Source: Barnesiella sp. An22
Lineage (GTDB): Bacteria > Bacteroidota > Bacteroidia > Bacteroidales > Barnesiellaceae
DNA: 64,000 nucleotides
Direction: 5' to 3'
Assembly (NCBI RefSeq): GCF_002159975.1
Contig: NZ_NFJR01000002.1
Location: 1-64,000 of the forward strand
The position numbers and the translations under genes were made by a program. The notes beneath the pieces were generated by a model, which ran no database searches, was not told where the DNA came from, and was given only the letters and a program-made list of their open reading frames with translations. Shown here piece by piece: positions 1 to 64,000 of the stretch (position 1 is its first letter; every line of letters begins with the position of its first letter).

Positions 1-62
1 CCCCTCCACACTCACTCTCACGCATTCATTCTCTCATTGTGACCATCTGGCGTAATCCAAAC

Positions 63-105
63 AAAAAAGGATGACCCTTTAAAGTCTTTGACTTTTGGGT
101 CACCC
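63..105 (-). terminator. Intrinsic terminator downstream of metG
   Basis: An inverted repeat (TGACCC at 72-77 pairs with GGGTCA at 97-102, with an inner AAAGTC/GACTTT stem) is followed on the minus strand by a run of six T. It lies just past the metG stop codon. Bases 1-62 show no gene. Confidence 0.75.
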
Positions 106-136
106 TCTCTGTATCACGATTTTATCGTACGTCTCT

Positions 137-2179
137 CTATTTCACCTCCGAACCCGGAGCAATCTCGTCGGTAGCCGGCGAGATGACAATCAGTCGGCCA
201 TCGGCATCCTCAGCCGAGAGTATCATGCCCTGCGACTCGATGCCCTTCAGTTTACGGGGTTCGAGATTGGCCACGAAGCAGACATTCTTGCCCACCAGAT
301 CCTCGGGCTTGTAGTGCTTGGCAATACCCGACACGATGGTGCGGCCGCCCAGACCGTCGTCGATGCGGAACTGCAACAGCTTGTCGGCCTTGGGCACCTT
401 CTGGCACTCGAGCACTTTGCCTACGCGGATGTCGAGTTTGGCAAAGTCGTCGAAGGCCACATTCTCGCGCACCGGTGCAGCCTTGTGATTCTTCAGCTCG
501 TTGGCCTTCTTGGTCTCCAGCAGTTTGTTCACCTGAGCCTCGATTACGCTATCGTCGATTTTTTCGAAGAGCAGTTCGGGTTTGCCCAGTTCGGCCCCGG
601 CCGGCAGAATGTCGGTACGACCCAGCATGTTCCAGTCGCAGTGACCCATGTGAAGCATGCCGCGCAACTTCTCGGCCGAGAAGGGGAGGAAGGGCTCGAA
701 GGCAATCGCCAGATTGGCCGTGATCTGCAAAGCCAGATTCAAGATGGTAGCCACCCGCGGCATGTCGGTCTTGGCCAACTTCCAGGGCTCGGTATCGGCC
801 AGATACTTGTTGCCGATACGGGCCAGGTTCATGGCCTCCTTGAGGGCATCGCGGAAGCGGTAGTGGTCGAGATAATTCTCTACCGAAGCCTTCACGTCGG
901 CAAACTCCTTCAAGGTTTCGCGGTCGTAGTCGGTCAACTCGCCGGCCTCGGGCACCTTGCCGTCGAAATATTTGTGGGTAAGCACCAGGGCACGGTTCAC
1001 AAAGTTGCCCAGAATAGCCACCAGCTCGTTGTTGTTGCGGGCCTGGAAGTCCTTCCAGGTAAAGTCGTTGTCTTTCGTCTCGGGCGCATTGGCCGTGAGC
1101 ACATAGCGCAGCACGTCCTGCTTGCCGGGGAAGTCCTCGAGATACTCGTGCAGCCATACGGCCCAGTTGCGCGAGGTCGAAATCTTGTCGCCCTCGAGGT
1201 TGAGGAACTCGTTGGCCGGCACATTGTCGGGCAAGATGTAGCTGCCCTCAGCCTTCAGCATGGCCGGGAATACGATACAGTGGAACACGATATTGTCCTT
1301 ACCGATGAAGTGCACCATCTTCGTCTCGGAGTCTTTCCAGTAGAGCTCCCACGTATCGGGCAGCAGCTCCTTGGTATTCGAGATGTAACCGATGGGAGCA
1401 TCGAACCACACATAGAGCACCTTGCCCTCGGCCCCTTCGACCGGCACCGGCACACCCCAGTCGAGGTCGCGGCTCACGGCGCGAGGTTGCAGCCCCATAT
1501 CGAGCCACGACTTGCACTGGCCGTAAACATTGGGTTTCCACTCCTTGTGCTCATCGAGAATCCAGTGACGCAGGAAGGGCTCCCACTTGTCGAGCGGCAG
1601 ATACCAGTGTTTCGTCTCGCGCAACACCGGTTTGTTGCCCGTGATGGCCGACTTGGGATTGATGAGGTCGGTCGCATTCAGCGAAGTACCACAAGCCTCG
1701 CACTGGTCGCCATAGGCGTGCTCGTTGCCGCAGTGCGGACAGGTACCCGTGATATAGCGGTCGGCGAGGAACTGGTTGGCCTCCTCGTCGTAATACTGCA
1801 TCGAGGTCTTCTCGATAAACTCGCCCTTGTCGTACAGTTTGCGGAAGAAATCGGAAGCCATTTGCGTGTGGATGGCCGAAGTCGTGCGCGAGTAAATATC
1901 GAACGATATGCCAAACTCCTCGAACGATTTCTTAATAATGTTGTGGTAGCGGTCCACAATATCCTGCGGGGTCACCCCCTCGGCTTTGGCCTTGATGGTG
2001 ATGGGCACACCGTGCTCATCGCTACCGCCTATCATAATCACATCTTCGCCCTTCAAGCGCAGATACCGTGTGTAGATATCTGCCGGTACATACACACCTG
2101 CCAAGTGACCTATATGCACAGGACCGTTGGCATAGGGCAATGCGGTCGTAACCAGCGTACGTTTGAATTTCTTCTCCAT
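137..2179 (-). CDS. metG: Methionyl-tRNA synthetase
   Basis: This 680-residue cytoplasmic class I aminoacyl-tRNA synthetase charges tRNA-Met with methionine. Visible signatures are the HIGH motif (HIGH at residues 22-25), a zinc-binding knuckle ([18 protein letters not shown]), the KMSKS-type loop as KISTS, and a C-terminal EMAP/Trbp111-like tRNA-binding domain from about residue 575 ([12 protein letters not shown], ending in [11 protein letters not shown]). Length fits the long bacterial form that carries the C-terminal dimerisation domain. The start was chosen because [10 protein letters not shown] then lies at the expected distance from the N terminus. It is monocistronic: a terminator follows it, and a TATCTTTG promoter element about 105 bases upstream is supplied by the first unit of a tandem repeat array. 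Confidence 0.97.
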
Positions 2180-2284
2180 ATTTCCTTAATTTCTATCCAG
2201 TTAAATACAACCTTAGGGGTATTTTCCCCACCGATTTCCGCACGGTCGGTATCCCGGTTCCCGCACGGTTTTCGGCATTTTGTA

Positions 2285-2292
2285 CAAAGATA
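2285..2292 (-). promoter_or_regulatory. Candidate metG promoter (-7 box TATCTTTG)
   Basis: On the minus strand the sequence reads TATCTTTG, matching the Bacteroidetes -7 consensus TAnnTTTG. It forms the gene-proximal edge of the repeat array, leaving a leader of roughly 100 nt before the metG start. No good -33 box was seen at the normal spacing. Confidence 0.5.
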
Positions 2293-2683
2293 GTGAAAGG
2301 TGAGCGCAAAAAAGCCAAACTTGTTTGAGTTTTTTTGCCGAACCGTATCCTATCTTATCCAAAGATAAGCAGAAAGGTGAGCGCAGAGGCAAATGGAAAA
2401 CGAAGTTTTCAACATTTGTCTATGCCGAACCGACTCCTATCTTATCCAAAGATAGTGAAAGGTGAGCGCAAAAAGACCAAACTTGTTTGAGTTTTTTTGC
2501 CGAACCGCATCCTGACTTATTCAAAGATAAGCAGAAAGGTGAGCGCAGAGGCAAATGGAAAACGAAGTTTTCAACATTTGACTTTGCCGAACCGACTCCT
2601 GGCTTATCCAAAGATAGCGAAAGGTGAGCGCAAAAAAGCCAAACTTGTTTGAGTTTTTTTGCCAAACCGCATCCTGACTTATT
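2285..2683. repeat. Tandem 162-bp repeat array (alternating 75/87-bp subunits)
   Basis: The array consists of subunits A1 2285-2359, B1 2360-2446, A2 2447-2521, B2 2522-2608 and A3 2609-2683. A-to-A distance is exactly 162 bp both times. Each subunit begins with CAAAGATA (TATCTTTG on the other strand, a perfect TAnnTTTG promoter element) followed by GAAAGGTGAGCGCA, and ends near CCGAACCG-type sequence and CTTATC. A and B subunits share ends and differ in the middle. Related units occur at 24051-24262 and 44170-44344. No open reading frame of credible composition runs through it. Confidence 0.9.
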
Positions 2684-2738
2684 CAAAGTCCAAGAGAGAA
2701 ACGGGACTCCAGGACCTTCGGGCAACCCGCTATAAACC

Positions 2739-2769
2739 AAGCGACGGCCCCGCAAAGAGGCCGTCGCTT
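2739..2769. terminator. Perfect hairpin downstream of susG
   Basis: An 11-bp perfect stem (AAGCGACGGCC / GGCCGTCGCTT) with a 9-base loop lies about 60 bases past the susG stop. It lacks a clear T-run on the minus strand, so termination is inferred from position and stem strength. Between it and the repeat array nothing coding is visible. Confidence 0.5.
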
Positions 2770-2828
2770 ACCAATTACACTATCACGTTTCCACCGTCGG
2801 TCGGGGCTCTCAAGCGCCCGACACCCGG

Positions 2829-4883
2829 TCAGTTGTTCTTCAACAGATAGACTACCGACGAATAGGCCCCCAGCCTGAGGGTAGTCGTCTCGCCCTCTAC
2901 CTTCGAGGCCACCGAACCCGATGTGGCTACAGCCTTCTCTATCGGGTCGAGAAGCGGCAGACTGATAATAGCACTCCCGAAATTGTGCACGACCAGTACC
3001 CGCTGGTCGCCCGCCGTCATATACCAGGCGGCAACCGTGGAATATTGCGTATTCTCCTCGTTATAGACCTCGTGCCGCGACATCGTACCCGAAGCCAAAG
3101 CCGGATAGGTCTGACGCACATGGGTGAAAGCGAGATAGGTGTTCAGGAGCGAAGTCGCATCGGTTTGCTGCTCGCTCACCGGCTTCACCTGCGAAGCCAC
3201 CGAGGGGTCTACCTTGGAGGTGTAGCTCGTGGTGTAGCTGTCGCCCCAGAGCATGGGACTGCGCACATACTCGTCGCCATTCGCCTTGGTGCCATAGATG
3301 CCCAGCTCTTCGCCATAATAGATATAGGGCGAACCCGGTGCCGTGAGCAAAACGGCCGCAGCCAGGCGGCACTTGTTGGCCGAGCGGTTCAGCTTCGAGG
3401 CCGCCCGGTCCTCGTCGTGGTTGCTCAGTTTGGTAGCCCGGATATAGTCGGGTCGATAAGCGGCATACTCCTCCTGATACGAAAGCAGGTCTTTGACCAG
3501 ATAGCAGCCCTGGTTGTTGTTGATGGCCCACTCTACCCGATACCAGAACGAGAACTCGAACAGAGCCGGCAACCCCTGGTAATAGGGAGCCACCTCGTTG
3601 TGCTCCGAAAGCACCTCGCCCACCATGTAGAAGTCGTCGGTGTGGCCCTGCTGCTTGTAATAGCTGTTCATGTCGCCGTAGAAGAGGCGCAGGAAACGGG
3701 GGTTCTCGTCGGAGGTGGCATTGTGGTAGATGTGCTTCACGGCATCGAGGCGGAAGCCCCCTACCCCACGGTCTATCCAACCCTTGGCCGCACGGCTGAT
3801 GGCCTGATAGGCGGGCGACTCGGCCGCCTGGTCTACGGGACCGTAGTTCAAATCGGCAAACCAGTCGGTACCGAAAGCCGAGTGGAAATACCACATCTCC
3901 ATCCCCTCGAGCAAAATATTCTGGGCATTCTCGCCCTGCTTCAGGGCAAAGGGCTCTCCCAATCGGGCCTGGTCGCCCTGCCGGGCCGCACCATATTTGT
4001 AGTTGCCCCACTGGGTGTTGCTGGTGCGAATGAGGAATCCCCACGACGAGGCAAAGTCGACCGTCAGCTCGTAGATGCCGTTTCCCTTGTCGTAGAACTT
4101 TTTGCAGACGGCATCGCCGTAGTACAGATACTTGTCGCTACTGGTCGAAGGGCTCGTGTTGTCGGCGTCGACATCGGCCCGGGAGGCCTGGGTCACCGTG
4201 ACCGTGGGTTGCGACGGCGAGCTCCAGTCGAGGGTAAAGGTGTAGTAGCCGCCGGCCTCGGTAGGCACGGCAAACCATTCGCCCGACTTATAGCCGGCTG
4301 CCCCCTCGCTGGCAATCATGGGCACCCGACCAGCCTGAATATCGGCCGCCGGATCTTGCGAAAAGGTGTAATAGTCGCGATAGGGATTGTCGAGCGACGA
4401 GGTGGCCTGGGTAAACCAGGGGTGATTGCGACCCGTGTGGTTCATCACGTAATCGAGATAGATGGTTATGCCCCGCGCCCGGGCCTCGCTCACCAGCCGG
4501 TCGAAGTCGTCGAGGGTGCCGTATTGCGGATTCACCGCTGTATAGTCGGTCACGTCGTAACCGTGGTACGACATGGCGGGGTGTATGGGCGACAACCAGA
4601 TGGCCGTGATGCCCAACTGTTGCAAGTAATCGAGTTTGGCGGTGATGCCGTTGAAGTCGCCCGTACCGTCGCCATCGCTGTCGGCAAACGAGTAGACGAG
4701 CAACTGATAGGTGATGTCGGTCCGCGGAGTACCGTCCCACTCGTCGGGCGAGGGAACCACATCGGTCCATTGGCCCGAACCGCCGGCCCCGTTATCGTCG
4801 CCGACAAAGTGCTCTTCGGTGCACGCCGTACCGGCGAACAACAGGCTACACCCTACCAGCAATGAGAATAGAAATTTTTTCAT
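2829..4883 (-). CDS. susG: SusG-like outer-membrane alpha-amylase (GH13 with inserted CBM)
   Basis: This 684-residue lipoprotein has a signal peptide ending at an acylated Cys (about residue 21, GTAC). It is the surface amylase that cuts starch into oligosaccharides for SusCD import. The GH13 residues are visible: nucleophile Asp in FRLDAVKH (about 380), acid/base Glu in MVGEVLSEHNE (about 422) and transition-state Asp in SNHDED (about 489). A segment of about 120 residues (roughly 205-330) interrupts the barrel at the place where Bacteroides thetaiotaomicron SusG carries its CBM58 starch-binding module. Total length (SusG is 692) agrees. It is last in the sus order, but a strong terminator precedes it, so its expression may be uncoupled from susC-F. 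Confidence 0.95.
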   Translation of the reverse strand: MKKFLFSLLVGCSLLFAGTACTEEHFVGDDNGAGGSGQWTDVVPSPDEWDGTPRTDITYQLLVYSFADSDGDGTGDFNGITAKLDYLQQLGITAIWLSPIHPAMSYHGYDVTDYTAVNPQYGTLDDFDRLVSEARARGITIYLDYVMNHTGRNHPWFTQATSSLDNPYRDYYTFSQDPAADIQAGRVPMIASEGAAGYKSGEWFAVPTEAGGYYTFTLDWSSPSQPTVTVTQASRADVDADNTSPSTSSDKYLYYGDAVCKKFYDKGNGIYELTVDFASSWGFLIRTSNTQWGNYKYGAARQGDQARLGEPFALKQGENAQNILLEGMEMWYFHSAFGTDWFADLNYGPVDQAAESPAYQAISRAAKGWIDRGVGGFRLDAVKHIYHNATSDENPRFLRLFYGDMNSYYKQQGHTDDFYMVGEVLSEHNEVAPYYQGLPALFEFSFWYRVEWAINNNQGCYLVKDLLSYQEEYAAYRPDYIRATKLSNHDEDRAASKLNRSANKCRLAAAVLLTAPGSPYIYYGEELGIYGTKANGDEYVRSPMLWGDSYTTSYTSKVDPSVASQVKPVSEQQTDATSLLNTYLAFTHVRQTYPALASGTMSRHEVYNEENTQYSTVAAWYMTAGDQRVLVVHNFGSAIISLPLLDPIEKAVATSGSVASKVEGETTTLRLGAYSSVVYLLKNN

Positions 4884-4952
4884 ACTGTCTTATCCATAAT
4901 CGTGAATTGCGATACCCGCTTTCCGCAAAGGACTGCGGCTATTGAAATAAAA

Positions 4953-5002
4953 AGAGAGAGACCGGTCTCTACCCGAGAACCCGGGGTCCGGCCGGTCTCT
5001 CT
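4953..5002 (-). terminator. Intrinsic terminator between susF and susG
   Basis: A GC-rich stem (GAGAGACCGG at 4956-4965 with CCGGTCTCTC at 4992-5001, plus an inner stem) is followed on the minus strand by a T-rich run. It sits in the 136-base gap between susF and susG and could end or attenuate the susF transcript. Confidence 0.75.
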
Positions 5003-5019
5003 GTGCTATCGGATTTCTG

Positions 5020-6993
5020 CTATTGAGCGGTAAGTGTGCAGTACATCTGTGTGCTGCTGGTGCGTTGCAGGTACATCTCTACGAGATAGGTACCGGCCTC
5101 GGCCACCGCAATGTTACTCCCTTTGAATACGAGATCGTCCAAAGAGCCGCCCAGGTCGACACCCGAATCCCAGGTGCCATTGGCCCGGAACTTCATCTCA
5201 CCGGCCGTGAGGGCAACCGTACAGCTCCAGCAACCTTTCTCGGCGTCGTAGGTCATGGCCGTTTCGCTATCCCATCCGCCGGGAGTAGCGGCACCGATAA
5301 GGCCCCAGCTCTCGATGAGGGTAGCCTTAAGGCTCTGTGTCATCACGTCGGCCTCGATGTAGTAGAAGCCCGGATTGGCCATGTTGATGTTGGTGCTGCC
5401 GCTGGCCGGTGCGAGGCCCTCGCTATAATCGGTGAAGTGGGTGCTGTTGTACTCGCCGCCTTCCCAGTTGCGGGCCAGGGTGAACTTGAACTCACCGTCC
5501 AAGCGGCTGAAACCGGTATAGATGCCGTTCATCTCGAGCGAACGCAGGGCCGGAGCCGTAGCGGGATCCCACGTTGTGGGGGTCTGGTGGTTACCGGGCA
5601 CGTAGATATACTCTTCGGTGGGGAAGGCCGTGCTCACAATCTTGGCCACATAGGGATGCTTGCTGACGTCGAGAGTCACGTTGTACTCGCCGGTAGCCTT
5701 GTCGAATACGATGTTGGGAGTTCCGTCGGAGAAGCTGCCCTCACCGTCGATGGCATAGCCCCAGTTGTTGTTGGCGCGGTATTTATACTCGCCGCTCTCG
5801 GTCAAGGTGGTCTTCAGGGTGAAGGTGTTGGAGGCGGCATCGTAGGTCATGGGCGTCTCGGCATCCCACCCGCCGGGGGTAGCGTTGCCAATCATACCCA
5901 TGCTCTCGATCTTCACCAAAATGAAGTTCTTGAACTTGATGTTGGCACATACGCGATACAAACCGGCCTCTACGCCGATGGCGCTTCCGCCCTCGGTCAG
6001 GGCACCGCTGGCCACCAGGTTACCGTTGGCATCGTTGGCAAACTGGGCATCAGCGCCATACTCTACCTGAGCATCACCATCTTCGAAGGTGAAGCTGGCT
6101 GCCTCGGTGAAGTTGACGAAGCACTCGAACAACCCCTTCTGAGCCGAGCTCTGAGGTATCTGCTTGTCGGTACCTTTCAACGTGACGAAGGCGGGGAAGT
6201 TGGCTTTGTAGGTAGTCACCGTCATGGTGGCAGGAGCCGAGGGCAACCCCTCTTCACACGAAGGCGAATAGGCCTTTACGGTGAAGGAGACTTCGCTGGC
6301 AGCCCCCTCGACAGCCCCGGCACTCACAAAGAGTTCGTTCCACGCGTCGACCGTAAGGGTGCAGGAGGTTTCGGTCAGACCGGTAGCGGCGGTAACGGGC
6401 TCGCCTCCCCCGCAGCTAACCAGCACGTCGTAGGTGATGGCCTCGTTGTAGTTCAGCCGGGCCGGCTCCCAGGTGAGCAACGTGAGCTCCTCGGTGAGGT
6501 TGTTGATGTCGAGCGTGAACTCGCTCTCGGCCGGTGTGGCTACGGCCGAAATAAAGTTGCCGTAGGAGTAGACGGTCATCATCAGCTCGGCCGACTTGTA
6601 GACCGCCTCGGCATCGGCAGCCTCGACATAGAAGTTGAGGTCGAAGGTCGAGTTTTCGGGAATGGCGGTAATGCCCTCCAGCAAGGTGCGGAATGCGGTC
6701 TTGCTCATCGTGAGGGTCAGAGCCGTGGTGCTCCCGCCTACCTGCACGGGCTCTTCCTGCCCATACTTCACGAAGAGCGAATAGGTGACATCACCCTTCA
6801 GGAAACGGGCGGCGGTCCAGGCCCACCGGATAGGTTCGTCCATGGTGTTCTGGGTCATCAGGATGCTCCCGTTGTTTTGCAACGAAGGAGCCACAGGCGC
6901 GGTCGAGAAGGTATCTTCCGGGTCGTCCTGACACCCCGTGGCGGCCATCAGGGTGATGGCTGCTATGGCTATGTATTTGAGATATTTTATCAT
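5020..6993 (-). CDS. susF: SusF-like outer-membrane starch-binding lipoprotein, enlarged
   Basis: This 657-residue lipoprotein (Cys about residue 21, AATGC) has no enzymatic motifs. It should hold starch at the cell surface. The N-terminal half has two successive SusE-type immunoglobulin-like domains (about 30-135 and 150-265). The rest carries at least three starch-binding modules: two related ones beginning GMIGNATPGGWD (about 365) and WGLIGAATPGGWD (about 565), and a middle one around YIYVPGNHQTPTTWD. B. thetaiotaomicron SusF has about 485 residues, so this copy is clearly longer, apparently through the extra N-terminal domain. It follows susE by 27 bases and is probably co-transcribed with susC-susD-susE. 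Assignment as SusF rests on gene order and domain type. Confidence 0.88.
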   Translation of the reverse strand: MIKYLKYIAIAAITLMAATGCQDDPEDTFSTAPVAPSLQNNGSILMTQNTMDEPIRWAWTAARFLKGDVTYSLFVKYGQEEPVQVGGSTTALTLTMSKTAFRTLLEGITAIPENSTFDLNFYVEAADAEAVYKSAELMMTVYSYGNFISAVATPAESEFTLDINNLTEELTLLTWEPARLNYNEAITYDVLVSCGGGEPVTAATGLTETSCTLTVDAWNELFVSAGAVEGAASEVSFTVKAYSPSCEEGLPSAPATMTVTTYKANFPAFVTLKGTDKQIPQSSAQKGLFECFVNFTEAASFTFEDGDAQVEYGADAQFANDANGNLVASGALTEGGSAIGVEAGLYRVCANIKFKNFILVKIESMGMIGNATPGGWDAETPMTYDAASNTFTLKTTLTESGEYKYRANNNWGYAIDGEGSFSDGTPNIVFDKATGEYNVTLDVSKHPYVAKIVSTAFPTEEYIYVPGNHQTPTTWDPATAPALRSLEMNGIYTGFSRLDGEFKFTLARNWEGGEYNSTHFTDYSEGLAPASGSTNINMANPGFYYIEADVMTQSLKATLIESWGLIGAATPGGWDSETAMTYDAEKGCWSCTVALTAGEMKFRANGTWDSGVDLGGSLDDLVFKGSNIAVAEAGTYLVEMYLQRTSSTQMYCTLTAQ

Positions 6994-7020
6994 GATTGTA
7001 TCGATTAAAGGTTATCGGTT

Positions 7021-8130
7021 TTATTGTTTTTGAAATTCCAGTACATAGGGGGTGCGGTTGGCATGGAGCACGACCACGAAGGTTCCGCTCTCGGGCACCT
7101 TGAGGTTATCGCCACCGGCTGCCAGCACGAAACCGCCGGGCACATCGGTACTGGTCGAGCCGTCACCGCCCCAGTTGGTAGTCCAGGCACCATCGGCACG
7201 CACCTTCAACTCCTTGCCACCCTCCAGTTCGAGGGGTGCGGTCTTCCAGGTATTGTCGGTCCAGTCATAAACCAGAGGTGCATCGGCACCGTCGGCCCAA
7301 CCCGAGAAGTCGCCGGCCAGACCCAGGGTCTTACCTATGGGTGTCTGCGTGATAGACATGGCCACAGTATTGACCGACAAGGCATAGATGTTGGTCTCGG
7401 TAATGGGCAGGTTGAGGTTGTTGTCGTTGTTCTCCACGTTGGTCCAGTTCGACTGCAACGCACTGTAACCCCAGTTGGCATCGGACCACGACCGGGCCAC
7501 CGTCACCTTGAAGTAGGAGTTTTCGCCATCGGTAGGCGTGCAATCCGAGGGGATGGAGAGGTCGACCATGCACTCGTAGGTATTGGTTCCGCCACCGGTC
7601 TCCCAGAACTGGGATGCCTGGTCGATGGTCCACTTGTTGAACTCGCCGCACAGGAACAGCCACTTAAGCGGGGCGGCATAGGTCTGTACCGAGAAGGGAT
7701 TGGAGAGGGGCGATTTCACCACCTCGGCATAGGCGGCACTGGCAATCTGGGCCGATACATAGGCGGTCACGCCCTCGGCCTTGTCGTTTTTGGTCACACC
7801 CAGGCTATTGATCACCACGCCATTCAGGTCGCCCTTCTTCACGGCCAGCGAGGTGCCGTTGGTCGTTCCCAACAAGCCCTCTTTCTCGCCCAGGGTGAGA
7901 TAGACCGAATAGAGTATCTGCACCGGCTGCCCGAAGTCGGCCGGAGTCCACGAGAAGATGACATTCTCGTCGTCGGAGTTGTCGGCATTGACAACCACGT
8001 TGCCGCAATCGCTCATGACGGGAGCCACAAAGTCGGCAGGCGCATTGAGTTGCGGAGTATCTATCTCCGTTTCGCAGCCGGCCAGCAGGGCTACCGCTGC
8101 GAATAATGCTATATTTTTGAATAGTTTCAT
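7021..8130 (-). CDS. susE: SusE-like outer-membrane starch-binding lipoprotein
   Basis: The protein has 369 residues with a lipobox LLAGC (Cys 19). It has a SusE N-terminal domain (TPQLNAPADFVAP, VIFSWTPADFG) followed by two carbohydrate-binding modules, around WLFLCGEFNKWTIDQASQFW and GLAGDFSGWADGADAPL, both with the aromatic residues typical of starch binding. Length is close to SusE of B. thetaiotaomicron (387). It lies 40 bases downstream of susD. The role is surface capture of malto-oligosaccharides. No catalytic motif is present. Confidence 0.9.
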   Translation of the reverse strand: MKLFKNIALFAAVALLAGCETEIDTPQLNAPADFVAPVMSDCGNVVVNADNSDDENVIFSWTPADFGQPVQILYSVYLTLGEKEGLLGTTNGTSLAVKKGDLNGVVINSLGVTKNDKAEGVTAYVSAQIASAAYAEVVKSPLSNPFSVQTYAAPLKWLFLCGEFNKWTIDQASQFWETGGGTNTYECMVDLSIPSDCTPTDGENSYFKVTVARSWSDANWGYSALQSNWTNVENNDNNLNLPITETNIYALSVNTVAMSITQTPIGKTLGLAGDFSGWADGADAPLVYDWTDNTWKTAPLELEGGKELKVRADGAWTTNWGGDGSTSTDVPGGFVLAAGGDNLKVPESGTFVVVLHANRTPYVLEFQKQ

Positions 8131-8170
8131 AATCGTTTCTTATTGAGGATTGATGATATTGTGGTGATGA

Positions 8171-9808
8171 TTAGTAACCCGGATTCTGCGTGAGGTTGGA
8201 GTTCTCGGCCACGTCGTTGTCGAGCAGCGGGAATATGGTGCGATAGGCCGGAATCTCTACGGCTCCGGTGGGCACACCGCCCTTGTAGGGCCAGGGGAAA
8301 CTCATGGAGGTGAAGTAGCCGTAACGAATGAGGTCGGTACGACGGTGACCCTCCATCATCAACTCGCAGGCACGCTCTTTCAGGATGAAGTCGAGGTCGA
8401 TCGATGCGGGAGTATCGAGCCCGGCACGGTCGCGCAACTGCTTGATATAACCGAGGGCCTTGGCGTCGGTGGTAATGCCGTTGTCCAGGCGGGCTTGTGC
8501 CTCGGCGTAGATGAGGTACATCTCGGCCAGACGAATCACGGGGAAGTCGGCCGACGAGAAGTTGTTGTCGAGGTGGAGCTGATTTTGAGAATCCATGCTG
8601 TTGAACTTCCAGCAGCGCCAGCCGGTCTCGGCCACCTTCAGGTCGAACTCTTTCTCGCAACCCGTGTTGCAGAAGAAGGCGCGCTTGTCGCTGCCCTCGC
8701 GGTCGTAACCGATGCCGGTACCGCCCCACGAGACATTCTTCATCTCGAAGTTGGCCTCTACGTATTCGTTGGGGATGTGGTATCCGTTCCAACGCTCGGG
8801 CGACATGAAGGTGTTGTCGCCGAAGCCCAGCTCCTTGGCAATGGCCTGACTGGCTGCATCGTGCACGTTACCGCTCACCAGGTGGGTGGTTCCACCCCAG
8901 CTCTGCATCTGGTTGCTGTCGTAACCGATGGCAAAAATCATCTCTTTCTGAGCGTCGGGATTCTCGCCGTTATCCTGCAGGAAGAGGTGGGCATAGTTCG
9001 AGCACAAGCCGTAACCCATGCCAATCACCTTCTCGGCTGCCGTGCGGGCATCTTCCCAACGGGGAGTGCCGGTATAGACCTCGGCATTGAGATAGAGGCG
9101 GGCCAGCAGAGCCTGTGCACTGCCTTTCGTGGCACGCGGATAGGGAACCTCGCCTACGTTGGGCATGGCGCTGTTGGGGTCGGCCAGCGCTTTCAGCTCA
9201 CTCTCGATCCAGGCAAACAGCGCCGGACGTCCTATCTGCGTCGGCAGCGAACCGCCACCGATGTTCTCTTCGGTAGCAAAGGGCGGATTGCCATACAGAT
9301 CCATCAACACGAAATAGGCATAGGCGCGCAGGAAACGGGCCTCGGCAATCAGTCCGGGCAGACCGTCCATCTCGCGGCCCGTGGCACGGGTGAGGAACTC
9401 GTTGGCACGGGTAACCGTGATGAGACCACGGGTGTAGGTGGCCACCAGGGCGGCATTACCGCCGGCTGTCCACGAAGCCGTTTGGGTCTCGGTAATGTAG
9501 CTGTCGCCCCAGATACATTTCATGGCGTCGGTACTCATCTCGTTCAGCACCACAATCTGGCGGATAAACTCGCTCTGTCCGGCATCGTCGACATTGATGT
9601 CGGCCTTTCCCGGGTCGTTCTGGCTCGACAGCGAGAAGGAGCCGTAGATGTAAGCCAGTCCCCGTTGAAAGTCCTGTATGTTCTGGTAGGCCGTTTCGCC
9701 GGTCTTGTCTGTCTCGTTCAGAGGTACGGTATCCAGGTCGCCGAGACAGGAGGTCATCGAGAGCGCCGTCGCTGCGATGGCCAGTGTATAATATATCAGT
9801 TTTTTCAT
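8171..9808 (-). CDS. susD: SusD starch-binding lipoprotein
   Basis: This 545-residue SusD/RagB protein has a lipobox SMTSC (Cys 21). SusD forms the lid over the SusC transporter and binds helical starch. The N-terminal TPR-like region (YIYGSFSLSSQNDPGKADINVD) and the C-terminal SusD signature (FPVIRLAEMYLIYAEAQARL, then LRDRAGLDTP and ERACELMMEGHRRTDLIRYG) are both present. It follows susC by 20 bases, so the two are surely co-transcribed. Confidence 0.96.
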   Translation of the reverse strand: MKKLIYYTLAIAATALSMTSCLGDLDTVPLNETDKTGETAYQNIQDFQRGLAYIYGSFSLSSQNDPGKADINVDDAGQSEFIRQIVVLNEMSTDAMKCIWGDSYITETQTASWTAGGNAALVATYTRGLITVTRANEFLTRATGREMDGLPGLIAEARFLRAYAYFVLMDLYGNPPFATEENIGGGSLPTQIGRPALFAWIESELKALADPNSAMPNVGEVPYPRATKGSAQALLARLYLNAEVYTGTPRWEDARTAAEKVIGMGYGLCSNYAHLFLQDNGENPDAQKEMIFAIGYDSNQMQSWGGTTHLVSGNVHDAASQAIAKELGFGDNTFMSPERWNGYHIPNEYVEANFEMKNVSWGGTGIGYDREGSDKRAFFCNTGCEKEFDLKVAETGWRCWKFNSMDSQNQLHLDNNFSSADFPVIRLAEMYLIYAEAQARLDNGITTDAKALGYIKQLRDRAGLDTPASIDLDFILKERACELMMEGHRRTDLIRYGYFTSMSFPWPYKGGVPTGAVEIPAYRTIFPLLDNDVAENSNLTQNPGY

Positions 9809-9828
9809 AATGCTGTATCTTAGGGTGA

Positions 9829-12800
9829 TTAGAAGTTAATGTTGAGTCGCAAGGTGTAGAGACGGGGACGGGGAATGAGGTTCTGGTCCACACCGTCGAG
9901 TTCGCCGCTGCTGTTGACCGTGAGTTCGGGGTCGAGGCCGCTGTACTTGGTGATGACAAATACATTCTGTACCGAAGCACCGATGCGGATTTTGCCCTTC
10001 CAGTTCTTGATTTTGTCGAAGGTGTAGCCTACGTTGATGTCGTCCATGCGGAAGAACGAGGCATCCTCGAGGAACATGTCGGAGAAGTGCTGGAACTCGG
10101 TGAGGCTCTCAGTCCAACCGGTCTTCTGGCAAATGGGCATGAGGTTGTCGATGTAGCCCTTGGTGTAGTCGTCCTTGTAACCGCTGGAGTTATCCTTGGC
10201 CACCTTGTTGAGGGCATAGCCGCCCAGTGAACCGTGGGCATTGAAACCGAAGTCCCAGTTCTTGTACACGATTTGCGTGCTGATACCGAAATAGAAATAG
10301 GGCATGATGCTCTTGCCGGTCACATAGCGGTCGTCCTGCGTGATTTGGCCGTCGCCGTTGCGGTCGACCAACGCATTCTCTATGGGGTTGCCGTTGGAGT
10401 CGTATACCTGTTGGAAGAGGTGATAGGTGTAGGGAGCATAGCCTACCCGGTAGAGCGACGAGTATCCGCTGGTACCGCTCAGGTTGGAACCGACGCGTAC
10501 GCCCAGATAGTCCTCGGTAGGCACATTACTCAGCTTGGTAATTTTGGTGTCTTGCCAGGTACCGTTCAGGTTGATGTCCCAGTGCAGGTCTTTGGTCTCG
10601 ATGGGTACGAAGCTCAAGTTCACCTCCACGCCCTTGTTTTCCATGTCGCCCACGTTGGTAATCACCGTGTTGGAGAAGTTGGAGCCGAGCGGCGTGGTGA
10701 TGTCGTTGAGCAGGTCGTAGGTGTGACGCAGATAAGCATCCACGCTACCGCTGATGCGGCCGTTCAGGAAGCCGAAGTCGACACCCACGTTGTAGGTTTC
10801 GGTGGTCTCCCACTTGATATTCTTGTTGTAGGCCATGGGCGAGATGGTATAGGCATAGCCGTCAACGCCGTCGCCCAAACCGGGGAATCCGGGAATCATC
10901 ATGTTGGGGCTGGTCGAGATGACATACCGCGGCTGATAGGCGTAGCAGTTGTCCATACCGATGTCCTGCTGACCGGTGCGACCCCAACCCAACCGAATTT
11001 TCAAGTTGGAGAGCGGTGTCTGGTGGTCCTTGATAAAGTCTTCTTCCACGATATTCCAGGCAAAGGCGGCCGAGGGGAAGAGACCCCAGCGGTTCTCCTT
11101 GGAGAAACGCGAAGAGGCATCGTCGCGCAACGAGAAGGTGAACAGGTATTTCGAGTCGATCGAGTAGTTTACACGGCCGAAGAACGAGAGCAGATAATAC
11201 TCACGACGGTCCGAGGGGCTGTCGAGGTAAACCTCGTCGCGGTTGGCGTTATAGAACGAGATGTTGTCGTACTTCACATAGTTGTGTTGCCAGGAGTAAC
11301 CGGCCATCACATCGAGGTGGTGGATACCGAACTGCTTGTTGTAGTTGGCATACAGCTCGAGCAGCGTGTTGGAGTTGATGTTGGCATACTCTTCGTAGAG
11401 GTCGCGACCCGACATGTTGTTGCGAGCCGAGGTTACCGACCCGAGAGCGGCATATTTGTAGCCGTCGGTACGGGCCACGTCGTAACCCAGGTTCAGGTTC
11501 AGGCGCAGGTCTTCGAGGCCGTGAATCTTATAGTCCAACTGCACGTTACCCAACGAACGCCACGAGTCGTTGCGGTTGGTATAGTCGTAGAGTTGCGACA
11601 GGGGGTTGATGCCGTAGTTGGTACTTACCTGACCGCCCACGTTCCAGTTCCAGTAGCCGTTGAAGAGCTCTTTGTTGATGCTGCCGTCGGCATTGCGGAA
11701 GTAGGGTTCCTGCGTCGGGGTGAAGGAGATGGCGCTGCCCACGGCTCCCGAGTTGGGATAGTTGGCCTTGTTGTAGATACCCTTGGCGTTGATGTTCACG
11801 CTCAGGTGGTCATCGAAGAATTTGGGAGTCATGCTTATCGAGAGGTTGGCACGCTGGTTGTCGCCCACCTTCAACGTAGCCTCGTCGTAGGTGTAGCCCA
11901 TGCTCACCCGGTAGGGGAACTTGCCTTTCACATTGCCATAGACACTCAGGTTCTGGTCGGTCGTGAAGGCCGTGCGGTAGATGAGGTCCTGCCAGTTGGT
12001 ATTGGCCGTACCCATGAGCGACTCTACGGTCTCCAGACGGCTGGTGCCGGCATAGGTGCTGCGCATGTAGTCGCGATATTGGTCGCCCGTCATCACGTCG
12101 AGTGTCGAGCTGTTCTGTTTCAAACTGTAGCTGGAGTTGTAGCTCACCTGCACATTCTTGCCGGTGCCCTTCTTGGTGGTGATGATAATCACACCATTCG
12201 AAGCACGCGAACCGTAGATGGCGGTGGCCGAAGCATCCTTCAATACCGTATAGGTGTCGATGTCGTTGGGGTTGACCGATGCCAGCGGGTTGGCCATGCC
12301 GGCACCACCCTCGGCCGTAACAGGTACCCCGTCGATTACGATCAAGGGGTCGTTCTTGGCCTTCAACGAAGCGGCGCCACGAATACGAATCGTTGCACTA
12401 CCGGTGGGGTCGCCCGCTGCGGGAGTAACCAACAGGCCCGGTACCTTGCCCTGCAGCATCTGGTCGGGCGAAGTGACGGCACCACGGTTGATGTCCTCGG
12501 CCTTGATGGCGGTAATCGAACCGGTGAGGTCGGTCTTTTTCACCGTACCGTAACCAATCACAACCACCTCGTCAAGCAGCTCTTCGTTTTCGTGCAAAAC
12601 AAATTTCATCAACTCGCTGGCGGGTTGTTCCTGAGGTTGATAGCCAATGTACGAAACGGCGATGATGTCGCCCTTGTTGGCCTTGATGGTAAAGTTTCCG
12701 TCGATATTGGTACTCGTTCCGTTGCCAGTTCCCTTCACCAGGACGTTGGCTCCGATAATAGCCATACCCGTGTTGTCCAATACAACACCCTTCACTGTCA

Positions 12801-12891
12801 TGCTCTGTGCGAAAGCATGTGCAGGTAGCAAGAAACCTACTATACACCATAATAGGATTTTGCTCGCAATTTTCAGAATTTTTCTTTTCAT
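9829..12891 (-). CDS. susC: SusC TonB-dependent starch oligosaccharide transporter
   Basis: This 1020-residue outer-membrane beta-barrel imports malto-oligosaccharides using TonB energy. After a signal peptide (ending near AHAFAQ) there is a carboxypeptidase-D regulatory-like domain (VKGVVLDNTGMAIIGANV), a TonB-box region followed by the plug (DEVVVIGYGTVKKTDLTGSI), the SusC signature VLKDASATAIYGSRASNGVI, and a barrel ending in an aromatic terminus (LRLNINF). It lacks an N-terminal STN signalling domain, as expected for a transporter controlled by SusR rather than an anti-sigma factor. A terminator-like hairpin separates it from susB. Confidence 0.96.
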   Translation of the reverse strand: MKRKILKIASKILLWCIVGFLLPAHAFAQSMTVKGVVLDNTGMAIIGANVLVKGTGNGTSTNIDGNFTIKANKGDIIAVSYIGYQPQEQPASELMKFVLHENEELLDEVVVIGYGTVKKTDLTGSITAIKAEDINRGAVTSPDQMLQGKVPGLLVTPAAGDPTGSATIRIRGAASLKAKNDPLIVIDGVPVTAEGGAGMANPLASVNPNDIDTYTVLKDASATAIYGSRASNGVIIITTKKGTGKNVQVSYNSSYSLKQNSSTLDVMTGDQYRDYMRSTYAGTSRLETVESLMGTANTNWQDLIYRTAFTTDQNLSVYGNVKGKFPYRVSMGYTYDEATLKVGDNQRANLSISMTPKFFDDHLSVNINAKGIYNKANYPNSGAVGSAISFTPTQEPYFRNADGSINKELFNGYWNWNVGGQVSTNYGINPLSQLYDYTNRNDSWRSLGNVQLDYKIHGLEDLRLNLNLGYDVARTDGYKYAALGSVTSARNNMSGRDLYEEYANINSNTLLELYANYNKQFGIHHLDVMAGYSWQHNYVKYDNISFYNANRDEVYLDSPSDRREYYLLSFFGRVNYSIDSKYLFTFSLRDDASSRFSKENRWGLFPSAAFAWNIVEEDFIKDHQTPLSNLKIRLGWGRTGQQDIGMDNCYAYQPRYVISTSPNMMIPGFPGLGDGVDGYAYTISPMAYNKNIKWETTETYNVGVDFGFLNGRISGSVDAYLRHTYDLLNDITTPLGSNFSNTVITNVGDMENKGVEVNLSFVPIETKDLHWDINLNGTWQDTKITKLSNVPTEDYLGVRVGSNLSGTSGYSSLYRVGYAPYTYHLFQQVYDSNGNPIENALVDRNGDGQITQDDRYVTGKSIMPYFYFGISTQIVYKNWDFGFNAHGSLGGYALNKVAKDNSSGYKDDYTKGYIDNLMPICQKTGWTESLTEFQHFSDMFLEDASFFRMDDINVGYTFDKIKNWKGKIRIGASVQNVFVITKYSGLDPELTVNSSGELDGVDQNLIPRPRLYTLRLNINF

Positions 12892-13025
12892 GTTATTAGC
12901 TTAAAGTAAAAAGTTTTCTTAATATTATTGGAATCATCGAATGCGGGCCCCTCCAGACATAACGCCTTTGCAGCTACGAATCAATGACTTCAGTGAAAAT
13001 ACCGTGTGCCTCCGCGATAGAGAAA

Positions 13026-13053
13026 GAGGCTGGGCTCCCCGACGGGAGCCTCG
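13026..13053 (-). terminator. Hairpin between susB and susC
   Basis: The stem GAGGC..GGCTCCC pairs with GGGAGCC..TC. On the minus strand it is followed by TTTCTCT. It could partly terminate or process the susB transcript ahead of susC. No clear TAnnTTTG promoter was found in 12892-13025. Confidence 0.5.
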
Positions 13054-13076
13054 ACTTCTTTCACGAGGGGAGAAAT

Positions 13077-15275
<2,199 letters not shown>

Positions 15276-15304
15276 TTAACTTGTTACGTGTTTGAGTTTG
15301 GTTT

Positions 15305-15427
15305 CAAAATTAGAGGATAAAGAGCCCTTTCTATTCGGATAGAATAAATTTATAAACGCTTTATCTTCTCAAACTTCTTATTTACAAACAATTGAATCTT
15401 TCGCTCCACCGAAATATTATAAACGGT

Positions 15428-15429
<2 letters not shown>
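15305..15429 (-). promoter_or_regulatory. susB promoter and candidate SusR operator pair
   Basis: A -7 element TAATTTTG (15305-15312, read on minus) lies 45 bases before susB. Upstream, TATAAACGCTTT (15351-15362) begins 39 bp from the box, and TATAAACGGTTT (15418-15429) begins 106 bp from it. The same arrangement (39 and 105 bp) precedes susA. The distal site overlaps the susA stop codon. Assignment to SusR is inference. Confidence 0.55.
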
Positions 15430-17433
<2,004 letters not shown>

Positions 17434-17599
17434 CAACGCCTGTTCCCGCTTTTTCAAACCATTTCGTCTCCCCATAAAGGGGGTGTATGGCCACAAAGCC
17501 CCCGGGGTACTCCCCCACTCGATTTCTACCCGCTCCCAGAACTTCGAGCAAGGCGAGAATAATCCCTCTCGTTTTCATTTTTTAATGGAAAATTTATTA

Positions 17600-17607
17600 T
17601 ATATTTG
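17600..17607 (+). promoter_or_regulatory. Candidate susR promoter (TATATTTG)
   Basis: A perfect TAnnTTTG box lies 22 bases upstream of the susR start, inside an AT-rich stretch. Confidence 0.6.
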
Positions 17608-17629
17608 TATTAAGGATTAAAAACTGTTT

Positions 17630-19219
17630 ATGCGTAAGGTTGTATTTGCTCTATGGATGCTGATTCTTTGCCCCGTGGCCGGTGCAGAGAATACAGAGAC
17701 ACAACAGGTACTGGAACGATTGGATGCCGTGATTGCACAGAAGGAGAGCTACCGGTCTCGCAAGGAGGCCAAAATCGGAGAGTTGAAACAAAAGTTACGC
17801 CAAGCCTCATCGGCATCGGAGAAGTACAGGTTCTGCAACTCGCTTTTCTATGAATACCTTCACTATCAAGCCGATTCGGCTACCCGCTACCTCAATCTGA
17901 AGGAGGAGATAAACCCAGACCCCATATTCCCCGACAGCAAGGCCGAACACACGATATGCCGGGCCGAGGTGATGAGCGTCATGGGCATGTACAACGATGC
18001 CTTGCTCGAATTGGAGACCATAAATCCCGGTCGCCTGGGCGAGGAGACCCGCCTCAAATACTACTATGCCTGCCGCTCGTGCTATGGCTGGCTGGCCGAC
18101 AACATCGTAGACCCGCAGGTGAAGCAGAAGTATCTGGAGAAGACCGACCTCTATCGCGACTCCATCGCCCAATTTCCCCTGAACGAGACCGACCGCACCA
18201 TCCTGATGGCCGAGCGGCTGACTCTGAACGGCAACCCCGACGAGGCTATCCCGATGCTCGACAAGCAACTGGCCACGGTCCGCGACATGCAGTACCTGTC
18301 GTATCTCAACTACACCATGTACGATGCCTATCGGGCCAAGGGCGACGTGGAGAAACAGATCTACTACCTGGCACAGACCGCCATTTGCGACCTGGAGCGG
18401 GTGGTACGCGAGTATGCCTCGCTGCAGAAACTGGCCTGGCTGATGTATGAACAGGGCGACATAGACCGGGCCTACTGCTACCTGAACTGCTCGATGGAGG
18501 ATGCCGTGAGCTGCAACGCCCGCCTGCGGTTCCTGGAGGTGACCGAGTTCTACCCCATCATCGACCGGGCCTATCGCGAGAAAGACGAGCATGAGCAGTC
18601 GGTCGTGCGCGGCATGTTGATGGGCATAAGCGTATTGTCGCTGCTGCTGATTGTGGCGGTCTTCTACCTGTACCACTGGATGAAGAAGCTCTCGGCCATG
18701 CGGAAGAGCCTGTACGAGGCCAACTGCGAACTGAAAAACTCGAACGCCACGCTGGCACAAATCGGCAAAATCAAAGAGGTGTACATAGCCCGCTATCTGG
18801 ACCGCTGCGTGGGCTACCTCGAGAAACTGGAGCAATACCGCCGTTCGCTGGAGAAGCTGGCCATGACCTCCAAAATCGACGAACTCTTCAAGACCATACG
18901 CTCCGACCAGTTCCTGCGCAGCGAGCGCGAGGCCTTCTACCGCGAGTTCGACAAGTCGTTTCTCGACCTCTTCCCCAACTTCATCGAAGACTTCAACAAG
19001 CTGCTGGTCGAGGAGGGGCGCATCTATCCCAAACCGGGCGAACTGCTCAACACCGAGTTGCGCATCTTTGCCCTCATCCGTCTGGGGGTAACCGATGCCA
19101 ACCGCATCGCCCACTTCCTGAGCTACTCGCTGGCCACGGTATACAACTACCGCAGTAAGATACGCAACAAGGCGGCCGGCGACAAGGAGCGATTCGAACA
19201 GGAGGTGATGAATCTGTAA
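17630..19219 (+). CDS. susR: SusR, maltose-responsive membrane regulator of the sus genes
   Basis: This 529-residue single-span inner-membrane regulator has a signal peptide (ending near VAGAE). A periplasmic helical/TPR-like sensor follows (about 25-320), then a transmembrane segment (about 325-347, VLSLLLIVAVFYLYHW). Next come a cytoplasmic coiled coil and a C-terminal helix-turn-helix-like part (ELRIFALIRLGVTDANRIAHFL, where sites of the type SLATVYNYRSKIRNKA resemble a LuxR-like recognition helix). This is the DUF6377-type architecture of SusR, which activates sus genes when maltose or longer oligosaccharides reach the periplasm. It is divergent from susA, as in B. thetaiotaomicron. The assignment rests on architecture and position. 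Confidence 0.92.
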   Translation: MRKVVFALWMLILCPVAGAENTETQQVLERLDAVIAQKESYRSRKEAKIGELKQKLRQASSASEKYRFCNSLFYEYLHYQADSATRYLNLKEEINPDPIFPDSKAEHTICRAEVMSVMGMYNDALLELETINPGRLGEETRLKYYYACRSCYGWLADNIVDPQVKQKYLEKTDLYRDSIAQFPLNETDRTILMAERLTLNGNPDEAIPMLDKQLATVRDMQYLSYLNYTMYDAYRAKGDVEKQIYYLAQTAICDLERVVREYASLQKLAWLMYEQGDIDRAYCYLNCSMEDAVSCNARLRFLEVTEFYPIIDRAYREKDEHEQSVVRGMLMGISVLSLLLIVAVFYLYHWMKKLSAMRKSLYEANCELKNSNATLAQIGKIKEVYIARYLDRCVGYLEKLEQYRRSLEKLAMTSKIDELFKTIRSDQFLRSEREAFYREFDKSFLDLFPNFIEDFNKLLVEEGRIYPKPGELLNTELRIFALIRLGVTDANRIAHFLSYSLATVYNYRSKIRNKAAGDKERFEQEVMNL

Positions 19220-19276
19220 CCGCATGGAGCGGTCGGGAGCGGTGCGGCCGGTGCCTGTTCCATAAGCTGTATATTA

Positions 19277-20026
19277 TTATTCGCGGCCGGTCAATCGGGC
19301 CACGGCAAAACGCACGGCAAACCACAGGTGACGCACGAAGGTGGGCAGCGTGCCGTAGTAACGGCACATAATCGCATATCGCTCACGCAGCGAGGCCTTG
19401 CGGTTGGCGGTGGTAACCCCCTCGTTGAGGTAGTCGACGAGGGTCTCGTGCGTGTTGGTAATCGTGCGGGCCGCCAGCATGCAGCGGATACACCAGTCGT
19501 AATCGGCCGAATAGCGATATTGCAAATCATACTCGGGAGCTATCGTCCGCCGCACCACGAAAGCCTGGTGGCACACCAGCATACCCATGCGGAAACTCTT
19601 CACCGTCAACACCTCGGGGGCCTGCAACCGACGCATGGCCACGAAACGGCGTTGGGCATCGACGAGAGCCGTCTCGCCATAGACGATGTCGGGATCGTTT
19701 TTTTCGATGGAACGGGCTATTTTCTGCAACGTATCGGGGGCATGCAGGGCATCGCCAGCATTCAGGAAGATGAGGTATCGGCCCTTAGCCCGGCGCAGTC
19801 CCTTGTTCATGGCGTCGTAAAGCCCCCGGTCGGGTTCGCTCGTCACCGAGGTGACGGCCCGCGAGGCCCGGGCCAGGGCTACCGTGCCGTCGGTCGAGGC
19901 TCCGTCGACCACCAGATATTCATAATCGGTAAAGGTTTGGCACTCGACACTCTGCAACGTGGCGGGCAATGTAGCCTCCGCCTGGAAGGTAATCGTGATA
20001 ATCGAGAAAAGCGGACTCTCCATCAT
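19277..20026 (-). CDS. Family 2 glycosyltransferase (WcaA-like)
   Basis: This 249-residue GT-A fold protein has the N-terminal nucleotide-sugar fold [11 protein letters not shown], the [10 protein letters not shown] motif, [15 protein letters not shown] and the metal-binding stretch FLNAGDAL (the DXD position appears as N-A-G-D, as common in this subgroup). It probably adds a sugar to a lipid-linked surface polysaccharide unit on the cytoplasmic side. It is last in a five-gene operon, and its start overlaps the preceding acyltransferase stop by four bases. Donor and acceptor cannot be read from sequence. Confidence 0.85.
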
Positions 20027-20706
20027 AACTTGTTTTTCATAAATAACTCTATATCAGTAAAGCTGTCGGCCTGTTGGCGGAGCTGGTCGAAGGGGCGCTC
20101 CCACCAGCGCGAGGCGAGCAGATAGGCAATCTGCCGGTCGTCAAACCGCTTGCGTATCTCGCGGGCCGGTACCCCGCCTACAATCGTATAGGGCGGCACA
20201 TCGTTCACCACCACGGCTCCCGTGGCAATGACAGCCCCCGTACCGATGCGTATGCCCGACATAAGCGTCACGTTGTTGCCCATCCACACATCGGCCCCCA
20301 CCTCGATGCTGATGCCCCGCTCGGGGTCGCAGTAGCGGCTCTCCTCGAACCGTTGCTCCCGCACAAACGAGAATCCCGGCTGACCGTGGGGCGAGAAGAA
20401 GGCGGGGTGAGTAGAGACAAAGGTGTGGGTGGGGTGCTGCCCGTTGACAATGCGCACGTTGCGCCCGATGGAGCAGAAGGGCCCCACCTCGGCATCGGTG
20501 AAGTTGCTGCCGCGGCAAATGTAGGTACCCCGGCCTATGTGGGCCCCGGCCAGCAGCACGTTGTCCTGTATGGTGTTGTAGCCCTCGAGGCGGGTACGGC
20601 CGTTGATATAAGCCTTGTACGATACACGCGAATGGTGGGCCAGGCGGTAGTAAAACTGCATGAAAAACATGACGATGCGGCTGGCCAGGCGGGTTAAGTC
20701 TCTCAT
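20023..20706 (-). CDS. Hexapeptide-repeat (LbetaH) acyltransferase, CatB/Vat-like
   Basis: The protein has 227 residues. The start at 20706 was chosen ([12 protein letters not shown]) because the longer open frame runs into the preceding glycosyltransferase. Left-handed beta-helix repeats are visible from about residue 45 ([17 protein letters not shown]) to about 185 ([20 protein letters not shown]). The catalytic His region [14 protein letters not shown] and the C-terminal [18 protein letters not shown] typical of xenobiotic/maltose acetyltransferase relatives are present. It likely O-acetylates a sugar in the polysaccharide built by this operon. Four bases separate it from the upstream gene and it overlaps the next by four. 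Confidence 0.85.
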
Positions 20707-20710
20707 CGGT

Positions 20711-21625
20711 TCATCTCCTCTTTTTAAATAATCGAATCCACAGGTTGCCGATAAATACCAGCAGTTTGTGCCGGTAGGAATAGTTGTAACGATAGGTACG
20801 CGAGTAGACCTTGCGGGCAAGCTGGCACTCCTTGATCGGTGAAATGGGCACCACCTCGATGGGATTGGGGTCGAGGGTCTGCGTGCAGAGCTGCATGGTG
20901 TTGCAGTGGGTGCCGCTGCCGTCGAAACCCACGTTGTCGACCAACGACCGCTCGGTGCCCAGCATGAGTTTGTCACGCAGGAAGAGCGAGGCATACCACC
21001 GCACGAACCACGAGTTGTTGCGCCCGGCAATCTGGTCGCGCAACATCTGGGTGAAGTGAAAGCCGCCGTCGAGGTCGAACTGCCAGCAGAGCCCGCGCGA
21101 CTCGATTTCGTGCAACAGCTTGGCCCCGTCGGGCTCGAAGTATTGCCAGGCCCGACGCCAGGTACCCCACCCCCAACTGTTGCACCACTTGATGAGGAAG
21201 GTCTCGGGCAAGCGGCCCTTGTGGTCGAGCATGTGGCAAGTCACATGGCACACCTGCTCCTCCTCTTTATAGGTCTCAAGGGCTTCGTTCATAAAGCGCA
21301 GGAACCAGGGCGACACCACCAGGTCGTCTTCCAGCACAATCACCCGGTCGTACTGCTTCAGCACAGTCGTGACTCCGTCGATGACATTGGCGGCCAACCC
21401 CCTATTTTCGGGACGCTCCACCACCGTCACCCGGCGGAATTTCCAGGGCCGGGACACCACCCGGCGCACGGCTGCCACGGCCTCCTCGCCGCCCGGTTTG
21501 GCCCCGTCGGCAAAGATGTAAAGCTCGCTCTCGGCAGCCAGCTTGTTCTGCTCCAGATGCTCCAGGCAGATACGGGTGTGCTCGGGCCGGTTGTAGACAA
21601 ACAATATGACAGGAGCTAATTCCAT
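20711..21625 (-). CDS. Glycosyltransferase, GT-A fold
   Basis: The protein has 304 residues, starting at [16 protein letters not shown]. The upstream in-frame extension is antisense to nothing useful and overlaps the preceding gene. Motifs [25 protein letters not shown], and the acidic [19 protein letters not shown] resemble GNT-I-like bacterial sugar transferases in polysaccharide clusters. The central [12 protein letters not shown] is characteristic of that group. Its first ten bases overlap the end of the previous glycosyltransferase, indicating translational coupling. Sugar specificity is unknown. Confidence 0.82.
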
Positions 21626-22566
21626 ATCGGTCGTATTTTCGAATGAATAGATTCCAGGAATACCGGGAGACCTCGCTTGCAGCTCTCCCTCACGGCGGTA
21701 ATGTAGCTGTACTGCCACAATAGTCGACCGCTTGCCGCAACATAGAAAAGGACCTCGCTCCAGCGCCCTCGCAAGAGAGCCCGCAAGGCCGGTTTCCACG
21801 GAGCCAGGATACCTCCCCACAGACGGCTGAAAAGAGAGCCGTTTACATCGGCAACCACTGTGAGGTAATAGATGCGGTCAAGGCGCATCTGCATGGCACG
21901 AGGTGTAGGCCGATCCTGCCGGTCGTGATACCCTTTTGTCTGCGGAGCATACCCCACCCGATAGCCGTAGTAACGGACTCGGTGGATATAGTCGACATCC
22001 TCGCCATAATGGAAGAAGAGGGGCGAGAAGCCACCCACTTTCCGCAATACCGTTACGGGTATAAACCAAAATGCCGCATTGATGAACGTCACCTCGACGA
22101 GAGCCGATTTTTTCGATGAAATGGGTAATTTACCTCCTATATATCGGGCAAATGAACTGTCGAGACGACTGCCCTGTCCGTTGAAATGAACCGGCGAAAT
22201 CACGCCATACTCGGGATTCTGCTGCGACAACTCCACCCATGAACCTATGGTGTCGGGCTCAATCCAGGCATCCTGATTGAGCAGAAATACATAGTCGTAA
22301 TTTTCGTCAATAGCTATCTTCATGCCCAAGTTGTTGGCCTGTCCGAAGCCCAAGTTTCTTTGACTCCTCAACAGACGAACCCATCGATATTTCTCAGCGA
22401 GAATCTCTACCGTGCGGTCGGTCGAAGCATTGTCGACCACCACTACATCGGTCGGATAGTGCGACTGCTCGAGGCTACCCAGACAACGCTCTATCCACGG
22501 CTCGAAGTTGTACGAGACGATAATCGTGAGCACCCGGGGGCACTGAGCTCCATTCTGTAACGTCAT
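21616..22566 (-). CDS. Family 2 glycosyltransferase, rhamnosyltransferase-like
   Basis: This 316-residue protein has the GT2 core: TIIVSYNFEPWIERCLGSL, VVVDNASTDRT, SQRNLGFGQANNLGM and the acidic LLNQDAWIEPDT. A C-terminal half with FFHYGEDVDYIHRVRYYGYR follows, typical of WbbL/rhamnosyltransferase relatives. It has no transmembrane segment obvious enough to call. It starts four bases inside the flippase stop and ends overlapping the next gene, so it is part of the same transcript. Confidence 0.87.
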   Translation of the reverse strand: MTLQNGAQCPRVLTIIVSYNFEPWIERCLGSLEQSHYPTDVVVVDNASTDRTVEILAEKYRWVRLLRSQRNLGFGQANNLGMKIAIDENYDYVFLLNQDAWIEPDTIGSWVELSQQNPEYGVISPVHFNGQGSRLDSSFARYIGGKLPISSKKSALVEVTFINAAFWFIPVTVLRKVGGFSPLFFHYGEDVDYIHRVRYYGYRVGYAPQTKGYHDRQDRPTPRAMQMRLDRIYYLTVVADVNGSLFSRLWGGILAPWKPALRALLRGRWSEVLFYVAASGRLLWQYSYITAVRESCKRGLPVFLESIHSKIRPIWN

Positions 22567-24017
22567 GCCTCACCTCCTTTCTGCAAGCGGGCTTTCAACA
22601 TCGACATGCTCTCTTGCCACATCTCCAGCTTCAGCAGATAGGCTCCGCCCAGGTAGGCGACAGCGTAGACCAACGGCACAATGCACAACCTCCACACGTC
22701 GCCCGGCAACAACAGGTAGACTCCAGCCGAAACGATGGCCGAACCTAATGCCAGCAGGAAATAAGGAGATATATCCTTGAGGTATCCGCCAAAGCCATAG
22801 CCGATGAACCTGCGGGCAAAAAATATGCCCGTGACCAGCGACAGCAACGAATACGAGACCCACCACACGATAAGGCTCATAATACCCGACGAATAGAACA
22901 GGGCGATACCCAGAAAGAGATAAGACTTCTTGCCAATCTCGATAAAGAGATTGAGTCGCGAATAGCCCAAGCTATTGAACAAATCGTAAAAGAGAATGAT
23001 AAAGGGCGAGCAGATACCCGAGAGGCACAACAATCGGAAGTAGGGCACCGAAGGGAGCCACTGAGCCTTGAGCACCAGGAGGATAAACGGGTAGGATACC
23101 ACAATCATGAGCAGCATGATGGGGAAAATGAAGAAGGCGATGGCCCGCACATTCTTCCGGCAGATGCGGTTGAGCCGCGGCAGGTCGTCCTGCACGGTCG
23201 AGAATACCGGAAAGGCTACCGAGCGGAATATGTTGCTGATGAGCGACGAGGCTATATCCTGATATTTGTCGGCCTGGGTATAATAGCCCGTCTGTGTCAT
23301 GCCGTAGAACTTACCGATGATGATGGGATAGATTTTGTTGAATACGTTGTTGATGATGCCCGAGACCACCAGGTTGGAACTGTAGCCGAAAAACTCGCGC
23401 AACGACTCCATGCGGAAGACCCACTGCGGCCGCCAGTCGTTAAAGAGCCAGAAAAAGAGGGCCCGCAGTGCAGCCAACCCCAGCGTCTGGGTAACCAGTG
23501 CCCATACTCCCATGCCGCAGTAGGCCATCACTACCGCCGCAATCGAGGCCAGCCCCAGTGCCCACAGGTTGACCCGCGCATTCACCGAGAGCTTGAAGTG
23601 CTTGAAAAGCAGCGTCTGCTGAATGAGCGAGAGCGCATTCATGGGGATAACCAGAAAGAGCACCCGGCAGATGGCTGTAAGGTCGGGCTCGTTGAAGAAG
23701 TCGGCAATCCATGGAGCGGCCGCGTAGAGCAACCCGTAGAGCAGGCAACTGATGGCGATATTGAGATAGAACACCGTGCTGTAATCGGCCTGCGTCGCCT
23801 CCTTCTTGCGGATAAGTGCCGAAGAGAAACCGCTATCGATCAAGATGCCCGAGAGCGCGATAAAGATGGTAAGCACCCCCACCTTTCCGTAGTCGGTAGG
23901 CGAAAGCTGCCGCGCCAAGATGATGCCGGCCACCAGATAGAACAGCTGTTGCCCCAACTTGTCGGCCGAACTCCACACGAGCGCCTTTGTCGTCTTTTTC
24001 TTCAAATTCTCTTCCAT
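22563..24017 (-). CDS. Wzx/PST-family polysaccharide flippase
   Basis: This 484-residue protein has about 12-14 hydrophobic helices and the family start signature (KALVWSSADKLGQQLFYLVAGIILA, split here into its visible parts ALVWSSADKL and GIILARQLSPTDYG). Members move lipid-linked oligosaccharide repeats across the inner membrane. It is the first gene of the polysaccharide operon and is driven from a TATCTTTG promoter element 34 bases upstream that belongs to a dispersed repeat. No polymerase (Wzy) gene is visible next to it, so the operon may serve LPS or a small glycan, or depend on genes elsewhere. Confidence 0.9.
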   Translation of the reverse strand: MEENLKKKTTKALVWSSADKLGQQLFYLVAGIILARQLSPTDYGKVGVLTIFIALSGILIDSGFSSALIRKKEATQADYSTVFYLNIAISCLLYGLLYAAAPWIADFFNEPDLTAICRVLFLVIPMNALSLIQQTLLFKHFKLSVNARVNLWALGLASIAAVVMAYCGMGVWALVTQTLGLAALRALFFWLFNDWRPQWVFRMESLREFFGYSSNLVVSGIINNVFNKIYPIIIGKFYGMTQTGYYTQADKYQDIASSLISNIFRSVAFPVFSTVQDDLPRLNRICRKNVRAIAFFIFPIMLLMIVVSYPFILLVLKAQWLPSVPYFRLLCLSGICSPFIILFYDLFNSLGYSRLNLFIEIGKKSYLFLGIALFYSSGIMSLIVWWVSYSLLSLVTGIFFARRFIGYGFGGYLKDISPYFLLALGSAIVSAGVYLLLPGDVWRLCIVPLVYAVAYLGGAYLLKLEMWQESMSMLKARLQKGGEA

Positions 24018-24050
24018 ATACCCAATGGCAGTCGATAACCTTCTGCCCTA

Positions 24051-24058
24051 CAAAGATA
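24051..24058 (-). promoter_or_regulatory. Candidate promoter of the polysaccharide operon (TATCTTTG)
   Basis: The -7 box on the minus strand is the gene-proximal edge of the 24051-24262 repeat and lies 34 bases before the flippase start. Confidence 0.5.
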
Positions 24059-24262
24059 ATGAAAGTCGAAAGTAGAAAAACAAGCTCGCTTGATTTTTAT
24101 ACTGAGACGCATCTTATCTTCGTGTAACAAAGATAATGAAAGGTGAGAGCAGAGGCAAAAAGAAAGCCAAGTTTTCATTTTTGGCTATGCCGAACCGCAT
24201 CTTGTCTTCTGCAAAGATGAGAAAGTCGAAAGTAGAAAAACAAGCCGGCTCCAGATTTTTAT
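24051..24262. repeat. Second copy of the promoter-bearing intergenic repeat family
   Basis: Subunits are A' 24051-24127, B' 24128-24211 and a partial A'' from 24212. Each opens with CAAAGAT. A' and A'' share GAAAGTCGAAAGTAGAAAAACAAG. B' shares GAAAGGTGAG.GCAGAGGCAAA and GGCTATGCCGAACCGCATC with the B subunits at 2360-2608. A-to-A spacing is 161 bp, almost the same period as the metG array. The rest of the gap to 24480 shows no gene; TAATTTCG near 24370 is a weak promoter candidate for the T9SS operon. Confidence 0.85.
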
Positions 24263-24480
24263 CAGCCAAGTCCGTCACGAGCTCCACAGACAACCGACGA
24301 CAACGCCCCGAGAGCGGTTGTAAGCACATTTTTCGAGACGAAAAAGCACGCATATACTTTCACTTTTCGTAATTTCGCGCCCGAAATCGGTTGTGTCAAA
24401 CAATTTTAAAGGCTGTTTTCAGTTATTATAAATACCGGGATTTTGACGAACGCCACCGAAAAGCGTCCGGGAAAGAGAGT

Positions 24481-25428
24481 ATGAAGATTGCGAAAATCGT
24501 TGTCGTTGCCTTGTGCTGTCTGGTCTTTGCCCCTGCAAAGGCCCAGATCGACACGCAGTTCAGCCAATACTGGGCGCTCCCCGGCTATTACAACCCGGCA
24601 GCCGCCGGCAGCACCGACAAACTGAACATACTCACTTCGACCCGGCAACAGTGGATAGGCATGCCGGGAGCACCGCAGACCTACTTCGTCACCGGCGACA
24701 TGCCCTTCAAGTTTCTGAAACAGAACCACGGCGTGGGTCTGGTCGTCACCTCCGAGACCGAGGGTCTCTACTCCCACCTGATTGTAGGGGCGCAATACGC
24801 CTTCAAACTGAAGTTGTGGACGGGCGTCCTCAGCCTGGGCGTGCAGTTGGGCATGCTCGACGAACGGTTCGACGGAACCCAGGTGAGCATCCCCACGAGC
24901 GACTATCACCAGGCGACCGACGACGGAATACCCACCACCGAGCTGCAAGGCATGACCTTCGACATGTCGTTCGGCGTGTGGTACTCGCACCCCTGGTTCT
25001 ATGCCGGCTTGTCGGTGTCGCACCTCAACGAGCCCCATCTCACTTTTGAGGACAAATACGAAACCTATATCGGCCGATCCTATTATTTTATCGCCGGAAG
25101 CAATATTCCCATTAAAAACACGTTATATGAAGTGCAGCCTTCCATGATGGTGAAAAGCAACCTCAACGTGACACAATACGAATTGTCGTGCCGCTTGAAA
25201 TACAACAAGTTGTTTTGGGGTGGCCTCTCCTACCGCTGGAAAGATGCCTACATATTCATGATAGGTGCCGAATATAAGAACTTCATCGCGGGATATGCCT
25301 ACGACTACCCGGCATCGGCTATCGTCAAAGCCAGCAGCGGGAGCCACGAGGTCTTTCTCGGATACCGTTTGAAACTCGACCTGTCGGACAAGAACAAGAA
25401 CAAACATAAAAGCATACGCATAATGTAG
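24481..25428 (+). CDS. PorP/SprF-family type IX secretion membrane protein
   Basis: The protein has 315 residues. The start (MKIAKIVVVALCC) gives a clear signal peptide ending near AKAQ. The mature N terminus DTQFSQYWALPGYYNPAAAG is the PorP/SprF signature. The rest is an alternating beta pattern expected of an outer-membrane barrel. Members bind peptidoglycan or secreted adhesins and are encoded directly before gldK in T9SS operons. Ten bases separate it from gldK, so the two are co-transcribed. Confidence 0.9.
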   Translation: MKIAKIVVVALCCLVFAPAKAQIDTQFSQYWALPGYYNPAAAGSTDKLNILTSTRQQWIGMPGAPQTYFVTGDMPFKFLKQNHGVGLVVTSETEGLYSHLIVGAQYAFKLKLWTGVLSLGVQLGMLDERFDGTQVSIPTSDYHQATDDGIPTTELQGMTFDMSFGVWYSHPWFYAGLSVSHLNEPHLTFEDKYETYIGRSYYFIAGSNIPIKNTLYEVQPSMMVKSNLNVTQYELSCRLKYNKLFWGGLSYRWKDAYIFMIGAEYKNFIAGYAYDYPASAIVKASSGSHEVFLGYRLKLDLSDKNKNKHKSIRIM

Positions 25429-25437
25429 CTGTAGCCT

Positions 25438-26853
25438 ATGAAAAAGATAATCGTGTATATCACACTCGCCATTCTCCTCGCATCGTGCTCCCCCTCGTCG
25501 CGCCACAGCGGTGAAGTGACAGGAGTCGGAGGTACGGCATGGAATGAGCCCACCCCCTACGGCATGGTACTCATCTCCCGCGGTTCGTATAAGATGGGAC
25601 CCGCCGAGAAGGACACGGTTTGGGGCACCCAGCAGGAACCCCGATCGGTCTCGATCGACGCCTTCTGGATGGACGAGACCGAAATCACCAACTCGAAATA
25701 CAAACAGTTTGTATTCTGGGTGCGCGACTCCATCATCCGCGAGCGTCTGGCCGACCCTGCCTACGGCGGTAACGAGGTCTTCAAAATCGAAGAGGACCGC
25801 GAAGGAAACCCCATCAAGCCCCGCCTCAACTGGGACAAGGCTATCCCCTGGCGCAACCCCACCGAAGACGAGGCCCGCGCCATCGAGAGCGTCTACCGCA
25901 TCAACCCCATTACGGGTCAGAAACAGCTCGACGCCTCGCAAATGAACTATCGGTACGAGGTGTATGACTATACCGAGGCTTCGAAGCGGAAAAACCGCCT
26001 CGACCCCGCCTTGCGCGACCTCAACACCGACCACACCCCCAACTACGACGAAGTGGTGATGATTTCGAAAGACACCGCCTATATCGACGACGACGGCCGC
26101 ATCATCCGCGAGACCATCACCCGTCCCCTGGGCAGCGAGTTCGATTTCCTCAACACCTATATCATCAACATCTACCCCGACACCACGGTATGGGTCAACG
26201 ATTTCGAGAATGCCTACAACGAACCCTACGTGCGGCTCTACTTCTCGCACGCCGGCTACAACGACTATCCCGTGGTGGGTGTGTCGTGGGAACAGGCCAA
26301 CGCCTTCTGCGCCTGGCGCACCGCCCTGCTCAAGGGCTCGCTCGGCCGCAACTCCGTCGTGATAGAGCCCTACCGCCTCCCCACCGAGGCCGAGTGGGAA
26401 TATGCCGCCCGTGCCGGAAAGAACGAGAACAAATACCCCTGGGCCGGCAACCTGCCGATGGCCGAAAAGGGGTGCTTCTATGCCAACTTCAAACCCGACG
26501 ACGGTAACTACGTGAAGGACGGCAACCTCATCACCTCGCCCGTGGGCTCCTATTCGCCCAACGAGTTCGGTCTCTACGACATGGCCGGTAACGTATCGGA
26601 GTGGACCTCGACGGCCTACACCGAGGCCATCTCGCAAAACACCAGCGACCTCAACCCCGAGTACAAGTACAACGCCGCCAAAGAGGACCCCTACCGCATG
26701 AAGCGCAAGGTGGTACGGGGCGGTTCGTGGAAAGATGTGTCGAACTTTATCCGTTCCGACATACGCATGTGGGAATACCAGAACGAGCAACGCTCCTACA
26801 TCGGCTTCCGCTGCGTACGCTCCCAGATCGGGTTCGCCAAAGTACGTAGATAA
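25438..26853 (+). CDS. gldK: GldK/PorK, T9SS outer-membrane-associated ring lipoprotein
   Basis: The protein has 471 residues with a lipobox (LLASC, Cys about 16). The body is a formylglycine-generating-enzyme/SUMF1 fold: YGMVLISRGSYKMGP, FWMDETEITNSKYKQF, LPTEAEWEYAARAG, GLYDMAGNVSEWTS, VVRGGSWKD and GFRCVRSQ. In T9SS it pairs with GldN/PorN to form the periplasmic ring under the outer membrane and is not thought to be catalytic. Its place directly before gldL fixes the assignment over GldJ. Confidence 0.95.
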   Translation: MKKIIVYITLAILLASCSPSSRHSGEVTGVGGTAWNEPTPYGMVLISRGSYKMGPAEKDTVWGTQQEPRSVSIDAFWMDETEITNSKYKQFVFWVRDSIIRERLADPAYGGNEVFKIEEDREGNPIKPRLNWDKAIPWRNPTEDEARAIESVYRINPITGQKQLDASQMNYRYEVYDYTEASKRKNRLDPALRDLNTDHTPNYDEVVMISKDTAYIDDDGRIIRETITRPLGSEFDFLNTYIINIYPDTTVWVNDFENAYNEPYVRLYFSHAGYNDYPVVGVSWEQANAFCAWRTALLKGSLGRNSVVIEPYRLPTEAEWEYAARAGKNENKYPWAGNLPMAEKGCFYANFKPDDGNYVKDGNLITSPVGSYSPNEFGLYDMAGNVSEWTSTAYTEAISQNTSDLNPEYKYNAAKEDPYRMKRKVVRGGSWKDVSNFIRSDIRMWEYQNEQRSYIGFRCVRSQIGFAKVRR

Positions 26854-26887
26854 TTCAACCCCACCTATATAAAACAGTTCAGGAATC

Positions 26888-27925
26888 ATGGGAAAATACA
26901 AAAGATATAAAAACCGCATTGAAAAGTTCCTTTCGAGCGACAAGGGACAACGCTTTTTCAATTTTGCATACAGTTTAGGCGCCGCCGTCGTTATCTGGGG
27001 TGCCCTGTTCAAGATTCTGCACCTCCCCGGCGGCAGCTTGCTGCTGTCGATCGGTATGGGTACCGAGGTGCTCATGTTCATCCTCTCGGCCTTCGATACC
27101 CCGCCCAAGACCTATCACTGGGAAGAGGTATTCCCCGTGCTGAACAGCAAGAACCCCGAAGACCGTCCCGATTTCTCGGGCGGTGGTGGCGGAACCGTCA
27201 TCATCGGCGGTAACGGCAAAGGCGGCAATGGTGGTAACGGCGGTAACGGCGGTGGATATGCCGGAGGCGGCCAACTCGAAGTATCGGCCGCAGACGCCCG
27301 TCGGGCCGTAGGTATCCCCGAAGGTCTCAACCTGAGCGAAGCCGATACCCAAAGCCTCACCGACAGCATCCAGAAGATGTCGGCCGCAGCCGACCAGCTC
27401 TCGCGCATGGCCGAACTCACCGACGCTACCCAGCAATACCTTACCCAACTCTCGGGTATCGCCGAGCAGATGGACCGGTTGCGCCAGACCACCGAAAGCC
27501 TCACGGCCGTATCGAACACGCTGTTGCAGTCGTACCGCAACATCACCGAGAACTCCGAGGGCATCTCGGACACCTCGCAAGGCTACGTCACCGGCATGGA
27601 GACCCTCAACCGCAACATCAACGGCTTGAACACCATCTACGAGATACAGCTGAAGAGCATCAGTTCGCAAATCGACAACATCGACCGCGTGAACACCGGC
27701 CTGCGCAACATACGCGACATGTACGAACGCTCGGCATCGGACAGTACCCGCTACTGCCAGGAGGCCGAAAAGATGACCCAATACATACAACAACTCAACT
27801 CGGTCTACGAGAAGATGATCACCGCCATGACCATCAACATGTACCGGCCCATGGGAGGCGCACCTGCACCCGCACCCACCCCCGACCCGACCGAGAAACC
27901 CAAAGACGACCCCGAACAAAAGTAA
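26888..27925 (+). CDS. gldL: GldL/PorL, T9SS inner-membrane motor subunit
   Basis: This 345-residue protein has two N-terminal transmembrane helices (about 24-45 and 52-70). The conserved membrane Glu lies in GMGTEVLMF; an equivalent residue in Flavobacterium GldL is needed for proton-driven rotation with GldM. A very glycine-rich linker (about 98-126, GGNGKGGNGGNGG type) leads to a long cytoplasmic coiled coil and a Pro-rich tail. GldL and GldM form the motor that powers type IX secretion and gliding. It lies five bases before gldM. Confidence 0.95.
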   Translation: MGKYKRYKNRIEKFLSSDKGQRFFNFAYSLGAAVVIWGALFKILHLPGGSLLLSIGMGTEVLMFILSAFDTPPKTYHWEEVFPVLNSKNPEDRPDFSGGGGGTVIIGGNGKGGNGGNGGNGGGYAGGGQLEVSAADARRAVGIPEGLNLSEADTQSLTDSIQKMSAAADQLSRMAELTDATQQYLTQLSGIAEQMDRLRQTTESLTAVSNTLLQSYRNITENSEGISDTSQGYVTGMETLNRNINGLNTIYEIQLKSISSQIDNIDRVNTGLRNIRDMYERSASDSTRYCQEAEKMTQYIQQLNSVYEKMITAMTINMYRPMGGAPAPAPTPDPTEKPKDDPEQK

Positions 27926-27929
27926 CGAC

Positions 27930-29504
27930 ATGGCATCGAATAACAACAGACTTTCACCCCGGCAGAAGATGATAAACCTCATGTATATCGTCCTCACTGC
28001 CATGCTGGCCCTCAACGTGTCGTCCGATGTGCTCAACGGATTCAAGCAGGTTGAAGACGGATTGGAAAGATCTACCTCGAATGCTTCGCTCCAAAACGAC
28101 GCCCTCTACCAGAAACTGGCTGCCTTCAACAGCCAGAACCCCGAAAAGGGCGGCCAGTGGTACAAAAAATCGCTGGATGTCAAAAGACAAACCTCAGAGC
28201 TGTACAACTACATCGACTCGCTCAAGACCCTCATCGTCAAGAAAGCCGACGGTAAAGACGGCGACGTGAACAATATCGAACGCCAGGACGACCTCGAGGC
28301 CGCCTCATACATCATGCTCTCGCCCGCCCAACGGCAAGGTGCGAAACTGAGAAAAAAGATCGACGACTACCGTACCCTCATCAGCGGCTTCATGACCGAC
28401 TCGGTGAAACGGGCCACCATCGAAAACTACCTCTCGACCTCGATTCACTCGGGCAGCAGACGGGTGGTGAACAACCCCTCTCTGTGGGAGACGACCATGT
28501 TTGAAAACATGCCCGTCATCGCCGCCGTCACCATCCTCACCAAAATACAGAGCGACGTGCGCTACGCCGAGAGTGAGGCCCTGCACACCCTCATCAACAA
28601 CATCGACGAGGGCGACGTGCGCGTGAACCAGCTCAACGCCTTTGTCATCCCCAACTCCAAAAACATCATGCGGGGCGGCAAATACAGCGCCAACATCGTG
28701 CTGGCCGCCATCGATACCACCCAGCGGCCGGCCATCTACATCAACGGCAAGCGTCTGCCCGACGAGAACCGCGGCCTCTACGAGACCTATTGCGGCAGCA
28801 CCGGCATATTCGACTTCAAGGGATACCTCGAGGTACCGCGGGGCGACGGCTCCATGACGCGCCACGAGTTCTCCTCGTCCTACACCGTAGTAGAACCCAG
28901 CGCCACCATCTCGGCCACCTTGATGAACGTACTCTACGCCGGTATCGGCAACCCCATCAGCATATCGGTTCCCGGCATCCCCAACCACGCCATCCAGGCC
29001 ACGATGACCAACGGAACCCTCACCCGGCAAGGCGACAACTGGATTGCCAAACCCTCCAAGGTGGGACAAAATGCCGTCATCACCGTAACGGCCACCATGG
29101 ACGGCCGTTCGCAGACGGTAGCCAACACCCAGTTCCGCGTGCGGCAACTGCCCGACCCCATGCCCTACATCGCCTACAAGGACGAAAACGGCTATGAACA
29201 GAAATACAAAGGCGGGAAACCCTTCCCCAAGACCCGGCTGCTCGCAGCCCCCGGCATACAGGCAGCCATCGACGACGACCTACTGAACGTGTCGTACCGC
29301 GTATTGCGATTCGAAACGGTCTTCTTCGACTCCATGGGTAATGCTATTCCCGAAGTCTCCGACGGAGCCAACTTCTCGCAACGGCAGAAAGACTCCTTCC
29401 GCCGGCTCTCGCGGGGCAAGCGGTTCTACATCTCGAGAGTTCGGGCCGTGGGTCCCGACGGCATAGAGCGCGACCTCTCGCCTATCGAAGTAATTGTAAA
29501 CTAA
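27930..29504 (+). CDS. gldM: GldM/PorM, T9SS trans-periplasmic shaft
   Basis: This 524-residue protein has a single N-terminal transmembrane helix (MINLMYIVLTAMLALNVSS) and the family opening SPRQKMINLMYIVL. A long helical bundle and immunoglobulin-like periplasmic domains (for example AIQATMTNGTLTRQGDNWIA) follow, spanning the periplasm from GldL to the GldKN ring. Length matches the family. Confidence 0.96.
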   Translation: MASNNNRLSPRQKMINLMYIVLTAMLALNVSSDVLNGFKQVEDGLERSTSNASLQNDALYQKLAAFNSQNPEKGGQWYKKSLDVKRQTSELYNYIDSLKTLIVKKADGKDGDVNNIERQDDLEAASYIMLSPAQRQGAKLRKKIDDYRTLISGFMTDSVKRATIENYLSTSIHSGSRRVVNNPSLWETTMFENMPVIAAVTILTKIQSDVRYAESEALHTLINNIDEGDVRVNQLNAFVIPNSKNIMRGGKYSANIVLAAIDTTQRPAIYINGKRLPDENRGLYETYCGSTGIFDFKGYLEVPRGDGSMTRHEFSSSYTVVEPSATISATLMNVLYAGIGNPISISVPGIPNHAIQATMTNGTLTRQGDNWIAKPSKVGQNAVITVTATMDGRSQTVANTQFRVRQLPDPMPYIAYKDENGYEQKYKGGKPFPKTRLLAAPGIQAAIDDDLLNVSYRVLRFETVFFDSMGNAIPEVSDGANFSQRQKDSFRRLSRGKRFYISRVRAVGPDGIERDLSPIEVIVN

Positions 29505-29514
29505 GGCTAATAAC

Positions 29515-30621
29515 ATGACATACAATTCGATAAACATGAATATCCTGATAAAAAGCTGCCTCACCCTCGGCCTGCTGCTCTCGGTGGTGGGAGGTCAAGC
29601 GCAAGTAATCAAGAAAAGCGACTCCAACGACAGCAAAAAGCCCGACACCCAGTTGAGCGTGCGGGCCCAGTCGCTCTACGACACCCAGGATGCCTCGGAC
29701 GCCGACATCCCCTGGATGCGGGTCATCTATCGGCAAATCGACCTCACCAAAGAGAAGAATCTGCCGCTCTACTACCCCGAAGAGTCGACCGCCGATCAGG
29801 AGAACCTCTTCCGAATCATCATGAAGCTGCTGGCCAACAACCAGATAGCCGCATACGAATACCTCGACGGGCGCGAAATCTTCACCGACGAATACCGCAT
29901 CAAGGTGCGCGAGATGTTCGACCGCTTCCACATACTCTATGCCGAGGCCAAGGGCTACTCCGAGAAGAACCCCCGGTTCACCCTCGAAGAGAGCGACATC
30001 CCCGCCAACGAGGTACTCTCGTACTACATTCTGGAGAAGTGGAAATTCGACCGCCGCACCTCGCAGCTGAAACCCTCGATCGAGGCCCTCTGCCCCGTGC
30101 TGCACCGCACCGGCGACTTCGGCGGCGAGCCGGTGAAATACCCCATGTTCTGGGTCAAGTACAACGACATCCGCCCCTACATCGCCCGTCAGTATATCCT
30201 GGCCAGCAACGAGAACAACATCGCGCAGTATAACTACGACGACTACTTCCAGATGCGCATGTACGACGGCGAAATCTACAAGACCCAGAACCTCCGCAAC
30301 CAGTCGCTCATGCAGATGTACCCCAACGACTCGACGCTCAAACAGGCTCAAGACAGCATCGAGACCCAGCTGAAGAATTTCAACAAAAACCTGTGGGTAC
30401 CTACCCCCGAGGAGCTGGCCAAAGCCCGCGAAGCTCAGGAGGCCAAAGAGGCTCAGGCCAACGGCGAGGAGGTAACCACCGACAAACAGGAGAAGGCAAA
30501 AAGTACCTCGCGCTCCTCCCGAGCCAAGAAACAGAAAGAGGCCAAAGCCAAAAAGCAAAAGCAACCCAAGCAGCAAAAGACCTCATCGGCTCCTGTCCGC
30601 TCGGTACGACGAACCCGATAA
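29515..30621 (+). CDS. gldN: GldN/PorN, T9SS periplasmic ring subunit
   Basis: This protein has 368 residues from the ATG at 29515; an in-frame ATG at 29536 (MNILIKSCLTLGLLL) gives a more typical signal peptide and may be the true start. The conserved GldN body includes DADIPWMRVIYRQIDL, KNLPLYYPE and WFWVKYNDIRPYI-like PMFWVKYNDIRPY. The last 70 residues are a low-complexity Lys/Gln/Ala-rich tail, longer than I would expect. GldN binds GldK in the outer ring. It is the last gene of the operon; a terminator follows. Confidence 0.95.
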   Translation: MTYNSINMNILIKSCLTLGLLLSVVGGQAQVIKKSDSNDSKKPDTQLSVRAQSLYDTQDASDADIPWMRVIYRQIDLTKEKNLPLYYPEESTADQENLFRIIMKLLANNQIAAYEYLDGREIFTDEYRIKVREMFDRFHILYAEAKGYSEKNPRFTLEESDIPANEVLSYYILEKWKFDRRTSQLKPSIEALCPVLHRTGDFGGEPVKYPMFWVKYNDIRPYIARQYILASNENNIAQYNYDDYFQMRMYDGEIYKTQNLRNQSLMQMYPNDSTLKQAQDSIETQLKNFNKNLWVPTPEELAKAREAQEAKEAQANGEEVTTDKQEKAKSTSRSSRAKKQKEAKAKKQKQPKQQKTSSAPVRSVRRTR

Positions 30622-30632
30622 AAACCGACCTC

Positions 30633-30676
30633 CATACACCACAAAAGTCACCTCTCACCCGGGGCGACTTTTTTTG
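30633..30676 (+). terminator. gldN terminator; left copy of a 44-bp direct repeat
   Basis: CATACACCACAAAAGTC.. through the T-run forms a stem AAGTCACC/GGCGACTT with one mismatch, followed by seven T. The same 44 bases (41 identical) recur at 34076-34119. The T-run also supplies the TTTG -33 box of the next gene. Confidence 0.8.
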
Positions 30677-30703
30677 CTTTTACATATTATTTCACTAATT
30701 TTG
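30673..30703 (+). promoter_or_regulatory. Promoter of the DUF4062-like pair
   Basis: TTTG (30673-30676), 19 bases, then TAATTTTG (30696-30703) is a near-ideal Bacteroidetes promoter. The -33 box lies inside the T-tract of the preceding terminator. The start codon is 24 bases further on. Confidence 0.7.
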
Positions 30704-30726
30704 TATCATACTATTCACATCATACC

Positions 30727-31818
30727 ATGAAAACCATCAAAGTATTTATAGCCTCATCAGAGGAACTGAAGCCCGAGCGATTGGAGCTCACCTATATGAT
30801 TCAGCACCTCAACCGCATTCTCAAGCCGAAAGATGTAGAGATTGAACCCGTCAAGTGGGAATATCTCGATGCATCCATGGGCCCGCTGCACAAACAAGAA
30901 GAGTATAATCAAGAGCTAAAAAAATGCGAACTGTGCCTGGTTCTCTTTTGGACCCGCTTTGGCGACTATACCAAGAGTGAACTTGATACTGCTTATTCGG
31001 AACTATGCGCCGGACGCAACCCGCAGAAACTGTATGTCTACTTCAAAAAAGCCGAAGAGATTTCCCCCGAGCTAAAAGCCTTTAAGGAGAATTTCGCTAC
31101 AACCTATGGCCACGTCCCATGTCAATTCGATACTGTTGATGACCTAATTCTTTCTTTCCTACTTCAACTCGAAAATTATTTGGATTTGGCACCCGAAATC
31201 CAGCCTCAAGTACGCGATTCACAAGTTGAAATCGACGGGCATCCGTTTGTCGAACTTAAAAACATACCCTTTGCCGGTAACAACCCCGAATATCTGCAAC
31301 TGCTGAAGCAAATTGAAGCCACTCAAGCCCGTGTCTTGAAATATCCCGATGACTTGGATTTCCGGCAGGAACTACACGATTTACAGGAACAGCGCAAAGC
31401 GATGGAGAGCAGTCTGCTCGATATGGCCAAACACATCACGAGGCTTTCATCGACAATACCATCGGCCCATCTCACCGAGGCGATGCGGCTTTTCGAAGCA
31501 GGTGACAACAAAGGGGCCAGTATCATACTCAATCTTGATGAAACACTTCGCGATGCAGAGGAAACAGCAACTCGTTTAAATGCAATTGCAGAAATATTGG
31601 AGGAAACTCAAAAGGCTATTGAATCGAATATTGAAGAGTATCGGCTTCAAATCAAAACCTTGCAAAGCAACAAGCCCAAAGGTTGGATTGATGATGTAAT
31701 TGCGGTCTACGACAAAGCTATAACAATAGCTCGCGGTCGTATTACTCCCGAAAAATTCGCCGAACTGCTTCGAAATTATACTGAATTTCTTCAAGAGAAC
31801 CGATTGAAACAAGAATAA
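30727..31818 (+). CDS. DUF4062-like protein without TPRs (copy 1)
   Basis: This 363-residue cytoplasmic protein has an N-terminal domain (about 1-140) that follows the DUF4062 pattern, a Rossmann/TIR-like fold: KVFIASSEELKPERLEL, the Trp-Glu segment EPVKWEYLDASMG, EEYNQELKKCELCLVLFWTRFGDYTKSE, then PQKLYVYFKKAEE. A helical region follows (about 150-363, with LTEAMRLFEAGDNKGASIILN). It ends just where copy 2 begins its TPR array. DUF4062 proteins often pair this domain with NTPase or repeat sensors and are suspected in signalling or immunity; the function here is unknown. The final third is noticeably AT-richer than neighbouring genes. It has its own promoter, and copy 2 lies 95 bases downstream. 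Confidence 0.75.
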   Translation: MKTIKVFIASSEELKPERLELTYMIQHLNRILKPKDVEIEPVKWEYLDASMGPLHKQEEYNQELKKCELCLVLFWTRFGDYTKSELDTAYSELCAGRNPQKLYVYFKKAEEISPELKAFKENFATTYGHVPCQFDTVDDLILSFLLQLENYLDLAPEIQPQVRDSQVEIDGHPFVELKNIPFAGNNPEYLQLLKQIEATQARVLKYPDDLDFRQELHDLQEQRKAMESSLLDMAKHITRLSSTIPSAHLTEAMRLFEAGDNKGASIILNLDETLRDAEETATRLNAIAEILEETQKAIESNIEEYRLQIKTLQSNKPKGWIDDVIAVYDKAITIARGRITPEKFAELLRNYTEFLQENRLKQE

Positions 31819-31913
31819 AGGGACTGATAATATTTATAATAAACCGAGAGAGAAATCATTCTTAGCAATGTATTTCCCTTTCGTATAATATGATTTACTA
31901 ATCACACCCACTC

Positions 31914-34061
31914 ATGAGAACACTCAAAGTATTTATCGCTTCATCGGAGGAGCTCCGGCTCGAACGACTGGAATTTGCCGATATGATACAGCACCTTAAC
32001 CGTATTCTTAAACCTCGGGGAATAGAAATCGAACCGATAGATAATCACGAAGAATACAATCGCGAATTGAAAAACTGCGAATTGTGCCTGGTACTCTATT
32101 GGACCCGATTCGGCGACTACACCAAAAGCGAGTTCGATACGGCTTATTCGGAGCTATGCGCCGGACGCAACCCGCAGAAACTGTATGTCTATTTCAAAGA
32201 TGCCGACGAGATAACACCCGAATTAAGGGCTTTCAAGGAGAGTTTCGACACCCAATACGGACACTTCTTCTGTCGGTTCGAGAATGTCGATACCCTGAAA
32301 CTCAACTTCCTGCTCCAGTTCGAGGCATATCAAAACAAAGGTTCGGAGGCCATGCTCCAAGTACGCGATTCGCAGGTCGAAATCGACGGGCAACCCTTTG
32401 TCGAACTTAAAAACATACCCTTTGCCGGGAACAACCCCGAGTATCTGCAACTGCTGAAGCAGATTGAAGCCACACAGGCCCGTGTCTTGAAATATCCCGG
32501 TGACTTGGATTTCCGGCAAGAGTTGCACGATTTACAAGAACGACGCAAGGCGATGGAGAGCAGCCTGCTCGATACGGCCAAACTCATCACACGACTCTCG
32601 TCGACAACCACCTCGGCCCGCCTCACCGAAGCGATGCGGCTTTTCGAGGCCGGCGACAACAAGGGGGCCAATGCCATACTCAACTTGGACGAGATTACCC
32701 GGGATGCCGAAGCCAATGCAGCTCGCTTGGACGCCGTGCGCGAAATTGAATCGGAAACCCTCAAGGCCCTTGAATCGAATATCGAGGAGTATCGTTTAAA
32801 AATCAAGACATTGCAAAATGAAATGGAGAGAGGCTGGGTTGCCGAGGTAATAACCGTTTATGACAAGGCCATTGCCGTAGCCCATAACCGTATCGCCCCG
32901 GAGAAAGTGGCCGAATTGCTCCTGGATTATGCCGATTTCCTACAAAACAACAAACAATACCATTTGGTGGGTACCCTGTACGAAGAAGCGTTGACTATTT
33001 ATCGAACGCTGGCTGCACAAAATCCCGAGGCTTTCGAGAGCGATGTGGCCAGTACGCTGAACAATCTGGCTCTCTTGCATTCTGATACCCAACAGCTCGA
33101 CTGGGCGGAAAAGGAGTATATCGAGGCTCTCGAAATTTACCACCGTCTGGCCCAGAAAAATCCCGAGGCTTTCGAGAGCGATGTAGCCAGGACGCTGAAC
33201 AATCTGGCTGTCTTGCATAAAAATACCCGACGGCTCGACTTGGCGGAAAAGGAGTATAACGAAGCCCTGGAGATTCAGCGACGACTGGCCCAGAAAAATC
33301 CCGAGGCTTTCGAGAGCGATGTGGCCAGGACGCTGAACAATCTGGCGAACTTGCATTCTGATACCCAACAGCTCGATTTGGCGGAAAAGGAGTATACCGA
33401 AGCTCTGGAGATTCGACGTCGTCTGGCCCAGAAAAATCCCGAGACATTCGAGAGCGATGTGGCCAGTACGCTGAACAATCTGGCTGTCTTGCATCAGAAT
33501 ACCCAACGGCTCGACTTGGCGGAAAAGGAGTATATCGAGGCTCTCGAAATTTACCACCGTCTGGCCCAGAAAAATCCCGAGGCCTTCGAGAGCGATGTGG
33601 CCTTGACGCTGAACAATCTGGCTCTCTTGCATAAGAATACCCGACGGCTCGATTGGGCGGAAAAGGAGTATATCGAGGCTCTGGAGATTCGACGTCGTCT
33701 GGCCCAGAAAAATCCCGAGGCTTTCGAGAGCGATGTGGCCAGTACGCTGAACAATCTGGCTCTCTTGCATGACGATATCCAACGACGCGACTTGGCGGAA
33801 AAGGAGCATAACGAGGCTCTGGAGATTCGACGTCGTCTGGCCCAGAAAAATCCAGAAGCCTTCGAAAGCAAGGTGGCCAGGACGCTAATCGGTTTGGCTC
33901 TTTTGCATGCCGATACCCAACGATTCGATTTAGCCATAAAAGAACTGCAAGAGGCTTTGACTATTTACAATCGCATGGCCCAATATACCGATGTAGAACA
34001 AGAGTATATAGAAGCCATTGAATCTCTTATCAAAGAATTGCAAGAACAATCGACAGAATAA
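31914..34061 (+). CDS. DUF4062-like protein with seven TPR repeats (copy 2)
   Basis: This 715-residue paralogue of the preceding protein is collinear over about 350 residues, with one striking difference: the segment holding Trp-Glu (WEYLDASMGPLHK in copy 1) is deleted, leaving EPIDNHEEYN. The middle (about 150-260) is nearly identical in protein and DNA to copy 1, while the ends have diverged. Residues 370-691 are seven 46-residue tetratricopeptide units of kinesin-light-chain type (TLNNLALLH...DLAEKEY.EALEI..RLAQK), almost identical to each other. TPRs usually bind protein partners. It may be a sensor or scaffold for copy 1. It is probably co-transcribed, since no TAnnTTTG element was seen in the 95-base gap. 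A terminator follows. Confidence 0.78.
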   Translation: MRTLKVFIASSEELRLERLEFADMIQHLNRILKPRGIEIEPIDNHEEYNRELKNCELCLVLYWTRFGDYTKSEFDTAYSELCAGRNPQKLYVYFKDADEITPELRAFKESFDTQYGHFFCRFENVDTLKLNFLLQFEAYQNKGSEAMLQVRDSQVEIDGQPFVELKNIPFAGNNPEYLQLLKQIEATQARVLKYPGDLDFRQELHDLQERRKAMESSLLDTAKLITRLSSTTTSARLTEAMRLFEAGDNKGANAILNLDEITRDAEANAARLDAVREIESETLKALESNIEEYRLKIKTLQNEMERGWVAEVITVYDKAIAVAHNRIAPEKVAELLLDYADFLQNNKQYHLVGTLYEEALTIYRTLAAQNPEAFESDVASTLNNLALLHSDTQQLDWAEKEYIEALEIYHRLAQKNPEAFESDVARTLNNLAVLHKNTRRLDLAEKEYNEALEIQRRLAQKNPEAFESDVARTLNNLANLHSDTQQLDLAEKEYTEALEIRRRLAQKNPETFESDVASTLNNLAVLHQNTQRLDLAEKEYIEALEIYHRLAQKNPEAFESDVALTLNNLALLHKNTRRLDWAEKEYIEALEIRRRLAQKNPEAFESDVASTLNNLALLHDDIQRRDLAEKEHNEALEIRRRLAQKNPEAFESKVARTLIGLALLHADTQRFDLAIKELQEALTIYNRMAQYTDVEQEYIEAIESLIKELQEQSTE
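33021..33986 (+). repeat. Seven 138-bp tandem repeats encoding 46-residue TPR units
   Basis: Each unit starts AATCCCGAGGCTTTCGAGAG or a near variant. Units differ mainly at the helix-A/B turn (HSDTQQ, HKNTRR, HQNTQR, HDDIQR, HADTQR) and at EALEIYH/EALEIRR. The seventh is the most divergent. The homogeneity suggests recent expansion or concerted evolution. Confidence 0.9.
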
Positions 34062-34075
34062 CTTTCAGACAAGTT

Positions 34076-34119
34076 CATACACCACAAAAGTCGCCTCTTA
34101 CCGGGGGCGACTTTTTTTG
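34076..34119 (+). terminator. Terminator after copy 2; right copy of the 44-bp direct repeat
   Basis: A perfect stem AAGTCGCC/GGCGACTT followed by seven T. It is 41/44 identical to 30633-30676, beginning at the same CATACACC. Confidence 0.85.
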
Positions 34120-34202
34120 TTGGGCTCCACTTTTTCAGAACTTTTATCACTATTCAATCCAGGTACCGGGACAAATGGGTTGCACGACTGGACAAGAACT
34201 GT

Positions 34203-34210
34203 TATCTTTG
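34203..34210 (+). promoter_or_regulatory. Promoter of the AraC-family gene
   Basis: TATCTTTG, with a TTG about 20 bases upstream (34180-34182), lies 37 bases before the start codon. Confidence 0.6.
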
Positions 34211-34247
34211 GTCTCTATCTTTACAACAGAAGAATAGAGGTTTATAT

Positions 34248-35108
34248 ATGCAAACGCCACAGAAAACAAACGAATTGAACGCCACGCCGCACCGGCAGTC
34301 CGACCTCATTCCCATCTCGTTCGATGAGCTTGTCGCCAACGACGATGCCAACCTCTGCATAGCACCCGACCAACTTACCATTATCTTGTGTACCGGGGGG
34401 CGCAAAGAGCTGCAAATCAATTTTGCCGACTATACGCTCACACCGGGCAGCCTCACGTTCATCTATCCCAACTCGATGTGGCGGCCGCTTGCAACGAGCA
34501 GCGATTTCGAGGCTCATTATTTTTCTATCCAGGGGACTTCGGCCAAGGAGTGGAACGCCTTTATCGACCTCGATACGGTATTCTCGCTCAGCTCCTACAT
34601 CGCCAAGCATCCCCACACCCAGCTTTCGCTCGACGAGACTCAGGTGATGACGCAGTACTTGAACCTGTTGAAAAGTCGCTACGAAGCGAATGCACAAGCC
34701 ATCATCATACGCTTCATTCTCTCGGCCTTTACGCTGGAGCTGAACCGAATATTCACCGCCCGGGAGAAGAGCGACCGCTCCAAAATATCGCGACAGGAAG
34801 ATATTTTGTGGAAATTTCTCACGCTCCTCAAGCAGTATCACAAGGAGGAGCGCACGGTCAACTTCTACGCCAACAAGATGTGCATATCGCCCAAACACCT
34901 TTCGTCGGTCATCAAGCAGATGAGCCACAAGACGGCTCACGAAATCATTGCCGACTTTGTGACCATGACCGCCAAACGGCTGCTGAAGACCACGACGATG
35001 AGCATTCAGGAGATTTCCGACGAACTGAACTTTGCCAACCAGTCGTTTTTCGGCAAGTTTTTCAAACAGAATACAGGCCAATCGCCCTCGGCATACCGCC
35101 GCAAATAA
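34248..35108 (+). CDS. AraC-family transcriptional regulator
   Basis: This 286-residue protein has an N-terminal cupin-like sensing region (about 20-130) and a C-terminal pair of helix-turn-helix motifs (about 185-285): NFYANKMCISPKHLSSVIKQ and the AraC signature MSIQEISDELNFANQSFFGKFF. It lies 48 bases upstream of the beta-galactosidase on the same strand, which suggests that it controls that gene. The effector is unknown. Confidence 0.92.
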   Translation: MQTPQKTNELNATPHRQSDLIPISFDELVANDDANLCIAPDQLTIILCTGGRKELQINFADYTLTPGSLTFIYPNSMWRPLATSSDFEAHYFSIQGTSAKEWNAFIDLDTVFSLSSYIAKHPHTQLSLDETQVMTQYLNLLKSRYEANAQAIIIRFILSAFTLELNRIFTAREKSDRSKISRQEDILWKFLTLLKQYHKEERTVNFYANKMCISPKHLSSVIKQMSHKTAHEIIADFVTMTAKRLLKTTTMSIQEISDELNFANQSFFGKFFKQNTGQSPSAYRRK

Positions 35109-38393
<3,285 letters not shown>

Positions 38394-38401
38394 AGAATAC
38401 C

Positions 38402-38433
38402 GTTCACGCCCGGGTCATAGTCCGGGCGTGAAC
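38402..38433. terminator. Perfect hairpin after the beta-galactosidase gene
   Basis: A 12-bp perfect stem (GTTCACGCCCGG / CCGGGCGTGAAC) with an 8-base loop starts nine bases past the stop. No T-run follows on the plus strand, so it is a probable but not classic terminator. Confidence 0.55.
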
Positions 38434-38456
38434 ATCAAAAAAAACAACAAACCATT

Positions 38457-38957
38457 ATGTACCGATTTACCCATCTGCTCTTCGCGCTCTCGCTTCTGCT
38501 CCTCACCTCGTGCAGCCTGTTCAAAAGTCTCAACCTCACCTCCGACGACGTGACCCGCATCACCTCCGAATGTCTCGACGAAGACTACGACCTGGTCTAC
38601 TACTCGACCCTGTCGTTGCTCCAGGCCGAACAGTTCACCATCGTCGAAGCCAACAAGGAGAGCGGCATCATACGAGGCATGCAATATTTCGAACGCGACG
38701 ACGTGGAATGGAATCTGAAAGCCTTTGGCGAAGCCACCGAACGAGAATCGACCGAGGCGGTATTCCTGGTGCTGCCCCTCCCCTCGAAACAGACCGAGGT
38801 GAAGCTATCGCTCTACCGCAACGCGCTGATTGTTACCCGCAAAGACGGGCACAACCAGAAACAGGACTCCCGCACCATGCTGCTCACCGAGTCGACCTAC
38901 GACAAGTGGCTCAACAAGCTGAAGGCCGAAATCAAACGGCGCAAACGCCTTTCGTAA
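38457..38957 (+). CDS. Small lipoprotein of unknown function
   Basis: The protein has 166 residues with a lipobox LLTSC (Cys about 19). The remaining sequence is mixed alpha/beta (YYSTLSLLQAEQFTIVEANKESGIIRG; EVKLSLYRNALIVTRKDG) with a basic C terminus (KRRKRLS). I do not recognise the family. It lies ahead of two small membrane proteins and another lipoprotein on the same strand with short gaps, suggesting one cell-envelope transcript. Confidence 0.7.
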   Translation: MYRFTHLLFALSLLLLTSCSLFKSLNLTSDDVTRITSECLDEDYDLVYYSTLSLLQAEQFTIVEANKESGIIRGMQYFERDDVEWNLKAFGEATERESTEAVFLVLPLPSKQTEVKLSLYRNALIVTRKDGHNQKQDSRTMLLTESTYDKWLNKLKAEIKRRKRLS

Positions 38958-38996
38958 GATACAACAGAAACAACCTTTCAAACCCTCCAAAAACTT

Positions 38997-39269
38997 ATGT
39001 CCAATCTATTCGAATTAAACAAATATGAAAACCAGGTAGATACCCTCATCACGGTATGCTTCATTTTGTCGGCCATGAGCACCCTGGCCACCGCCATAGC
39101 CTGGATAGGGCTGGCAGCCTGCACCGTGCTGCTCGGCCTGCTGGTCTATTATCCCTTCTGGTGCAAGCGAAACGACGAATCCCTGTTTGTCCCCTGGTGG
39201 ATTCTCTATTTGCTTTACTGGTGTGTATTTACTTATTGGACCGGTCATGATTTAATCGCTACGTTATGA
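38997..39269 (+). CDS. Small membrane protein of unknown function
   Basis: The protein has 90 residues with three hydrophobic stretches (around ITVCFILSAMSTLATAIAWI, ACTVLLGLLVYYPF and LYLLYWCVFTYW). The tail overlaps the next start by four bases, so the two genes are translationally coupled. Both share a CR-type turn between the second and third helix (WCKRNDESL here, WCRKHNEPY in the next), suggesting paralogy or a heteromeric pair. Function is unknown. Confidence 0.65.
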   Translation: MSNLFELNKYENQVDTLITVCFILSAMSTLATAIAWIGLAACTVLLGLLVYYPFWCKRNDESLFVPWWILYLLYWCVFTYWTGHDLIATL

Positions 39270-39547
39270 AAAAGAAAAGCAAGTCGGTTATCCGCCTGAA
39301 ATATATCGAGCTGATAGCCTTCGTCGAAACCGGGTTTGCCGCCCTCTGCCTCATCGTGGGGCACACATGGCTCATAGCCCTGTCGATAGTCCTGTTTCTG
39401 ATACCGCTGTGGGGGCTAATCACCCACCGACGCTGGTGCCGGAAGCACAACGAACCCTATGCCAACTGGGAGATGCTCTATACCGTCGTCGCCTGGGCGG
39501 TGTATCTGTTTATCATATTGGTCATCTATTTCCACTTCGTTGCATAA
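39266..39547 (+). CDS. Small membrane protein of unknown function, paralogue-like
   Basis: The protein has 93 residues and about three transmembrane helices (YIELIAFVETGFAALCLIVG, LIALSIVLFLIPLWGLI, LYTVVAWAVYLFIILVIYF). It resembles the preceding protein in size, topology and the conserved polar turn WCRKHNEPYANWEMLY. I do not recognise a family. Confidence 0.65.
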   Translation: MKKKSKSVIRLKYIELIAFVETGFAALCLIVGHTWLIALSIVLFLIPLWGLITHRRWCRKHNEPYANWEMLYTVVAWAVYLFIILVIYFHFVA

Positions 39548-39589
39548 GCAGGGAATAGAACCAATCACAAACATCTAAAACACACATCC

Positions 39590-40270
39590 ATGAAAAACCG
39601 ACTGCTCATAGCAACAGCTATCCTCATTGCCCTGAACGGCATAAGTTGCAAACAGCAAGGCTCCACCACCTCGATCATCGGACAAGGCGACGGCCCTACC
39701 GCCATCTATATCGACGAACAGCCCGATTTCCTTTTGCGCAAAGGACTCGACCTCATTCACGAGATGCACGATTTGGCCAACGACTCCAACTACATCAAAT
39801 ATGTTACGACCCATACCGAGATTACTCAACGGGTACGGGAGTTCGCCTCCGGCAACTACCAGTCGGACTACAAAGTATTTGCCATCGACAACCTGAAACC
39901 CTTCACAGACTACCTCACCCGGATGGCTCCCGGTCTCGATTCCAAACTCTACGAGCGGTTGTACCGGAGCATTCCCGCACTCATCAATGCCCAGTCGGGC
40001 TCCACGGCCATAGCCGCAACCTCATTGCTCACCGGCGAGGATGTATTCCACAGCAACCAACCCGAAGCTCCTTGCATATACCTCTACAGCTTCAACAAGG
40101 GCATCAACTGCCTGGTCTTGTTCATCCCCCAATCGGAGAAAATCGTACAGGCCTACGCCTCGTGGATTATCAACCGGCAACTGGGTCAGGTAAAGAAAGC
40201 CGACGACGTAAAAACTTTCTTCAGAACGGTCTTGAACATCCCCGATATAGCTATCGAACAGCTGAAATAG
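39590..40270 (+). CDS. Lipoprotein of unknown function
   Basis: The protein has 226 residues with an N-terminal lipobox (GISC, Cys about 20). The opening GQGDGPTAIYIDEQPDF is unusual; the rest is helical with a central Ala/Ser-rich segment (SGSTAIAATSLL). No catalytic motif or known domain is recognised. It lies 42 bases downstream of the small membrane pair, probably in the same transcript. Confidence 0.68.
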   Translation: MKNRLLIATAILIALNGISCKQQGSTTSIIGQGDGPTAIYIDEQPDFLLRKGLDLIHEMHDLANDSNYIKYVTTHTEITQRVREFASGNYQSDYKVFAIDNLKPFTDYLTRMAPGLDSKLYERLYRSIPALINAQSGSTAIAATSLLTGEDVFHSNQPEAPCIYLYSFNKGINCLVLFIPQSEKIVQAYASWIINRQLGQVKKADDVKTFFRTVLNIPDIAIEQLK

Positions 40271-40376
40271 TAGAGATATATCGCGACACGGAATCCTGGG
40301 AATAAAACATTTCCCCCCTTGTATCCATTTGGAGCTCATATCGCGTGCAGGGTGACTGGGAGTAATCGCCCCCGGA

Positions 40377-40471
40377 GTCATTCCGTGCCACGACGCGGAA
40401 TCCAGAAATCCCGGCAAAGGGGAGCATCTGCAAACGACACGCTCGCAGCTCCCGCATCAAGCGGGAATGAC
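40377..40471. repeat. REP/BIME-like 95-bp element
   Basis: GTCATTCC (40377-40384) and GGAATGAC (40464-40471) are exact inverted ends. Each end is followed by its own short palindrome (GTGC..GCG; CCCGC..GCGGG). This resembles paired REP sequences. Confidence 0.5.
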
Positions 40472-40544
40472 AGGGTGCAGGCTGACATGTCCAGATTATT
40501 CCCCTCCACGATTTTCTACTACCCCCGACCCCCACAGAACGAGA

Positions 40545-40590
40545 GAAAAAAAACAAAAACACCCGGCAGAAGATTATCTACCGGGTGTTT
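40545..40590 (-). terminator. Terminator of the tRNA transcript
   Basis: ACACCCGG/CCGGGTGT (40559-40588) forms the stem; on the minus strand it is followed by a T-rich run with a seven-T stretch. Confidence 0.8.
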
Positions 40591-40597
40591 CTTGTAG

Positions 40598-40670
40598 AGC
40601 GGAAGACGAGGCTCAAACTCGCGACCCTCAGCTTGGAAGGCTGATGCTCTATCAACTGAGCTACTTCCGC
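40598..40670 (-). tRNA. tRNA-Gly (anticodon TCC)
   Basis: The cloverleaf folds with the 7-bp acceptor GCGGAAG/CTTCCGC, a D-arm with GTTGATAGAGC, anticodon loop CTTCCAA (TCC) on stem CAGCC/GGCTG-type pairing, and T-loop TTTGAGC. CCA is not encoded. It lies nine bases downstream of tRNA-Tyr on the same strand, as one transcript. Confidence 0.93.
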
Positions 40671-40679
40671 AATTTGGTG

Positions 40680-40762
40680 TGGGCAAAGATGGATTCGAAC
40701 CACCGAAGGCGTAAGCCAGCAGATTTACAGTCTGCCCCATTTGGCCACTCTGGTATTTGCCC
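40680..40762 (-). tRNA. tRNA-Tyr (anticodon GTA)
   Basis: This is a type II tRNA of 83 nt with acceptor GGGCAAA/TTTGCCC, anticodon loop CTGTAAA (GTA), a long variable arm (TGGCTTACGCC) and T-loop GTTCGAATC. CCA is not encoded. Confidence 0.94.
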
Positions 40763-40774
40763 TGAAAGCGTGTG

Positions 40775-40782
40775 CAAAGATA
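40775..40782 (-). promoter_or_regulatory. Promoter of the tRNA-Tyr/tRNA-Gly transcript
   Basis: TATCTTTG on the minus strand lies 12 bases upstream of tRNA-Tyr, in the short gap after ribH. Confidence 0.6.
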
Positions 40783-40789
40783 ATACGCT

Positions 40790-41281
40790 TTATTTTAATT
40801 TGCAAACGAAATCGTGCATTTTTATCGCCGTAACGGCAGCTTCGTCACCTTTATTTCCCAATCGGCCTCCGGCACGGTCGCGCGCCTGCTCCATGTTATC
40901 GGTAGTGAGAACCCCGAAAATAAAGGGGATACCGAAGAGGGTATTGAGATGAGTAATGCCCTGCGTCACACTCTGGCACACATAGTCGAAGTGCGGAGTA
41001 TCGCCGCGCACCACACAGCCGATGGCGATAACGGCATCGGGCTGATAAAACTCGGCCATCTGTTGCGAGGCAAACGTCAGCTCGATGGTACCCGGCACGC
41101 GGGCCACAAAGATGTTTTCTTGTTTCACACCGTTGCGTACGAGGGTATCGACAGCCCCTTTCAGCAGGGCATCGGTAATCTCGGCATTCCACTCGGCAGC
41201 GGCAATAGCCACCCGCATCTCCGACGCATCGGGCATGCTGTTGGCATCGTAGTCCGATAGATTGTGATAGGCAGTAGCCAT
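40790..41281 (-). CDS. ribH: 6,7-dimethyl-8-ribityllumazine synthase
   Basis: This 163-residue enzyme performs the penultimate step of riboflavin synthesis, joining the pyrimidine 5-amino-6-ribitylamino-uracil to dihydroxybutanone phosphate. Family features are [14 protein letters not shown], the substrate loop [10 protein letters not shown], and the catalytic stretch [15 protein letters not shown] with its histidine. The C-terminal [11 protein letters not shown] is also conserved. It lies downstream of a TPR membrane gene, with a terminator-like hairpin between, so it may have a separate promoter. Confidence 0.96.
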
Positions 41282-41305
41282 AACTATTCCTTCCTTTTTT
41301 TCGAA

Positions 41306-41339
41306 ATAAGGCCGCCTTTCTTGCGAGAGACGGCCTTAT
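41306..41339 (-). terminator. Hairpin between the TPR membrane gene and ribH
   Basis: A 9-bp perfect stem ATAAGGCCG/CGGCCTTAT lies in the 82-base gap. It is followed on the minus strand by TTTCGAAA, a weak T-run. Confidence 0.5.
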
Positions 41340-41363
41340 CGTTATGTGATTAGATAAACTTGA

Positions 41364-42035
41364 TTACTTGCTTTGAGCACGCTCGATGTAGCGTTCGATG
41401 CCGCGGGCGTCGTTCGAGGTAGGATATTTGTCCTTAATCTCCTGATAGAGTTTCACGGCAGCCTCTTTGTTACCCAGCTTCTCATATACGGCGGCAGCCT
41501 TTTTCAAATAGACGGGGCTGAATACGGCGTTGTCCGAAGCCTTGGCAGCTTTCTCGAAATATTTCACGCTCTCGTCGTATTTCTCCATATCGACCAAGCA
41601 GTTGCCGATAGCAGCCATCACGGCAGGAGCCAGAACCGATTCGTCGGCGCTGAATTTCGAGAGGTATTTCTGGGCGTTCTCATATTCGCCTTTTTCGTAG
41701 TAGGCCAGACCCAGATAGGCGTTTGCCAGATTGCCGGCAGCCGTCGAGCCATATTGATCGACGATAGCCAAGAGGCCGTCGAATTTTTCATTACCGTTGA
41801 TTGCCAAGTCGATAGAGTCGTTTTCAAAAGCCATTACAGCCTGATACATAGCAGCTTGTGCCTTGTCTTCGCGGGGCAACAGGTAGAAGTGACGCACACC
41901 CAGGATGGCACCGATAACTACCACCACGATAAGCAGACCCCACAAGAGAGGTTTCTGATACTTTTCAACAAACTGTTCCGACATCGAGAGAGCTTCGTTC
42001 ATTTTCTCAAGCTCGTCTTTTTCTTTTTCTGCCAT
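41364..42035 (-). CDS. TPR-containing inner-membrane protein
   Basis: The protein has 223 residues: an acidic N-terminal helix, a single transmembrane helix (LLWGLLIVVVVIGAILGV, about 30-50) and a periplasmic region of TPR units (AYLGLAYYEKGEYENAQKYL; AAAVYEKLGNKEAAVKLYQEI). This resembles YfgM-like ancillary proteins that help envelope protein folding, but the match is architectural only. A TACTTTTG promoter element lies 64 bases upstream (42099-42106), divergent from recF. Confidence 0.82.
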   Translation of the reverse strand: MAEKEKDELEKMNEALSMSEQFVEKYQKPLLWGLLIVVVVIGAILGVRHFYLLPREDKAQAAMYQAVMAFENDSIDLAINGNEKFDGLLAIVDQYGSTAAGNLANAYLGLAYYEKGEYENAQKYLSKFSADESVLAPAVMAAIGNCLVDMEKYDESVKYFEKAAKASDNAVFSPVYLKKAAAVYEKLGNKEAAVKLYQEIKDKYPTSNDARGIERYIERAQSK

Positions 42036-42098
42036 ATTTTTCTTGTCTTTTAATTATTTTTATCCTAATGTTCAATCCCTACGCGGGGAATTGAGTGA

Positions 42099-42106
42099 CA
42101 AAAGTA
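42099..42106 (-). promoter_or_regulatory. Promoter element of the TPR membrane gene
   Basis: TACTTTTG on the minus strand, 64 bases before the start codon. Confidence 0.5.
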
Positions 42107-42257
42107 ACTTATTTCTTTATATAAATAAAATTTCATCTTCATTTTTTTGTAGTTGAAGCACTAATAGCGCGAGAGAAACTATTTTTTTGCCCCGCGGCGG
42201 GAGGAGGGCCGGGCTATTTCGGCAAGGCATTTATGTTCGAAACCGAAAAAATTTGCG

Positions 42258-42265
42258 TATGTTTG
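42258..42265 (+). promoter_or_regulatory. Candidate recF promoter
   Basis: TATGTTTG lies 24 bases upstream of the chosen recF start. This placement supports the downstream start over an earlier in-frame ATG at 42233. Confidence 0.45.
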
Positions 42266-42289
42266 TGGAAACAAAACGACAAACCCGAC

Positions 42290-43396
42290 ATGATTCTCTC
42301 CCGGCTATCGATAGTCAATTTCAAAAATATCGCCCAGGCAGATTTGCAATTCTCGCCCAACATCAACTGCTTGTTGGGAAACAACGGCATGGGGAAAAGC
42401 AATCTGCTGGATGCCATCTATTACCTCTCGTTTTGCAAAAGCTACACCCGCAACCCCGACTCGCAAAACATCCGCCACGGCGAGGAGTTTTTTGTCATAC
42501 AGGGATACTACGAGCGCAACGGCAACGACGAGGAGCTGTATTGCGGCATCAAGCGCCGGCAAAAGAAGAGTTTCAAGCGCAACAAGAAGGAGTATGACCG
42601 GCTGTCGGACCACATCGGGTTTGCCCCGCTGGTGCTCTCGACCCCCTCGGACAACGAACTGATTTTGAGCGGCAGCGAAGAGCGGCGCAAATTTATCGAC
42701 CAGGTCATCAGCCAGTTCGACAAGCCCTACCTGGGCATCCTCATCCGCTACAACAAGGCGCTGGAACAACGCAACGCGCTGTTGCGGCAGGAGTGCACCG
42801 ACGAGATGCTCTACGACATCTGGGAGGTGCAGATGGACAGTGCCGCCGCCGAAATCTACGAAAGCCGCCGTCGGTTTCTGCAAGCCTTCATTCCCGTGTT
42901 TCGCCGCTTCTATGGCGAGATTGCCTCGCAAAACGAGGTGGCCGACCTCATCTACACCTCGCATCTGGCCGACGGACCGCTGTTGCCCCAACTGAAGGCT
43001 ACCCGCCAGCGCGACCTGGCCATCGGCTACACCACCCGAGGCATACACCGCGACGACATGGAGATGATGCTGGGCGACTATCCCATGAAGCGCATAGGCT
43101 CGCAAGGGCAGTGCAAGACCTACCTGATAGCCTTGCGGCTGGCCCAATACGACTTTTTGCGTGAGCAGGGCGAGACTGTCCCCCTGCTGCTGCTCGACGA
43201 CATCTTCGACAAGCTCGATGCCGAGCGGGTGAAGCAGATTGTCCGGCTCGTATCGTCCGACCACTTCGGGCAGATATTCATCACCGACACCAACCGCCAG
43301 TATCTCGATGAAATCGTGCAGTCGATCGGGTCGCCATACAGCATCTTCTCCGTCACCGACGGAGAGTTCAACCTTTTGGAGGGAAACATGTTATGA
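42290..43396 (+). CDS. recF: DNA replication and repair protein RecF
   Basis: This 368-residue SMC-like ATPase loads RecA with RecO/RecR at gaps and stalled forks. It shows the Walker A LLGNNGMGKSNLLDAIYYL, the signature SQGQCKTYLIALRLAQ, and the Walker B/D-loop LLLLDDIFDKLDAERVKQI. The start (MILSRLSIVNFKNIAQADL) matches the usual RecF N terminus. It overlaps the DUF721 gene by four bases. Confidence 0.96.
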   Translation: MILSRLSIVNFKNIAQADLQFSPNINCLLGNNGMGKSNLLDAIYYLSFCKSYTRNPDSQNIRHGEEFFVIQGYYERNGNDEELYCGIKRRQKKSFKRNKKEYDRLSDHIGFAPLVLSTPSDNELILSGSEERRKFIDQVISQFDKPYLGILIRYNKALEQRNALLRQECTDEMLYDIWEVQMDSAAAEIYESRRRFLQAFIPVFRRFYGEIASQNEVADLIYTSHLADGPLLPQLKATRQRDLAIGYTTRGIHRDDMEMMLGDYPMKRIGSQGQCKTYLIALRLAQYDFLREQGETVPLLLLDDIFDKLDAERVKQIVRLVSSDHFGQIFITDTNRQYLDEIVQSIGSPYSIFSVTDGEFNLLEGNML

Positions 43397-43683
43397 AGAA
43401 GCAGGAACCGCTATCCATCAAAGAGATTATCGCCCAGTTTATTGACGTAAACGACATGGGGCAAAAGCTCGACGAGACCCAGCTCATACGCCTGTGGCCC
43501 AAGATTGCCGGCGAAACGGTAAACGCCTACACCCAATCGCTGCAGGTGCGCAACCGCACCCTCTACGTACACCTGTCCTCGGCTGTGCTGCGCAACGAGC
43601 TGATGATGCTGCGCAACGAACTGCTGCGCCGCTATACCGAAGAGTTTGGCCACCCGGTCATCGACAATATTGTTTTCAGATAA
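43393..43683 (+). CDS. DUF721 family protein (DciA-like)
   Basis: The protein has 96 residues with DUF721 features: KEIIAQFIDVNDMGQKLDETQLIRLWPKIAGE (viewed in parts), TLYVHLSSAVLRNELMMLRN and a C-terminal IDNIVFR. DciA, a member of DUF721, helps load the replicative helicase in bacteria without DnaC. Genomic pairing with recF supports a replication-linked role. It is translationally coupled to recF. Confidence 0.85.
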   Translation: MKKQEPLSIKEIIAQFIDVNDMGQKLDETQLIRLWPKIAGETVNAYTQSLQVRNRTLYVHLSSAVLRNELMMLRNELLRRYTEEFGHPVIDNIVFR

Positions 43684-43693
43684 AATACGATTT

Positions 43694-44137
43694 ATGGAAC
43701 CTACCGAAACCCCGATATTCCACCACACGCTGCCCCTGCAACTGCGCTTCAACGACGTAGACCTGCTGGGACATGTCAACAACTCGGTCTACTTCGCATT
43801 CTACGATCTGGGTAAATCGCGCTACTTCGAAGCGGTCAAGGCCCAGAACATCGACTGGAAGAAGGCCGACGTCGTCATCGCCAACGTCAACGCCGATTTC
43901 GTATCGCCCACCTACCCCAGCGAACCTATTGCCGTGCAAACCTGCACCACCGAAATAGGTAACCGCAGTTTCAAATTGTTACAACAGATTGTCAACACCG
44001 AAACCGGACAGGTAAAAGGGGTATGCCGCACCGTCATGGTGGGATTCGATGTCAAAGCCGGTACAGCAGCTGCCATCAGCGACGAATGGAAAGAGGCCAT
44101 CTGCCGATTCGAGGGGAAAGAGCTGCGAAAAAAATAG
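43694..44137 (+). CDS. Acyl-CoA thioesterase (4HBT / YbgC-FadM type)
   Basis: This 147-residue hotdog-fold protein carries the 4HBT motif LRFNDVDLLGHVNNSVYFAFYD and the catalytic Asp region (NDVDLLGHVNN). It should hydrolyse acyl-CoA thioesters; chain-length preference is not evident. It starts ten bases after the DUF721 stop and is probably part of the recF transcript. Confidence 0.9.
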   Translation: MEPTETPIFHHTLPLQLRFNDVDLLGHVNNSVYFAFYDLGKSRYFEAVKAQNIDWKKADVVIANVNADFVSPTYPSEPIAVQTCTTEIGNRSFKLLQQIVNTETGQVKGVCRTVMVGFDVKAGTAAAISDEWKEAICRFEGKELRKK

Positions 44138-44169
44138 CCGCTACACCCCGCAAATCCGTCGCCTTTCAC

Positions 44170-44344
44170 TATTTTTGCAGAAAATAGGATGCGGCTCGGC
44201 ACAGTCAAGTTCGAAAATTTCATTTTCATCGGTCTCTGCTCCCTGCCTTTCACTATTTTTGCAGAAAATAGGATGCGGCTCGGCATAGTCAAGTTTGAAA
44301 ATTTCATTTTCACTTGCCTCTGCTCTCGCCTTTCACTATTTTTG
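44170..44344. repeat. Third copy of the promoter-bearing repeat family (84-bp units)
   Basis: TATTTTTG boxes at 44170-44177, 44254-44261 and 44337-44344 mark two full units spaced 84 and 83 bp. Read on the minus strand the units match the B subunits at 2360-2608 and 24128-24211 (GTGAAAGG.GAG.GCAGAG.C, CTATGCCGAGCCGCATCCT). The proximal box sits before the SIS gene. No A-type subunit is present here. Confidence 0.88.
44337..44344 (+). promoter_or_regulatory. Candidate promoter of the SIS-PfkB pair
   Basis: TATTTTTG at the gene-proximal edge of the repeat, 43 bases before the start codon. Confidence 0.5.
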
Positions 44345-44387
44345 TAACAATTTTATAGATGATGTCTTAACCCTATCTACTATAAAC

Positions 44388-45005
44388 ATGAATTTCAACG
44401 AAAAAATACAGGATATCCTGCACAAAGAGGCACAAGCCATTCTCGATATCCCCGTCTCGGACCAGTTTGAAAAAGCAGTCAACCTCATCGTCGAGCAAGT
44501 GCACCAGAAGGGCGGCAAGCTCGTAACCAGCGGTATGGGCAAAGCCGGACAGATTGCCATGAACATCGCCACAACCTTCTGCTCAACCGGTATCCCGGCC
44601 GTATTCCTCCACCCCAGCGAGGCCCAACACGGCGACTTGGGCATCTTGCAGAAGAACGACCTGATGCTGGTCATCTCGAACTCGGGCAAGACGCGCGAAA
44701 TACTCGAGTTGCTCCAACTGGCTTCCAACCTGATGCCCGAACTGAAATTCATCGTCATCACCGGCAACAACCAGAGCGAACTCGCCCAGCGGGCCGATGT
44801 CTGCCTCTTCACCGGAGCTCCCGGCGAGGTATGCCCCCTCGGGCTCACCCCCACCACATCGACCACACTTATGACCGTCATCGGCGATATACTGGTAGTA
44901 GGTGCCATGGAGGCTACCCACTTCGACGTGCATCAGTATGCCCTGCGCCACCACGGCGGCTATCTGGGTACCCGCTCCCGCGAACAAAGTCAGAAAAAAG
45001 GTTAA
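44388..45005 (+). CDS. SIS-domain sugar phosphate isomerase (KpsF/GutQ-like, no CBS domains)
   Basis: This 205-residue protein carries a single SIS domain: TSGMGKAGQIAMNIATTF, HPSEAQHGDLGILQKND, VISNSGKTREILELL, and LTPTTSTTLMTVIGD. These match arabinose-5-phosphate isomerases (KpsF/GutQ), but the C-terminal CBS pair is missing. It may isomerise a ketose/aldose phosphate, for example for Kdo synthesis. It is followed by a PfkB kinase 13 bases downstream, so a joint sugar-phosphate pathway is likely. Confidence 0.85.
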   Translation: MNFNEKIQDILHKEAQAILDIPVSDQFEKAVNLIVEQVHQKGGKLVTSGMGKAGQIAMNIATTFCSTGIPAVFLHPSEAQHGDLGILQKNDLMLVISNSGKTREILELLQLASNLMPELKFIVITGNNQSELAQRADVCLFTGAPGEVCPLGLTPTTSTTLMTVIGDILVVGAMEATHFDVHQYALRHHGGYLGTRSREQSQKKG

Positions 45006-45018
45006 CACCCACAATACC

Positions 45019-45963
45019 ATGCGTAAAATCATAGGAATAGGCGAATCCATTCTCGACATTATCTTCCGCAACCAGCAACCCTCGCATGCGGTGCCGGGAG
45101 GCTCTACGTTCAACACCCTCATCTCGCTGGGTCGGCTCGGCATTCCAGCCACCTTCATCAGCGAAATCGGGCACGACACAGTGGGCGACATGATTCTCGA
45201 TTTTATGCAGAAAAACCATGTAGCCACCGAAAACCTCGACATCTTCTGTGACGGGAAGACCCCCATCTCGCTCGCCTTCCTCGACGAAAAGAACGAGGCC
45301 CGTTACATGTTTTACAACCAGTTCCCGCAAGAGAGACTCAACTTTGTGTGGCCCCGCATCGAGCAGGACGACATCGTTGTCTTCGGCTCATACTTCGCCC
45401 TCAACGTAGCCTTGCGCGACAAGGTGAGCGAGCTCATCGAGTTTGCCAAAGAGCGTAAAGCCATCATTTACTACGATCCCAACTTCCGCAACGCCCACGC
45501 CCATGAAGCGGTGAAGCTGATGCCCTCGGTTCTCGAGAATCTCGAATATGCCGACCTGGTAAAAGGTTCGGTCGAAGACTTCAACAACTTGTTTCACCTG
45601 ACCGAACCGCAGAAAATCTATACCGACCATATCCAGTTCTACTGCCCCAACTTCATCTGTACCCGGGGCAGTGCCGGGGCCGAACTCTTCTGCAATCAGG
45701 GGACCCGCCACTTCGAGGCCACACCCGTTACACCCGTGAGTACCATCGGTGCCGGCGACTCGTTCAATGCCGGTATCCTCTTCGGGCTTATCCGACACGA
45801 GATTACTCTCGAACGCCTCTACACCCTTACCCCCGATGAGTGGACCCCCATTATCCGATACGGCATGGATTTCGCCTCGGCCGTATGCCAGAGCATGGAC
45901 AACTACATCGATCCCGATTTTGCATCGGGCTACACAAGCAAAGATAGTACAAATTCCCTATAA
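45019..45963 (+). CDS. PfkB-family carbohydrate kinase
   Basis: This 314-residue ribokinase-fold kinase has the PfkB signatures VPGGSTFNTLISLGRLG near the N terminus and PVSTIGAGDSFNAGILFG (catalytic Asp in GAGD) near residue 240. The conserved YYDPNFRNAHAH is also present. The substrate is not determined; fructose or a pentose is plausible from the linked SIS isomerase. Confidence 0.88.
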   Translation: MRKIIGIGESILDIIFRNQQPSHAVPGGSTFNTLISLGRLGIPATFISEIGHDTVGDMILDFMQKNHVATENLDIFCDGKTPISLAFLDEKNEARYMFYNQFPQERLNFVWPRIEQDDIVVFGSYFALNVALRDKVSELIEFAKERKAIIYYDPNFRNAHAHEAVKLMPSVLENLEYADLVKGSVEDFNNLFHLTEPQKIYTDHIQFYCPNFICTRGSAGAELFCNQGTRHFEATPVTPVSTIGAGDSFNAGILFGLIRHEITLERLYTLTPDEWTPIIRYGMDFASAVCQSMDNYIDPDFASGYTSKDSTNSL

Positions 45964-46012
45964 ATATTCTAAAATAAAACAAACCCACGAACAGCTAACT
46001 ATCGCATAGTCT

Positions 46013-46020
46013 TATCTTTG
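46013..46020 (+). promoter_or_regulatory. Promoter of the phosphatase-like gene
   Basis: TATCTTTG lies 27 bases before the start codon. Confidence 0.6.
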
Positions 46021-46047
46021 CACTAAATCTTCATCACGGATACAGAT

Positions 46048-47100
46048 ATGCGCTATCTACAACTTTGTTCTTTGCTCCTCGCATTGAGTGCCTGCGCTAC
46101 GCATAGCGCCGACATCGACGTGGCTTGCGAAATCGACCCGCAAAACAACTATTTGTTGAAGTGGGAGACGACTCCGAGAATCGAAGGCGAAGTGCAGATA
46201 TACCAATCGACCGACCCCGAGCGGTTCGATACCGAAAAGACCCCGATAAAAGTAGCCAGCATTCAAACCGGCTATACTCTTATCCCCGACAGTATCCCCT
46301 CGCAGCGTTCCTACTTCCTGCTACGGTTCAACGGGCACGACGACCACATCGTGGGAGCCCGGGCCGAACGGCTGAAATATATCGAAAACTTCAGAGATCT
46401 GGGCGGATACACCTCGAAAAACGGCAAGCAATTGCGTTGGGGCAAAATATTCCGTTCGGGTGAATTCAATACCCTCACGGCAAGCAGCATCAACCGGCTC
46501 AAAAACATGGGCATAAAAACGCTTATCGACTTCAGAGACAGCGAAGATGTCATCAAGCCCAGCCCCGAGCTCGGGCTCGACAACGTCATCAACCTGCCGG
46601 GGGCTCTCCACTATCGGCAGAACCTGCTCCCCCGTCTGCAGAAAGAAGAGTTGCGGCGCGGCGATGCCAACCTCTTCATGCAAGACCTCTATGTAGCCAT
46701 GGTATCGGGCTCGAAACGGGCCTTCAAGTCGATGTTCAACCAGTTGCTGGTCGAGGACAACTATCCCATCGTGCTCAGTTGTGTCAACGGCAAGGACTAC
46801 ACGGGCTTTGCCGTATCGCTGCTGCTCAGTGCCCTCGACATGCCCGAGGAGGTAATCATGAACGACTACCTGCTCTCCAACCGCTACTTCGACAAACGCC
46901 GCACGGCCTTCGACCCGAAAGATTGCTGCGACGGCACCCAGGAGGCCCTCTCGCTCATCCAGACCGCCGACAGCCGCTTCCTCTCCTATGCCCGCGACTA
47001 TATACGCCAGCAATACGGCTCTATCAACAACTACCTCGAAGAGGAGCTGGGCGTCACTCCCGAAAAGCGGAAACAGCTGAAACAATATCTGTTGCACTGA
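46048..47100 (+). CDS. Tyrosine-phosphatase-like lipoprotein with altered active site
   Basis: The protein has 350 residues with a lipobox (LSACA, Cys about 16) and an extra beta-rich N-terminal region (about 20-115). The family core is clear: ENFRDLGGYTSKNGKQLRWG, IFRSGEFNTLTASSINRL, TLIDFRDSEDV. The P-loop, however, is LSCVNGKDYTGF: Cys245 is kept, but the position of the invariant Arg (in HCxxGKDRTG) is Tyr251, and the preceding His is Ser. Loss of the phosphate-binding Arg should abolish or greatly lower phosphatase activity. It is likely a phosphate-binding or regulatory pseudophosphatase at the envelope. Confidence 0.85.
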   Translation: MRYLQLCSLLLALSACATHSADIDVACEIDPQNNYLLKWETTPRIEGEVQIYQSTDPERFDTEKTPIKVASIQTGYTLIPDSIPSQRSYFLLRFNGHDDHIVGARAERLKYIENFRDLGGYTSKNGKQLRWGKIFRSGEFNTLTASSINRLKNMGIKTLIDFRDSEDVIKPSPELGLDNVINLPGALHYRQNLLPRLQKEELRRGDANLFMQDLYVAMVSGSKRAFKSMFNQLLVEDNYPIVLSCVNGKDYTGFAVSLLLSALDMPEEVIMNDYLLSNRYFDKRRTAFDPKDCCDGTQEALSLIQTADSRFLSYARDYIRQQYGSINNYLEEELGVTPEKRKQLKQYLLH

Positions 47101-47224
47101 TTTCCGTCCGGGACCGCCGGTCCTTGCCGCAAAGGTCCGCCCTACAAGCGGCCCAATATCCCCCCCGACACAAAACCACATCGAAGTGAGTGTATCCCCT
47201 TCGCGGTATATTGCGTTTTTTTCG

Positions 47225-47232
47225 TACCTTTG
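47225..47232 (+). promoter_or_regulatory. Promoter of the DEAD-box helicase gene
   Basis: TACCTTTG lies 124 bases before the start codon, giving a leader of about 115 nt. No obvious riboswitch fold was recognised in the leader. Confidence 0.55.
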
Positions 47233-47356
47233 CCGGCGAAAACCAAACTCGTGGCGTACGAAAAATTTCTGCACACCCTCTCCCCTTAGCCCCGTTTGAG
47301 GACGAAGAAAGCCCTTGTGCTCCTGCGATAAAGCAAAAAAACTGACAACTGTATAG

Positions 47357-49168
47357 ATGAAAACATTTCAAGAACTGGGTATCTGCGACGAGATACTGAA
47401 AGCGATTACCGAACTGGGATACGAAAACCCCATGCCCGTACAGGAGCAGGTAATCCCCCACCTCCTGAACGGAGAGACCGACCTGGTGGCTCTGGCCCAA
47501 ACCGGTACGGGTAAGACGGCTGCCTTCGGCCTGCCCGTGATACAACGCATCGACCGCTCGCTGTGCCAGCCTCAGGCATTGATTCTCTCGCCCACCCGCG
47601 AACTCTGCCTGCAGATTGCCGGCGACCTCACCGACTACTCGCAATACATCGACGGACTCACCATCCTGCCCGTTTACGGCGGCTCGAGCATCGAGAGCCA
47701 GATACGCACCCTGAAGAAGGGGGTACACATCATCGTGGCCACGCCGGGCCGCCTGCTCGACCTGCTCGAGCGGAAAACCGTACGCCTCGACCACGTTTCG
47801 ACCGTCATCATGGACGAGGCCGACGAGATGCTCAACATGGGATTCCTCGACAGCATCAACGCCATCCTCGCCCAGGTGCCCCAGGAGCGCAAAATGCTGC
47901 TCTTCTCGGCCACCATGCCGCGCGAAATCGAGCAGATTGCCCGCACCTACATGCACAACCCGCAGGAGATTGTGGTGGGCAGCCGCAACGAGGGGGCCGA
48001 GAACGTGCGCCACGTCTACTACATGGTGCATGCCAAAGACAAATACCAGGCTCTCAAACGCATTGCCGACTATTACCCCAATATCTACGGCATCATCTTC
48101 TGCCGCACACGCCGCGAGACTCAGGAGATTGCCGACCAGCTCATCGCCGACGGCTACAACGCCGACTCGCTGCATGGCGAACTATCGCAGGCTCAGCGCG
48201 ACGCCGTCATGCAGAAGTTCCGCCTGCGCAATCTGCAGCTGCTCGTGGCCACCGACGTGGCCGCCCGGGGACTCGACGTGACCGACCTGACCCACGTCAT
48301 CAACTACGGTCTGCCCGACGACATCGAAACCTATACCCACCGTAGCGGCCGCACCGGCCGGGCCGGTAAATCGGGCGTATCGGTCGCCATCATCCACAGC
48401 CGCGAAAAGGGAAAGATGCGGGCCATCGAGAAGATTATCGGCAAGAAATTCGAACGTGGTCTGGTGCCTACCGGCGAACAGATTTGCGAGAAACAGCTCT
48501 TCAATCTGGCCGACCGCATCGAAAAGGTGAAGGTCAACGAAGAGGCGATTGCCAAATACCTGCCCAACATCTCGCGTAAACTGGGGTGGCTCAACGAACA
48601 GGACCTCATCAAGCGCATCGTGTCGCTCGAGTTCAACCGACTCATCGACTACTACCGCGACACCCCCGACCTCGACCTGCCCGACGAGAATACCCGTAAA
48701 CCCAAAGCCGAAAACGGAGGGGCCCAAGAGGGGCGGAAAGGTCGCAACAAAGACAGCCGCACGGCCGAGGAGGGCTTCGAACGCATCTACATCAACCTGG
48801 GCAAGGCTCACGGATTCTTCCCGCCCAACCTCATCGAGATGATCAACTCGCTCGTGCCCGGACGTGTGAATATCGGCCGCATCGACCTGCTGCCCGCCTA
48901 CTCGCTTTTCGATGTCGAAAAGGGTGCCGCCAAGAAAGTAGTGGGAGCCCTGAAGGGGAACGAATTTTACGGACACCGCATCTATGCCGAAATTGCCACC
49001 GACAAGGACTACGCCGCCAAGGGCCGTAAAAAAGGAGGCAAAGAGCGCGAAGGCGACGGCCGCCGCAAGGGCGAGAAGCGCTACGGCTCACCGCGCAAAG
49101 GCAGTGCCGACAGCCGCTACAAACACGAACGCCGCAGCTCGACCCCCCGCAAGGAGCGCCGCAAGTAA
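47357..49168 (+). CDS. DEAD-box ATP-dependent RNA helicase (DeaD/CshA type)
   Basis: This 603-residue protein has all DEAD helicase motifs: Q motif (CDEILKAITELGYENPMPVQ), Walker A AQTGTGKTAAFGLP, PTRELCLQI, DEADEMLNMGF, SAT, and the C-terminal HRSGRTGRAGK. A DbpA-like RNA-binding domain follows (about 475-560, RIYINLGKAHGFFPPNL; AKKVVGALKGNEFYGHRIY), then a basic Arg/Lys-rich tail. The role is ribosome assembly or RNA remodelling, often cold induced; the long leader would fit that. Two hairpins follow. Confidence 0.95.
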   Translation: MKTFQELGICDEILKAITELGYENPMPVQEQVIPHLLNGETDLVALAQTGTGKTAAFGLPVIQRIDRSLCQPQALILSPTRELCLQIAGDLTDYSQYIDGLTILPVYGGSSIESQIRTLKKGVHIIVATPGRLLDLLERKTVRLDHVSTVIMDEADEMLNMGFLDSINAILAQVPQERKMLLFSATMPREIEQIARTYMHNPQEIVVGSRNEGAENVRHVYYMVHAKDKYQALKRIADYYPNIYGIIFCRTRRETQEIADQLIADGYNADSLHGELSQAQRDAVMQKFRLRNLQLLVATDVAARGLDVTDLTHVINYGLPDDIETYTHRSGRTGRAGKSGVSVAIIHSREKGKMRAIEKIIGKKFERGLVPTGEQICEKQLFNLADRIEKVKVNEEAIAKYLPNISRKLGWLNEQDLIKRIVSLEFNRLIDYYRDTPDLDLPDENTRKPKAENGGAQEGRKGRNKDSRTAEEGFERIYINLGKAHGFFPPNLIEMINSLVPGRVNIGRIDLLPAYSLFDVEKGAAKKVVGALKGNEFYGHRIYAEIATDKDYAAKGRKKGGKEREGDGRRKGEKRYGSPRKGSADSRYKHERRSSTPRKERRK

Positions 49169-49175
49169 ACCCATA

Positions 49176-49251
49176 CGGTCCCGACGAATGTCGGGACCGC
49201 ACAACCCATCAATCACCCCGACCCTCTGCATCCGCATGAAGAGTCGGGGTG
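49176..49251 (+). terminator. Double hairpin after the helicase gene
   Basis: The first stem is CGGTCCCGAC/GTCGGGACCG (49176-49199) with a 4-base loop. The second is CACCCCGAC/GTCGGGGTG (49214-49251), followed by TTCTCTTAT. The gap to 49400 has no gene. Confidence 0.6.
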
Positions 49252-49409
49252 TTCTCTTATCCGCATATCCGCGCCGCTGTCCCCACGATTACCGTCCACT
49301 CCCCGCCCTCGACGAAACCGCAACTACCCTCCTCCCTCCTGCACATCTCTATTCCATTCCCGTCACCCCCTGCCTGTCACCCAATAAATACTAAAAAAGA
49401 TTTTCCCGC

Positions 49410-49440
49410 TTGGAGAGTCGATTAAAGCACCCTATATTTG
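49410..49440 (+). promoter_or_regulatory. Promoter of the Fic-domain gene
   Basis: TTG (49410-49412), 20 bases, TATATTTG (49433-49440); 19 bases later the gene starts. Confidence 0.65.
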
Positions 49441-49459
49441 TATAAAATATAGATATATT

Positions 49460-50584
49460 ATGGATATATTCCTCAAAATAAACCCCTCTGAACCAGAATT
49501 TAAAGAGTTACAAAACCAATTACAGGCAATCGATAGCCTCACGGCGGCCTGGCATACCCGTCGAAAAGAGACGATACCCCGGCACGAAACCCTGCAACCA
49601 ACCATCGAGGCCACCATTGCAGCCTCGCTGGCTCTCGAAAATATGCCCTGCTCTCCGTCCCTGATTCACAAGATACTTGCCCAACCATCCGATACGCCCG
49701 ACAAACGGGCCTGTCTGGTTACCGGCTACAACACCATACTCAATGCACTCTACACCGATGCCCGCAAATATCCGCTGTGCGAAGATACCATCGTAGCCAT
49801 GCACACGGCCCTCTTTCCCCACGGAAAGAACAACAGTCCGGGAAAAGCGAGCACAGTCCGCCCGGCTGCGGTAAACTTCCTCGACTACAAGGCACCCACA
49901 CTTTTCAACCGCAGCCGCACGGGGTCGGTCAACAGCGAAATAGGCGACCTGGTCAAGTGGACCAACCGTGAACTCACGCATCACAGCCACCACCCGCTCG
50001 TCGTCATTGCCGCCTTTGCCTACGAGTTCATCTCCATACACCCGTTCCGCGAAGGGAAGGGTGAACTCTCGCGCATCCTCTCCACCCTGCTGATGCTGCA
50101 AAACCGCTACGAGTGGGCCCGGGAAATCTCGATCGACAGCTTCATCGAACAACGGCGCACCACCTACTACCAAACCTTGAAACGAGGGCAACAGAACCGG
50201 TATTCGACCCAAGAGAACATCACACCGTGGGTACTGTTCCTGTGCGACACCTGGCTGCAATCGCTGCACAGCCTCATACCCGAACAAGCCGAAGCGACCA
50301 CCGCATTGCCCCGACAAGCCGAAACAGACGTACCCGCCCAGCCCACAGCGCCCCCGGTATCGCCGGTCGCAGAGTCCGGCACGCCCGTCTACCTCAACGC
50401 CCGGCAAAAGCAGATACTCGCCTTTCTCAAACGGGAAGAGCCGGCCAAAGTAGGCGACATTGCCCACGCACTCAAAACCATATCCATCAATACCCTCAAG
50501 AAAGACCTGCTCTACCTGCGCCAGAAAAACCTCATCGAGTCGCACGGCGTGCTCAAAGGAACCATATACACCGTGAAAAAATAA
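49460..50584 (+). CDS. Fic-domain protein with altered catalytic motif and winged helix
   Basis: This 374-residue protein has a class II N-terminal inhibitory motif, S56-LAL-E60-N61, matching [S/T]xxxE[G/N]. The Fic fold follows, with motif HPFREGKGELSR at His194. In active AMP-transferring Fic proteins the motif reads HPFx[D/E]GNGRxxR; here Asn is Lys and the first Arg is Glu, while His, acidic residue and last Arg remain. After a helical linker, the C-terminal 70 residues form a winged-helix DNA-binding domain (QKQILAFLKREEPAKVGDIAHAL; TLKKDLLYLRQKNLIES). It may be catalytically weakened and act as a regulator. It has its own promoter. Confidence 0.85.
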   Translation: MDIFLKINPSEPEFKELQNQLQAIDSLTAAWHTRRKETIPRHETLQPTIEATIAASLALENMPCSPSLIHKILAQPSDTPDKRACLVTGYNTILNALYTDARKYPLCEDTIVAMHTALFPHGKNNSPGKASTVRPAAVNFLDYKAPTLFNRSRTGSVNSEIGDLVKWTNRELTHHSHHPLVVIAAFAYEFISIHPFREGKGELSRILSTLLMLQNRYEWAREISIDSFIEQRRTTYYQTLKRGQQNRYSTQENITPWVLFLCDTWLQSLHSLIPEQAEATTALPRQAETDVPAQPTAPPVSPVAESGTPVYLNARQKQILAFLKREEPAKVGDIAHALKTISINTLKKDLLYLRQKNLIESHGVLKGTIYTVKK

Positions 50585-50641
50585 CGCAACCGACACGAAA
50601 GAATAATCTCACTCGAAATAACAACGGCGACAAAATTTGTG

Positions 50642-50649
50642 TATATTTG
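50642..50649 (+). promoter_or_regulatory. Promoter of the threonine catabolic pair
   Basis: TATATTTG lies 62 bases before the start codon of the dehydrogenase. Confidence 0.5.
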
Positions 50650-50711
50650 CCCCAAGGAACCTTAATAAATCTATCAAAGCACATCAACCCGATCAAAAAG
50701 GTAGCATAGAC

Positions 50712-51668
50712 ATGAAAAGAATTCTTGTAATCGGATCGACCGGACAAATAGGGTCGGCGCTAATGACAAAACTCCGCAGCGAGTATGGCAGCGACAACGT
50801 CGTAGCCGGATATATCGAGGGTGTACCTCTGAGCGATGAACTGAAAAACGGCGGCCCCCTCGAAGTCGCCGATGTAACCAACGCCGTCCAGATAGCCGCC
50901 ATCGTCGACAAATACAAAATCGACTCCATCTACAACCTGGCAGCCATCCTTTCGGCCCAGGCCGAGAAGAAGCCTCTGCTGGCCTGGAACATCCAGATAG
51001 GCGGTGTGCTCAACCTGCTCGAAATCTCGCGCGAAAAAGGATGCTCGCTCTTCACGCCCAGCTCCATCGGGGCATTCGGCGACTCGTCGCCCAAGATGAA
51101 AACCCCGCAAGAGACCATCCAACGCCCCCGCACTATCTACGGCGTGAGCAAGGTATCGTGCGAGCTGCTGAGCGACTACTACTTCTACCGCTACGGAGTC
51201 GACACCCGTTCGGTACGCTTCCCCGGCCTCATCTCCTACGAAACCCTGCCGGGCGGCGGAACCACCGACTATGCCGTAGAAATCTACTATGCAGCCGTCA
51301 AAGGCGAGAAGTTCGAAATCCCCGTCAAGGCCGGCACGTTCATGGACATGATGTACATGCCCGATGCCCTCAAGGCCATGGTCATGCTCATGGAAGCCGA
51401 CCCCTCGCGACTGAAACACCGCAACTCGTTCAACATCGCCTCGATGAGCTTCGACCCCGAAATCATCTATCACGAAATCAAGAAATTCTACCCCGACTTC
51501 GAGGCCGAATACAAAATAGACCCCGTGCGTCAGCAGATCGCCGACTCGTGGCCCGATATGCTCGACGACTCCTGTGCCCGTGCCGAATGGGACTGGAAAC
51601 CCGACTACGACCTCGAATCGATGTCGGTAGACATGATCGAACACCTCAAAAAGAAACTCCTTAAATAA
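50712..51668 (+). CDS. L-threonine 3-dehydrogenase (SDR type)
   Basis: This 318-residue NAD-dependent short-chain dehydrogenase/epimerase-fold protein has the nucleotide-binding VIGSTGQIGSALMTKL and catalytic Tyr/Lys region IYGVSKVSCELL. It is the SDR threonine dehydrogenase type that oxidises threonine to 2-amino-3-ketobutyrate. The start was chosen at MKRILVIGSTGQ. The adjacent kbl gene, six bases later, takes the product, which makes the assignment firm; a general epimerase is the alternative. Confidence 0.9.
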   Translation: MKRILVIGSTGQIGSALMTKLRSEYGSDNVVAGYIEGVPLSDELKNGGPLEVADVTNAVQIAAIVDKYKIDSIYNLAAILSAQAEKKPLLAWNIQIGGVLNLLEISREKGCSLFTPSSIGAFGDSSPKMKTPQETIQRPRTIYGVSKVSCELLSDYYFYRYGVDTRSVRFPGLISYETLPGGGTTDYAVEIYYAAVKGEKFEIPVKAGTFMDMMYMPDALKAMVMLMEADPSRLKHRNSFNIASMSFDPEIIYHEIKKFYPDFEAEYKIDPVRQQIADSWPDMLDDSCARAEWDWKPDYDLESMSVDMIEHLKKKLLK

Positions 51669-51674
51669 ACGCCT

Positions 51675-52868
51675 ATGTTTACACAAATGAAAGAGTATCT
51701 GGCCCAACAGCTCGCCCAGATCAAGGCCGACGGATTGTACAAAGAAGAACGTACCATCATCACCCCCCAGAGTTCGGCCATCAGAATTGCCGAGAAAAGC
51801 GGCAAAGTACTGAACTTCTGTGCCAACAACTACCTGGGACTCTCGGATAACCCCCGGCTCATCGCCGCCGCCAAAAAAGCGATGGATACACACGGTTTCG
51901 GCATGTCGTCCGTACGGTTCATCTGCGGAGCCCAAGACCTGCACCGCGAACTCGAAAAGGCGATTGCCCGCTACTTCAAAACCGAGGATACCATCCTCTA
52001 TGCCGCCTGCTTCGACGCCAACGGCGGTGTGTTCGAACCCCTCTTCACGGCCGAAGATGCCATCATCTCCGACGCCCTCAACCACGCCTCCATCATCGAC
52101 GGTGTGCGCCTGTGCAAGGCCAAACGCTACCGCTATGCCAACGCCAACATGGAAGAGCTCGAGCACTGCCTGCAAGAGGCCCAGGCCCAACGCTTCCGCA
52201 TCATCGTGACCGACGGCGTGTTCTCGATGGACGGCAACGTAGCCCCCATGGACAAAATCTGTGCCCTGGCCGAGAAATACGATGCCCTGGTGATGGTCGA
52301 CGAGTGCCACTCGGCCGGTGTCGTAGGTCCTCACGGACGCGGCGTCAGCGAACTCTTCAACCTCTACGACCGCATCGACATCCACACCGGCACGCTGGGC
52401 AAAGCCTTCGGCGGAGCCATCGGCGGATTCACCACCGGTCCCAAAGAGATTATCGACATGCTGCGCCAGCGGTCGAGACCCTACCTCTTCTCCAACTCGC
52501 TGCCCCCTGCCGTCGTAGGTGCCGGAATCGAAGTCTTCAAGATGCTCGACGAGAGCGACGAACTCCACACCCGCCTGATGGAAAACGTCACCTACTTCCG
52601 CGACAAGATGCTGGCCGCCGGCTTTGACATCAAGCCCACCCAGTCGGCCATCTGCGCCGTCATGCTCTACGACGCCAAACTCTCGCAGACCTTTGCCGCC
52701 CAAATGCTCGACGAAGGCATCTACGTCACCGGATTCTACTACCCCGTCGTACCGCAGGGACAAGCCCGCATCCGCGTACAACTCTCGGCAGCCCACACCC
52801 GCGAAGAACTCGATGCCTGCATCGCCGCCTTCATCAAAGTGGCCAAGAATCTGGGAGTACTCAAATAG
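51675..52868 (+). CDS. kbl: 2-amino-3-ketobutyrate CoA ligase
   Basis: This 397-residue PLP-dependent alpha-oxoamine synthase splits 2-amino-3-ketobutyrate with CoA into glycine and acetyl-CoA. Visible features are FCANNYLGLSDNPRLI, FGMSSVRFICGAQDLH, VDECHSAGVVGPHGRG and the PLP-lysine motif HTGTLGKAFGGAIGGF. Length is standard. It is co-transcribed with the threonine dehydrogenase. A later in-frame ATG (51687) is a possible alternative start. Confidence 0.96.
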   Translation: MFTQMKEYLAQQLAQIKADGLYKEERTIITPQSSAIRIAEKSGKVLNFCANNYLGLSDNPRLIAAAKKAMDTHGFGMSSVRFICGAQDLHRELEKAIARYFKTEDTILYAACFDANGGVFEPLFTAEDAIISDALNHASIIDGVRLCKAKRYRYANANMEELEHCLQEAQAQRFRIIVTDGVFSMDGNVAPMDKICALAEKYDALVMVDECHSAGVVGPHGRGVSELFNLYDRIDIHTGTLGKAFGGAIGGFTTGPKEIIDMLRQRSRPYLFSNSLPPAVVGAGIEVFKMLDESDELHTRLMENVTYFRDKMLAAGFDIKPTQSAICAVMLYDAKLSQTFAAQMLDEGIYVTGFYYPVVPQGQARIRVQLSAAHTREELDACIAAFIKVAKNLGVLK

Positions 52869-52892
52869 AAGTTTTATTTCCTCCATATCCAA

Positions 52893-52929
52893 GCAGAGGC
52901 TGTATCGCCATACACGATGCAGCCTCTGC
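52893..52929 (+). terminator. Terminator after kbl
   Basis: The stem GCAGAGGCTG/CAGCCTCTGC with inner ATCG/CGAT pairing is followed by TGTTCTTAT. Position, 24 bases past the stop, supports termination. Confidence 0.75.
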
Positions 52930-52975
52930 TGTTCTTATACACACGCTACAAGGCCATAGAGGAGAATCTGAAAAA

Positions 52976-53006
52976 TTTGATTTTTTAAAATAGTTCGCTA
53001 TATTTG
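52976..53006 (+). promoter_or_regulatory. Promoter of the WG-repeat lipoprotein gene
   Basis: TTTG (52976-52979), 19 bases, TATATTTG (52999-53006): an exact match to the Bacteroidetes consensus and spacing. Confidence 0.75.
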
Positions 53007-53065
53007 TCCTATTGAGATCAAAGGGGAAAGAAAAAATAGAGAAGATAACCTTAAAATTGAAACAC

Positions 53066-53671
53066 ATGAAATCGCCGATACTTTTACTCCTGTTAGTTCC
53101 GATGACGTGGCTCTCGTGTACCGGCATCATGCCATTTTCGCCTTATGCAGGCAACTACTCGTCGCAAATGGCCCGACGACTGACACCGGTCGAGAATCCG
53201 GCTACCGGCTTATATGGCTACGTCAACGATTTAGGCCTGTGGGCCATCCAACCCCGATACCAGTCGGCAAATCGATTTGGAGCCAACGGGTTGGCCCGTG
53301 TACGTTTGGGAGCCCGCTACGGGGCCATCAATATGGCCGGAAAGACCGTTATCAATTTCAACTTTTCCAACGGTTACGATGTCGATGCCGCTATCCTTTC
53401 GATGGGTAAAGGCAGAATGCGGGGCATAGAATTGTGGGAAGAGCAAGATTCCCGCACCGGCTTGTACGGCTACCTCGATTACTATGGCACCTGGTTTATC
53501 AAGCCGCAATATTACCGAGCCCGAGCTTTCAATCGCGAAGGATATGCCGTGGTCGAGATGAAGCGGGGGCAATGGGGCGCTATCGACCGCAACAACCGAA
53601 TCGTGATTCAGCCTAACTTTACCTCTTCGTATGATGCCGAGAATGCTCTCAGACGATTGATGGGGTATTGA
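53066..53671 (+). CDS. WG-repeat lipoprotein
   Basis: The protein has 201 residues. The start MKSPILLLLLVPMTW gives a signal peptide with lipobox LSC (Cys about 18). WG/beta-propeller-type repeats are visible: GLYGYVNDLGLWAIQPRY, ARYGAINMAGKTVINF, GLYGYLDYYGTWFIKPQY and GQWGAIDRNNRIVIQP. Such repeats form surface-binding beta structures; function is unknown. It stands alone between terminator and sigma factor gene. Confidence 0.8.
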   Translation: MKSPILLLLLVPMTWLSCTGIMPFSPYAGNYSSQMARRLTPVENPATGLYGYVNDLGLWAIQPRYQSANRFGANGLARVRLGARYGAINMAGKTVINFNFSNGYDVDAAILSMGKGRMRGIELWEEQDSRTGLYGYLDYYGTWFIKPQYYRARAFNREGYAVVEMKRGQWGAIDRNNRIVIQPNFTSSYDAENALRRLMGY

Positions 53672-53742
53672 TTTCACAGGAGAACGATAAATCTGTATTA
53701 GAAAATTAACAAAGAACCAATGCTGTTTTTATGCAGATGACT

Positions 53743-53750
53743 TACATTTG
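53743..53750 (+). promoter_or_regulatory. Candidate promoter of the ECF sigma gene
   Basis: TACATTTG lies 19 bases before the start codon. Confidence 0.5.
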
Positions 53751-53769
53751 CATATAATAATTTGCAGGA

Positions 53770-54366
53770 ATGAAACACGAATACGATGATATTATCATAG
53801 GCCTTAAGTCAGGATCTTTCGATGCTTTCGAGAAAATTTACAAGTTGTATAGTGGCAAGTTATACAATTTCGTTATGAAAATTTCGAAAGGCGACAGCTA
53901 TTGGGCCGAAGAGATTGTTCAGCGTACATTCGTAAGATTATGGGAGATACACGACCAGGTGAATCCCGACAAATCATTGATTTCCTATCTCTGTACCATC
54001 GCTAAAAACTTGTTACTGAACATATACCAGCGCCAAACGGTCGAGTATATTTATGCCGAGTATGTGCTCGAATCGGCGCAAGAATATAGCGACAATAACC
54101 TTGACGAGGTTCTGGATGGAAAACTGTTGGAAAAGTATATCGATCGACTTGCCGAAGAGTTACCCCCATCTCGCAAAAAGATTTTCATCATGAGCAAGCG
54201 CAAAAACTTGAGCAATAAAGAGATTGCTTTAGAGTTGAACATTTCGGAAAGTACCGTGGCTACTCAGTTGTCTTTGGCTCTCAAGTTTATGAAAGACAAG
54301 CTGATGAATCATTATGGCGAATTATTGACCGTAATCATATACACGGTGCTAATTAAGACTATTTAA
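53770..54366 (+). CDS. ECF-type RNA polymerase sigma factor
   Basis: This 198-residue sigma-70 family protein has region 2 (FEKIYKLYSGKLYNFVMKISKG, then WAEEIVQRTFVRLWEI) and region 4 (PPSRKKIFIMSKRKNLSNKEIALEL, viewed in parts, followed by ISESTVATQLSLALKFMK). With the FecR-like protein 54 bases downstream and the STN-containing SusC transporter, it forms a cell-surface signalling system: ligand binding at the transporter releases the sigma factor to activate the locus. Compared with earlier genes its codons are more AT-ending. Confidence 0.93.
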   Translation: MKHEYDDIIIGLKSGSFDAFEKIYKLYSGKLYNFVMKISKGDSYWAEEIVQRTFVRLWEIHDQVNPDKSLISYLCTIAKNLLLNIYQRQTVEYIYAEYVLESAQEYSDNNLDEVLDGKLLEKYIDRLAEELPPSRKKIFIMSKRKNLSNKEIALELNISESTVATQLSLALKFMKDKLMNHYGELLTVIIYTVLIKTI

Positions 54367-54420
54367 CCATGTAAAATTAGATAGGCGAAGAGGTTTACCT
54401 GTACACTAAGTAAAGTAACA

Positions 54421-55398
54421 ATGGATAAGAACAGATTCAAAATACTCATTGAGAAATATCTGGAAGGCAACGCTTCGCCAACCGAAATCGAGGAGTTGTG
54501 TAAATGGATACGCAACAACGATTCGCTCGATCGCTGGATGATGCGTGAAATCGAGAAATGCGATTCTTCTCTCGATAAGGAGGTTTACGACCGATTGTAT
54601 AGTCGCATTAAAGAAGCCATAGATTCTCGAGAAGAGAAAACCCGCTCGAAAAGGATTGTCTTTACCCGACTCATACGTTGGGCCGCCATTATCTGCCTGC
54701 CTATTGTAGCGGCATTGATAACCTATGAATTGCTTTCGACGCCCACCCCCGACACCCTTCCGTTGATTGTATCGGCCGAAAGCGGCGAACGAGCTAAAGT
54801 ACAGTTACCCGATGGTACACAAGTAAATATCAACTCGGCTTCACAGATAAGCTACCCCCAAAATTTCGGAAGCAAAGAACGGGTTATAGAACTCGATGGA
54901 GAGGCCTACTTCGAGGTGATGCCCGATAAAGAACGTCCGTTTATCGTGAAAGCCGCCGGACTTGAAATTACTGTTCTGGGAACTTCATTCGATATCAGCG
55001 CCTATAAAGATGACCCCGATGTCTCGGTAGTATTGCTGACGGGTAAAGTCGATGTAACATCGGCACAAGGTCGCTGTGTGATGCAGCCCGATGAAAAATT
55101 GGTCTATAATAAACAAACAGGATTGATGACGGTAGGCAAGGTCTATTCCAAAGAATATGTCGAATGGACCAATGGCAACCTGCGTTTCGAAAACGAATCG
55201 CTGGAAGATATTGTTAAAATCTTGTCTCGAGTTTATAATGTAAACATTGTTTTTGATCAGGATTTCCCCAAAGAAAAATACTTCTTTACCGGATCGATTG
55301 GTAGTGGCGGAATAACCAATGCGCTGGATATTCTGTCGATGACATCGGCCTTACACTACGAGGTGCGCGATTCTGTAATCGTGCTTCGTAAGAAATAA
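54421..55398 (+). CDS. FecR-family anti-sigma factor
   Basis: The protein has 325 residues. The N-terminal cytoplasmic sigma-binding domain (about 1-75) is followed by one transmembrane helix (WAAIICLPIVAALITYELL, about 92-110) and the periplasmic FecR domain (GERAKVQLPDGTQVNINSAS; ELDGEAYFEVMPDKERPFIV; LTGKVDVTS) plus a C-terminal STN-like segment (ESLEDIVKILSRVYNVNIVFD). It holds the upstream ECF sigma and receives the signal from the adjacent SusC N-terminal domain. Confidence 0.93.
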   Translation: MDKNRFKILIEKYLEGNASPTEIEELCKWIRNNDSLDRWMMREIEKCDSSLDKEVYDRLYSRIKEAIDSREEKTRSKRIVFTRLIRWAAIICLPIVAALITYELLSTPTPDTLPLIVSAESGERAKVQLPDGTQVNINSASQISYPQNFGSKERVIELDGEAYFEVMPDKERPFIVKAAGLEITVLGTSFDISAYKDDPDVSVVLLTGKVDVTSAQGRCVMQPDEKLVYNKQTGLMTVGKVYSKEYVEWTNGNLRFENESLEDIVKILSRVYNVNIVFDQDFPKEKYFFTGSIGSGGITNALDILSMTSALHYEVRDSVIVLRKK

Positions 55399-55677
55399 AG
55401 ATACTGCTCCTCCACACTATCATACTCCTCTCCCCCAAGGGGGGGGGGAGGACAGTTGCCTTGGTATTTATATCAAGGCTGGGCGATTTATAGGCATTCC
55501 CGACAGAAGGCTCGAGGGATACGAACAAGGTCACAAACAATAACGAATGTTAATTTCGGAATGACTTTGGATAATCGGCACCCTCACCTTGTATACCTAA
55601 TAGACGATGAAAAAAATTTGAGAATAACACACATTATTGCAGGTACCTTTTTACTAATAAGACAAAATGAAAAACGT
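55399..55677. other. Gap between anti-sigma and SusC genes with a 10-G tract
   Basis: The gap holds CTCC..CCCCC/GGGGG..GGAG (about 55425-55451), a stem of low sequence complexity with ten consecutive G at 55439-55448. No clear TAnnTTTG promoter was found. The transporter is probably transcribed from an ECF-dependent promoter not identifiable here. Confidence 0.6.
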
Positions 55678-58600
55678 ATGAAATCACACCATTTTAAGAT
55701 GCGGAAACTATGTATCGCGCTATTTGTGCTCTTTGCATGGAATATTCAGGCGCAGATTACAGTAGACATCAAGGAGAAGCCTTTAAAAGAAGCCTTGAAG
55801 CAGATAGAGCGATCGAGCGATTACAATTTCTTTTATAATGTAGAGTTGGACGGGCTTGACAAATTGGTAACAATCAAGACCGACAATGCCTCGTTGGAGG
55901 AGACGATGAAGCAGTTGTTGAAGGGAACCAACATTACTTTTGAAAAGAAAGTCGATAATGTCGTTGTGCTTCTGCCCAGGCAGAAAACGGCCAAGGAGAG
56001 TCGGGCTATTTCGGGTAAAGTGGTCGACGGAAACGGCGATGCTATTATCGGGGCAAGTATTATCGTTAAGGGCTCGTCGGTGGGAACCTCGACCGATGTG
56101 AACGGAAACTTTACGATCGATCATGTTTCTGGCCAGGCTATGCTGGTAGTTTCGTCGATAGGCTACAAGAAGGAAGAGGTTGCAGTGACCGAAGGAAGTT
56201 CGATTGAAGTCAGATTGGACGAAGATGCCAACCTGATGGACGAAGTGGTTGTCGTAGGTTACGGTGTACAGAAAAAGATAAACTTGACGGGCTCGGTCGT
56301 ATCGGTCGATCACGATGTGCTGGCCAACCGACCCATAGCCAACGTGACAACAGGTTTGCAAGGCTTGCTACCGGGTGTATCTATCGTCAATACAACGAGT
56401 CGCCCCGGCGACAACAACTCTTCGATTCGGGTACGCGGTGTGGGTACCTTGAACAATTCCGACCCGCTTATTCTTATCGATGGTGTCGAGGGCGATATGA
56501 ATACCTTGAATCCCGACGATATAGAATCGGTATCGGTTCTGAAAGATGCCGCTTCATCGGCCATTTATGGGTCGAGAGCCGCAAACGGTGTTATCCTGAT
56601 TACAACCCGCAAAGCCAGTCGCGAGGTGAAACCCACAGTTTCGTATAATGGTTATTTTGCCATGCAGACTCCTACGGCGCTGCCCGAAATGCTCGATGCG
56701 GTCGAGTACCTTACCTTGCTGAAGGAGGCTACGTCGAATGTGAATAAGAGTTGGGGCTATACTCAGGAGGATATCGACGCCATCATTAACGGAACCGACC
56801 CCAACTTCAGAGCCAATACCAACTGGATAAAGGAAATCACCCGAGATTATGCCCCACAACACGGACATAACGTCAATATCAACGGAGGAAATAAAACAAT
56901 GGGATATTATCTCTCCTATGGAAACCTCACGACTTCGGGCCTTATGGTTGGCAATGGGTATCATGCAGCTCGTAACAACGTAAGAATGAAACTGAATACC
57001 GAGCTTTTCGACCGATTAACGATTAACGGTAACATGAGCTATACCGATGTGGATAACTGGACTCCGGCCACCAGCGACAGCGGAAGTTCGGGCCTTTTCT
57101 ATCAGGCTCTGCGCTCGTCGCCTCTTACCCCGGTCAAGTTTACCGACGGACAATGGGGGTATGGCGGTAGCTCGGCCAACCCCATTGCACAAGCCTACGA
57201 TGGCGGTTTCATCAACTATCACAAACGGGAAACTTCGTTGAATTTCAGTGCAGAACTGAAAATCATCACAGGTCTTACGGCCAAGGTACAATATGCTACC
57301 CGATTGGTTGATGTGTTGCGCAAACAGCAGCAAAACATCATACAGCACTTTTATCCCGACACCGATACTCCGTTGGCCTATACCTCGAACACGAGCAAAT
57401 TCAGCCAGCGAGATATTGCCCAGCGTTATCAGAACCTGATGGCTCAGGCCGATTACGATAAAACCATTGGCAAGCATTCGTTCCATATTTTGGCCGGTTT
57501 CTCGCAAGAATGGCAATTGTACCAGCAGATGGATGCCAGTCGGGAGGACTTGGTATCGAACGACTTGCATGTGCTGAATGCCGGAACCGATTTGCAGACC
57601 AATAGTGGTTATGACAACCACTGGGCCATTCGCTCGGGTTTTGGTCGCATCAATTATAACTACAACGACCGCTATCTGGTTGAAGCCAACCTGCGTTACG
57701 ACCTCTCGTCGAGGTTCCATAAGAGTTGTCGAGGAGGTTATTTCCCATCAGCTTCGGTGGCATGGCGCATGTCCGAAGAGTCGTTCATGGAGTCGACCCG
57801 TAGCTGGCTCGACAATTTGAAAATACGGGCTTCGTATGGTACCTTGGGTAATCAATACACCTCGTCGCTTTATCCCTATATGGCTTTGATCAAGCCCTCT
57901 ACCTCGAATATGCCTATCGGCGGTGAAATCACCTCATCGATGCAACAGAGTGAGGCATCGAACAATATATTGTCGTGGGAGACGATAAGAATGACTAACA
58001 TCGGTTTGGATGCCAACCTGTTTGGCAACCGACTGTCGTTGACGGCCGACTACTTTATCAAGAATACCGATGATATTCTGTTGAAGGTGAAACTCCCCGA
58101 TGTGTTGGGTGTGAGTGAGCCGTACCAGAATGCCGGCAAGGTGCAGAACAAAGGTTGGGAAATAGCCCTGTCGTGGCAAGACAAGATAGGTAAGGATTTT
58201 ACCTATGGAGTGAATCTTTCGTTCTCCGATGTGAAAAACAAGGTGGTAAGTGTGGGCAATACGGCCGACGACTTTAGCGGCGACCAGATACGTGCCGTGG
58301 GTTATCCTATCGACGCTTTCTGGGGGTATAAGGCCGATGGCTTGTATACGGTCGACGATTTCAACTACGATCCCGCTACCAACACCTATACTCCCAAACC
58401 TACTACACCCATCATCGAGGAGTATCGCACCAAGGTGCAGCCGGGTGATATTAAATATGTCGATTTGAACGGCGACGGGAAAATTACCCCTACCGATGAC
58501 CGCTGCTATATAGGCAGTTCGATACCTCGTTACAACTATACCATCGGGCTCAATGCCGCTTGGAGAGGCATCGATTTCAGCCTGTTGCTGCAAGGGGTAG

Positions 58601-59013
58601 GCAAGTGTGCCGGTTATATCGGAGGTATGGGTCGCCATGCGTTTACCGAACTGGCCAACTATCCTCAAAAAGCCCATCTCGACCGTTGGACTTGGGAGAA
58701 CCAGAATCCCCATGCTTCGTATCCGCGTTTTACTTATGACGAGACCTATAACCGCGACGAGTTCTCCTCTTTCTGGATTGAAGATGCCTCGTATTTGAGA
58801 ATAAAGAACTTGCAGGTAGGCTATACCATTCCTCGCAAAGGGATCATATCCAAATTGCACATCGAGAATTTAAGAGTTTATTTCTCGGGTGAGAACTTGT
58901 GGACTCTTACCGATTTCTTCCCGTCGTATGATCCCGAAATCCCAGTAAGCGATGGAGGCTACTATCCCATTACCTCTTCTTATTCAGTTGGGTTGAGTAT
59001 TACGTTCAAATAA
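55678..59013 (+). CDS. SusC-family TonB-dependent transporter with STN signalling domain
   Basis: This 1111-residue outer-membrane transporter starts at MKSHHFKMRKLCIALF (signal peptide ending near IQAQ). Domains in order are STN (about 30-85: ITVDIKEKPLKEALKQIERSS viewed in parts), carboxypeptidase-like domain (ISGKVVDGNGDAIIGASIIV), TonB box/plug (DEVVVVGYGVQKKINLTGSV), SusC signature VLKDAASSAIYGSRAANGVI, and a barrel ending SVGLSITFK. The STN domain distinguishes it from the starch SusC and fits FecR/sigma control. The substrate is unknown. Confidence 0.95.
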   Translation: MKSHHFKMRKLCIALFVLFAWNIQAQITVDIKEKPLKEALKQIERSSDYNFFYNVELDGLDKLVTIKTDNASLEETMKQLLKGTNITFEKKVDNVVVLLPRQKTAKESRAISGKVVDGNGDAIIGASIIVKGSSVGTSTDVNGNFTIDHVSGQAMLVVSSIGYKKEEVAVTEGSSIEVRLDEDANLMDEVVVVGYGVQKKINLTGSVVSVDHDVLANRPIANVTTGLQGLLPGVSIVNTTSRPGDNNSSIRVRGVGTLNNSDPLILIDGVEGDMNTLNPDDIESVSVLKDAASSAIYGSRAANGVILITTRKASREVKPTVSYNGYFAMQTPTALPEMLDAVEYLTLLKEATSNVNKSWGYTQEDIDAIINGTDPNFRANTNWIKEITRDYAPQHGHNVNINGGNKTMGYYLSYGNLTTSGLMVGNGYHAARNNVRMKLNTELFDRLTINGNMSYTDVDNWTPATSDSGSSGLFYQALRSSPLTPVKFTDGQWGYGGSSANPIAQAYDGGFINYHKRETSLNFSAELKIITGLTAKVQYATRLVDVLRKQQQNIIQHFYPDTDTPLAYTSNTSKFSQRDIAQRYQNLMAQADYDKTIGKHSFHILAGFSQEWQLYQQMDASREDLVSNDLHVLNAGTDLQTNSGYDNHWAIRSGFGRINYNYNDRYLVEANLRYDLSSRFHKSCRGGYFPSASVAWRMSEESFMESTRSWLDNLKIRASYGTLGNQYTSSLYPYMALIKPSTSNMPIGGEITSSMQQSEASNNILSWETIRMTNIGLDANLFGNRLSLTADYFIKNTDDILLKVKLPDVLGVSEPYQNAGKVQNKGWEIALSWQDKIGKDFTYGVNLSFSDVKNKVVSVGNTADDFSGDQIRAVGYPIDAFWGYKADGLYTVDDFNYDPATNTYTPKPTTPIIEEYRTKVQPGDIKYVDLNGDGKITPTDDRCYIGSSIPRYNYTIGLNAAWRGIDFSLLLQGVGKCAGYIGGMGRHAFTELANYPQKAHLDRWTWENQNPHASYPRFTYDETYNRDEFSSFWIEDASYLRIKNLQVGYTIPRKGIISKLHIENLRVYFSGENLWTLTDFFPSYDPEIPVSDGGYYPITSSYSVGLSITFK

Positions 59014-59041
59014 TTATCGATGATATAAACAGTAAGCATAT

Positions 59042-60700
59042 ATGAAAACAAGATATTTAGCTATTTTACTTTGCTCGATGTTGGTATGGTCGGGCTGCAA
59101 CGATTCGTTCCTCGACAGGATACCCTTGGACGAGCTCACCGACGAGACTTACTGGGAGACCGAGGAGCATCTGATACTGGCTTCAAATGCCTGCATCAAT
59201 TACCTGCGGGGGAAAAACATGAGTGTCGATATGGAATTTCTCGGCGACAATGTTTTTCGTGAACGTTCGTCGGAGTACAAGACGCTCGGGAGCGGTAACT
59301 TTACAAGTGATTTGTCGGTTATTAACTCCGAGTGGACCAACGACTATGACGGGATAAGACGCTGCAACCATTTCTTGGAGAACTATGAGCGGGCTCAGAA
59401 GGTTTCGGCTTCGATTCGGGAGCGCTATGCCGGTGAGGCTCGGTTCATGCGAGCCTATTTGTATAGTTACTTGGTCAACTGTTTCGGTGATGTGCCTTTG
59501 GTTGTCAATACCATCGATGTAGGCGATGAGGCTCTGTACGGCTCGCGTACCGACAAAGAGACTCTGATTGAGTGGATTCTCAATGAGTATGAATTGGCCG
59601 CTACGGCATTGCCCTATGCCAAAGATTTGAAAGATACCGAATTGGGACGTCCTACCAAGGAGGCCGCATGGGCTTTCAAGTCGCGCTTTGCCCTGTATCA
59701 CGAACGTTGGGACGATGCTGTTGCTGCAGCAGAGGAAGTGATGACCGCCAATTTCCACAAGTTGTATGACAACGGCAACCCCGAGACGACCTACCACGAG
59801 TTGTTTACCCTTGCCGCCAACCCGGTAACAAACAAAAGCAACCGTGAGTTTATCGTTACCCGTCTGTATAGCGAGGAGGCCGGGTTGACCCATAACCTCA
59901 GCCGTGAGTTGCAGGTGCCCAACGAAGAAACTCGTTATGCGCCTACTCGTTCGCTCATGGATGCTTATCTGTGCAACGGGCTGCCTATAACCATCCCGGC
60001 AAGCCGTTATCGTGAGAATACCCACGAAGCCATCTTCAACAACCGAGATCCCCGTATGGCTCAGACTATCTTGAAACCCGGGGCTGAATGGGGCGGATAT
60101 CCCGGAAAAACGATTTATGAACAACCCAAGTTCTCCAACTCGGCAACCAGTTGCCGCACGACAACCGGCTGGTATTTTACCAAATTTGTAGAGCTCTCGG
60201 CTATTTCGCGCTATAACAAAGACCAGAATGCAATCCCGCTGATGCGTTATGCCGAGGTTTTGCTCAACTGGATTGAGGCTAAGGAGATGCGTGGCGACGC
60301 TATTACCCAGCCCGATATTGACAAGTCGATCAATCTGCTCCGCGACCGGGTGGGAGCCGACAAGATGGTATTGACTACTTTGAAAGCCTATGGCCTCGAC
60401 TTGCGCGATGAGATTCGCCGCGAGCGTCGGGTTGAGCTGGCTCTCGAGGGCGAGCGTTACTTCGATTTAATGCGTTGGAAACAGGGCGACCTGCTGGCCA
60501 AAGATGTGACCGGCATGCGCAAAAGCACCGTGCCTGCGAGTGAATATGAGTATGTAAAAGATATTCCTACCGATAGCGAAGGGAATCTGATTCTGATGGA
60601 AGGCCGCACCTTCTTGGCCGAGAAGAATTATCTGTGGCCCATACCGTTTACCCAAACGCAGCGCAACCCTAATTTGTTGCCCAATAATCCCGGGTGGTAA
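59042..60700 (+). CDS. SusD/RagB-family glycan-binding lipoprotein
   Basis: The protein has 552 residues with a lipobox (WSGC, Cys about 19) and NDSFLDRIPLDELTDETYWE typical of the mature N terminus. SusD features include ARFMRAYLYSYLVNCFGDVP, IPLMRYAEVLLNWIEAKEM and the C-terminal LRDEIRRERRVELALEGERYFDLMRW (seen in parts). It lies 28 bases after its SusC partner, forming a lidded import complex. Ligand cannot be inferred. Confidence 0.95.
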   Translation: MKTRYLAILLCSMLVWSGCNDSFLDRIPLDELTDETYWETEEHLILASNACINYLRGKNMSVDMEFLGDNVFRERSSEYKTLGSGNFTSDLSVINSEWTNDYDGIRRCNHFLENYERAQKVSASIRERYAGEARFMRAYLYSYLVNCFGDVPLVVNTIDVGDEALYGSRTDKETLIEWILNEYELAATALPYAKDLKDTELGRPTKEAAWAFKSRFALYHERWDDAVAAAEEVMTANFHKLYDNGNPETTYHELFTLAANPVTNKSNREFIVTRLYSEEAGLTHNLSRELQVPNEETRYAPTRSLMDAYLCNGLPITIPASRYRENTHEAIFNNRDPRMAQTILKPGAEWGGYPGKTIYEQPKFSNSATSCRTTTGWYFTKFVELSAISRYNKDQNAIPLMRYAEVLLNWIEAKEMRGDAITQPDIDKSINLLRDRVGADKMVLTTLKAYGLDLRDEIRRERRVELALEGERYFDLMRWKQGDLLAKDVTGMRKSTVPASEYEYVKDIPTDSEGNLILMEGRTFLAEKNYLWPIPFTQTQRNPNLLPNNPGW

Positions 60701-60731
60701 TCTATTTGAGAATCATTAAACTATCTTTTAT

Positions 60732-61568
60732 ATGAGAACTCATTGTAAATTCATTTTATGCCTGTTTGGAGTGCTTTTAATGACAGCTTGCGGTTCGTCC
60801 GACCCAGTTTTATCTGGGCCGGATGAAACCGAAAGTGAAGAATCTCTGGTAACCTTGGCCGGGGACCGTTCATTTTCTTTGTTGTCATTGAGCGCCAATA
60901 GGGGTATGGCTTCAGGCTCGTACCAGGTAGAACCTTTGGCCGCATTTATTCAAGGAAACAATACCGATGTGGTGGCTTTGCAAGATGTCGATTATGGGAC
61001 TACCCGTACCGGCAAGACCAATTTGGTGGCCGATGTTGCCTATCGGTGCAGCAAAGAGGGTAACCGCAGGCAGGGCGTATTTGCCTCGACCGGGCGTGAA
61101 GATGGTGGCGAAACCGGTGTCTCTCTTTTTGTGCGAGAGTGCTTTTATGGAACTAATAAGGTGAATTTGAACAATGAGTTGGTGTTACTCACCATGCCTT
61201 ATGAATTGAAATCGGGCGAGACGGTTCTTGTAGCTACTTGTCAGTTCGATCGGAACGATGCCAGCAAAAGGGTTCGCCAGGCCGAGGCTCTGGCTGCTTA
61301 TGCCGACCAAGTGAAACAGAATATTGTCATCTGTGCCTCTATTCATGAGGACTTGTCGGGGAATGTCCTCAATATCTTGACAACAAAATACCGTCGTTCT
61401 TGCAAGTTTGCAGCAGAGAATACCTATCCTGCCGATGAGCCTGTATCAAGGTATGATTACATTCTCACCCCTCTTTCTCAAAATTGGGGAACACAGACGG
61501 TAATGGTAAAAGGCGATGCCACGGTATCGAATCATAAGGCTTTGTTTTTGCGAATAGGATTAAAATAG
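60732..61568 (+). CDS. EEP-fold lipoprotein with lost catalytic residues
   Basis: This 278-residue lipoprotein (Cys20, LMTAC) aligns with the EEP protein two genes downstream. Catalytic positions differ: the metal-binding Glu (LQEVE) is Asp85 (LQDVD), the THLD histidine is Gln171 (TCQFD), the GDMN Asp and Asn are Ser203 and His205 (CASIHE), and the Asp of the terminal SDH is Asn267 (SNH). The fold appears kept while the nuclease/phosphatase centre is gone, so it may be a surface-exposed binding protein for the locus ligand. It follows the SusD gene by 31 bases and precedes the SGNH gene by seven. Confidence 0.82.
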   Translation: MRTHCKFILCLFGVLLMTACGSSDPVLSGPDETESEESLVTLAGDRSFSLLSLSANRGMASGSYQVEPLAAFIQGNNTDVVALQDVDYGTTRTGKTNLVADVAYRCSKEGNRRQGVFASTGREDGGETGVSLFVRECFYGTNKVNLNNELVLLTMPYELKSGETVLVATCQFDRNDASKRVRQAEALAAYADQVKQNIVICASIHEDLSGNVLNILTTKYRRSCKFAAENTYPADEPVSRYDYILTPLSQNWGTQTVMVKGDATVSNHKALFLRIGLK

Positions 61569-61575
61569 AGAAAAG

Positions 61576-62313
61576 ATGAAAAAATACAGTTGTTATAGAA
61601 CATGGGGCGCCTGTGTACTGGCTTTTACCCTTTTGGCTGTAGTTGTTGTTGGCTGTTCGGGAGAAGATGATGATTATCCCAAAGGAGATCGTCCGCCAGT
61701 CATCGAGTCGGTCAGGAAAGTAGCTTGCATAGGCAACAGTATTACTTACGGAGCTCGACAGTTCTTGAACGACCGGGAAAAAGAGTGTTATCCGGCCTTA
61801 CTGGGCAATATGCTGGGCGAAAACTTCGAGGTAGGCAACTTTGGCTGTAGCGGTACTACCCTGCTGAAAAACGGGAATCAGCCCTATTGGAACACCAAAG
61901 AGTTTACCAATGCAAAAGCCTTTCTCCCCAACATTGTCATTATCAAGTTTGGAACAAACGATTCGCGGTCGATCAACTGGCCCAATCACGGGGCGGAATT
62001 TGAGTCCGACTTGACCGATTTCGTGCTCGAGCTTCGCAGCCTGTCTACCCGGCCCAGAGTTTTCCTGTGTACTCCGGCAATTGCATACAGCAATTCGATT
62101 GGTGCCGATGACGGGGTGATTACCTCCGAGATTATTCCTGCCATTGAGCGGGTAGCCGAAACTCAAGGTCTCACCGTAATCGATCTGCACACTGCATTGC
62201 AAGGACATCAGGACTTATTTCCCGACGGGATTCATCCCGGCATAGAAGGTAACCAGCTAATAGCATCGACCATTTACGATGTATTAGCTCGAGAATATTC
62301 TTTAAACAATTGA
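61576..62313 (+). CDS. SGNH/GDSL-family hydrolase lipoprotein
   Basis: This 245-residue protein has a lipobox (VVGCSG, Cys about 27). All SGNH blocks are present: catalytic Ser in CIGNSITYGA, the oxyanion Gly in NFGCSGTTL, the Asn block FGTNDSR, and Asp/His in FPDGIHPGIEG. It is likely a carbohydrate esterase (for example O-acetyl removal) acting at the outer membrane on the substrate taken up by the adjacent SusC/SusD. Confidence 0.9.
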   Translation: MKKYSCYRTWGACVLAFTLLAVVVVGCSGEDDDYPKGDRPPVIESVRKVACIGNSITYGARQFLNDREKECYPALLGNMLGENFEVGNFGCSGTTLLKNGNQPYWNTKEFTNAKAFLPNIVIIKFGTNDSRSINWPNHGAEFESDLTDFVLELRSLSTRPRVFLCTPAIAYSNSIGADDGVITSEIIPAIERVAETQGLTVIDLHTALQGHQDLFPDGIHPGIEGNQLIASTIYDVLAREYSLNN

Positions 62314-62324
62314 AAATTAAAATT

Positions 62325-63071
62325 ATGACCAAAAAATTTATATTCATTTTGCTGAGTGTGTGTCTGTGGGGCAGTGTGTCGGCTCAGACTCAACTTAAAA
62401 TCATGTCGTTCAATATTCATGCGGGGTACGATGCCCCGATGGCCGATATTGCGGCCTTTATCAAGGCTCAAGATCCCGATATCGTGGCTTTGCAAGAGGT
62501 CGAGTATTATACCAACCGTTCGGGAGCCAATAAGCCGAGAACAATTAACAACAATATCAATATGCTCAATGAACTGGCTGCTCTTACAGGGTATCAGGGC
62601 ATGTTCTACGTCACCCTCGAAAGTTGCTACGGAGGAAAATTTGGCAATGCCATTCTGAGCAAGTACAGTTTCGACGAGACCCGTCGTATCATGTTGCCTT
62701 GTGCTGCCGGAACCGAACAGCGCTGTGCCGCTATTGCCGATATTACTTTGCCCGATGGAACCGAGGTCTCGATTGTCGACACCCATCTCGACATGTCCAA
62801 TCTCGATAACGGCATGGCTCAGATTAAAGAGGTGGCCCGTATCCCCCAAATGGGCAAGTGGTATCTCTTGGCTGGTGATATGAACCGCCGTGTGGGTACG
62901 GCCGAGATAAATGAACTGTCGAGCGTGTGGACTCTGGCTTTCAGCGAGGGCTTTGACCATATAGGCTATTATCCGTCGAGTGGCTGGGTAGTCAAGGAAA
63001 CAAAAGTGTTTTCCGACAACACCTTGTCGGACCATTTTCCGATCATGGTCACACTCGAGCTGGCCAAATAA
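62325..63071 (+). CDS. Endonuclease/exonuclease/phosphatase-family protein, intact
   Basis: This 248-residue protein starts at the ATG (MTKKFIFILLSVCLWG); an upstream TTG in frame is less likely. A signal peptide (ending near VSAQ) leads to a secreted EEP-fold enzyme with all key residues: Asn in SFNIHAG, Glu in ALQEVEYY, His in VDTHLDMSN, GDMNRR and SDHFPIM. Family members cleave phosphoester or phosphodiester bonds in nucleic acids, inositol phosphates or phospholipids. It might remove a phosphate-linked decoration from the imported glycan; the substrate is inference. Confidence 0.9.
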   Translation: MTKKFIFILLSVCLWGSVSAQTQLKIMSFNIHAGYDAPMADIAAFIKAQDPDIVALQEVEYYTNRSGANKPRTINNNINMLNELAALTGYQGMFYVTLESCYGGKFGNAILSKYSFDETRRIMLPCAAGTEQRCAAIADITLPDGTEVSIVDTHLDMSNLDNGMAQIKEVARIPQMGKWYLLAGDMNRRVGTAEINELSSVWTLAFSEGFDHIGYYPSSGWVVKETKVFSDNTLSDHFPIMVTLELAK

Positions 63072-63158
63072 CAGGAAACCAAAAGAGTATCATATTGTCT
63101 TATTCTCAGTTTAATTTTAATCGTCGTCTAAATTATTTACTATTAAAAACATGGAGTT

Positions 63159-64000
63159 ATGAAACTAAGAAAAATTTACATCGGAGCAGGAATTATATTG
63201 CTTCCCTTATTTTGTGTAGGAGAAGCTATGGCCAAAGATGCCAAGTTTGAAACGGCGGCTTCGTATGGTAGTACGGGGGCCGACGAGCCGTACAGCTCGT
63301 TGACCGATGCCGACGGCAACTATTATATTTCGGGTATTTGCCGCGGAAATGTGGAGTTTACCAACGGTACGATGGTAAAAGGCCGTGGCGGTATGGACGC
63401 TATTCTTGTGAAATATGATGCCGAACTGAATTTCCAGTGGGCTCGAGTAGTCGGTGGTACGAAAGACGATTCGTTTGAGCGCATTGCGGTTACCTCGGGT
63501 GGCGACATTGTGGCCGTGGGCAAAATTGCGGGCGACGTAACTATCGATGGCACCGACCAGACCTGGAGTGCTACTCAGTCGACCGATGCCTGCATTGTAG
63601 TCTATGGTAAAGACGGAACCTATAAAAACTCGGCCGTGATAAAAGGTACGGGAGCTTCTCTGTGTAACTCGGTTGCTACCGACAGCGAAGGCCTTATCTA
63701 CGTGACGGGTTCGACCATAGGACAGACCGATTTCGGAAACGGAAAGAGCGTGACTATTGGTGGAACTGATACCGGCACCTTTTTGGCATGCTACAACAGT
63801 TCGCTGGAATGCCAGTGGGCTATTGCAGGCTTTGGCCCCAAATATTCTTATGGCTGGGACGTGAAACTGGATAAAGACGAGAATATCCTGCTTACCGGCC
63901 GTTTTGGTTCTTCGTTTACCCTCACCGGTACCGATGGGGAGTCTATTACAACCGACATAGGCGGTGAGTCTACCCAGGATACTTATGTGGCCAAACTCTC
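63159..64000 (+). CDS. Beta-propeller (SBBP-like) exported protein, partial
   Basis: The reading frame starts at 63159 (MKLRKIYIGAGIILL) with a signal peptide ending near GEAMA and is open to the window end, about 280 residues. Repeats of about 45-50 residues with G-N-Y-Y-I-S-G, I-V-A-V-G-K-I-A-G and L-I-Y-V-T-G-S type strands, alternating with ILVKYDAELNFQWAR and FLACYNSSLECQWAI, match seven-bladed or SBBP-type beta-propeller units. It probably binds the ligand or is a surface/secreted protein of the same locus. The stop codon lies outside the window. Confidence 0.85.
   Translation, partial: MKLRKIYIGAGIILLPLFCVGEAMAKDAKFETAASYGSTGADEPYSSLTDADGNYYISGICRGNVEFTNGTMVKGRGGMDAILVKYDAELNFQWARVVGGTKDDSFERIAVTSGGDIVAVGKIAGDVTIDGTDQTWSATQSTDACIVVYGKDGTYKNSAVIKGTGASLCNSVATDSEGLIYVTGSTIGQTDFGNGKSVTIGGTDTGTFLACYNSSLECQWAIAGFGPKYSYGWDVKLDKDENILLTGRFGSSFTLTGTDGESITTDIGGESTQDTYVAKL

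Follow-up and report, generated by a model that had tools for sequence, protein, structure and literature searches.

Two adjacent paralogous genes of the DUF4062 family, dufA and dufB, separate gldN from a gene for an araC-family regulator in the window, the 64,000-nucleotide stretch of Barnesiella sp. An22 DNA that was analysed. The features of the locus are as follows.

29515..30621, + strand: gldN, left flank of the insertion (Pfam GldN PF19841, 4.6e-59; 9/9 genus genomes)
30633..30676, + strand: T1, terminator copy 1 after gldN, the final TTTG of which doubles as the candidate -33 box of dufA (repeat, fold, genome count)
30673..30703, + strand: candidate Bacteroidales promoter TTTG-N19-TAATTTTG upstream of dufA (consensus match; layout also in the sister species G007)
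30727..31818, + strand: dufA, 363 aa, DUF4062 (TIR-like) head and helical stalk, no TPR repeats (Pfam, alignment, AF2, Foldseek)
30856..30891, + strand: dufA residues 44-55, missing in dufB, spanning the predicted betaB-alphaB (BB) loop and the start of alphaB (alignments, prediction)
30979..30981, + strand: dufA E85, candidate catalytic Glu near the start of alphaC (invariant in 18/18 domains; predicted helix 82-94)
31914..34061, + strand: dufB, 715 aa, DUF4062 head with a shortened loop, stalk and TPR array (Pfam, repeats, alignment)
32040..32045, + strand: dufB D43/N44, the spot of the 12 missing residues (alignments)
32130..32132, + strand: dufB E73, equivalent of dufA E85 (alignment)
32953..33942, + strand: dufB TPR array in 138-bp (46-aa) units (repeat family D1, spacing 138; Pfam)
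34076..34119, + strand: T2, terminator copy 2, 41/44 against T1 (repeat search, fold)
34248..35108, + strand: araC-family regulator, right flank (Pfam; gene after gldN in 4/8 other genus genomes)

The 44-bp direct repeat described in the sequence-only reading was recovered by a repeat search of the 64-kb window: T1 and T2 are 93% identical and 3443 bp apart, with only dufA and dufB between them. Both copies had been taken for terminators, and each indeed folds as a hairpin followed by a T run (T1, -12.8 kcal/mol, z -3.3; T2, -20.0 kcal/mol, z -5.1); a stem base that is G in T2 and in the G007 copy is A in the weaker T1. When up to three mismatches were allowed, the 22-base core of the repeat occurred in the window only at T1 and T2 (0 expected from 100 shuffles), and the hairpin core was found at two places in the genome of the window and at one, behind gldN, in one of the eight other genus genomes. 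These counts rule out a common genome-wide terminator and leave the repeat private to this locus among the nine genomes. The end of T1 overlaps the candidate promoter of dufA, which fits the consensus TTTG-N18..21-TAnnTTTG given for Bacteroidales in PMC7366714; this consensus is matched three times on the + strand of the window, the dufA candidate being one, and twice on the - strand. The promoter layout in G007 differs solely at an n position.

The predicted protein dufA passes the gathering cut-off of the Pfam DUF4062 model (PF13271; 26 bits vs 24.7). It ends where the TPRs begin, and Pfam scans found nothing after the stalk. An AF2 model of residues 1-160 built on 18 aligned domains (pLDDT 86.7, pTM 0.82) superseded a poor model built on five close sequences (pLDDT 61.2) and contains a strand at residues 37-42 and helices at 53-65 and 82-94. 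Its Foldseek list is weak, with one match at E<=0.001 (best 9.5e-4); it is headed by chains of CMP N-glycosidase and NDT, TIR domains rank 7th, 34th and 37th, and E-values in the same range were obtained for Ras-like GTPases and FMN reductases. A TIR/NDT fold is predicted for the head on the basis of this model. The candidate catalytic Glu (dufA E85, dufB E73) is invariant in all 18 aligned domains and probably corresponds to E97 of the DUF4062 protein KpSwz, the sequence of which lies outside the alignment.

The second protein, dufB, remains below the same cut-off (20.9 bits), as do the G007 gene (19.5 bits) and a gene on contig 5 of G029, a genome of another family (19.3 bits); its placement in the DUF4062 family is due to its 75% identity to dufA. 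It also has strong TPR matches. The head of dufB is 12 residues shorter at the BB loop, and one of the absent residues is a Trp found in 16 of the 18 aligned domains, all but dufB and G029_C1. The 12-residue gap recurs in an unlinked gene of G029, beside which there is no long-loop partner. What is new here is the anatomy of the pair: dufA consists of head and stalk without TPRs, and dufB of stalk and TPRs with a head minus the BB-loop residues. The catalytic-type Glu is retained in dufB, which might be active without the loop.

All nine genus genomes carry gldN, and four of them show the order gldN, hairpin, araC. A DUF4062 gene was found at the site in two of the nine: the pair only in this genome and, in G007, a single DUF4062-TPR gene after gldN that encodes head, stalk and TPRs together. 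The adjacency of dufA and dufB is known from one genome, in a sample of one genome per species. The comparison of the gldN-downstream locus that the sequence-only reading had proposed, run across the genus, revealed in G004 a junction without the pair, in which a single terminator is enclosed by flanks homologous to those outside T1 and T2; the arrangement is not common to all relatives. The suggestion of a modular cassette behind the T9SS operon survives in part, since an accessory insertion does follow the conserved gldN, but a pair with two terminators was not seen to recur in the nine genomes. In G029 the relatives are found away from gldN, and the contig-5 gene again encodes a single chain with all three parts. 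A class-wide profile search matched 218/395 genomes, mostly through the TPR part, and was left out of the counts.

The composition of both genes deviates from that of their neighbours, with GC3 values of 0.46 for dufA and 0.59 for dufB vs 0.73-0.81 for gldM, gldN, bgal and araC. Between this genome and G007, dS in the stalk of dufB was 0.30, compared with 0.59 for gldN, 0.66 for ORF 38457, 0.94 for bgal and 1.08 for araC; dS in the head was 0.71, which is not under the gldN value. In single-gene trees, from which the relationships are taken, this genome grouped with G004 for bgal and araC (support 1.000 and 0.984) and with G007 for gldN (0.874). Lateral transfer of the DUF4062 module is suggested by its low GC3 and by a dufB/G007 stalk divergence below that of the neighbouring genes. 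The G007 gene, which carries both halves of the pair fused in a single chain, combines a promoter and long loop of dufA type with a body of dufB type. Among the sites that distinguish the two genes, it matches dufA:dufB 23:23 upstream of nt 240 and 24:188 downstream of it (Fisher 2.7e-8), with 13 sites matching neither omitted and the cut at nt 240 picked after the pattern was visible. A recent tandem duplication in the lineage of the window is ruled out by a dS of ~1.6 overall between dufA and dufB and by the presence of the loop gap in a gene of another family.

The name DUF4062 itself denotes unknown function, and a bioRxiv preprint of May 2026 (PMC13174449) assigns it NADase and antiphage roles: DUF4062 proteins of the Swarozyc type are described there as TIR-like NADases that hydrolyse NAD+ in abortive antiphage defence in E. 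coli. KpSwz requires an HTH/winged sensor domain, and its trigger is a phage portal protein (PMC13174449). The locus resembles KpSwz in its DUF4062 head with a predicted TIR/NDT fold, its candidate catalytic Glu, the helices behind the head and a patchy distribution suggesting transfer. It differs in consisting of two adjacent paralogues, one lacking BB-loop residues, rather than a single protein, and in that dufB carries a TPR array where KpSwz has its portal-binding HTH/winged domain; Pfam scans detected no C-terminal HTH/winged domain in dufA or dufB, and the locus is not filed as Swarozyc proper. NPHP3-type proteins, with the layout DUF4062, ATPase, TPR (PMC13174449 and Pfam names), likewise combine DUF4062 and TPRs in one chain, but Pfam found no ATPase domain in dufA, dufB or the G007 gene. 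In the literature searched, no NAD or phage test of a DUF4062-TPR protein was found, and the main text of PMC13174449 does not contain the term TPR.

The immunity or conflict role proposed in the sequence-only reading is plausible because an antiphage function as TIR-like NADases has been described for the DUF4062 family (PMC13174449), but the neighbourhood does not add to it. PADLOC returned two matches among 10 neighbouring window ORFs (beta-galactosidase and a RecF-like ATPase), both read as cross-matches, and no convincing defence gene among these and nine G029 neighbours, unlike the Swarozyc loci, about 20% of which lie in defence islands and over half of which adjoin a defence homologue, although such a neighbourhood is not obligatory (PMC13174449). 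PADLOC matched dufA weakly (LmuB 0.0024 and 0.007, DruC 0.018), dufB not at all, the G007 gene through a generic TPR model (1.6e-7) and two G029 genes at 0.0019 and 0.0048; none of these was accepted as a system assignment. A phage or plasmid link was also dropped: searches of plasmid DNA gave no near match, the one plasmid protein match was distant (an Acaryochloris plasmid, 36% of dufA covered), the phage search gave no match to the locus, and in one scan no match in viral contigs was confirmed.

The favoured reading, to which we give about an even chance, is that a laterally acquired DUF4062 (TIR-like NADase) module, bounded by two terminator copies, lies downstream of the gldN terminator and ahead of araC, and that its two products assemble through their stalks, with dufB sensing and dufA acting as the NADase. 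dufA, expressed from a candidate promoter with its -33 box in the last bases of the terminator, would contribute a full TIR-like head carried by a helical stalk and would co-assemble with dufB via the common stalks. The TPRs of dufB may bind the trigger, the counterpart of which in the known relative is the phage portal protein, and assembly would line up the dufA heads, leading to NAD+ hydrolysis and stopping the infected cell. Labour would be divided between dufA as NADase and dufB as TPR sensor and scaffold.

A more specific and distinctly more tentative version holds that the two genes form a paired immune receptor that arose by duplication and complementary loss, with dufB as a sensor with a silenced head and dufA as the executioner, firing only as a mixed stalk assembly. 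The plant TIR-NLR receptors RPS4 and RRS1 act as a pair, and their TIR structures occur in the Foldseek list of the dufA model. The likeness is by analogy only (paired TIR-domain proteins and the sensor/executor split proposed here); the organisms differ, the locus has no NLR ATPase, and there is no sign of common descent or of a complex.

The two terminators may be a scar, from duplication or recombination, of a defined mobile cassette whose excision would run through the 44-bp sequence; this is possible but somewhat doubtful, concerns how the pair moves and is compatible with the NADase-module reading. The flanks shared with the single-terminator junction of G004 count in its favour, as do identities of 89.8% to G007 vs 72.4% to G004 over the end of gldN and T1. 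Against it, other carriers are without the two-repeat layout, a non-systematic look at neighbouring ORFs noticed no integrase, and G007 has no intact second terminator downstream of its single gene. A possible T2 relic there is statistically weak at best, whether unanchored (p 0.17, with 100/522 real windows scoring as high) or anchored (p 0.024 and 0.011).

It is unlikely that dufB alone is a working DUF4062-TPR sensor-effector and dufA a truncated leftover being lost. The dufA chain does stop at the TPR start, the G007 and G029 contig-5 genes each encode head, stalk and TPRs as a single chain, and lineage-specific changes number 80 in dufA (a long branch) vs 11 in dufB, a count kept low by the close relationship to G007. 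However, the dufA ORF is intact and keeps 15/15 residues invariant in the other 17 aligned domains, and in its lineage third codon positions change ~3 to 4.5x faster than first or second ones, a figure normalised for site choice (the un-normalised count showed no third-position excess). Moreover, the promoter layout is retained in G007, and the loop is missing from dufB, not from dufA. Less likely still, dufA could be an inhibitor or tuner that caps assemblies of an active dufB, which would fire more easily without an autoinhibitory BB loop. That the BB loops of KpSwz occlude and lock its active site (PMC13174449) and that dufB retains E73 are consistent with this, but catalysis depends on the loop in two other bacterial TIR NADases: SpbK requires it intact (PMC12847820), and its replacement in SfSTING abolishes NADase activity while leaving oligomerisation (PMC9402430). 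A regulatory or scaffolding role tied to the T9SS/gliding operon, to which the position directly behind gldN and possible gld read-through across the weak T1 stem would point, is very improbable, as the pair or a relative is absent from the site in 7/9 gldN-bearing genus genomes and the G029 relatives are not located near gldN.

The locus lends itself to a compact test of the wiring between heads and sensors: stalks with and without TPRs and heads with and without the BB-loop segment occur next to each other, and the sister species offers the one-chain version for comparison. If dufA and dufB cooperate, paired immune receptors would have a prokaryotic counterpart; otherwise, the locus still holds a DUF4062 gene, of a kind found at varied chromosomal sites, settled behind a conserved operon.

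The TPR units of dufB are more alike within the array (0.829) than to those of G007 (0.726), whose own units reach only 0.652; concerted change was not pressed, as the pattern seen in dufB is absent in G007. Among PDB entries, the profile of the dufB TPR family matches the TPRs of kinesin light chain, and the Pfam NPHP3 TPR model matches the array below its threshold.

The two DUF4062 genes downstream of gldN form, we think, a conflict module acquired by lateral transfer: dufA would act as an NADase and dufB as a TPR sensor and scaffold answering a putative trigger, and the two proteins would assemble through their common stalk. The function of DUF4062 has already been published at the family level; the conserved glutamate and the complementary losses in the pair are established here, and the fold is predicted. 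The features concerned are:

29515-30621, gldN
30633-30676, T1, first terminator copy
30727-31818, + strand, dufA (363 aa), DUF4062 head and stalk
31914-34061, + strand, dufB (715 aa), head, stalk and TPR array
34076-34119, T2, second terminator copy
34248-35108, araC, right flank of the insertion

A Klebsiella DUF4062 protein with a winged auxiliary domain, Swarozyc (KpSwz), hydrolyzes NAD+, has an essential glutamate, and acts by abortive infection upon portal-triggered activation (PMC13174449). The main text of that preprint contains neither 'TPR' nor 'Bacteroid'. Because the auxiliary domain that defines Swarozyc was sought in dufA and dufB and was not found, the pair is not classed as Swarozyc proper.

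The DUF4062 match lies slightly over the Pfam cut-off in dufA and below the threshold in dufB, which also carries a strong TPR array; a family profile searched against the PDB matched the TPRs of kinesin light chain. The TPR units are 46 aa long, with a likeness of 0.83 within dufB, 0.73 between dufB and G007 (another genome of the genus), and 0.65 within G007; since the G007 units are less alike among themselves, homogenization of the units is seen in dufB only. The predicted model of dufA residues 1-160 (18 domains) reached pLDDT 86.7 and pTM 0.82, the betaB-alphaB (BB) loop stretch being of low confidence. Its best Foldseek matches in the PDB were CMP N-glycosidases and nucleoside deoxyribosyltransferases (NDT), with TIR domains close behind; only one match had E<=0.001, and values similar to these were also scored by Ras-like GTPases and FMN reductases. 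A likeness to TIR and NDT domains is described for DUF4062 in PMC13174449.

An alignment of 18 DUF4062 domains contained 15 invariant columns, including dufA E85, which lies near the start of alphaC and, we infer, occupies the position of the catalytic glutamate of TIR NADases. The tryptophan after strand betaB (W44) is kept in 16 of the 18 domains; the exceptions, dufB and a gene at the end of contig 1 of G029 (a genome of another family in the order), lack the same 12 residues, a stretch that takes in the BB loop and the beginning of alphaB. The G029 gene (L048:10672-12225) has a DUF4062-TPR layout, and its contig ends inside the TPR repeats. Replacement of the BB loop in a bacterial TIR-STING abolished NADase activity and retained oligomerization (PMC9402430), SpbK requires an intact BB loop (PMC12847820), and BB loops block the active site in resting KpSwz (PMC13174449). 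The loop is present in dufA, which ends where the TPRs would start. With dufB lacking the loop and dufA the TPRs, the two proteins therefore lack complementary parts.

In G007, a dufA-type promoter and long loop precede a dufB-type body in one chain. At sites differing between dufA and dufB, G007 matched them 23:23 upstream of nucleotide 240 and 24:188 downstream of it (13 sites matching neither were excluded, and the cut point was picked from the pattern), so that its start is equally close to both. Such a chain would result if the heads of an ancestral pair had crossed over, and other orders of events may also account for it. In the dufA lineage, change amounts to 0.30-0.37 at third positions and 0.08-0.13 at the others, and dufA retains all 15 residues invariant across the other 17 domains; for these two reasons dufA is not obviously decaying, although its 80 lineage-specific changes are second only to the 104 of a gene on contig 5 of G029.

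All nine genus genomes carry gldN. The sequence-only reading had proposed an insertion that relatives might lack, and the arrangement does vary among the eight others, compared over 12-kb stretches with gldN (two shortened by contig ends to 7.9 and 6.9 kb). Four (G001, G003, G004 and G008) have the order gldN, intergenic hairpin, araC, the hairpins being judged by eye and folding computed for G004 alone; in G007 the space between gldN and araC holds a single full-length DUF4062-TPR gene of 768 aa; G006 lacks an araC match, its gldN being followed by a beta-galactosidase gene; and the stretches of G002 and G005 match neither araC nor beta-galactosidase. Whole-genome searches with dufA (E<=0.001) gave matches in three of the nine (the window's, G007 and G003), those in G003 being distant (31% and 33%, plus a partial 27%) and away from the gldN site. 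An even draw of 393 genomes across the order contained dufA matches at this threshold in 20, and the wider DUF4062 family in 83 (71 above the cut-off). The only close matches outside the genus were two G029 genes (64% and 70% identical), both on contigs other than that of the G029 gldN; one of nine genomes of that family has these genes. Among 10 neighbors in the window and 9 in G029, PADLOC matched only a beta-galactosidase and a RecF-like ATPase, both read as cross-matches.

GC at third positions is 0.459 in dufA and 0.588 in dufB, vs 0.808 in gldN, 0.79 in gldM, 0.808 in the nearby beta-galactosidase gene and 0.728 in araC. Synonymous divergence between dufB and G007 is 0.30 in the stalk, 0.71 in the head and 0.43 for both together, vs 0.59 for gldN, 0.66 for the ORF at 38457, 0.94 for beta-galactosidase and 1.08 for araC, a rough comparison because codon use differs. 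The beta-galactosidase and araC trees group the window's genome with G004, which lacks dufA and dufB (support 1.000 and 0.984), and the gldN tree groups it with G007 (0.874). Positions 30520-30656, from the end of gldN into T1, are 89.8% identical to G007 and 72.4% to G004; T1 and the dufA promoter thus appear to be part of a stretch common to the window and G007 and probably transferred.

The 44-bp repeat itself was confirmed, T1 and T2 being identical at 41 of 44 positions and 3443 bp apart. Each is a hairpin followed by a T run, with folding energies of -12.8 (T1) and -20.0 kcal/mol (T2); a stem base is A in T1 and G in T2 and the G007 copy, making T1 the weaker hairpin. A 22-base core (<=3 mismatches) matched only T1 and T2 in the window and nothing in 100 shuffles. 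A common genome-wide terminator is ruled out: the window's genome has two copies of the hairpin core (<=3 mismatches), G007 has one, behind gldN, and the seven others have none. Loss of the pair through the repeat would yield the single-terminator junction of G004, to which the sequence outside T1 and T2 aligns; however, G004 may equally never have carried the genes, and its terminator resembles T1 and T2 alike only distantly. A near-identical promoter-like repeat (TTTGCCTCTGC...ATCTTTG) occurs twice in G007 between the DUF4062-TPR gene and araC (L013:4098-4214), where T2 stands in the window, and once in the window at 24159 (- strand).

T1 ends in TTTG, with TAATTTTG 19 bases further on, a layout upstream of dufA that matches the Bacteroides consensus TTTG / TAnnTTTG; in Flavobacterium johnsoniae the -33 motif was not found (both PMC7366714). 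With its end forming the TTTG box, the terminator seems to double as part of a candidate dufA promoter. At spacings of 18-21 the pattern occurs three times on the + strand and twice on the - strand of the 64-kb window (0.12 expected per strand from mononucleotide shuffles), and the layout recurs in G007, where the -7 box differs at an n position alone.

Other architectures were also encountered. A third DUF4062 gene of the window's genome (L114:6917-10891, contig 2 near 72952, 1324 aa) has weak ATPase, NPHP3 helical and TPR matches after DUF4062, a nephrocystin-3-like layout; in L029 (G188, same order) a sub-threshold DUF4062 match precedes an NB-ARC ATPase and TPRs, with a weak Pfam NPHP3 match. 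By eye, L030, L032 and L034 have DUF4062-similar heads beside GTPase-like sequence. L116, the one among these four scanned with Pfam, carries leucine-rich repeats and Roc-COR and did not match DUF4062 at E<=0.01; L067, from the same place, aligns to the dufA head (35%). L115:4693-6150 (G749), L038 and L045, which have no Pfam DUF4062 match, contain a stalk-like stretch and TPRs resembling dufB, and the stalk-TPR unit may be common to proteins with other N-terminal parts.
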